From Candidatus Methylacidiphilales bacterium (lineage in GTDB: Bacteria; Verrucomicrobiota; Verrucomicrobiia; Methylacidiphilales; JANWVL01), in NCBI GenBank assembly GCA_025056655.1, contig JANWVL010000073.1, forward strand, positions 1 through 35,354: DNA of 35,354 nt. The letters run 5' to 3'. The notes below the pieces were generated by a model. That model searched no databases. It saw nothing but the letters and a program-made list of their open reading frames with translations, and was not told the DNA's origin. Positions 1 through 35,354 of this stretch are shown here, piece by piece. The stretch's first letter is position 1; each line of letters starts with the position of its first letter. Both the position numbers and the translations under genes were made by a program.

Positions 1-379
1 CTCTCAAAAGCTTTTCCACTCCCTCCGCCAACACCTCCGCTGCAGGCTGTCCATCAGGAAACTCCGTTGCAATGCCCGACTCATGCTCGATCCCAAGATG
101 CGTAAGCCAAGCCGAAAGCATCGGTCGATGCCGCTCCATCAGCCACCATGAAAGAAAGTTAAACGCAAACGTCGCAAACCTTTCCTGCTTGAAAAATTCA
201 ATCCACACCTGATGCCGTTCCTTCTTCGGCATCTCTAAAATAATCGCGGCTCTCTTCCCCATGTGTGGAGCTAAAAGTTCCAGCGTTTTGCGATACAGCT
301 TCTTGTTTGTCTCATGCACCGTTTGAATAATTTCATGAGCCTTCTCAACGCTCATTTGTCGCCAACATTCCGTCACCAT
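1..379 (-). CDS. Partial unknown protein (C-terminus outside window)
   Basis: An open minus-strand frame begins with ATG at 379 and runs off the left edge without a stop, giving 126 residues. The start is preceded by AAGGGG about four bases upstream, a credible ribosome binding site. A second in-frame ATG lies at 355. The protein is soluble-looking, rich in charged and aromatic residues (for example KKERHQVWIEFFKQERFATF near the middle), with no signal peptide or membrane segment. I do not recognise the family. It is divergent from the trpD-like gene with a 113-bp spacer. The codon pattern is regular and matches the neighbouring minus-strand genes, which supports a real gene; function is unknown. 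Confidence 0.6.
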   Translation of the reverse strand, partial: MVTECWRQMSVEKAHEIIQTVHETNKKLYRKTLELLAPHMGKRAAIILEMPKKERHQVWIEFFKQERFATFAFNFLSWWLMERHRPMLSAWLTHLGIEHESGIATEFPDGQPAAEVLAEGVEKLLR

Positions 380-492
380 GCCGCCCCTTCTAGCAAACAA
401 AACCTTCAAACGCCAATTCCATTCCTTCAGGCTTCAATCTTTTGCCTGAGCTAGACTTGCTCCATTAAAAAAAACACGCCAACCTGGCCTCC
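380..492. other. Divergent intergenic spacer with short inverted repeat
   Basis: This spacer separates the partial minus-strand gene from the trpD-like gene. It holds an inverted repeat TCAGGC (427-432) / GCCTGA (444-449) with an 11-base loop, and an A-run just before the trpD-like start. It could be an operator or hairpin for either gene. I see no clear -35/-10 pair. Confidence 0.3.
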
Positions 493-1548
493 ATGCTCTC
501 CCTACAAGAAGCCGCAAAACTTTGTCACGCAGGCCAAACCACCCCTCTCGATGAGATCCCCACCCTCATCCGCCTCCTGCTGGATCCAAACCAATCCAGC
601 GAAGACAAAAAGGCCTATCTCCTAGCCCTCAAACAACGCGGCGAGACAGCCGATGAACTCGCCGCTTTTGCGCTGTGCTTTAGAGAACTAGCCACGCCGC
701 CACCAGCAAGCCTTCTGGCTCTTCAAACCGATACGACGCCGTTTCTCGACTCTTGCGGCACAGGCGGTGGAGCACTCCCCCTCTTCAACGTCTCTACTGC
801 CACCGCTTTCGTCCTCATCGCCGCCGGCCTCACCATTACCAAACATGGCAACCGCGCCATCACAAAATCCTCCGGAAGCGCAGACGTGCTCGAAGCGCTC
901 GGCCTTCGCATAGACCTCTCTCCCGACCAAATCGAAGCACAACTCCGCACCACTCACTTCGCTTTCCTCTTCGCCCCTCAATGGCATCCCGCTTTCAAAG
1001 CTATCGCACCGATCCGCAAAGAATTGGCCTCCGCGGGCCATCGCACCATCTTCAACCTCCTCGGCCCCCTCCTCAATCCACTCCGCCCCCGCATCCAAAT
1101 CCTCGGCGTTTTCAAAAAAGAACACGGCCCACTCTTCCATGCAGCCCTCAAAAAAATCGGCTGCCAACGTTTCGCCGTCGTCTATGGCGAACTTCCCGAC
1201 GGCCGTCCCTGCGGCGAAGTCAGCCCTTACGGATTAGGTCAACTTTGGACCTCACACCCGCACATCCCCATTTCACTCCAAAACATCCAGCCCCACTATG
1301 CCGTTGAAAAAGTCTTTGTCGCCCATCCTCAAGAAAGCGCTCAATTGATCGAAGCCGTTCTACAAGGAAAAGAACAAGGCCCCGCTCGTTCCTTTCTGGT
1401 AGCCAATGCCGCGGTGGCTCTCACTATTGCAGAAAAAACCTCCGACATAACCTCCGGCTACCGACTCGCCGCTGAGCTGATCGACTCTCGTGCCGCATGG
1501 AAAGCCCTGAAACAGCTTAGAGACTGGCAACAAGCTCATCTCCAATAG
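493..1548 (+). CDS. trpD: Anthranilate phosphoribosyltransferase family protein
   Basis: The 351-residue product has the length and layout of TrpD, which joins anthranilate and PRPP in tryptophan synthesis. Visible family motifs are the glycine loop CGTGGGALPLFNVST (about residues 89-103), KHGNRAITKSSGSADVLEALG for phosphate and anthranilate contacts, and RTIFNLLGPLLNP. Two positions are odd. The Asp that normally ends the GTGGD loop is Gly, and the usual Asp-Glu metal motif (DEIS-like) reads CGEVS, keeping only the Glu. No other trp gene is nearby. The start ATG at 493 has no clear ribosome binding site. The gene is convergent with upp, the stops being 8 bases apart. The family is clear; exact substrate use is less sure. 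Confidence 0.85.
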   Translation: MLSLQEAAKLCHAGQTTPLDEIPTLIRLLLDPNQSSEDKKAYLLALKQRGETADELAAFALCFRELATPPPASLLALQTDTTPFLDSCGTGGGALPLFNVSTATAFVLIAAGLTITKHGNRAITKSSGSADVLEALGLRIDLSPDQIEAQLRTTHFAFLFAPQWHPAFKAIAPIRKELASAGHRTIFNLLGPLLNPLRPRIQILGVFKKEHGPLFHAALKKIGCQRFAVVYGELPDGRPCGEVSPYGLGQLWTSHPHIPISLQNIQPHYAVEKVFVAHPQESAQLIEAVLQGKEQGPARSFLVANAAVALTIAEKTSDITSGYRLAAELIDSRAAWKALKQLRDWQQAHLQ

Positions 1549-1556
1549 CACGCTCC

Positions 1557-2198
1557 TCAAGTCCCAAAATAACGGTCCCCAGCATCCCCCAAGCCAGGCA
1601 TAATAAATCCTTGATCATTCAACATCCGATCCACAGCCACCGTGAAAATCGGCACATCCGCATGCACCCGATGCAAACGTTCAAGCCCTTCCGGACTACT
1701 CAAAAGGCACACAAAACGAATCCTCTTTGCCCCCATCCGCTTTACCTCATCGATCGCCGCCACCGCGCTGTTTCCAGTCGCCAACATCGGATCCAAAATC
1801 AACACTTCAGCTTCATCAATCGCCTTCGGCACTTTCCCGTAGTAACGATGCGGCACCAGCGTCTCCTCATTTCGACTCATCCCAATGTGCCCCACAAGAG
1901 CGCCCGGCAAAAGATCCAGCATCCCATCGATCAAGCCCAACCCCGCGCGCAAAATCGGCACCAACACCACCGGCCGACGCAACCGCATCCCTTGCGTAGC
2001 CTCGATCGGCGTGTGCACAGCACAACTTTCCGTCTCGAAATCTCGGCTCACCACAAATAACATCAACGCCCCCATCTGCCGCAACGTCTCACGAAACACC
2101 GTCGTCGGAGTCTCGCGGTCCCTTAAAATGGTCAGCTTTGTCTGAAGTAACGGATGCTCGATGATTCGAATTTGCGGACAAGCCTGCCACCGAAACAT
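1557..2198 (-). CDS. upp: Uracil phosphoribosyltransferase
   Basis: The 213-residue protein matches UPRT over its full usual length. It converts uracil and PRPP to UMP in pyrimidine salvage in the cytoplasm. Motifs seen are IIEHPLLQTKL near the N-terminus, VPILRAGLGLIDGML, VGHIGMSRNEETL, the PRPP-binding loop LILDPMLATGNSA, and the family-typical C-terminus PGLGDAGDRYFGT. The ATG at 2198 is preceded by TAAGGGA at normal spacing. The gene lies 24 bp downstream of argH on the same strand and is probably co-transcribed with it. Confidence 0.96.
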   Translation of the reverse strand: MFRWQACPQIRIIEHPLLQTKLTILRDRETPTTVFRETLRQMGALMLFVVSRDFETESCAVHTPIEATQGMRLRRPVVLVPILRAGLGLIDGMLDLLPGALVGHIGMSRNEETLVPHRYYGKVPKAIDEAEVLILDPMLATGNSAVAAIDEVKRMGAKRIRFVCLLSSPEGLERLHRVHADVPIFTVAVDRMLNDQGFIMPGLGDAGDRYFGT

Positions 2199-2222
2199 GT
2201 CTTTTCCCTTATCTCGCTTAGC

Positions 2223-3599
2223 TCAACATGACAACTTCCCTTTCCACTCTTCAATCGCTGCGACGACGTTGCGACGTGACGGCGCCCCCACCATCACCCG
2301 CTTTTCTAGCGCATCCGGAAGCTTAAATACCTCCAACACCCTCTCATCAAAAATCGGTGAGACCTTTCTCCACTCCACAAGAGGAAGCTCTCTAAGCGAG
2401 CATCCATGCTCCTCACTCACTTTCACCAATCGGCCCACAATGTGATGCGCATCGCGAAACGCCACACCGTGCGTCACGAGCCAATCCGCTACATCCGTCG
2501 CCAAAAGCTGCGCATCTTCTACCGCCTTAAGACAAGCTTCCTCACGGATCACCAAATCGCGCACCATCGGAATCATCACCGAAAAAATGCCATCGATCGT
2601 ATCCACAGTATCGAAAAGCCGCTCCTTATCCTCTTGCAGATCCCGATTGTAAGTCATCGGAAGCCCTTTGAGCATCGTCACAAGACTCACCAGATTTCCC
2701 AACACACGCCCCACCTTACCCCGCGCCAACTCAGCCGCGTCTGGATTCCTCTTTTGCGGCATCAAGCTCGACCCGGTCGCAAAAGCATCCGGCACGCGCA
2801 CAAAATCAAACTCCGCGCTGCTCCACAAGATCAGATCCTCGGCCAAGCGCGAAAGGTGCACCGCGATTAACGTAGCAGCCGCCACATATTCCACGATGAA
2901 ATCTCGATCGCTCACTGCGTCCATCGAGTTGCGAGAAAGCGCAGCGAAACCCAGCTCTCGCCTCACAAATTCTCGATCCAAAGGCAACATGCTCCCAGCA
3001 AGTGCACCACTGCCGAGAGGAAGGACGTCGATCCGCTTCAATGCATCCTGCAGACGATCATGATCGCGTGCCGCCATCTCGACATAGGCGAGCCAATGAT
3101 GCGCCAACCGCACTGGCTGAGCCCGCTGCAGATGCGTGTAGCCCGGCAAAAGAACGTCTATGTCCCGCTCAGCCCGATTTAAGAGGACGCGCTGCCATTC
3201 CTGCAACGTGCTCTGTTGCCGCAACACCACCTTTTTAAGCCAAAGACGCACGTCTGTGGCCACTTGATCGTTGCGACTTCTCCCCGTGTGCAGCTTCGCA
3301 CCAACAGGGACGATAGCCGTCAAAGCCGCTTCGATATTCATGTGCACATCTTCCAAATCTTCGCGCCAGTGAAATTCACCTTGCTCGATTTCTTTTTCGA
3401 TTTGGCGAAGCCCCTTTTCAATAGCCGAAAGCTCTTCTGGCTTGAGAATGCCGATTTTTCGAAGCATCCGTGCGTGCGCGATGCTTCCTTCGATATCTTC
3501 ACGATACAGGCGCCAATCAAAACTCACCGATTGGCTGAAACGTCGCATGGCATCTGCCACCGGCTCATGAAAACGACCACCCCGCTGTTGATGAGTCAT
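2223..3599 (-). CDS. argH: Argininosuccinate lyase
   Basis: ArgH cleaves argininosuccinate to arginine and fumarate, the last step of arginine synthesis. The protein carries the fumarase/lyase superfamily signature GSSLMPQKRNPD, the substrate segment HTGRSRNDQVATD, and LPLGSGALAG. The frame opens further upstream at a TTG (3635), but the ATG at 3599 (MTHQQRGG) gives 458 residues, close to the usual ArgH length, so I chose it. No strong ribosome binding site precedes it. argH is the first gene of a likely argH-upp unit. Its upstream region contains the 22-bp tandem repeats at 3638-3703, which are candidates for regulatory sites. Confidence 0.96.
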   Translation of the reverse strand: MTHQQRGGRFHEPVADAMRRFSQSVSFDWRLYREDIEGSIAHARMLRKIGILKPEELSAIEKGLRQIEKEIEQGEFHWREDLEDVHMNIEAALTAIVPVGAKLHTGRSRNDQVATDVRLWLKKVVLRQQSTLQEWQRVLLNRAERDIDVLLPGYTHLQRAQPVRLAHHWLAYVEMAARDHDRLQDALKRIDVLPLGSGALAGSMLPLDREFVRRELGFAALSRNSMDAVSDRDFIVEYVAAATLIAVHLSRLAEDLILWSSAEFDFVRVPDAFATGSSLMPQKRNPDAAELARGKVGRVLGNLVSLVTMLKGLPMTYNRDLQEDKERLFDTVDTIDGIFSVMIPMVRDLVIREEACLKAVEDAQLLATDVADWLVTHGVAFRDAHHIVGRLVKVSEEHGCSLRELPLVEWRKVSPIFDERVLEVFKLPDALEKRVMVGAPSRRNVVAAIEEWKGKLSC

Positions 3600-3637
3600 G
3601 AAAACGATGCTGCCTGATCCGCGCCAGCCCGTCAAAT

Positions 3638-3703
3638 AGCCAGACGTCTAACTTTTTACAGCCACACGTCTAATTCCTAACAGCCAGACGTCTCATGATT
3701 TTG
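3638..3703. repeat. Three 22-bp tandem repeats with AGACGTCT-type cores
   Basis: Three head-to-tail units of 22 bp lie at 3638-3659, 3660-3681 and 3682-3703. Each begins AGCCA and carries the core AGACGTCT (3642-3649), ACACGTCT (3664-3671) or AGACGTCT (3686-3693). The core is a perfect 8-bp palindrome in copies 1 and 3. The 22-bp period is about two helical turns, so the cores face the same side of the DNA. The array lies just upstream of the argH start. A tandem operator is possible; a decayed minisatellite is the alternative. Confidence 0.75.
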
Positions 3704-3723
3704 GCGTAGGTTGTGCCATAACA

Positions 3724-3774
3724 CCTCAAATAGAGGCTCGGTTTCCACCACCGACCTTAGCGCGGGTGGAACCG
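3724..3774. other. Inverted repeats downstream of ahcY, possible hairpin terminator
   Basis: Two potential hairpins lie side by side: CCTC/GAGG with a 5-base loop (3724-3736), and CGGTTTCCACC (3739-3749) pairing with GGTGGAACCG (3765-3774) with one bulged base. Neither is followed by a T-run, so intrinsic termination of ahcY (about 100 bp upstream on the minus strand) is only a weak suggestion. Confidence 0.35.
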
Positions 3775-3813
3775 CGCTCTCCATGGATTCGGGGCGCTCT
3801 CGGTGGATTCGGA
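3774..3813. repeat. Two 20-bp tandem repeats
   Basis: Two adjacent 20-bp units (3774-3793 and 3794-3813) each begin GCGCTCTC and contain TGGATTCGG; they differ at three positions. They sit between the end of ahcY and the 22-bp array, in the same 270-bp non-coding stretch. No function is evident. Confidence 0.65.
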
Positions 3814-3874
3814 GTTAGAAGGCTGGCGGTTAACGTGTTAAAGTTTCAGCCCTGAATTACGGTAGTGGTTGCGA

Positions 3875-5305
3875 TTAGTAGCGGTAGTGTTCGGGTTTGT
3901 AGGGGCCGTCGATGGGGACGCCGATGTAGTCGGCTTGCCGTGGGGTGAGGCGTGTGAGTTTGGCTCCGATTTTTTCGAGGTGGAGGCGTGCGACTTCTTC
4001 GTCGAGTTTTTTGGGGAGGACGTAGACGGCGGGTTTGTAGAGTTCGCGATTTTTCCAGAGGTCGATTTGGGCGAGGACTTGGTTGGTGAAGCTGTTGCTC
4101 ATGACGAAGCTGGGGTGGCCGGTGGCGCAGCCGAGGTTGACGAGGCGTCCTTCGGCGAGGAGGTAGATTTCGTGGCCGTCGGGGAAGGTGTATTTGTCGA
4201 CTTGTGGTTTGATGTTGGTTTTGCGGATGCCGGGGTAGGCGTTGAGGCGGTCGACTTGGATTTCGTTGTCGAAGTGGCCGATGTTGCAGACGATGGCTTG
4301 GTCTTTCATGCGGAGCATGTGGTCGAGGGTGATGACGTCTACGTTGCCAGTGGCGGTGACGTAGATGTCGCCGCGGCCGAGGGTGTCTTCGACGGTGGTG
4401 ACTTCGTAGCCTTCCATGGCGGCTTGGAGGGCGTTGATGGGGTCGATTTCGGTGATGATGACGCGGGCGCCTTGGCCGCGGAGGGATTGGGCGCAGCCTT
4501 TGCCGACATCGCCGTAGCCGCAGACGACGGCGACTTTGCCGGCGATCATGACGTCCATGGCTCGGTTGAGGCCGTCGATGAGGGAGTGGCGGCAGCCGTA
4601 GAGGTTGTCGAATTTGGATTTGGTGACGGAGTCGTTGACGTTGTAGGCGGGGACGAGGAGTTTGCCCTCGGCTTGGAGGCGGTAGAGGCGGTGGACGCCG
4701 GTGGTGGTTTCTTCGGAGACGCCTTTCCATTCGCGGACGATTTCGTGGAAGACGTAGGGGTTTTCGGCGTGGATGCGTTTGAGGAGGTTTTTGATGATTT
4801 GTTCTTCTTGGCTTTCGGATGGGGAATGGACCCAGGGGTCGCCTTCTTCCATTTGGTAGCCTTTGTGGAGGAGGAGGGTGACGTCGCCGCCGTCATCGAC
4901 GACGAGTTGGGGGCCTTGGCCTTGGGGGTTGTAGATGGCGCGCCAGGTGCAGTCCCAGTATTCTTCGAGGGTCTCGCCTTTCCAGGCAAAGACGGGGATG
5001 CCGCGTGCGGCGATGGCTGCAGCGGCGTGGTCTTGGGTGGAGAAGATGTTGCAGGATGCCCAGCGGACGGTGGCGCCTAGCTCGACAAGGGTCTCGATGA
5101 GGACGGCAGTCTGGATAGTCATGTGGAGAGAGCCGGTGATGCGGACGCCTGCGAGGGGTTTTTGTGGGGCGTATTTTTCACGGACGGCCATGAGGCCGGG
5201 CATTTCGTGTTCGGCAATGGTGATTTCTTTGCGGCCCCATTCGGCTAGGGAGAGGTCGCGAACTTTGTAGTCTTGGTGGATGGGGGATTTGAGGGTGGTG
5301 GACAT
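3875..5305 (-). CDS. ahcY: Adenosylhomocysteinase (S-adenosylhomocysteine hydrolase)
   Basis: The 476-residue cytoplasmic enzyme reversibly splits S-adenosylhomocysteine into adenosine and homocysteine and so removes the product inhibitor of methyltransferases. Family features are seen end to end: [17 protein letters not shown] at the N-terminus, [14 protein letters not shown], the NAD-binding loop [19 protein letters not shown], and the family-typical C-terminus KPEHYRY. It follows metK on the same strand after 87 bp, forming a methyl-cycle pair. Its codons end overwhelmingly in C or G, unlike metK next to it, which suggests high expression or a separate history. The 87-bp spacer shows no recognisable SAH riboswitch. 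Confidence 0.97.
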
Positions 5306-5392
5306 AGGCTTGTGGGTGGTTTTTGTTTTTGGTGTTTTTTTTGGAAGGTGTCTTGCAGGGTGTGAGTCTGGAGGGGTTTGTGGTTAGGTAGT

Positions 5393-6577
5393 TTAATTGA
5401 GGCCAGTAGCGGCTCGAAGTGCTTCGACCTTATCGATGCGCTCCCAGGTGAGGGCATCCAGGTTGTCTTCGCGGCCGAAATGGCCGTAGTTGGTGGTAAA
5501 GGAATAGATGGGGCGGAGGAGGTTGAGCTGGCGGATGATGTTGGCAGGTTTGAAGCTGAAGACTTCGCGGACGGCGGCTTCGATTTTTTCATCGGGGATT
5601 TTTCCTGTGCCGAAGGTATCTACGCAGATGGAAACAGGCTCGGGATAGCCGATGGCGTAGGCGAATTGGACTTCGGCGCGATCGGCTAGACCAGCGGCAA
5701 CGATGTTTTTGGCGACGTATCGTCCCATGTAGGCTGCGCTGCGATCGACTTTGGTGGGATCTTTGCCGCTGAAAGCCCCGCCACCGTGTCGCCCCATGCC
5801 GCCGTAGGTGTCTACGATGATTTTGCGGCCAGTGAGACCGCTGTCGCCCTCTGGCCCTCCGATGACGAAGCGCCCAGTGGGGTTCACGAGGAAACGTGTT
5901 TTGTTATCGATCAATTCAGCAGGGATGACTTGCGGGATAAGTTCATTTACAACGAAGTCGTAGATTTGGGAGTGCTTGATTTCTGGGGCGTGTTGGGTGG
6001 AGACCACGATGGCGTCGATCCGAATAGGGCGGTAACCTTCGTATTGAACGGAGACCTGCGTCTTGGAGTCGGGACGGATCCAGGTGGAGGGATTTTGTTT
6101 ACGGATTTCTGTGAGGCGGCGACCGATGCGATGGGCAAAGACGATGGGAGCAGGCATGAGCTCGGGGGTTTCATTGCAGGCAAAACCAAACATGAGGCCT
6201 TGATCGCCGGCGCCTTGTTCGGCGGTAGCTTTTCCTTCGGCCTGGCGTTCGTCGACACCTTGTGCAATATCGGGGCTTTGCGGTGTGAGGGCGTTAAGGA
6301 CATGGACACGATCGGCATGGAATATGTCGCCTTCGTAGCAGTAACCGATGCGGCGGATGGCTTGGCGAACGATTTCGACATAATCTATCTTGGCTTTAGT
6401 CGTGATCTCACCGGCGACAACGACGAGGTTGCTTTTGACTAATGTTTCACATGCCACACGGCTCAGTGGGTCTTGAGCAAGGCAAGCGTCGAGCACGGCA
6501 TCCGATATTGTATCTGCGACTTTGTCCGGATGCCCTTCTGTAACGGATTCAGATGAGAAGATATACTTTTTTGACAT
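5393..6577 (-). CDS. metK: S-adenosylmethionine synthetase
   Basis: MetK makes S-adenosylmethionine from methionine and ATP. The 394-residue protein has the normal length and the family signatures: [20 protein letters not shown] at the N-terminus, [16 protein letters not shown] in the first third, and the phosphate loop [19 protein letters not shown]. The ATG at 6577 is the natural family start, with no strong ribosome binding site. It is transcribed divergently from the ArsR-methyltransferase regulator. The palindrome at 6628-6651 lies 50-75 bases upstream of its start, so joint control by that regulator is likely. Confidence 0.97.
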
Positions 6578-6627
6578 ACAGCCATCATTACGGTAACTGC
6601 TCTTTATAGCCCGTCAAGGATTATTCC

Positions 6628-6651
6628 ATTGTCATATCATGATAAAACAAT
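6628..6651. promoter_or_regulatory. 24-bp palindromic operator between metK and the ArsR-type regulator
   Basis: The site has a perfect 10-bp palindromic core TATCATGATA (6635-6644). It is flanked, after two non-matching bases on each side, by the inverted arms ATTGT (6628-6632) and ACAAT (6647-6651). Dyads of this size are typical of dimeric ArsR-family HTH proteins. It is the only strong dyad I see in the metK/regulator spacer. I infer that it binds the adjacent regulator; this is not proven by sequence. Confidence 0.7.
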
Positions 6652-6657
6652 TTAATT
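6629..6657 (+). promoter_or_regulatory. Candidate sigma-70 promoter of the ArsR-type regulator
   Basis: TTGTCA (6629-6634, five of six matches to the -35 consensus) is followed by a 17-base spacer and TTAATT (6652-6657) as a weak -10. The palindromic operator fills the spacer, so a bound repressor would block RNA polymerase, as expected for autoregulation. Confidence 0.5.
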
Positions 6658-6691
6658 AGTGAGCCCCTGTCTCTTTTAACCACTCCGCATC

Positions 6692-7639
6692 ATGTCCCTT
6701 CCATCTACACAACTTCAAAAAATCTGGCATCTGCTTTCCGACATCACGCGGCTACGGCTGTATGGCATTCTCAGTCGCGAAGAGCTTTCAGTGGCAGAAA
6801 TACAGCAAGTGCTCGGCCAATCTCAGTCCACAATTTCCAATCATCTGGCGTTGATGCGGCAAACGCAACTCGTAGAATCCCGCCGTCAAGGAAAACACAT
6901 ATATTACAAAGCAGAAAAAAACCTAGATCCTGTGGCTCAGGCGGTAACCCAAGCCGCTATGGAAATGTATCAGGCGCTGCCTGAGGCGCAGCGAGATCAA
7001 GCTGCACTCCAAGTTATCTTGCGACAACGCCAGCAGGCTGCACAAAATTTCTTTAACAAAATCGCCGGAAAGATGGGGGAAATCCCTTGCCCTGGCCGCT
7101 CTTGGCAAGCTGTGGGGCCTTTGCTAGCGCAACTCGTTCCCGACGATCTAGTCATAGCTGATTTGGGAGCAGGCGAAGGTTGGCTATCGCAACTCCTCGC
7201 ACAAAGAGCAAAAAAAGTGATTGCCGTTGATATTTCTCCTAAGATGATCGCCGTAGGCCAAGCCGAAACTCGAGCTCACGGGATTAAAAATTTAGAGTTT
7301 CGCCAAGGCGATATCGTAGCGCCCCCGATTGCCGCACGCTCTGTAGACATCGTATTGCTCAGCCAAGCCCTCCACCATGTGCCTAGCCCCCCACAAGCAA
7401 TCGCAGCGGCTTTCAAAATCCTAAAACCTAAAGGCCGCATCTTGATCCTTGACCTTATGGAACATCACGTAGATCAAGCCCGCGAGCTTTATGGCGACTA
7501 TTGGCTGGGGTTTAAGCCCACCGATCTTCACCTTTGGCTTAGAGAAATCGGTTACACAAAAATTTTAATCCAACTACTCGAACCCGAAAATGTCCCGCCT
7601 CATTTTCAACCGATACTAGCAGTTGCAAATAAACCGTGA
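6692..7639 (+). CDS. ArsR-family HTH regulator fused to a SAM-methyltransferase-like domain (SahR-like)
   Basis: The 315-residue protein begins with an ArsR winged helix (about residues 8-75: LLSDITRLRLYGIL, then LSVAEIQQVLGQSQSTISNH, then the wing GKHIYY). A linker leads to a class I methyltransferase fold (about 140-270) with the SAM loop DLGAGEGWLSQLL (157-169), the acidic residue D180 (AVDISPKM) and LLSQALHHV. Genes of this build near metK and ahcY are known in Proteobacteria as SahR, whose second domain senses SAH or SAM rather than acting as an ordinary methylase. Here it is divergent from metK-ahcY with a palindrome in between, so the same role is likely. An ArsM-like or other methyltransferase role is the alternative. 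The ATG at 6692 has no clear Shine-Dalgarno sequence. Confidence 0.85.
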   Translation: MSLPSTQLQKIWHLLSDITRLRLYGILSREELSVAEIQQVLGQSQSTISNHLALMRQTQLVESRRQGKHIYYKAEKNLDPVAQAVTQAAMEMYQALPEAQRDQAALQVILRQRQQAAQNFFNKIAGKMGEIPCPGRSWQAVGPLLAQLVPDDLVIADLGAGEGWLSQLLAQRAKKVIAVDISPKMIAVGQAETRAHGIKNLEFRQGDIVAPPIAARSVDIVLLSQALHHVPSPPQAIAAAFKILKPKGRILILDLMEHHVDQARELYGDYWLGFKPTDLHLWLREIGYTKILIQLLEPENVPPHFQPILAVANKP

Positions 7640-7820
7640 TAATAATTCCTTAATTGAACGAGTATCTATATTTATTTCGTTAATTTTTAATGCTTTGCTG
7701 CCTATTGCTAGAATTGAATAAATTAGTGAAAATGAGCGATTGTAATTTGCATACACTATAATTTAACTTAAAAAAATACTTGATAAATCAGTTAAAATTT
7801 GCTCGTATTATTGAATAAGA
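7640..7820. other. AT-rich leader region before the giant surface-protein gene
   Basis: This 181-bp stretch is clearly richer in A and T than the surrounding genes. A perfect TATAAT lies at 7757-7762, 58 bases before the ATG at 7821, but no good -35 sits 16-18 bases upstream of it. No RNA gene or coding frame is visible. Confidence 0.35.
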
Positions 7821-7880
7821 ATGAAAATAAGCATTAAATTATCACTAGTATTTGGGGCTATTTCAGCGATTGTAATCACA

Positions 7881-9460
7881 ACAACTCATGCACTGCCTTA
7901 TCGGGAATGGGCTACTTACTTTGGAGGAATAGCCAGTGAAACGCCAAACGCTATAGCAACCGATCAAGAAGGTAATATCTATGTGGTATGATCAACTTCC
8001 AGCCAAAATCAGATTGCAGGTGCTGGAGCGATAAAACAAAATTGGGAAACTGGAGACAGTATTATAGGGTTTATAGCCAAATTGAACCCGAATACAGGTC
8101 AGGTGGTATGGAGCACCTACTTTGGTGCAGAAAACACCATCCTCAGCGGTGTCTCGGTCTATGGTGATGACCTATTCGTGTCAGGAATCTTTTCGAACAG
8201 TTCAAATTCTTCAACATCGTTTCAAAGATTTGTAACTACTGGGGTCCACAAATCACAACCTTATTCAACCAATCCACAAAATCCGCTCGCAGATCGTGAC
8301 GATGCGTTTTTAGCGAAAATAAATTCAAATTCCGGGTCCATCATCTGGTCTACACGTTTCGGAGGCATCAATTTTTCCACACCAAATAACCTGTCCGAAT
8401 ATGATGCAGCGCGAGGAAACTTGACAAACGATTTAACTGTCGACGTCCACGGCAATCCTATTATCACAGGAACAACAAATTCAAGAGAAATTGGAACGAC
8501 CCCTGGGGCATACATAGATAAATTATCAACAAATAACACAATTAATCAAACTTATGTTGCAAAATTTAATAATTCCGACGGAAAGTTGTAGTGGGCGACA
8601 TATGTTCCTGGAAGTGCCCACTACAATTCGATTACAAGCGATCGCCTTGGTGATATCTACATTGGAGGAACCTTAAACCCAACATCGAGTGACATTTTTT
8701 ACCAGACATTAGCAACTCCAGGAACAGAACTAGATAGCTTCCAAAAATTATCCTCGGGCGGCTCACAAGCAGACAGGGGATATATTCTAAAACTATCTGG
8801 ATTTTTCGGAAATAGAATTTGGGGAACTTATTTCCCTGGAGTAGTGCGTGACATAAAGACAGATGATCAAAATAACATATACATCGTTGGACAAACCGCT
8901 TGTGGCGACCCGATCTGTAATAAAGCTATCCCATTTGCCACACCAGACGTAGAACAAACCAAGTTTGGCGGATACTTTGACGCTTTTTATTGCGAAGTAT
9001 TCCGGATCAACCGGAACCAAAGTTTGGGCTACTTATTTCGGTGTCGGTAACGCAGAAACATTTACAAGTCTGGATATCGACAATGAACTATATGTGTATG
9101 TAACAGGAAGTTACACCAAAAGCTCATCTACCATAAACGATTCGGTCTTGATCTCACCGGGTGCCTTTATCAGCCATACTAATTTCTCAAATATCTCTTC
9201 GTCCATGTTAGCGAAGTTTGATGGTTTCACTGGCAAGCGCGTTTGGAGCACATTGATATGGGGGGTTCCTGATTTAGAGGTAACTTCGAGTTTTGTGCCC
9301 CGCACTCAATCTAGAAGACCTATTGCTCTGGCAAATGATGGCTCCATATACGTTGCTACTGTCATGACTAACCACAACTCAAATGCGGTCACACCAAATA
9401 CCCACAAAACCTTATTAGAAAGCGATGAGGTTCTTTTGACTAAATTTTCGGAATATCTCT
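7881..9460 (+). repeat. N-terminal SBBP propeller: seven degenerate blade repeats, broken by stops and frameshift
   Basis: Seven blade signatures of the form W-(A/S/G)-T-Y-F can be followed near 7906 (EWATYFGG), 8106 (VWSTYFGA), 8340 (IWSTRFGG), 8589 (stop then WATYVPG), 8818 (IWGTYFPG), 9022 (VWATYFGVG) and 9241 (VWSTLIWG). Most are followed by a D-x-x-G/N-x-I-Y-V-x-G strand. All three disrupting lesions of the giant gene lie here. The DNA is markedly less C-rich than the C-terminal propeller. Confidence 0.7.
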
Positions 9461-9479
9461 TAGACGCATCTCAAGCACC

Positions 9480-12400
9480 ACAATGCGCTACTGTTGGCAG
9501 CACTGCAAATTACGCCCTCCGCACGCAAACAATACCAATTTGTTCGCCAGTTTTGCTCAACGTCGAGAACTTACCAGAGGGATTAAATTTTAATTCAAGC
9601 AATAACACGGTTACCGGCACTTACTCCAAGGCAGGCATTTACGAAGTTATAGTCAGAGCACAGAATGGTTGTGGCAAAACAATCACCCGCAAATTCACTA
9701 CTCGTGTGGGCTCGGGTAGTTTGACACTGCCAACTACTCTACCTAACGCTAGTGGCATAGCAAATATGCCGCTTAATTACACTATTTCCGGAGCAAATAC
9801 AAATGATGCTTATCAGCCAATCACTTTCACTGCTACTGGATTACCTCAAGGTTTAAGAATTTCTCCTACAGGTGAAATCAGCGGCACTCCAACGCAGCAG
9901 GGTAACTTCACTGCTACTATCACTGCAAGAGATCAATGCAATAACACGGTCACCCGCACTCTTAACATCAACATTACAGGCTTCGTTCCATGCGAACCTA
10001 GTAACTTAGCTCCAAAGGCAACCGGATCCTGTCTATCCATAGATCTAGACTGGTCTCCTACAGCCACATGTCAAAGTAACGACTACCTCGCAATCCAATA
10101 CAAAAGAGCTAACGATATCAGTTGGATAGATGTTCCTACTCACCTACGCCCTCTTATTACAGATAAAAAGTTCACCCTAGATAACCTATCTAATACATCA
10201 TACTACATCAGACTTGCTACTGTCAAAGGAAGTCAAAACGGCACTGTGAGTCAATATTACAATATCTCCGGAAATATGAATGGCGTGGGAGTCTCTCTCC
10301 TCCCAATAGAAGTCAAATGCCCACAAATCACTTTTCAAAACGGTATTTACCCAAGCCCGCAAATAATTTACGGCTACGTAGGATCACAAATCACGCCTTT
10401 CAAAGCAAATCCCTATAACGTCCACCCCAAATGCATACCAGTCACTTTTAGCACTACCTCCAGTCTACCTAGCGGCTTAAATCTTAATCCACAGACCGGC
10501 GAAATCACCGGTATACCAACCACCGTAGGTTTCTTCAGCATATCAAACATTACAGCCAAAGATAGTTGCGGTAGTCAAATCACAAGCATACCCATCAAGG
10601 TTAACATTCTTCCCGCAAACGCTCGCCCACAACTCGATCCTTACCCTCAACCCACAGTGATCGTTACGCAAAACGCCTTCAACGCCACCAACATACCTGC
10701 ACCTAGAACCACAATCTACGATACGTGTAAATCAAATATAAAATGGACTGCCACAGGTTTACCCCCAGGCCTAACAATAAACCCCCAGAACGGCCAAATA
10801 ACAGGTGCAGCTACGACTCTGGGCGATTACCCCGTTACAGTAACTGTCACAGACGGTTGCGGCGCAAGTGCAACCCAAAACCTTCTCATACAAGTCTTCC
10901 CACCATGCACAGCACCCAATCTTAACTTCACAGCCACAAGCACAGGCTGCAACTCCATCAAAATTAACTGGAAACCCCTCCCCACCTGCAACCAAAACAC
11001 CACTATAACTATAGCTCATCGCCCATCAGATAACACAAACCCCATCGGCTGGTCTCATGTCCCAGAAAATACGCTTCCAAAAGTGTCCGCAGGCACTTTC
11101 ACCCTCACAGGAACCGAAGCCAATAAACCTAACGACCTCTCCATAACCATCAAAGATGGACTCACGGGAAACTTCACCCATACCACTATACCGAACATAC
11201 CCCCTATCCCTTGCCCGCCACCCGTCATTCCGAAGCTACTTTACGGCAATGACCCTATCAACATCACCCATAACACCCACACGACCCTTACCCCGAGCAA
11301 CATACAAGTCACCTCTGACTGTGAGCCTGTCACCTGGGAAATCTCCAACCCACCCCCTGGCCTCACTATAATCAGCTCAAACGGAACCATCACGGGAAAC
11401 GCCACCCAAGTTGCCAACTACACTAGCAAAATCACTATCAAAGATAAGTGTGGCAACACCACATCAACCGACGTGAGAATCTCTGTCTCCTATCCCCCAC
11501 TGGAAATCCCAAACATACCTTCATCACTCCCATATGCTGTTATAGGAGAACCATACCAGGGTTACACACCCCCCACCGCGGTTCCCAAAAGTTCTTCATG
11601 TTCCCAAATAACTTGGTCTGCCACTGGACTCCCTGCAGGTATGACAATCAATCCTCAGTCGGGGCATATCAGTGGAACACCTCTACCCTCAAATTCAATC
11701 GGCTTCAAAAATGTAAAAATATGCATTCAAAATAACTGCAACCAATCCTCTTGCACAGACACGCAAATTATCATCATCCCACAAATCACACCCCCTGTCG
11801 CTCCTCAAATCCCCTCTGAACTTCCATCGGGATTTGTCTCTGTCCCATATGTTGGTTACACACCACCCGCTCCACAGGTCAACGAATACTGCCAGCCTGT
11901 AACCTGGAATATCATCGGCTTACCTCCATCACTATCATATGATATAAACACTGGCAAGATATTAGGAACCCCATCCTCGGCTACCAGTGGGGCTGTCTCG
12001 GTCACCTTCTGCATCACCGATGCCTGCAACCAGACCGTGTGCTCTCCCGGATCATCACTGACCATCCTCCAACCACCCGGACCGAAAGCCCCCTCCCTCC
12101 CCGAATACCTACCACCTGGTATCGCCGGATTCGATTATGCCGGATTCACCCCATCCTCAGCAGAATTGGGGCATCAGAACTGTAGCCCAATCACATGGGA
12201 TATCACCGGTCTTCCAGAAGGACTCAATTTTAACCCCCAAACCAGCAGAATCTCAGGCAAACCCACAGCGCCCACCTCTGGTGCCCGCACCTTAAGATTT
12301 TGCATCACCGATAAATGTGGCAACACCGCATGTAGTGATACAAAAATTATCATCGACCCGACCCCCGTTCTCACGCCCCCGAACATCCCCTCCGTGCTAC

Positions 12401-13630
12401 CATCGGGCGACGTCGGTTCCCATTACCGCTATACACCTCCGCCTCTCAATTCCCACCCGAACTGCAGCCCTGTCTATTGGAACGTCTTCGGCCTTCCACC
12501 TGGCCTACAGTTTGACCAATTCACAGGTGTCATCTCAGGCATTCCATCGACTGCCACATCCACTCCAGCCACAATCATGATTTGCGCCTGGGATCAATGC
12601 AATAACAACGAATGCACCTCCACCACCCTCTCCATCCACTCAACACCTCCACCCATACTACCCTCCATTCCACCAACGTTACCCGAAGCCCAAGCTGGCC
12701 GCCCCTATTCCGGTTACACCTTCCAACAAGCCGTCACTCATCCTAACTGTTCCGCCTCGTCATGGTCTGTAATTGGCTTACCTCAAGGCTTAAACTTCAA
12801 CCCCAACACTCGCACAATCTCAGGCACCCCACTCCGGCCAACTACTACCCCGGCCACAATAAACATCTGCGTCACCGATTCCTGTAACCAAACCACCTGT
12901 GAAACCACATCCATAACAGTCAACCCAGACCCCGACTCTAATACCACAAACTCGATTACAACATTCACATCAACCAACAACTACACCTCACCACCCAGCC
13001 AGCAAAATACCAACCCCTCTCCCTCCACATCGACCACACCTATCGCATCGCCCTCCACTCCATCCCACCCTCCCACCTCATCTGGCCCGACGCCCCCCAC
13101 CATTCCCATACTCCCTAAATCCCTACCCTCAGGCAACGTCGGCGCCAAATACATCGGATTCACACCTCCACCAGTCACCTACGACCCATCATGCCAGCCT
13201 CTCACATGGAACATCTCAGGACTACCTAAAGGCCTAAATTTTGACCCCACCACTGGCACCATATTCGGCACCCCCCAAATACCCACATCAGGCCCAAAAC
13301 AACTCATTTACACCGTTTATGACGGATGCGGTCACTCCATATCCGCAATTACCCAGATAACCATAAACAATCCCACAGACTCCCCACAAACCACCCCGCT
13401 ACCCAACAACCAACTACAAGCCATGGCCAACGAGCCAATAACACACCAATTTACCGCCACAAACTCACCAAGCCAATTTTTCGCCCTTGGAACATTACCA
13501 GGAACGATCAACATCAGCCCTAGCGGACTACTCACAGGTCAAATCCCCACTCCAGGCTCCTACCCCATCAGCATACAGGCCACAAACGGCACCCCTAGCC
13601 CCATCTACACCTTCACCATCGTCGTCTCAG
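9480..13630 (+). repeat. Array of about twelve He_PIG-type Ig units with two Fn3-like inserts
   Basis: Units share the motif G-L-P-x-G-L-x-(I/F)-(N/S)-x-x-(T/S)-G-x-(I/V)-(S/T)-G-x-P, seen around 9560, 9840, 10450, 10750, 11340, 11620, 11910, 12200, 12480, 12760, 13210 and 13480. From about 11490 to 13380 six units with a G-Y/F-T-P-P style opening recur; the first five form a regular tandem run of about 285-290 bp each. Most of these units carry four cysteines in a fixed pattern (C-x-P-(I/V)-T-W, then C-I-T-D-x-C-N-x-T-x-C), which suggests disulfides in an exported stalk. Fn3-like segments lie near 9990-10300 and 10900-11220. Confidence 0.75.
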
Positions 13631-13980
13631 CGCCTCAACCTCAGACTCAGCCCTCAATACCATCACCGTCACAAAACACCCCACCACCCACACCCCCTGC
13701 CGCCACCACCCCTCCTCAGCCTCCCTCCTCTCAGACACCGCCACCGCCTTCTGATCCTGTCACGACTACATTGCCTACCTCCGCCCCATCAACCATATCC
13801 ACTCATACCCTACACAATTCCACCCCCTCTACCACTCCAACTTCTACCCCACCCACGCCTCCCAAAACACTCAATCAAAGCCCCTCCACCCCTAGTCTCA
13901 CCCAGACCGCCAGCCCACCTCAAACCAACTCCCAACCCACCCCCTCCACACCCTCCCCATCAACCAATACCACCGACTCA
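13627..13980 (+). repeat. Pro/Thr/Ser-rich low-complexity linker
   Basis: About 118 codons are almost only Pro, Thr, Ser, Gln and Asn, between the last Ig unit and the C-terminal propeller. A shorter linker of the same kind lies at about 12925-13095. Such segments act as extended, often glycosylated spacers in surface proteins. Confidence 0.75.
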
Positions 13981-13989
13981 ACCATCCAC

Positions 13990-15342
13990 CTCTGCTGGGC
14001 CACCTACTACGGCGGCAACGAAAAAGACACCATCACCTCCGTCACCACCGACTCAAACGGCAACCTCTACATCACAGGAACCACCAACTCACCCACAAAC
14101 ATCGCCACTAGCGGCACACACAAAAATACCTACAGCGGAGCAGACCACGATGCCTTCGTCGCAAAATTTGACAACAAAGGAAAACGCCTATGGGCAACAT
14201 ACATCGGCGGTGCCGGCGATGACCAAGGCCTAAGCATCACTCACAACCCACAAGGAGACATCTACGTCTCCGGCTCCACCACCTCCAATGAAATTGCCCT
14301 CAACGGCTTTAACAACACCTACGGCGGCAACGGCGTCAATGACGCATTCCTAGCAAGACTTGACGAAAACCAAGGAAAACTCATCTGGCTAACCTACTAC
14401 GGCGGCCCGCAACGCGACGACGCAACAGCCGTCTCAACCGACCCCACTGGCCACATCCTCCTCACCGGCCGCACCCACTCCAACACCGGCATCTCCTCAC
14501 CCGGTGCCCTTCAAACCAACAAAAACAAAACCACCGACGCATTCATAGCCAAATTCACATCACAAGGTGCCCGCCTCTGGGGCACATACTTCGGTGGCGA
14601 ATCTACCGATATCGCCCACAGCATAGCAGCAGACTCAAAAGGAAACATCATCATCGTCGGCGAAACCACAACCCAAAACAACCTCATGCCCTCAGGATAC
14701 CAAAATACCTTCGGCGGCGGCATATACGACGGCTTCATCCTTTCCATCAACCCCGAGGGCAACTCCATCAACTGGCGCACCTACATCGGCGGCCCAGGAA
14801 ACGACTGGCTCCACACCGTCACCATTGATTCGGCAGACTCCGTCATCGTCGCTGGACGCACCTCCTCCAAGTCCGCCATCACTAAATCCGCCTCCCAAAA
14901 CACATACGGAGGGGGCGCCTTCGATGCAATCATCGCCAAATTCGACTCAAAAGGAAACCTCACATGGTCAACCTATTACGGCGGTAAAGGTAACGACATC
15001 GCATTCGGTATAACCACAGACACCTCCGACAACCTCTACATTGCCGGACAAACCACATCCCGCGACAACATCGCCCAAAACGGCGTCCGCAACAGAAAAT
15101 CAGGCAAGATAGATGCATTCCTAGTCAAACTCTCTCCATCCGGCTCACGCCTATGGGGCACATACTACGGTCGACTACAAGACGATCAAGGCTTCGCTGT
15201 CGCCACAGACCCCCTAGGCAACATCTATCTCGTCGGACAAACTCAATCCACAGGCACAGAAACAACTTCACCTCACCAAGCCACATACGCAGCCGGAGAA
15301 GCTGACGGGTTCATCGCATGCTACAACACAAATTGCAACTAA
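13990..15342 (+). repeat. C-terminal SBBP propeller: seven intact blade repeats
   Basis: Seven consecutive repeats of about 60-65 residues start with C/L/I/N/T-W-x-T-Y-(Y/F/I)-G: CWATYYGGNEKD, LWATYIGGAGDD, IWLTYYGGPQRD, LWGTYFGGESTD, NWRTYIGGPGND, TWSTYYGGKGND and LWGTYYGRLQDD. Each continues with a D-x-x-G-N-(L/I)-Y-(I/V)-x-G strand and a D-A-F-(I/V)-(A/V)-K strand. Seven repeats match one closed seven-bladed propeller. The frame ends GFIACYNTNCN with no recognisable sorting or anchoring signal. Confidence 0.85.
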
Positions 15343-15526
15343 ACTCAGCTCACCTCCTCCCACCTCCGCCCAACCAAATCTCAAATACTACTACTCTAAA
15401 AACAAGAATCCACACCACCTTAACCCATACTCAATTATTAGAAAAACTTATCATCCACTCGCCACACCCTTATTTTTTCTAAAACCACAAATTATCCATT
15501 GCAAAAAAAAATTATCACGCATAAAA

Positions 15527-15591
15527 ATCCATCGTCCCAACGGACACACCCATATGCTGCCCCTCATCAAGCAAAGGGAAAGACGATGGAT
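15527..15591. promoter_or_regulatory. Long-armed inverted repeat upstream of the act-cco operon
   Basis: ATCCATCGTC (15527-15536) and GACGATGGAT (15582-15591) form a perfect 10-bp inverted repeat around a 45-base interior. The interior itself contains CCC/GGG pairs around CTCATCAAGCAAA. It could be the base stem of a leader RNA structure or two half-sites of an operator. It lies 66-131 bases before the actA start and overlaps the weak -10. Confidence 0.45.
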
Positions 15592-15624
15592 CCCATCACC
15601 ATACCACCCATTCCACTTCCCCTA

Positions 15625-15637
15625 AGGAATATTTCCT
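15625..15637. promoter_or_regulatory. Short dyad before actA
   Basis: AGGAA-TAT-TTCCT is an interrupted palindrome 20-33 bases upstream of the actA ATG. It is a possible operator half or small hairpin. It is too far from the ATG to be the ribosome binding site. Confidence 0.3.
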
Positions 15638-15657
15638 AAATTTCAACTCACCCCACC

Positions 15658-16311
15658 ATGGCCAACCTCTTCCCCCCAAGCATCAACTGGCTGCCCATAA
15701 AAATTCTCATCTGCCTCAGCCTCACACTCGCAGCCGCCGTAGCCGGCGTCACATACTACTTCACGCCCAAATACACCCGCGTCGGCTACATGCCCACCCA
15801 ACCCATCGCCTTCTCCCACGCCCTCCACGTAAACCAACTCGGCATGGACTGCCGCTACTGCCACAGCCACGTCGAAATCTCAGGCCACTCCAACGTCCCC
15901 ACCACACAAACCTGCATGAACTGTCACAGCCAAATCAAAAAAGATAGCCCCAAGCTCGCCGTCCTCCGCGAAAGCTGGGAAACCGGCAAACCCATCCCCT
16001 GGATCAAAATCCACCAAGCCCCCGACTACGTCTACTTCAACCACGCCGCCCACGTCACCCGTGGCGTCAGCTGCGTCAGCTGCCACGGCAACGTCAACCA
16101 CATGGAAGTCGTCTGGCACCACCAACCCATGAGCATGGGCTGGTGCCTCGAATGCCACCGCAACCCCGAATTCCACCTCCGCCCAGCCTCAGAAGTAACC
16201 AACCTCGACTGGACCCCACCCGTCGGCACCACCCAACGCGAAATCGGACTCCAAATCCAAAAAGCCGCCAACATCCAACCCCCACTAAACTGCTCCGGCT
16301 GCCACCGCTAG
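15658..16311 (+). CDS. actA: Alternative complex III pentaheme cytochrome c subunit ActA
   Basis: ActA is the multiheme c-type cytochrome of alternative complex III, the quinol:electron-acceptor oxidoreductase that replaces the bc1 complex. The 217-residue protein has one N-terminal membrane anchor (about residues 13-35) and exactly five CxxCH sites: C65-H69, C86-H90, C139-H143, C163-H167 and C212-H216. The count and spacing, and the following actB-F order, fix the identity. The haem domain is expected on the periplasmic side, passing electrons toward the mono-haem subunits. It is the first gene of an 11-gene operon; actB starts 11 bases after its TAG. Confidence 0.95.
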   Translation: MANLFPPSINWLPIKILICLSLTLAAAVAGVTYYFTPKYTRVGYMPTQPIAFSHALHVNQLGMDCRYCHSHVEISGHSNVPTTQTCMNCHSQIKKDSPKLAVLRESWETGKPIPWIKIHQAPDYVYFNHAAHVTRGVSCVSCHGNVNHMEVVWHHQPMSMGWCLECHRNPEFHLRPASEVTNLDWTPPVGTTQREIGLQIQKAANIQPPLNCSGCHR

Positions 16312-16322
16312 TCATTCTCTCC

Positions 16323-19300
16323 ATGAAACGAATCACCACACATCCTTCCCTACCACAAAACCTCAACGGCCGAAAATACTGGCGTAGCCTCGACGAACTC
16401 GCCGACACCCCCGAATTCCGATCCTGGCTCCAAAAAGAATTCCCCGAAGGCGCCTCATACCTCGACGCCGATGGAGTGACCCGCCGCCACTTCCTCCAAC
16501 TCATGGGCGCCTCCCTCGCCCTAGCCGGATTCGGCCTCACCTCATGCCGCCGCCCCGAGTCCTACATCGTCCCCTACACCCGTAGCCCCGAATACATCAT
16601 CCCAGGCAAACCCATCACCTACGCCACTGCCATCCCACGCCGAAAAGGCGCCCACCCCATCGTCGTCACCTCCCACGAAGGCCGCCCCACCAAAATCGAA
16701 GCCAACACCCTCCTCAAAAACTACAAAGGCACCGACGCCATCACCCAATTCTCCATCCTCGACCTCTACGACCCCGACCGCTCCCGCACCTACATCCACA
16801 ACCAAAAAATCACAGACCAAAACTCCTTCCTCGAAATCCTAAAACAAATCTCCGCACAATACACCCCCACAAAAGGCCAAGGCCTCGCCCTCCTCATCGA
16901 ACCAACCGTCTCCCCCACCACCCAACGCCTCCTCCGACAATTCCAATCCCAATTCCCCCAAGCCATCCTTGCCACCCACGACCCCCTCGCCCCCACAGAA
17001 CCCCTAGCCGCCGCCGAAGTCGCCTTCGGCAGCAAAATCCAAATCACCCCCATCTGGGAAAAAGCCGATATCATCCTCACCGTAGAATGCGACTTCCTAC
17101 AAGGCGACGAACTCAGCATCCCCGCCATCAACGGCTTCACCCGACGACGCCGCCAAGACCTCCCCACCCCCCACATGAACCGCCTCTACGCCGTCGAAAG
17201 CCGATTCACCATCACCGGAGGAGCTGCAGACCACCGCCTACGCCTCCGCGCAAGCCAAATGGGAGCCTTCCTCCTCGACCTCGCCCACGAACTCCACTCC
17301 CTCGGAGCCACCTCCCTCAAGCCCCTCATACAAAACCTCACCCGCAGCCTCTCCATCCGCACCAAACACCACACATGGGTCAAAGAACTCGCCCTCGACC
17401 TCTGGCAACACCGCACCCGCTCCGCCATCCTCACCGGCAGCCTACTCCCCGCCCACTGCCACCTCCTCGCCTACGGCATCAACGCCGCCCTAAACAACTT
17501 CGGCCAATCCATCCACCTCCACCCAGTCCCCTACCTCCTAGCCGCACCCCTCACCACCCTCGCCCAAGCCATCCACACCGGCTCAATCCACACCCTCATC
17601 ATCATCGGCACCAACCCAGCCTACACCGCACCCGCCGACCTCCACTGGCCTGAGCTCCAAAAAAACATCCCCCAAGTCATCCACATTGGCACCCATTACG
17701 ACGAGACAGCCGCCCTCTCCCACACCCACGCCCCCCTCACCCACTACCTCGAAACCTGGGGCGACCAACGAGCCTCCGACGGCACCTACCTCTCCCAACA
17801 ACCCCTCACCCTCCCCCTCTTCAACGCCATCTCAGAAAACCAAACCCTCGCCGCCCTCCTCGGCCTCCCCCACACACAAGGCCCCGAGCACATCCAAGAC
17901 ACCTTCAAAGAAATAACCAACACACAAAAATTCGACACCGACTGGAAACGCTTCGTCCGAGACGGATTCGCACAAAACACCGCATACACCCCACTCAACC
18001 TCCCCTTCAACACCACATCCGCCGCCGCCTTCCTACAACACAACCCCCCACCCGTCGCCGCAGCCGACGAATTCGAAATCGCCTTCTTCCGCTGCACCAA
18101 ACTCGACGACGGCCGCTACGCCAACAACGGCTGGGCACAAGAACTCCCCGACGCCGAAACCAAACTCACCTGGGACAACGCCGCCCTCATCTCCCCCGCC
18201 ACCGCCCGCCGCCTCGCCACCGATCGCCCCATCAAAAACGGCGACATCATCCGCCTCGACCTCGAAGACCGCTCCATCGAAATCCCCCTCTACATCGCCC
18301 CAGGCCACGCCGACGACTGCATCTCCCTCACCCTCGGCTATGGCCGCACCACCCAAGCCGGCCACGTCGCCGCAGGCGTCGGCACCAACGTCTACCCCCT
18401 CCGCACCACCACCAACCCCTACTTCGCCCTCGGCGTCCGCATCACCCTCACCGGCAAACACTACGAACTCGGCCAAACCCAAACCCACTACAACATGGAA
18501 GGCCGCGCCCTCGTCCGCGAAGCCACCCTCGCCGAATACCAAGCCGACCCCCACTTCGTCGACCACCTCGGCCTCGACCACGAAATGCCCACCCTCAACC
18601 AACCCGGCGACAAAGACTTCCCACGCTACCCATCCATCTACCCCCACCCCTACACCACAGACGACCCCCACACCGGCAACATCAACAAAGCCCCCCACCA
18701 ATGGGGCATGATCATCGACCTCTCCGCCTGCACCGGCTGCAACGCCTGCGTCATCGCCTGCCAAGCCGAAAACAACATCCCCATCGTCGGCAAAGAACAA
18801 ATCAACAAAGGCCGCGAAATGCACTGGATCCGCATCGACCGCTACTACGGCTCCACCGAATACTACCACCAAGACCTCGGCCAAGCCCCCGACGACCCCA
18901 CCATGCTCACCCAACCCATCCTCTGCATGCACTGCGAAAACGCCCCCTGCGAAACCGTCTGCCCCGTCAACGCCACCGTCCACAACGACGAAGGCCTCAA
19001 CGTCATGGCCTACAACCGCTGCATCGGCACCCGCTACTGCGCCAACAACTGCCCCTACAAAGTCCGCCGCTTCAACTACTTCGACTTCAACAAACGCAAC
19101 GTCATCGCACGCAAAAAAATCGGCCCCATCGAATTCTCCAACCTCTACGCCGGCCCACTCGGCACCATCAACGACGACGCCCTCATCGCCATGCAGAAAA
19201 ACCCCAACGTCACCGTCCGCATGCGCGGCGTCATGGAAAAATGCACCTTCTGCACCCAACGCATCGAAGAAGCCCGCATCCAAGCCAAAATCAAAGCCGG

Positions 19301-19589
19301 CCAAACCCCACACACCCAAATCCCCACCGACTCCTTCCAAGTCGCCTGCCAACAAGCCTGCCCAGCCGAAGCCATCACCTTCGGCAACCTCGCCGACCCC
19401 CAAAGCAAAATCGCCAAACTCAAAGGCCACAACCTCGAATACGGACTCCTCACCTACCTCAACACCAAACCCCGCGTCACCTACCTCGCCCGCATCCGCA
19501 ACACCAACCCCCGCATGCCCGACGCCCACCGCTACGGCCTCTCCAACATCGGAAAACACCCACCCCAAAACACCGAGACCCACCACTAA
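16323..19589 (+). CDS. actB: Alternative complex III subunit ActB (molybdopterin-like domain fused to Fe-S domain)
   Basis: The frame is open from 16143, but that part overlaps actA; the ATG at 16323 gives 1,088 residues starting MKRITTHPS, the usual ActB layout. A twin-arginine segment VTRRHFLQLMGAS (RR at 54-55) with following hydrophobic run marks export of the folded protein. The middle part is the molybdopterin-oxidoreductase-like domain, which in this family carries no molybdenum cofactor. The C-terminal ferredoxin-like part has four cysteine groups: CTGCNAC (803), CMHCENAPC (868), CIGTRYCANNC (900) with CTFC (974) and CQQAC (about 1009). These bind the Fe-S clusters that relay electrons from quinol toward ActA and ActE. 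Codons end mostly in C. Confidence 0.95.
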   Translation: MKRITTHPSLPQNLNGRKYWRSLDELADTPEFRSWLQKEFPEGASYLDADGVTRRHFLQLMGASLALAGFGLTSCRRPESYIVPYTRSPEYIIPGKPITYATAIPRRKGAHPIVVTSHEGRPTKIEANTLLKNYKGTDAITQFSILDLYDPDRSRTYIHNQKITDQNSFLEILKQISAQYTPTKGQGLALLIEPTVSPTTQRLLRQFQSQFPQAILATHDPLAPTEPLAAAEVAFGSKIQITPIWEKADIILTVECDFLQGDELSIPAINGFTRRRRQDLPTPHMNRLYAVESRFTITGGAADHRLRLRASQMGAFLLDLAHELHSLGATSLKPLIQNLTRSLSIRTKHHTWVKELALDLWQHRTRSAILTGSLLPAHCHLLAYGINAALNNFGQSIHLHPVPYLLAAPLTTLAQAIHTGSIHTLIIIGTNPAYTAPADLHWPELQKNIPQVIHIGTHYDETAALSHTHAPLTHYLETWGDQRASDGTYLSQQPLTLPLFNAISENQTLAALLGLPHTQGPEHIQDTFKEITNTQKFDTDWKRFVRDGFAQNTAYTPLNLPFNTTSAAAFLQHNPPPVAAADEFEIAFFRCTKLDDGRYANNGWAQELPDAETKLTWDNAALISPATARRLATDRPIKNGDIIRLDLEDRSIEIPLYIAPGHADDCISLTLGYGRTTQAGHVAAGVGTNVYPLRTTTNPYFALGVRITLTGKHYELGQTQTHYNMEGRALVREATLAEYQADPHFVDHLGLDHEMPTLNQPGDKDFPRYPSIYPHPYTTDDPHTGNINKAPHQWGMIIDLSACTGCNACVIACQAENNIPIVGKEQINKGREMHWIRIDRYYGSTEYYHQDLGQAPDDPTMLTQPILCMHCENAPCETVCPVNATVHNDEGLNVMAYNRCIGTRYCANNCPYKVRRFNYFDFNKRNVIARKKIGPIEFSNLYAGPLGTINDDALIAMQKNPNVTVRMRGVMEKCTFCTQRIEEARIQAKIKAGQTPHTQIPTDSFQVACQQACPAEAITFGNLADPQSKIAKLKGHNLEYGLLTYLNTKPRVTYLARIRNTNPRMPDAHRYGLSNIGKHPPQNTETHH

Positions 19590-19592
19590 ACC

Positions 19593-21068
<1,476 letters not shown>

Positions 21069-21074
21069 CCCGCC

Positions 21075-21698
21075 ATGAGCACCCAACTTGCCTCCCCCCA
21101 ACAAACTACCACCCCCCAACCCACCCTCACCTGGGGAATCGGCGCCGAATTTGATAGCCCCGCCTCCCTCCTCCACGCCGCCAAAGCCATCCACAACGCC
21201 GGCTACAAATGGTGGGACGTCTACACCCCATTCCCCATCCACGGCATGGACAAAGCCATGGGCCTCAACTGGTCCAAAGTCTCCGTCTTCGCCTTCATCG
21301 GTGGAGCCACAGGCCTCACCACAGGCCTCCTACTCACCATCCTCACCTCCATCCCACGCCCACAATGGCTCGCACACATCCCCTCAGGCTGGCTCCTCGA
21401 CCTCTTTTATCCCCTCGTCGTTCAAGGCAAACCCTACCTCGCCCTCCCCGCCTTCTTCCCCGTCCTCTTCGAATTAACCATCCTCCTCACCGCCTTCGGC
21501 ACCATCGCCGGCGTCCTCATCACCAACCGCCTACCGCGCCTCTACAACCCAGTCTTCAACTGGGACTACTTCGCCAAAGCCACAGACGACGGATTCTTCC
21601 TCATCATCGAAGCCGCCGACCCCCGCTACGACCGCCAAAAAACCGCCGAACTCCTTGCCTCCCTAGGCGGCAAAAACATCACCCTGATCCCAAGATAA
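21075..21698 (+). CDS. actD: Alternative complex III subunit ActD (DUF3341)
   Basis: ActD is a small membrane subunit of alternative complex III. The 207-residue protein opens with a soluble part (WGIGAEFDSPASLLHAAKAI, then GYKWWDVYTPFPIHGMDKAM), then has two membrane segments (about residues 70-90 and 130-155), and ends with ATDDGFFLIIEAADPRYD, all typical of the DUF3341 family. It lies between actC and actE with gaps of 6 and 3 bases. Confidence 0.93.
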   Translation: MSTQLASPQQTTTPQPTLTWGIGAEFDSPASLLHAAKAIHNAGYKWWDVYTPFPIHGMDKAMGLNWSKVSVFAFIGGATGLTTGLLLTILTSIPRPQWLAHIPSGWLLDLFYPLVVQGKPYLALPAFFPVLFELTILLTAFGTIAGVLITNRLPRLYNPVFNWDYFAKATDDGFFLIIEAADPRYDRQKTAELLASLGGKNITLIPR

Positions 21699-21701
21699 CC
21701 T

Positions 21702-22331
21702 ATGCGCTACTACCTCCTCGGCCTCCTCCTCACAATCCTCCTCGTCATCTTCATCGCAGGCCGCCAAGGCGACTTCACCCAACGCACCCCCATCGAAATC
21801 TTCGACGACATGGATCGCCAACAAAAAATCAAACCCCAAAAACCCAGCGACTTTTTCCCCGACGGCCGAGCCGCACGCATGCCCATCCCCGGCACCATCC
21901 CCACTCACATCCCAGTCGAAAACGAATACCTCTACACCGGCCGAATCGGCAACCGCTGGGGCAACGGCATCCCCATCCCCGTCACCGAATCCCTCCTCCT
22001 CCGCGGCCAAGAACGCTACTCCATCCACTGCGCCATCTGCCACGGCGCAACAGGCGCCGGCAACGGCATCACCAGCCAATACGGCCTCGTCGGCATAGCC
22101 AACCTCCACCAAGAACGCCTCCTCAAAATGGATGACGGCGAAATCTACAACACCATCACCCACGGCAAAGGCACCATGTATGGCTACGGCTCCAACATCC
22201 AACTCGAAGACCGCTGGGCCATCGTCGCCTACATCCGCGCCCTCCAACGTTCCCAAAACGCCTCCCTCGACGACCTCCCCCCCGAGCAGCGCACACGCCT
22301 CACCGCCTCACAAAAACCACCCACCCCATGA
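21702..22331 (+). CDS. actE: Alternative complex III monoheme cytochrome c subunit ActE
   Basis: The 209-residue protein has an N-terminal hydrophobic anchor (residues 4-19) and one haem c site, CAICH at 110-114, followed by GATGAGNG. A likely distal methionine lies in GKGTMYGYG. The segment between anchor and haem (KPQKPSDFFPDGRAARMPIP) is typical of ActE. It has no lipobox cysteine near the N-terminus, so the anchor is probably a membrane helix rather than a lipid. It is expected to hand electrons from the Fe-S/haem chain to the terminal oxidase. Its last codon overlaps the actF start by four bases (ATGA). Confidence 0.93.
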   Translation: MRYYLLGLLLTILLVIFIAGRQGDFTQRTPIEIFDDMDRQQKIKPQKPSDFFPDGRAARMPIPGTIPTHIPVENEYLYTGRIGNRWGNGIPIPVTESLLLRGQERYSIHCAICHGATGAGNGITSQYGLVGIANLHQERLLKMDDGEIYNTITHGKGTMYGYGSNIQLEDRWAIVAYIRALQRSQNASLDDLPPEQRTRLTASQKPPTP

Positions 22332-23542
22332 CCACCCAGACCCACTCCCTCCCCTCCACCGCAAACGTCACCCTCCCCCCTGCAGCCACACGCAAGCTGG
22401 AAAAAACCCTCCTCGCAGGCGGAATCATCCTACTCCTCATCACCATTGCCCTCGCATTCATCAACAAAGATTTCACAAAACAATTTGCCCACTCATGGCT
22501 CTTTGCTTTCTACTTCTTCTTCACCCTCACACTCGGAGGCATCTTCTGGGTCATCCTCCAGCACACCACCAACGCCGGCTGGTCGATCGTCGTTCGCCGC
22601 CAAATGGAAAACATCGGTGCCAACATCCCACTAATCGCGCTCCTCGCCCTCCCCCTCATCCCCGTCCTCCCCTATCTCTACAAATGGATGGACCCCCAAT
22701 ACACCGCCGGCGACCCAATCTACGCCCATAAACAAGGATTTCTCAACATCCCCTTCTTCACCATCCGAGCCCTCTTCTACTTCGGCACACTCATCTACCT
22801 CATCCACCTCCTCCGCCGCCACTCCATCGCACAAGACCACGACGGTTACCCCACCCACACACTCCGCCTCCAAAAAATCTCCTTCATCGCCCTCCCCCTC
22901 TTCGCCGTCATCACGACGTTCTCCGCCATAGACTGGCTCATGGCACTCGATTTCCACTGGTATTCCACCATGTGGGGCGTCTACATCTTCGCCGGCTCAG
23001 CCCTATCCAGTTTAGCCTTCCTCATCATCCTCACCTTCACCCTCCAACGCCTCGGCTACCTCAACGACGTCATCAACAAAGAACACTACCACCTCATGGG
23101 CAAGCTCCTCCTCGCCTTCACCGTCTTCTGGGCCTACATCGCCTTCAGCCAATACATGCTCATATGGTATTCCAACATCCCAGAAGAAACCACCTTCTAC
23201 ATCCAGCGCAACCAAGGCTCCTGGTATTGGCTCAGCCTACTCCTCGTCATCGGCCACTTCATCATCCCCTTCCTCCTCCTACTTTTTCAAATTACAAAAC
23301 GAAAACCCCACATCCTCGCCAGCATCGCCGCTTGGCTCCTCCTCATGCACGCAGCCGACCACTACTGGATCATCCTCCCCCGCAAACATCCACAAGGCAT
23401 CTTCCTACACATCATGGACCTCACCGCCTGGCTCGGCATGGCCGCCCTCTTCACCGCTTTCCTCATCCGAAACGCAAGAAATTCAGCCCTCATCCCCCTC
23501 CGCGATCCACGCCTCCAAGAATCCCTACACGTCTCAAACTAG
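22328..23542 (+). CDS. actF: Alternative complex III membrane subunit ActF
   Basis: ActF is the second large membrane subunit of alternative complex III, distantly related to ActC. The 404-residue protein shows about ten hydrophobic segments; recognisable stretches are STMWGVYIFAGSALSS, HYHLMGKLLLAFTVFWAYIA, and the SQYMLIWYSNIPEET loop. Its start overlaps actE by four bases, and the next gene follows after 10 bases. This completes the six-gene actABCDEF set. Confidence 0.93.
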   Translation: MTTQTHSLPSTANVTLPPAATRKLEKTLLAGGIILLLITIALAFINKDFTKQFAHSWLFAFYFFFTLTLGGIFWVILQHTTNAGWSIVVRRQMENIGANIPLIALLALPLIPVLPYLYKWMDPQYTAGDPIYAHKQGFLNIPFFTIRALFYFGTLIYLIHLLRRHSIAQDHDGYPTHTLRLQKISFIALPLFAVITTFSAIDWLMALDFHWYSTMWGVYIFAGSALSSLAFLIILTFTLQRLGYLNDVINKEHYHLMGKLLLAFTVFWAYIAFSQYMLIWYSNIPEETTFYIQRNQGSWYWLSLLLVIGHFIIPFLLLLFQITKRKPHILASIAAWLLLMHAADHYWIILPRKHPQGIFLHIMDLTAWLGMAALFTAFLIRNARNSALIPLRDPRLQESLHVSN

Positions 23543-23552
23543 CCACACATCT

Positions 23553-23936
23553 ATGTCCGCTTCCCCCTCAACATCCCCCAACTCCTCCCCACGAGACCCC
23601 AAAACCCTCCGCGGCCAACTCCTAGCCCTCCTCGGATTCCTCATCTTCGGCATTGCCGCCTACTACCTCATCACCACCGAACGCGCCAAAAACCCCACCT
23701 TCGATGAAAAAGCCGCCCAAGCCAGACTCGAGCGACTCTCCAAACTCCAAGAAGAAGAACGACTACGCCTCCACTCCTACGGATGGATAGATCAAGCCGC
23801 CGGTATCGTTCACATCCCCATCGAAAAAGCCATCCCACTCACAGTCAAAGAACTCAGTCAAAAACCAGTGGGCCCCGGCAACCCCATCACCACTCCACCC
23901 ATCCCCTCCCCTCCACCCCCACCCTCCCCACAATGA
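23553..23936 (+). CDS. Small single-helix protein of the ACIII-oxidase operon
   Basis: The 127-residue protein has a short polar N-terminus, one membrane helix (about residues 23-41, LLALLGFLIFGIAAYYLIT), a charged helical segment (ARLERLSKLQEEERLRLHS), then SYGWIDQAAGIVHIPIEKAI and a proline-rich tail. The YGW-(V/I)-D-x-x-x-G-(V/I)-(V/x)-x-I-P-I-x-x-A-M-like motif is one I associate with small proteins beside respiratory oxidase genes in Verrucomicrobiota, Planctomycetota and Acidobacteriota; I know no proven function. Placed between actF and ccoS, it could be an extra subunit or an assembly factor linking the two complexes. Confidence 0.8.
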   Translation: MSASPSTSPNSSPRDPKTLRGQLLALLGFLIFGIAAYYLITTERAKNPTFDEKAAQARLERLSKLQEEERLRLHSYGWIDQAAGIVHIPIEKAIPLTVKELSQKPVGPGNPITTPPIPSPPPPPSPQ

Positions 23937-23964
23937 ACCCACCAAAACAAGCCAAACCCCGACA

Positions 23965-24213
23965 ATGATCGCCGTTCCCATCATCATCTTCACCGCAATC
24001 ATCCTAATGGCCATCTCAGCCATCGCCGCCTTCACATGGACCGCCCGACGCGGCGAATTCGACCACCTCGACCAGATCGCCACCCAAATTTTTGACCAAG
24101 AAGAACCCATAGGCCAACTCTCCGACCGTTTCCCTGATCAAAAGATACCCCCACACATCCCCACACGCCCATCGTTCACTCACCCCCAAAATCCTCCTCA
24201 AACAAGGTTATGA
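23965..24213 (+). CDS. ccoS: cbb3-type cytochrome oxidase assembly protein CcoS
   Basis: The 82-residue protein has one N-terminal membrane helix (IIIFTAIILMAISAIAAF) followed by the CcoS signature F-x-W-x-x-R-x-G-(E/Q)-F-D-x-L (FTWTARRGEFDHLDQIATQI). CcoS is needed for cofactor insertion into cbb3 oxidases. The C-terminal 40 residues are longer and proline-rich compared with typical CcoS. In most bacteria ccoS follows ccoI in a ccoGHIS cluster; here it stands immediately before ccoN, overlapping its start by four bases, and ccoG, ccoH and ccoI are not in the window. Confidence 0.8.
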   Translation: MIAVPIIIFTAIILMAISAIAAFTWTARRGEFDHLDQIATQIFDQEEPIGQLSDRFPDQKIPPHIPTRPSFTHPQNPPQTRL

Positions 24214-25685
24214 ACACCACCCCCAACACCCCCCTTGATCCCACCACAGCTCAACGCATAGCCATAGACCAATCCGTCCGCCTCCCCATCCTCTTCTTCT
24301 TCGCCTCCGCCATCTTCTGGCTCATCATCGGCACACTCTTCGGCCTCATCAGCTCTATCGTAATGCATTCCCCAGAATTTCACCGCACCAATATCGCATG
24401 GCTCGACGCCCTCCTCACCTTCGGACGCATCCGCCCAGCGCACGTCAATGCCGTCGCATATGGCTGGGCCTCCATGGCCGGCATCGGAGTCGCCATCTGG
24501 CTCATGGCGCGCCTATGCCGCGTCCCGCTCGAAGGCCAACGCCTCATAATCTCTGCAGGTATCCTATGGAATATCGGCGTCACCTTAGGCATAATCGGCA
24601 TCCTCATCGGAGATGGCTACGCCATCGAATGGCTAGAGTTCCCCACCTATGCCACCTTCACCCTGTTCACAGCATTTGCGATCATAGCTATATGGGCTGT
24701 CAGACTCTTCATTCGGCGCGATAAAAACCAACACATCTACGTCTCCCAATGGTATCTACTAGCTGCCTTATTCTGGTTCCCATGGCTCTACGGCACAGCC
24801 CAAATCCTCCTCATCCTCACCCCCGTAGCAGGCGTCACCCAAGGCGCCGTCAACTGGTGGTATGGCCACAACGCCCTCGGTCTCTGGTTCACCCCCATCG
24901 GCCTCGCCGCAGCCTACTATTTCATCCCCAAAGTCATCGGCCGCCCCGTCCACAGCTACTACCTATCCGTCGTCGGCTTCTGGACGCTAGCCTTCTTTTA
25001 CAGTTGGAACGGCATGCATCACCTCATCGGTGGACCTTACCCCGTATGGCTCATCTCAGTCTCCACAGTCGCTTCGGTCATGATGGTCATACCCGTTGTC
25101 ACCGTAGCGATCAACCACCACATGACAATGCGCGGCCACTTCCACCTCCTCCGCTACTCCCCCACACTCCGCTTCGTAGTCTTCGGAGCAATGGCTTACA
25201 CACTAGTCTCCCTCCAAGGCTCCTCCATGTCCATAAGATCCCTGAATGTCATCACCCACTTCACCCACTACACCGTCGGTCACGCACACCTCGGCCTCTA
25301 CGCCTTCTACACGATGATCATGTTTGGCTCCATCTACTACATCGTCCCGCGACTACTTCGCTGGGAATGGCCCTCCGCCACACTTATCCGCATCCACTTC
25401 TGGTGCACAGCCATCGGAATCAGCGTCATGTTCCTCATCCTAAGTGTCGGCGGTCTCATACAAGGCCTCGCCCTCAACGACCCCAACATCAGCTTCATGG
25501 CCACCGTCGATCTCACAATCCCATTCCTTTGGATCCGCTCCCTATCGGGCATCATGATCCTGATCGGCCATATAGCCTTTGCAATCCAATTCGTCCTGAT
25601 GCTCCTCAGATTCGGCAAACCAAAAAGCGGCCCCACCTATTTCCACCCCATCCCAGAACCCGTCACTTCCACCTCTCAATCATAA
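24210..25685 (+). CDS. ccoN: cbb3-type cytochrome c oxidase catalytic subunit CcoN
   Basis: The 491-residue membrane protein reduces oxygen to water at a haem-CuB centre. All key residues are present: H78 (RPAHVNA) and H360 for the low-spin haem, H358 for high-spin haem b3 (YTVGHAHLG), and H220 (WWYGHN), H270 and H271 (GMHHL) for CuB. Y264 lies exactly 44 residues after H220, as the cross-linked tyrosine does in known cbb3 enzymes. About twelve membrane segments are visible. It starts inside ccoS and is followed by ccoO after 3 bases. The enzyme type is usually high-affinity and suited to low oxygen. Confidence 0.95.
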   Translation: MNTTPNTPLDPTTAQRIAIDQSVRLPILFFFASAIFWLIIGTLFGLISSIVMHSPEFHRTNIAWLDALLTFGRIRPAHVNAVAYGWASMAGIGVAIWLMARLCRVPLEGQRLIISAGILWNIGVTLGIIGILIGDGYAIEWLEFPTYATFTLFTAFAIIAIWAVRLFIRRDKNQHIYVSQWYLLAALFWFPWLYGTAQILLILTPVAGVTQGAVNWWYGHNALGLWFTPIGLAAAYYFIPKVIGRPVHSYYLSVVGFWTLAFFYSWNGMHHLIGGPYPVWLISVSTVASVMMVIPVVTVAINHHMTMRGHFHLLRYSPTLRFVVFGAMAYTLVSLQGSSMSIRSLNVITHFTHYTVGHAHLGLYAFYTMIMFGSIYYIVPRLLRWEWPSATLIRIHFWCTAIGISVMFLILSVGGLIQGLALNDPNISFMATVDLTIPFLWIRSLSGIMILIGHIAFAIQFVLMLLRFGKPKSGPTYFHPIPEPVTSTSQS

Positions 25686-25688
25686 CCC

Positions 25689-26324
25689 ATGAACCGACTC
25701 CCCACCCTCTTCTTTGGCATCTTCATCACCTTCGCCTCTGCCTGGCTCGGCCTCATCCTCTGGCCCGTCCTATTCATCGGTCACCTCCCGCCCCACCAAG
25801 ACCCCGACACACAAGACATCCTCCCCCCCCCCTCGCCCGGCCTGGCTCTCATAGGAAAACGCGTCTACGAAAAAAACGGCTGCATGTATTGCCACACCCA
25901 ACAAATTCGACCAGAAACAACCGGATCCGACATCGCCCGCGGCTGGGGCTCCCGTCGCACCGTCCCAAGAGACTACATACACGACAAACCCGTCCTCCTC
26001 GGCACAATGCGCACCGGCCCCGACCTCACCAACATCGGCCGCCGCTGGGGAACCGACGCCGCCGCCATTGCCAAACACCACCTCCACCTCTACGCCCCTC
26101 GACTCGTCTCACCAGGCTCCATCATGCCCCCCTACCACTTCCTCTATGAAACACGAAAAATACAAGGCTCCCCCTCACCCGACGCCCTAAAACTCGAAGG
26201 CACCCCATACGCCCCACCACCCGGCTATGAAGTCGTCCCCACCGCCGAAGCCCGCGCCCTTGTCGCCTACCTCATCTCCCTAGATCGCACCTACCCATTA
26301 CCCGAAATTCCAGAACAACCATGA
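25689..26324 (+). CDS. ccoO: cbb3-type oxidase monoheme cytochrome c subunit CcoO
   Basis: CcoO passes electrons to CcoN. The 211-residue protein has an N-terminal membrane helix (about residues 8-30) and one haem site CMYCH (65-69) followed by TQQIRPE, the CcoO hallmark. LLGTMRTGPDLTNIGRR and SPGSIMPPYHFL, with the likely distal methionine, are also typical. The last codon overlaps ccoP by four bases. Confidence 0.94.
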   Translation: MNRLPTLFFGIFITFASAWLGLILWPVLFIGHLPPHQDPDTQDILPPPSPGLALIGKRVYEKNGCMYCHTQQIRPETTGSDIARGWGSRRTVPRDYIHDKPVLLGTMRTGPDLTNIGRRWGTDAAAIAKHHLHLYAPRLVSPGSIMPPYHFLYETRKIQGSPSPDALKLEGTPYAPPPGYEVVPTAEARALVAYLISLDRTYPLPEIPEQP

Positions 26325-27052
26325 GCACCGCCCCCACCCCACCCCCCAACGACCCACAAAACGAAACCCCCGAATCCCTCGAAGCCCAAACCCGTGCACT
26401 CGAATACAACGAAGACACCGACGTCGAGAAAATCCACGCCGCCATCCTTCGAGAAAAACAAGAACCTCAAGACGGCCTCGAGCCCCTACCCCTATGGCTC
26501 GTCCTTCTCTTCTCCATCATCATCTTCTGGGGCGGCGGTTATCTCTTCTTCTACTCTGGCGGCTTCAAACACGACGTCTACGACGAAAAACTCATCACCT
26601 GGGGCCCAGTCACCGCCACCGCCACACAAAAAACTATCGACCCCATCGCCATCGGCAAACGCCTCTACACCGCCAACTGCGCCGCCTGCCACCAAGCCAC
26701 AGGCCTAGGCCTCGCAGGACAATACCCGCCGCTGGCTGACTCCGAATACGTCCTCGGCCGCGACGGGTGGGGCACCAACCACCTCATCAAACTCGTCCTC
26801 AACGGCCTCGAAGGCCCCATCACCGTCAAAGGTCAACCCTACAACGGCAACATGCCCGCTCAAAAAGACATCCTAAAAGACGAACAAATCGCCCACATCC
26901 TCACCTACATCCGCCAAGAATGGGGCAACAACGCACCCCCCATCACCCCTCAACAAGTGGCCGCCATCCGCGCCGAAGTTGGCAACCGTCGAGCACCATG
27001 GACTCTTAACGAGCTCCGCGCCATCCCCGCCAGTGACGTGCCCACACCATAG
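26321..27052 (+). CDS. ccoP: CcoP-like membrane-anchored monoheme cytochrome c
   Basis: The 243-residue protein sits where ccoP belongs and shares its layout: a cytoplasmic N-terminus (D-G-L-E-P-L-P-L-W before the helix), one membrane helix (about 58-78) and a periplasmic cytochrome c domain. It has a single haem site, CAACH at 120-124, with a likely distal methionine in NGNMPAQ; standard CcoP has two. After the haem domain, about 40 further residues carry no CxxCH, so the second domain is absent rather than mutated. It is the last gene of the operon; the ABC permease ends 27 bp away on the other strand. Confidence 0.85.
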   Translation: MSTAPTPPPNDPQNETPESLEAQTRALEYNEDTDVEKIHAAILREKQEPQDGLEPLPLWLVLLFSIIIFWGGGYLFFYSGGFKHDVYDEKLITWGPVTATATQKTIDPIAIGKRLYTANCAACHQATGLGLAGQYPPLADSEYVLGRDGWGTNHLIKLVLNGLEGPITVKGQPYNGNMPAQKDILKDEQIAHILTYIRQEWGNNAPPITPQQVAAIRAEVGNRRAPWTLNELRAIPASDVPTP

Positions 27053-27079
27053 TTCCCCCCAAAAATTACCCCCCGCAGC

Positions 27080-27928
27080 TCAAAAATCCCGCCTCTGAAA
27101 AGCCACTATCCCAAGCAAAAGCGCACCGCAACACAAAACCACCGCATAAACCACGACCTGCCCAACATAACCCCACGACAACGACCCCTGCGTCGAGATC
27201 GCCTCTAGCGGCGCAAAAATGCTAAAATCCGGCATCACACGCTGCAACCCCCACAAAAGCCACTCCACAGCCCTACTCACTTCCCCCGTCAACAAAGCCT
27301 CCCGAGCCACCCCTTGCAAATGCCCAATCAAATATATCAACACCCCACACAACACACTAAAAATCGGTGACGTCGCAACAGTCGTCAAAAACAAAGTAAT
27401 CGCAGCCATAATCACCGCCTTGCACCACACCAACACCGCCGCTTGAAAAAAAAGCTCCGGCCGATTCTCCTGCTCAATCTTTTCCACAATTGCCGCCGCT
27501 CCCTCACCCCAAAGCTTCTTCTCTTCCTCGATAACCATACCCTTCTTCCACTGGCTAATCAAAAAAGCCATAACCGTCATAAATCCAATCGTCAGAGCCA
27601 ACATCAACCCCAAACCCAAAAATTTTCCAACAATCACCTGCCAACGATCCACCGGCTTCGCAAGAATTGTCAACAAGCTTCTACTTTCCATATCCCCCCA
27701 AAGCAAATGGCTAGCCCCTAGCAAAGCCATAGCGACATTGAAAATCACCATCGCCCCAAAACAAAAATCCTTCACAAACTTCAACTGCTCCGCAAACGAA
27801 AGCTCAATAAAAAGTGGCGTCAAAGCCAAAATCACAAACGCAAAAAGAAAAATCAAATGCAACGTCCGTTGCCGCATCAAATCCCGAAACGATAACTGCG
27901 CAAGAACAACAACAACCCGTAACATCAC
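27080..27928 (-). CDS. ABC-2 type transporter permease
   Basis: The 282-residue protein has about six hydrophobic segments and the ABC-2 features: an N-terminal amphipathic start (FRDLMRQRTLHLIFLFAF), WGDMESRSLLTILAKPVDRWQVIVGK after the second helix, and a C-terminal helix before VAFQRRDF. The segment E-S-R-S-L-x-x-I-L-A-K-P-V is common in exporters of the Nos/GldF-like ABC-2 group. It follows the ATPase after four bases. Substrate is unknown. Confidence 0.88.
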   Translation of the reverse strand: MMLRVVVVLAQLSFRDLMRQRTLHLIFLFAFVILALTPLFIELSFAEQLKFVKDFCFGAMVIFNVAMALLGASHLLWGDMESRSLLTILAKPVDRWQVIVGKFLGLGLMLALTIGFMTVMAFLISQWKKGMVIEEEKKLWGEGAAAIVEKIEQENRPELFFQAAVLVWCKAVIMAAITLFLTTVATSPIFSVLCGVLIYLIGHLQGVAREALLTGEVSRAVEWLLWGLQRVMPDFSIFAPLEAISTQGSLSWGYVGQVVVYAVVLCCGALLLGIVAFQRRDF

Positions 27929-27932
27929 ATCA

Positions 27933-28778
27933 TCAATGTTGCCTCATCATCTCCAAAAAGCGATCTTCCAAACTCATCCGCATCGGCTCAACCTCAATCG
28001 GCTCCACAAAAAACTCCGACAACTGTCTTCTATAATACTCAACCCGCGACACATCTGCTTCCAGAATCCTCACTTCAAGCCCCCTCGGAGCTTTTAACAA
28101 ACCATCAATCGATCCACTATAAACCCCTACCCCACGATAAAGAAGCGTAACATCATCACAAATTCGCTCCATCTGATCAAGAAGATGAGAAGTAATCAGC
28201 AAAGTGCACCCCTGCCTCTTAAGCTCCAACAAAATTTCACGAATCTCATGAGAACCCTCCGGATCAAGACCCGCCGTCGGTTCATCCAAAATAACCAACC
28301 GAGGCTCATGAATCAACGCCTGAGCTAATGAAATTCGCTGAAGCATCCCTTTAGAATAACTCGAAAGCGGCCGATCTGCCGCCTCCTCCATCCTCACCCT
28401 CCTCAACAACCTCCCCGAACGCCTCCGTATCTCCTCAATACCCAACCCACACAGACGCCCATGAAGATCCAATAATTCCCGCCCCGTCAAAAACCTAGGA
28501 AAGTAAGGACTCTCCGGCATATAACCTATCTGCCGCCGAATCGCCCGCGACGGCAAAACCTCCCCAAAAAGCGTAATCTTACCCTCTTGCGGCACAATAA
28601 GCCCCAAAATACACTTTATCGTCGTGCTTTTACCGGAGCCATTCGGCCCCAGCAGACCATGAATCGTTCCCTCCGAAACATTCAAGCTTAACCGATCAAC
28701 CGCCTTAAGCCGAGGCTTTCTCCACCCCATCGAAAAACAATGCGTAAGCGATTCAACCGCAAGCGCAACACCACTCAT
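27933..28778 (-). CDS. ABC transporter ATP-binding protein
   Basis: The 281-residue ATPase has Walker A GPNGSGKST, the signature SSYSKGMLQR, Walker B RLVILDEPTAGLDPEG and the switch histidine in LLITSHLLDQ. The open frame begins at a TTG (28811) that would overlap the HAD gene. ATG 28778 (MSGVALAVESL) has AGAGAGG just upstream and is preferred. It energises the adjacent ABC-2 permease for export of an unknown substrate; the C-terminal 60 residues form the accessory domain common in this group. Confidence 0.92.
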   Translation of the reverse strand: MSGVALAVESLTHCFSMGWRKPRLKAVDRLSLNVSEGTIHGLLGPNGSGKSTTIKCILGLIVPQEGKITLFGEVLPSRAIRRQIGYMPESPYFPRFLTGRELLDLHGRLCGLGIEEIRRRSGRLLRRVRMEEAADRPLSSYSKGMLQRISLAQALIHEPRLVILDEPTAGLDPEGSHEIREILLELKRQGCTLLITSHLLDQMERICDDVTLLYRGVGVYSGSIDGLLKAPRGLEVRILEADVSRVEYYRRQLSEFFVEPIEVEPMRMSLEDRFLEMMRQH

Positions 28779-28791
28779 AACCTCTCTATTC

Positions 28792-29478
28792 TCAGCCGTT
28801 ATGATTCTCAATCCAGCTCCAAAAAGTTTTCGTATCTCCTAGATCAGGAAAAACAACACTCGGAGAATACCGCTCCAACGTCTTCACATCATAAGCCCCA
28901 GTCGCCACAGCCACAGTTTGCGCGCCAATCACCTTCCCGCACTCGATGTCGTGTGGCGTATCCCCTATCACATACACTTTCTCAGGTTCAATCGAATGCC
29001 CCGCAACCTCTGCCGCTCGCTCCAACGCAATAGGCCCCAGTTCATTTCTCAAAACACTATCATCCGCAAACGCCCCAAAAGAAAAAAAATGCCACACCTT
29101 ATAAAAGGTCAGTTTTAACTCCGCCCCTCGACGCATGTTTCCAGTCAATAACCCCTGTATAAATCCCGGATGATCATGCGCCTGCTGCAAAATATCCACC
29201 ACCCCCCGATGCGTCTTACCCGGGCTCTTAGGAAGCTCACTCTCCAAATGCCTCAGATAACTTTCAATAAAACAATGCAAATGCTCCGGCGTCGGCTCCA
29301 CTCCATAGTATTCAAACAACTGATAACCAATAAACCGATCCGTTCGCCCCCTATAATCAATATGCTCCAAAGACGATCGGATCCCAAAAACTTCCTCCAT
29401 CGCATAGTTAATCGCCCGCTCCCCAGCTTGCCCAGAACAAATCAACGTCCCATCAATATCCCAAAGCAAAACTTTCAT
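28792..29478 (-). CDS. HAD-family hydrolase (phosphoglycolate-phosphatase-like)
   Basis: The 228-residue protein shows the HAD motifs: DIDGTL near the N-terminus (nucleophile Asp), LLTGN in the middle, and GDTPHDIECGKVIGAQTVAV near the end. The long cap between the first two motifs resembles Gph/PGP-type phosphatases. The frame is open further upstream, but ATG 29478 (MKVLLWDIDGT) fits the family and begins five bases after the stop of the preceding gene. The substrate cannot be told from sequence. Confidence 0.88.
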   Translation of the reverse strand: MKVLLWDIDGTLICSGQAGERAINYAMEEVFGIRSSLEHIDYRGRTDRFIGYQLFEYYGVEPTPEHLHCFIESYLRHLESELPKSPGKTHRGVVDILQQAHDHPGFIQGLLTGNMRRGAELKLTFYKVWHFFSFGAFADDSVLRNELGPIALERAAEVAGHSIEPEKVYVIGDTPHDIECGKVIGAQTVAVATGAYDVKTLERYSPSVVFPDLGDTKTFWSWIENHNG

Positions 29479-29483
29479 CACGC

Positions 29484-30290
29484 TCAATCCAAGCGATACG
29501 TCAGACAACGATTGCGCCAACCCGGCAACCATCGCATTTCATTGCGCCCCGGCGGCGCATTCAAAGCGCGTCGTGTCAATATTGCAATCGCCACATCCGA
29601 AAACTCTCGTAACGCCGCAGCCCCACGCTCCGTGCCACGCATATGTTTGAGAACCTGCATCAATCCCCAACGATGGCCATTATACTCCTCTTGTGGCTTC
29701 AACCCTTCCCCCTTGAAATTCACATAATCCATCAATGCATAAATACCATGCGGATGCGAAGCCACGCGGTTAAATTGAAAACGCACCCGCTCACGCGTCA
29801 CAGGATCTTCAATATTCCGAAGCATATTCGGCAGTGAATTCTCAAGCCGCCTCGCCATATAGCGAGCCTGATATGGAATAGTGCGAACGAGAAACTCCCT
29901 CAACTCACGCATCCGCGGTGAATCCAAATCCCGCATAAACGCCGCGCGATTTGGCCACGGACATCTCGCCGTCGAATGCAGCCACGAAGGCTTGGAAATC
30001 CCCAACTCCTCAAAGTATTTCATCAAAAGCGGAAAACTTTCGTAATACCGAATCTTCTGCCCCTTCGGATACCAAATAAAATGCCCAATCCCCAGCGAAG
30101 CAAACTCCTCACCCTCATTCCACGAAGTCAATCCCTCCACCGTTCCTTTGCACTCATTTTTCCAAATTTTCTTCCCAATGTATAGAGCATCACGATCCGA
30201 AAGAACAATCCCTTGCGCATAACCCAAAACACAGCCAAAAAACCCTATCACAAACCCCACAACCAAAACACCGACCTTGCACTCCCTCAT
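29484..30290 (-). CDS. Conserved exported protein, function unknown
   Basis: The 268-residue protein begins with a signal peptide (hydrophobic run VGVLVVGFVIGFFGCVLGYA). The mature part starts with K-K-I-W-K-N-E-C-x-G-T-x-E-G, then LTSWNEGEEFASLGIGHFIW and a C-P-W-P-N-R segment. The spacing Glu ... G-I-G-H loosely resembles the active-site region of lysozyme-like muramidases, but this is only a resemblance. Later parts are helical and basic (RYMARRLENSLPNMLRNIED). TGGAAGG precedes the ATG at 30290. It is in line with the HAD and ABC genes. Confidence 0.75.
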   Translation of the reverse strand: MRECKVGVLVVGFVIGFFGCVLGYAQGIVLSDRDALYIGKKIWKNECKGTVEGLTSWNEGEEFASLGIGHFIWYPKGQKIRYYESFPLLMKYFEELGISKPSWLHSTARCPWPNRAAFMRDLDSPRMRELREFLVRTIPYQARYMARRLENSLPNMLRNIEDPVTRERVRFQFNRVASHPHGIYALMDYVNFKGEGLKPQEEYNGHRWGLMQVLKHMRGTERGAAALREFSDVAIAILTRRALNAPPGRNEMRWLPGWRNRCLTYRLD

Positions 30291-30334
30291 GCCTTCCAGG
30301 CTAGAACAAAGAATTCAATTAAGCAACCCATCCA

Positions 30335-31174
30335 CTATTTCTTCGAATTTATCTGCCTCGCATAATTAACCAGCGTCCCCAACGGCTCGCAATGAATTTT
30401 TATCAAGTCCCCCTCCCTCATTGAATACCAGTCGGGAGGAACAATGCCCGTGCCCGTCAATAACACCGCACCATGCGGAAAATCCTGAAAACGATACAAC
30501 CAACTCACAAGCTCATCCCATGACCTCCTCAATTGCCCCAACGACACCGCCCCTTGAAAAATCCGCTCTCCAGCGCGCTCAATCTCCATCTCGATCGTCC
30601 AATTCCGCCAATCGGGAGGATTATCAAAAATAAGCATCCTCGGACCAAAACAAGCAGAATGCTCATAAATCTTCACCTGAGACAAATAAAGCGGATTACT
30701 CGCCTCAATATCCCGCGCCGTCGCATCGTTGCCCAACGTCAACCCTATCACCTTCCCTTGCGGCGAAATCACAAGCGTCAATTCCGGCTCAGGCACACTC
30801 CACGAAGAATCAGCCCGAAACCCCACATAATCACGATGCCCACCTGCTTTCCAAGCTAGCCCTTTGAAAAAAAGATGCGGACGCTCAGCGACATATACCT
30901 TATCATAAAGACTAGCTGATCCCTGAGATTCACTCACTCGCGCAGCTTGACTCCGCGCATACGTCACCCCAGCACCCCAGATCTCTTGCTCAAGCAATGG
31001 CGCCGCAAGCGCCGCATCATCAGACAAAAACCGCTCAGCTCCTCGAACCCCCACAAGTTCCCCAACCGATACCCGGCCTTCCAAATATGCCCTCACGCAC
31101 TCTTCAGAGATCTCCGATAACTTCCCTTCTACTCCTAACAGCCACTCCACACCACATTTCACCAAATACACCAT
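30335..31174 (-). CDS. Fumarylacetoacetate hydrolase family protein (2-keto-3-deoxy acid dehydratase-like)
   Basis: The 279-residue enzyme has the FAH fold signatures: WGAGVTYARSQAARVSES, RPHLFFKG, the metal-binding segment SWSVPEPELTLVIS with its two glutamates, GLTLGNDATARDIEASNPLY, and TGTGIVPPDW. The overall pattern resembles 2-dehydro-3-deoxy-D-arabinonate dehydratases more than true fumarylacetoacetases, so a role in sugar-acid breakdown is likely. GGAG lies six bases before the ATG at 31174. No sugar-acid pathway gene is adjacent. It is upstream of, and in line with, the exported protein gene. Confidence 0.85.
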   Translation of the reverse strand: MVYLVKCGVEWLLGVEGKLSEISEECVRAYLEGRVSVGELVGVRGAERFLSDDAALAAPLLEQEIWGAGVTYARSQAARVSESQGSASLYDKVYVAERPHLFFKGLAWKAGGHRDYVGFRADSSWSVPEPELTLVISPQGKVIGLTLGNDATARDIEASNPLYLSQVKIYEHSACFGPRMLIFDNPPDWRNWTIEMEIERAGERIFQGAVSLGQLRRSWDELVSWLYRFQDFPHGAVLLTGTGIVPPDWYSMREGDLIKIHCEPLGTLVNYARQINSKK

Positions 31175-31275
31175 AGATGCTCCCTAATTGCCCGACCTAT
31201 CCCATCAAATCGAGATCAAAATTATATTGCCCTCTGTGATGACTCCACCAGTCTATCCAACCAAAATATCTCCTG

Positions 31276-32697
31276 ATGCCATCGCTCGAGACCCTAATCC
31301 GTTCTAAGCCATTGCTCACCTACTTCTTCCTCTGGCTCCTATTTCTCTACCTCGGACACTTCCATGAGCCGTGGCGAGACGAAGCCCAAGCCTACATGCT
31401 AGCAGCCGACTCAGCGTCACTCTCAGAAATGCTCCATAACCTGCGCTACGAGGGGCACCCCCCCCTATGGCACCTCCTACTAAGGCTCATCTCAAAAAGC
31501 GGCTTGAGCGGTCCCGACGCCCTCTGGATCACCCAAGCCACCATCGCCGCCGGCACAGCCACCCTGTGGCTGATCCTCTGCCCGCTAAACTTTCCCTTGC
31601 GCCTACTAAGCCTATTTTCCTACTTCTTCTTATACGAATACGGAATCATCGCGCGCACCTATTCCCTGGCCTGTTTATTATGGATGATCGCGCTCCTCGC
31701 GCCTCCACGCCCATTAAGGGTCGCAGCAGCTCTTCTTGTCGCTTTCACCAGCCTCTACGGATGGGTCCTGACCCTAATCTACTGGCTAAATCTTGAGCTG
31801 CAGCGCGAGGGCTGCCTGCGCACCCGATTAATCTTTGCCTCCAACCTCGCTCTTGCCGCTTGGCTCACAATCCCCTCTCCGCAACAAGATTTTTTTCATC
31901 CCACTTATTTAAGCCAGCTTCCCCGATGGAGCGATCTCACCACCGCCATCACTCGCTTCTTCTCAACATTAGCCCCGATCACCTTCCGCTGGCCTTACTT
32001 CTGGGAAAATCATCCCCACACGCAGATCCCCAATCTTCTCTTCACCCTCCTCTTTCTAATCATCCTCACCATCTTGCTTCGAAAAAGCTCGCGAAACACA
32101 AAAATCCTCCTCCTAACAAGCCTCTCGATCTTTTTAACCATCAGTCTTTGTATCTACTCCGGCGGCTATCGCCACAACGGACATTGGTTCCTTATAATCC
32201 TAGCGTTGATGAGTCGGGACCGCGATTGGCTAAGGGATAATTTAAGACGGTGGACTCTCGTCACCATCATGGTTCTAAGCATGCTAGGCGGCGTCAGACA
32301 CCTGATTAAGGACATCCGACATCCCTTCAGCGCCGCACCCCTAGCCGCAGAAATCATAAGAGAAGAGCTTAAAAAAAATCCGAGCCTCCAACTCGTCGGC
32401 GGAATCGACTACACCGTCTCTTCCATCGCCTACCAGCTCGGACGCCCCATCTACTACCTCAACCGCGGAGAATTCGGCACCTTTGTCAAATGGGACCGCC
32501 ATCGAAAACGATCCCCCAAAGACATCCATCAAGACCTTCAAAACTGGATAACAAAAAGGAACGCTCTCTTCGTTTTCGACACCCAATTCGCACAACCTTT
32601 CACCCCACTTCTCAACTCCTGCTGCATCCACATAGCAACTTTCCACGCCGCCTTTGTCCTCGATGAAAGTTACGAAATATGGACCCTGAAAAATTGA
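31276..32697 (+). CDS. GT-C type membrane glycosyltransferase (dolichyl-phosphate-mannosyltransferase-like)
   Basis: The 473-residue protein has about nine to eleven hydrophobic segments and a GT-C catalytic loop after the first helix: HEPWRDEAQAYMLA with D35-E36, followed by EGHPPLWH at residues 59-66. Such enzymes use lipid-linked sugars on the outer face of the membrane to modify lipids, glycans or proteins. The C-terminal about 130 residues are soluble. It is the first plus-strand gene of a surface-polysaccharide cluster and overlaps the next gene by 19 bases. Confidence 0.82.
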   Translation: MPSLETLIRSKPLLTYFFLWLLFLYLGHFHEPWRDEAQAYMLAADSASLSEMLHNLRYEGHPPLWHLLLRLISKSGLSGPDALWITQATIAAGTATLWLILCPLNFPLRLLSLFSYFFLYEYGIIARTYSLACLLWMIALLAPPRPLRVAAALLVAFTSLYGWVLTLIYWLNLELQREGCLRTRLIFASNLALAAWLTIPSPQQDFFHPTYLSQLPRWSDLTTAITRFFSTLAPITFRWPYFWENHPHTQIPNLLFTLLFLIILTILLRKSSRNTKILLLTSLSIFLTISLCIYSGGYRHNGHWFLIILALMSRDRDWLRDNLRRWTLVTIMVLSMLGGVRHLIKDIRHPFSAAPLAAEIIREELKKNPSLQLVGGIDYTVSSIAYQLGRPIYYLNRGEFGTFVKWDRHRKRSPKDIHQDLQNWITKRNALFVFDTQFAQPFTPLLNSCCIHIATFHAAFVLDESYEIWTLKN

Positions 32698-33701
32698 CCA
32701 TCAACTCAGTAACAACCCCTGTCCTGACAGTCGCCATTCCAACCTTTAACAGGACACAAGCATTGATCACACAAATCAAAAGACTCTTGCCTCAACTCAA
32801 CGACCCGCGCGTTTATTTGCTTGTCTTAAATAACGCCGGTGACCCCAACCTCCTCAACACAATTAGACCTCTCGTCGAGCCTATTCAGGGACGATTTTAT
32901 TATCATTCAAATGTAGCCAACATCGGAATGTGTGCAAATATTCTCCGAACGCTTGAACTTGCTCAAACCTCATGGATCTGGTGGCTAGGCGATGACGATC
33001 CCATCCTCGCTGATGCTATCAAAACAGCTTTCCAAGCTATAGCGGAAGCCGATGAACACACACTGATGATTCAATCCGGCTGCAATCATCCTGAAATAAA
33101 CATCCATCGCCCCCAAAAAATCTCCTCCCTAAGCTCACTATCTAAGCTCTGTGAAAATTCGTGGATCATCAGCAACTTTCTGCACTTGTCCTCTACTATC
33201 GTAAACCGCCCCTTAGCTTTGAAGTATCTCAATGTCGGCTATCATACAGTTTACAGCCTAGGCCCGCACGTTGCGATGAAGTTCGTAGGGGTTCGTGATG
33301 GACTCAACATCCTTCTCTATCCCCAACAAATGTTCGAATCCGGTGGATACGACCCGCAGAGCTGGAGCCGATGGAAACTACTATTCGGAATGACCTCACT
33401 AATTGAGCTAGAGGGAGTCGAACAGGAACTCTATCAATCTCTGCGTAGCGTCTATAGAGCGTGGCTCGGACGTCCACTGTTGATAAGAATGCTTGCCACG
33501 ATTCTTAGAGGCACCGATCGACCGAGCATTTACTGGCGGTCCTATTGTTTGAGAATAGCAAGTGTTTCGGGATTTCGGAGAGGCCTTTTATTTTGCTCAC
33601 TTGCCTTATTCATTTGTCCTTTACTGAAGTGTGATTGGATTTGTTCACTCCTTAAAAAAATCTTAGGCAGCCGAAAAGAACTAAGCAGTGCGAGCTATTA
33701 A
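32679..33701 (+). CDS. Family 2 glycosyltransferase
   Basis: The 340-residue protein starts with a GT-A fold: TVAIPTFNRTQALITQIKRL, a nucleotide-binding strand VLNNAGD, then SWIWWLGDDDP, where D105-D107 is the DxD metal motif. The C-terminal about 45 residues include a hydrophobic stretch (GLLFCSLALFICPLL), suggesting membrane association. It would transfer a sugar from a nucleotide donor to a growing surface glycan. The ATG at 32679 lies inside the end of the preceding gene, so the two are translationally linked. Confidence 0.85.
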   Translation: MDPEKLTINSVTTPVLTVAIPTFNRTQALITQIKRLLPQLNDPRVYLLVLNNAGDPNLLNTIRPLVEPIQGRFYYHSNVANIGMCANILRTLELAQTSWIWWLGDDDPILADAIKTAFQAIAEADEHTLMIQSGCNHPEINIHRPQKISSLSSLSKLCENSWIISNFLHLSSTIVNRPLALKYLNVGYHTVYSLGPHVAMKFVGVRDGLNILLYPQQMFESGGYDPQSWSRWKLLFGMTSLIELEGVEQELYQSLRSVYRAWLGRPLLIRMLATILRGTDRPSIYWRSYCLRIASVSGFRRGLLFCSLALFICPLLKCDWICSLLKKILGSRKELSSASY

Positions 33702-33724
33702 GCACTTTAACTTTCCGAGTTGGA

Positions 33725-35065
33725 ATGAAAAGTCTACTTAAAAAAATCGGAGTGGATCGCGCTATCCTCTTCAGTGCCGGCAGTAAATTTTGGTCCCTAT
33801 TCATCGGTCCAATTTCTCTTCTCCTGATTGCTACAGTTCTGAGCCCGACAGAGCAGGGATACTATTATACCTTCTGGAGCTTGATAGCAGCCCAAGTTTT
33901 TTTTGAGTTAGGAATTGGGAATGTCCTACTGCTCTATGCAGGCCATGAAAAAGCCAAACTACAATGGGAACCCACTGGAACACTAACTGGTGACCCCGCC
34001 GCACTCTCTCGTCTAGCTTCGCTTTTTCGCAAAGCCGCGCGTTTTTATTTCTCAATACTCCCTTTTGCATTCACAGTCATCACCCTCTTAGGATGGACAC
34101 TCTTCTCAAACGATAACTCAGGAGTCTCCTGGAAATTGCCCTGGATTCTTCTAGTCATTACCACACTAGGACTTTTTATACTCAATCTCTTGCTCAACCT
34201 GATCGAAGGGTGCGGCAAAGTAGAGGAAATAGCTCAAGCCCGTTTTTTTTCAACTATCAGCATGACCCTCGCCATGTGGACCACCCTGATATCAGGCGGG
34301 AAACTCTATGCCGCTGCTTTGGCAAACTTAGCCTCACTTGGTTATCTCACGCTATGGCTGTTATATCGTTATAGTCGCTTCTTGAAACAAATCTTTTTCG
34401 AAGTTGTGATTCACGAATCACTCAAATGGATGAAAGAAATTTGGCCAATGCAATGGCGAAGTGCACTCAGCTTCATTAACGGATATTTAATGTTCCAACT
34501 TCTAAATCCGATTGTCTTCCATTTCGATTCACCATCAGCCGCAGGAAGATTGGGAATGAGTTCAAATTTATTAGCTGCTGTATCGAGCGTTAGCCTTGCT
34601 TGGATTTACACCAAAAGCCCACAAATGTGTGAATTTGTCGCTCAACGAAAATGGAAGCCGCTTGACAGGCTCTTTATACGTTCTTTGACACAGTCAACCT
34701 TAGTCCTCTTATTCCTCAATTTCATCGTCCTTCTTGCACTAGTCATCCTACAACAAATCTATCCTCGACTCGCTTCTCGATTTTTAGAGCCTCATCACTT
34801 CTCCAACCTCATCCTAGCAAGTCTAGCCAATCATTTTCTAATATCTTACGCCACCTATTTACGCGCCCATAAACAAGAACCTCTCGTCAGTCTTACTCTC
34901 TTAGGAGCCATATTGATTCCTATAACGTCAGTGTTCATGATCCAGCAGCACGACTTATCCGCAATGTTACAGGCATACGCTGCAAACTGCTGGTTGCTGG
35001 GACCTGTCTTGGGCACCTGGATCTTTTTAAGAAAAAGGAAGCAATGGCATCGCGCAGAAAGTTAA
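33725..35065 (+). CDS. Polysaccharide flippase-like membrane protein (Wzx/MATE superfamily)
   Basis: The 446-residue protein has about twelve hydrophobic segments, the first after a short basic N-terminus (KSLLKKIGVDRAILFSAGSK). SPTEQGYYYTFWSL and FELGIGNVLLLYA correspond to the first helices of Wzx-type oligosaccharide-lipid flippases. Its place between glycosyltransferase genes fits export of lipid-linked glycan units. It starts 23 bases after the GT2 gene. Confidence 0.85.
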   Translation: MKSLLKKIGVDRAILFSAGSKFWSLFIGPISLLLIATVLSPTEQGYYYTFWSLIAAQVFFELGIGNVLLLYAGHEKAKLQWEPTGTLTGDPAALSRLASLFRKAARFYFSILPFAFTVITLLGWTLFSNDNSGVSWKLPWILLVITTLGLFILNLLLNLIEGCGKVEEIAQARFFSTISMTLAMWTTLISGGKLYAAALANLASLGYLTLWLLYRYSRFLKQIFFEVVIHESLKWMKEIWPMQWRSALSFINGYLMFQLLNPIVFHFDSPSAAGRLGMSSNLLAAVSSVSLAWIYTKSPQMCEFVAQRKWKPLDRLFIRSLTQSTLVLLFLNFIVLLALVILQQIYPRLASRFLEPHHFSNLILASLANHFLISYATYLRAHKQEPLVSLTLLGAILIPITSVFMIQQHDLSAMLQAYAANCWLLGPVLGTWIFLRKRKQWHRAES

Positions 35066-35069
35066 AATC

Positions 35070-35354
35070 ATGAACTCCCCCTCCCCCATCCGTGCCCTCT
35101 TCGCGGGGATGAATAGTTGGCATCTCAATCATACAGCACGTGAATTCGAAAAAGAGGGAGCCCTCGTCGCCTATTGGATGGGCAACAAAAGACCTCCTGG
35201 TGTCCCTCGAGATAAATACAAACGAATCTGGCCTTACCACTTGATTCATAAACCATTCATTCATCTCCCATTCCTCACCAATTATCCTCCCATACGATTC
35301 CTACTCGATGACATCGAGGAACGCATCCGCTGGAATATCCTCCCCCTCTATGAA
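35070..35354 (+). CDS. Partial protein, probably a glycosyltransferase, cut by the window end
   Basis: An ATG at 35070, four bases after the flippase stop, opens a frame that stays open for 95 codons to the window edge. It begins IRALFAGMNSWHLNHTAREF, followed by EKEGALVAYWMGNK, resembling the N-terminal acceptor domain of GT-B (family 1/4) glycosyltransferases. The context in a glycan cluster supports this. The catalytic part is not in the window. Confidence 0.6.
   Translation, partial: MNSPSPIRALFAGMNSWHLNHTAREFEKEGALVAYWMGNKRPPGVPRDKYKRIWPYHLIHKPFIHLPFLTNYPPIRFLLDDIEERIRWNILPLYE

Follow-up and report, generated by a model that had tools for sequence, protein, structure and literature searches.

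Regulators of the SahR type combine an ArsR domain with a methyltransferase domain, and in Desulfovibrio and rhizobia their targets are drawn from metK, ahcY, metH and metF in addition to sahR itself. Published reconstructions of the SahR and SamR regulons concern the Proteobacteria (PMC4239095). In Desulfovibrio, SahR binds operators of the SAM cycle according to the level of S-adenosylhomocysteine (SAH), and autoregulation of sahR is supported by data from Ensifer (PMC8877191, PMC4239095). The characterised SahR is a repressor (PMC8877191), and its box is a long (20-bp) palindrome with ATC-N10-GAT (PMC4239095). SamR of the Xanthomonadales, a SahR homologue of ~30% identity, has a 24-bp palindrome and metK and metH as targets, and is proposed to be a SAM sensor (PMC4239095). 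A literature search returned no paper joining Verrucomicrobia, methionine, the ArsR family and S-adenosylhomocysteine. The SahR-type regulator and predicted operator described below are outside the published proteobacterial range.

The window, which is the whole stretch of 35,354 nt that was analysed, comes from a member of the Verrucomicrobiota, order Methylacidiphilales, and the relatives with names that were found by sequence are Verrucomicrobia, including Methylacidimicrobium and Candidatus Methylacidiphilales. The metK and ahcY genes are on the same strand with ahcY 87 nt downstream, an order that is kept in relatives, and the two probably form one transcription unit. A gene for a 315 aa fusion protein is divergent from this pair across a spacer of 114 nt, an arrangement described in the earlier note, which had proposed a SahR-like control module. 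On the sequence evidence set out here, this gene very probably encodes a SahR-family regulator of the SAM cycle with the dyad in the spacer as its operator, and it is referred to as sahR. The features of the locus are listed in Table 1.

Table 1. Features of the sahR-metK-ahcY region, with positions in the window.
Feature	Position	Strand	Basis or remark
SahR-type regulator gene	6692..7639	+	family matches, conserved residues, model, fold
Candidate operator, 24-bp dyad ATTGTCATATCATGATAAAACAAT	6628..6651	.	sequence, matrix score, uniqueness
Perfect 10-bp centre TATCATGATA	6635..6644	.	equals the TATC-NN-GATA centre of the class-wide consensus
metK, S-adenosylmethionine synthetase	5393..6577	-	TIGR01034, 549 bits
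ahcY, S-adenosylhomocysteinase	3875..5305	-	TIGR00936, 627 bits
Candidate sahR promoter TTGTCA-N16-TTTAAT	6629..6656	+	overlaps dyad; seen by eye
Candidate metK -35, TTGACG	6612..6617	-	10 nt beyond box edge; putative function

Two other parts of the window are of separate interest. A beta-propeller-like (SBBP-type) gene (7821-9020, +) has an in-frame TGA at 7989 and then a later stop, and a 2125-aa ORF with He_PIG/SBBP repeats is found at 8965-15342 in another frame; the broken SBBP-type gene reflects either a pseudogene or assembly errors. The segment 15658-27052 (+) predicts a cytochrome c7-type protein, an NrfD-type membrane protein, cytochrome oxidase subunit I and a cytochrome c, a respiratory cluster that is consistent with an alternative complex III and a terminal oxidase.

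Family profiles match both domains of the fusion, as the earlier note had described it: an ArsR HTH in residues 9-76 (NF033788, 7e-21) and a class-I methyltransferase domain in residues 152-256 (PF13847/PF08241, 1e-22), with linker helices between the ArsR/SmtB winged helix and the methyltransferase domain. In an alignment of 27 relatives the SAM motif D157-G159-G161-G163 is invariant, indicating an intact SAM/SAH-binding motif, and LHH 227-229, H258 and W271-G273-F274 are also kept. Alphaproteobacterial and Leptospira SahR homologues also commonly have D157, the three glycines, H258, R264 and L272-G273-F274, so that the D157-G-G-G motif and H258...R264...LGF are shared with SahR of a different phylum, although overall identity to the alphaproteobacterial and Leptospira proteins is only ~30%. 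The assignment to SahR is based on these conserved positions together with the gene neighbourhood and the operator, which are common to proteobacterial and Leptospira SahR. The predicted structure (pLDDT 89, pTM 0.67) finds SAH- or SAM-bound methyltransferases as fold matches with modest whole-chain TM. The top match is Rv2258c with SAH (PDB 5f8e; 17% identity, whole-chain TM 0.46), although nothing marks Rv2258c as a regulator.

The earlier note had reported a perfect 10-bp dyad with outer inverted arms, 50-75 bases from the metK start, and both details hold. Outer arms ATTGT/ACAAT (5 bp) extend TATCATGATA to a 24-bp dyad with 10/12 pairs, and the start codon of metK is 51-74 nt away. The 10-bp centre is the sole copy in the window when up to one mismatch is allowed. 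A search of the whole genome by sequence patterns found the full dyad to be unique at 0-1 mismatches and four occurrences of the bare 10-mer. As a palindrome alone the element is moderately unusual (p ~0.007 against dinucleotide shuffles of the spacer). However, a matrix from 28 unique sites of relatives, none from the window's genome, gives the dyad scores of 22.0 and 18.7 on its two strands (p ~2e-9 per position), and the next non-overlapping site on both strands of the 35 kb scores 0.0. ATC-N10-GAT is present in most boxes of relatives in the order, whereas the right half of the window dyad is AAT, not GAT.

Within the order, an orthologue of the fusion protein was found in 51 of the 60 genomes, with full-length matches of ~48-56% identity. 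In most families TTGAY-NYATC-NNGATA-NNNN-GAT or a near form is upstream of the orthologue, in the sahR-metK spacer, and the dyad is therefore not missing from the spacer of relatives, an outcome that the earlier note had named as contrary to its proposal. The strict box pattern with at most one mismatch was found in 43/60 genomes and a reversed-pattern control in none. When each family in turn was left out of the matrix, the box was still found in families f1, f2, f4, f5, f6, f7 and most of f9, but most f8 genomes, with a drifted sequence, gave a weak box. In f3 a gene is inserted between sahR and metK and the box has stayed by metK. In f9 genomes with sahR elsewhere, the metK box is at an unchanged distance and scores 18-32.

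Boxes are also associated with other methyl-cycle genes. In three genus groups the second sites that recur are all at metH, either 23-98 nt before it or, in one case, overlapping its called start, and metH boxes are also present in f2 and f5; metH of f3, f7 and genome G024 was scanned and has no box. In two genomes with no metH match, G012 and G007, metE is preceded by a box that starts 58 and 70 nt, respectively, from the gene, and that of G012, ATTTGCATATTATGATATACAAAT, closely resembles the window dyad. Four single hits of the box pattern in order genomes fall in unrelated sequence. The search suggested by the earlier note thus located the box upstream of metK, metH and metE in relatives, including metK not linked to sahR.

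In the window's own genome, no match to metH and no TIGR00676-type metF was found, and metE has no box upstream. A pattern-based, non-exhaustive search of this genome gave a box scoring 21.6, where 0.02 are expected per genome at a GC content of 53%, within the 35 nt that immediately precede a stand-alone MTHFR gene (L185:1495-2423, contig C32), a metF with a match of 4.9e-19, just outside the TIGR00676 cut-off. Homologous MTHFR sequences in relatives are mostly the end of a ~610-aa frame, the length of a homocysteine-methyltransferase/MTHFR; none of the 28 loci of these genes has a box (best 10.6), and they double as a negative control. Of the core genes of the SahR regulon (sahR, metK, ahcY, metH and metF), boxes are present at sahR/metK-ahcY and metF in this genome and at metH in relatives. 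A further site in contig C19 (score 21.7) was set aside; it falls between ORFs, and the contig is AT-rich and looks like a contaminant. Contigs C19, C65 and C14 (L181, L177 and L179) are AT-rich with ORFs unlike the rest, and may represent bin contamination.

The proposal that this lineage uses the logic of SahR is supported but was framed too narrowly, as the module spans much of the Verrucomicrobiota. A match to the fusion protein is present in 143 of 388 genomes of the phylum (E <= 1e-35), and metK-upstream sites in its other orders yield the symmetric consensus TATCAACnTATCnnGATAnGTTGATA. The conserved element, a putative operator, is this dyad of ~26 bp with TATCATGATA as its centre. A class-wide matrix, trained on 11 metK-upstream sites from other orders of Verrucomicrobiota only, ranked the sahR box first in 9 of 10 alphaproteobacterial or Leptospira loci (per-position p 9e-9 to 3e-4), and its best hit was the metH box in all 8 Methylacidiphilales metH loci tested. 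At the window dyad it scores only 9.7/8.3, near an unrelated 8.9, and support for the window dyad consequently comes from its own order. Several families of the class have sahR without an adjacent metK and without a detectable box of its own. A sequence titled Bacteroidetes (L046, CAJCII010000090.1) encodes a protein fragment that shares 65% identity with the fusion protein of the window, and is probably a mislabelled verrucomicrobial bin.

Gene arrangements differ between phyla. The alphaproteobacterial loci are sahR-metF where annotated, some with metH, whereas the window gene is divergent from metK rather than upstream of metF, and the verrucomicrobial box is extended to ~26 bp with a TATC-NN-GATA centre. 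The Leptospira homologue (L066, Leptospira interrogans p1; 32% identity over 91% of the query) has the same fusion build but is in an operon, sahR-ahcY-metH (4899-10867), not a divergent pair, and a perfect 20-bp palindrome, ATATCAAGATATCTTGATAT, is found 27 nt upstream of it.

By analogy with SahR, the ArsR winged helix would bind as a dimer to the dyad of 24-26 bp between sahR and metK, and the methyltransferase domain would act as a sensor for SAH or SAM. At low SAH the apo-protein on the box would limit transcription. A build-up of SAH would lead to its binding by the methyltransferase domain and release of the brake, and hence to increased hydrolysis of SAH and regeneration of SAM. The box may also provide for autoregulation of sahR. 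SAH is favoured over SAM as the effector because ahcY is in the metK unit. A variant in which the same gene and box respond to SAM, as product feedback on synthesis, is possible but rather unlikely. It is suggested by SamR, a proposed SAM sensor with a 24-bp palindrome and with metK and metH as targets (PMC4239095), given that the dyad in the window likewise spans 24 bp and that metK is the closest target. However, the argument for SAM in SamR rested on ahcY being outside the regulon, whereas in the window ahcY is directly behind metK and would be co-transcribed with it, and the Leptospira homologue also has ahcY in its operon.

The position of the box relative to the two promoters bears on how a SahR-type regulator would act on metK. 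The earlier note had placed the dyad exactly between the -35 and -10 of a candidate sahR promoter. The elements (TTGTCA, 6629-6634, and TTTAAT, 6651-6656) are visible by eye but were not reported by a strict sigma-70 scan, and this promoter call over the dyad is weak; TTGAC at the -35 position is conserved in many relatives. On the metK side, a TTG is found 3-13 nt beyond the box edge in 34 of 38 metK promoters, compared with 22% in shuffles, though these are related sequences and not independent. This TTG is mostly inside CTTGC or ATTGC, and some promoters have TATTTT ~16-17 nt further on. As the box is upstream of the likely metK -35, plain occlusion of metK is not assured and a dual regulator is possible. 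Activators usually bind just upstream of the -35, and a factor that represses its own gene and activates metK from this site has a low but appreciable probability. Against this, the -10 is poorly conserved among metK promoters, and repression is the mode of action described for the characterised SahR (PMC8877191). More specifically, a dual regulator in Verrucomicrobiota that turns off its own promoter and activates metK-ahcY, with SAH as the switch, is tentative and on present evidence unlikely. Were it correct, the wiring would be unlike that of the repressor described in Proteobacteria.

The regulator, its predicted box and methyl-cycle targets are kept as a set, and where the regulator is missing the box is missing too. 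In genus g11 of the Methylacidiphilales, probably Methylacidiphilum, the near-complete genomes G013, G019, G023, G027 and G038 are without the regulator and the metK box is absent in 5/5; three genomes of this genus without the protein have a metK box score of at most -6. Across the class, no convincing box precedes metK in 16 genomes without the regulator (best 9.2, rest <=2.0). Where the protein is present, metK boxes in five genomes from f14, f16 and f22 score 11.9-21.5. In six f11 genomes, ATCAACGCATC-NN-GATT or a near form abuts the metK start, truncated by the edge of the scan. The lineages without both (g11, f16 g40, one f14, part of f11, and f26) look separate. This joint absence argues against the dyad belonging to another factor or an RNA element, with the fusion an ordinary methyltransferase that adjoins metK by chance. 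The gene is indeed not beside metK in several families of the class, but the same type of box precedes sahR in Proteobacteria and Leptospira, and no riboswitch or other Rfam family was found in the window or target loci, making this explanation very improbable.

An arsenic-responsive fusion of the ArsR/ArsM type, either a metalloregulator or an arsenite methylase, might be suspected from the NF033788 match and from a sub-threshold match of the methyltransferase domain to arsenite methyltransferases, but is hardly credible given that the protein has one cysteine compared with 5-12 in four ArsM, no ars genes are among the identified neighbours, the targets are methyl-cycle genes, and ArsM form their own clade (100/100) in a tree of 38 proteins, a forced union with the Methylacidiphilales proteins being marginally rejected (p 0.047). 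A grouping with arsenic methylases, which would have spoken against the earlier note, was therefore not seen. The phylogeny it had called for sets ArsM apart; among the SahR-like groups that the tree covers, from Verrucomicrobiota, Leptospira and Alphaproteobacteria, it gives no clear deeper branching order.

The occurrence of a SahR-type regulator, its predicted operator and its targets across much of the Verrucomicrobiota, together with the Leptospira homologue, points to control of the methyl cycle by this system in several phyla. Natural losses, such as that in g11, supply contrasts for the study of methyl-cycle regulation, and the regulation of metK, metH and metF in a poorly studied phylum gains a testable model.
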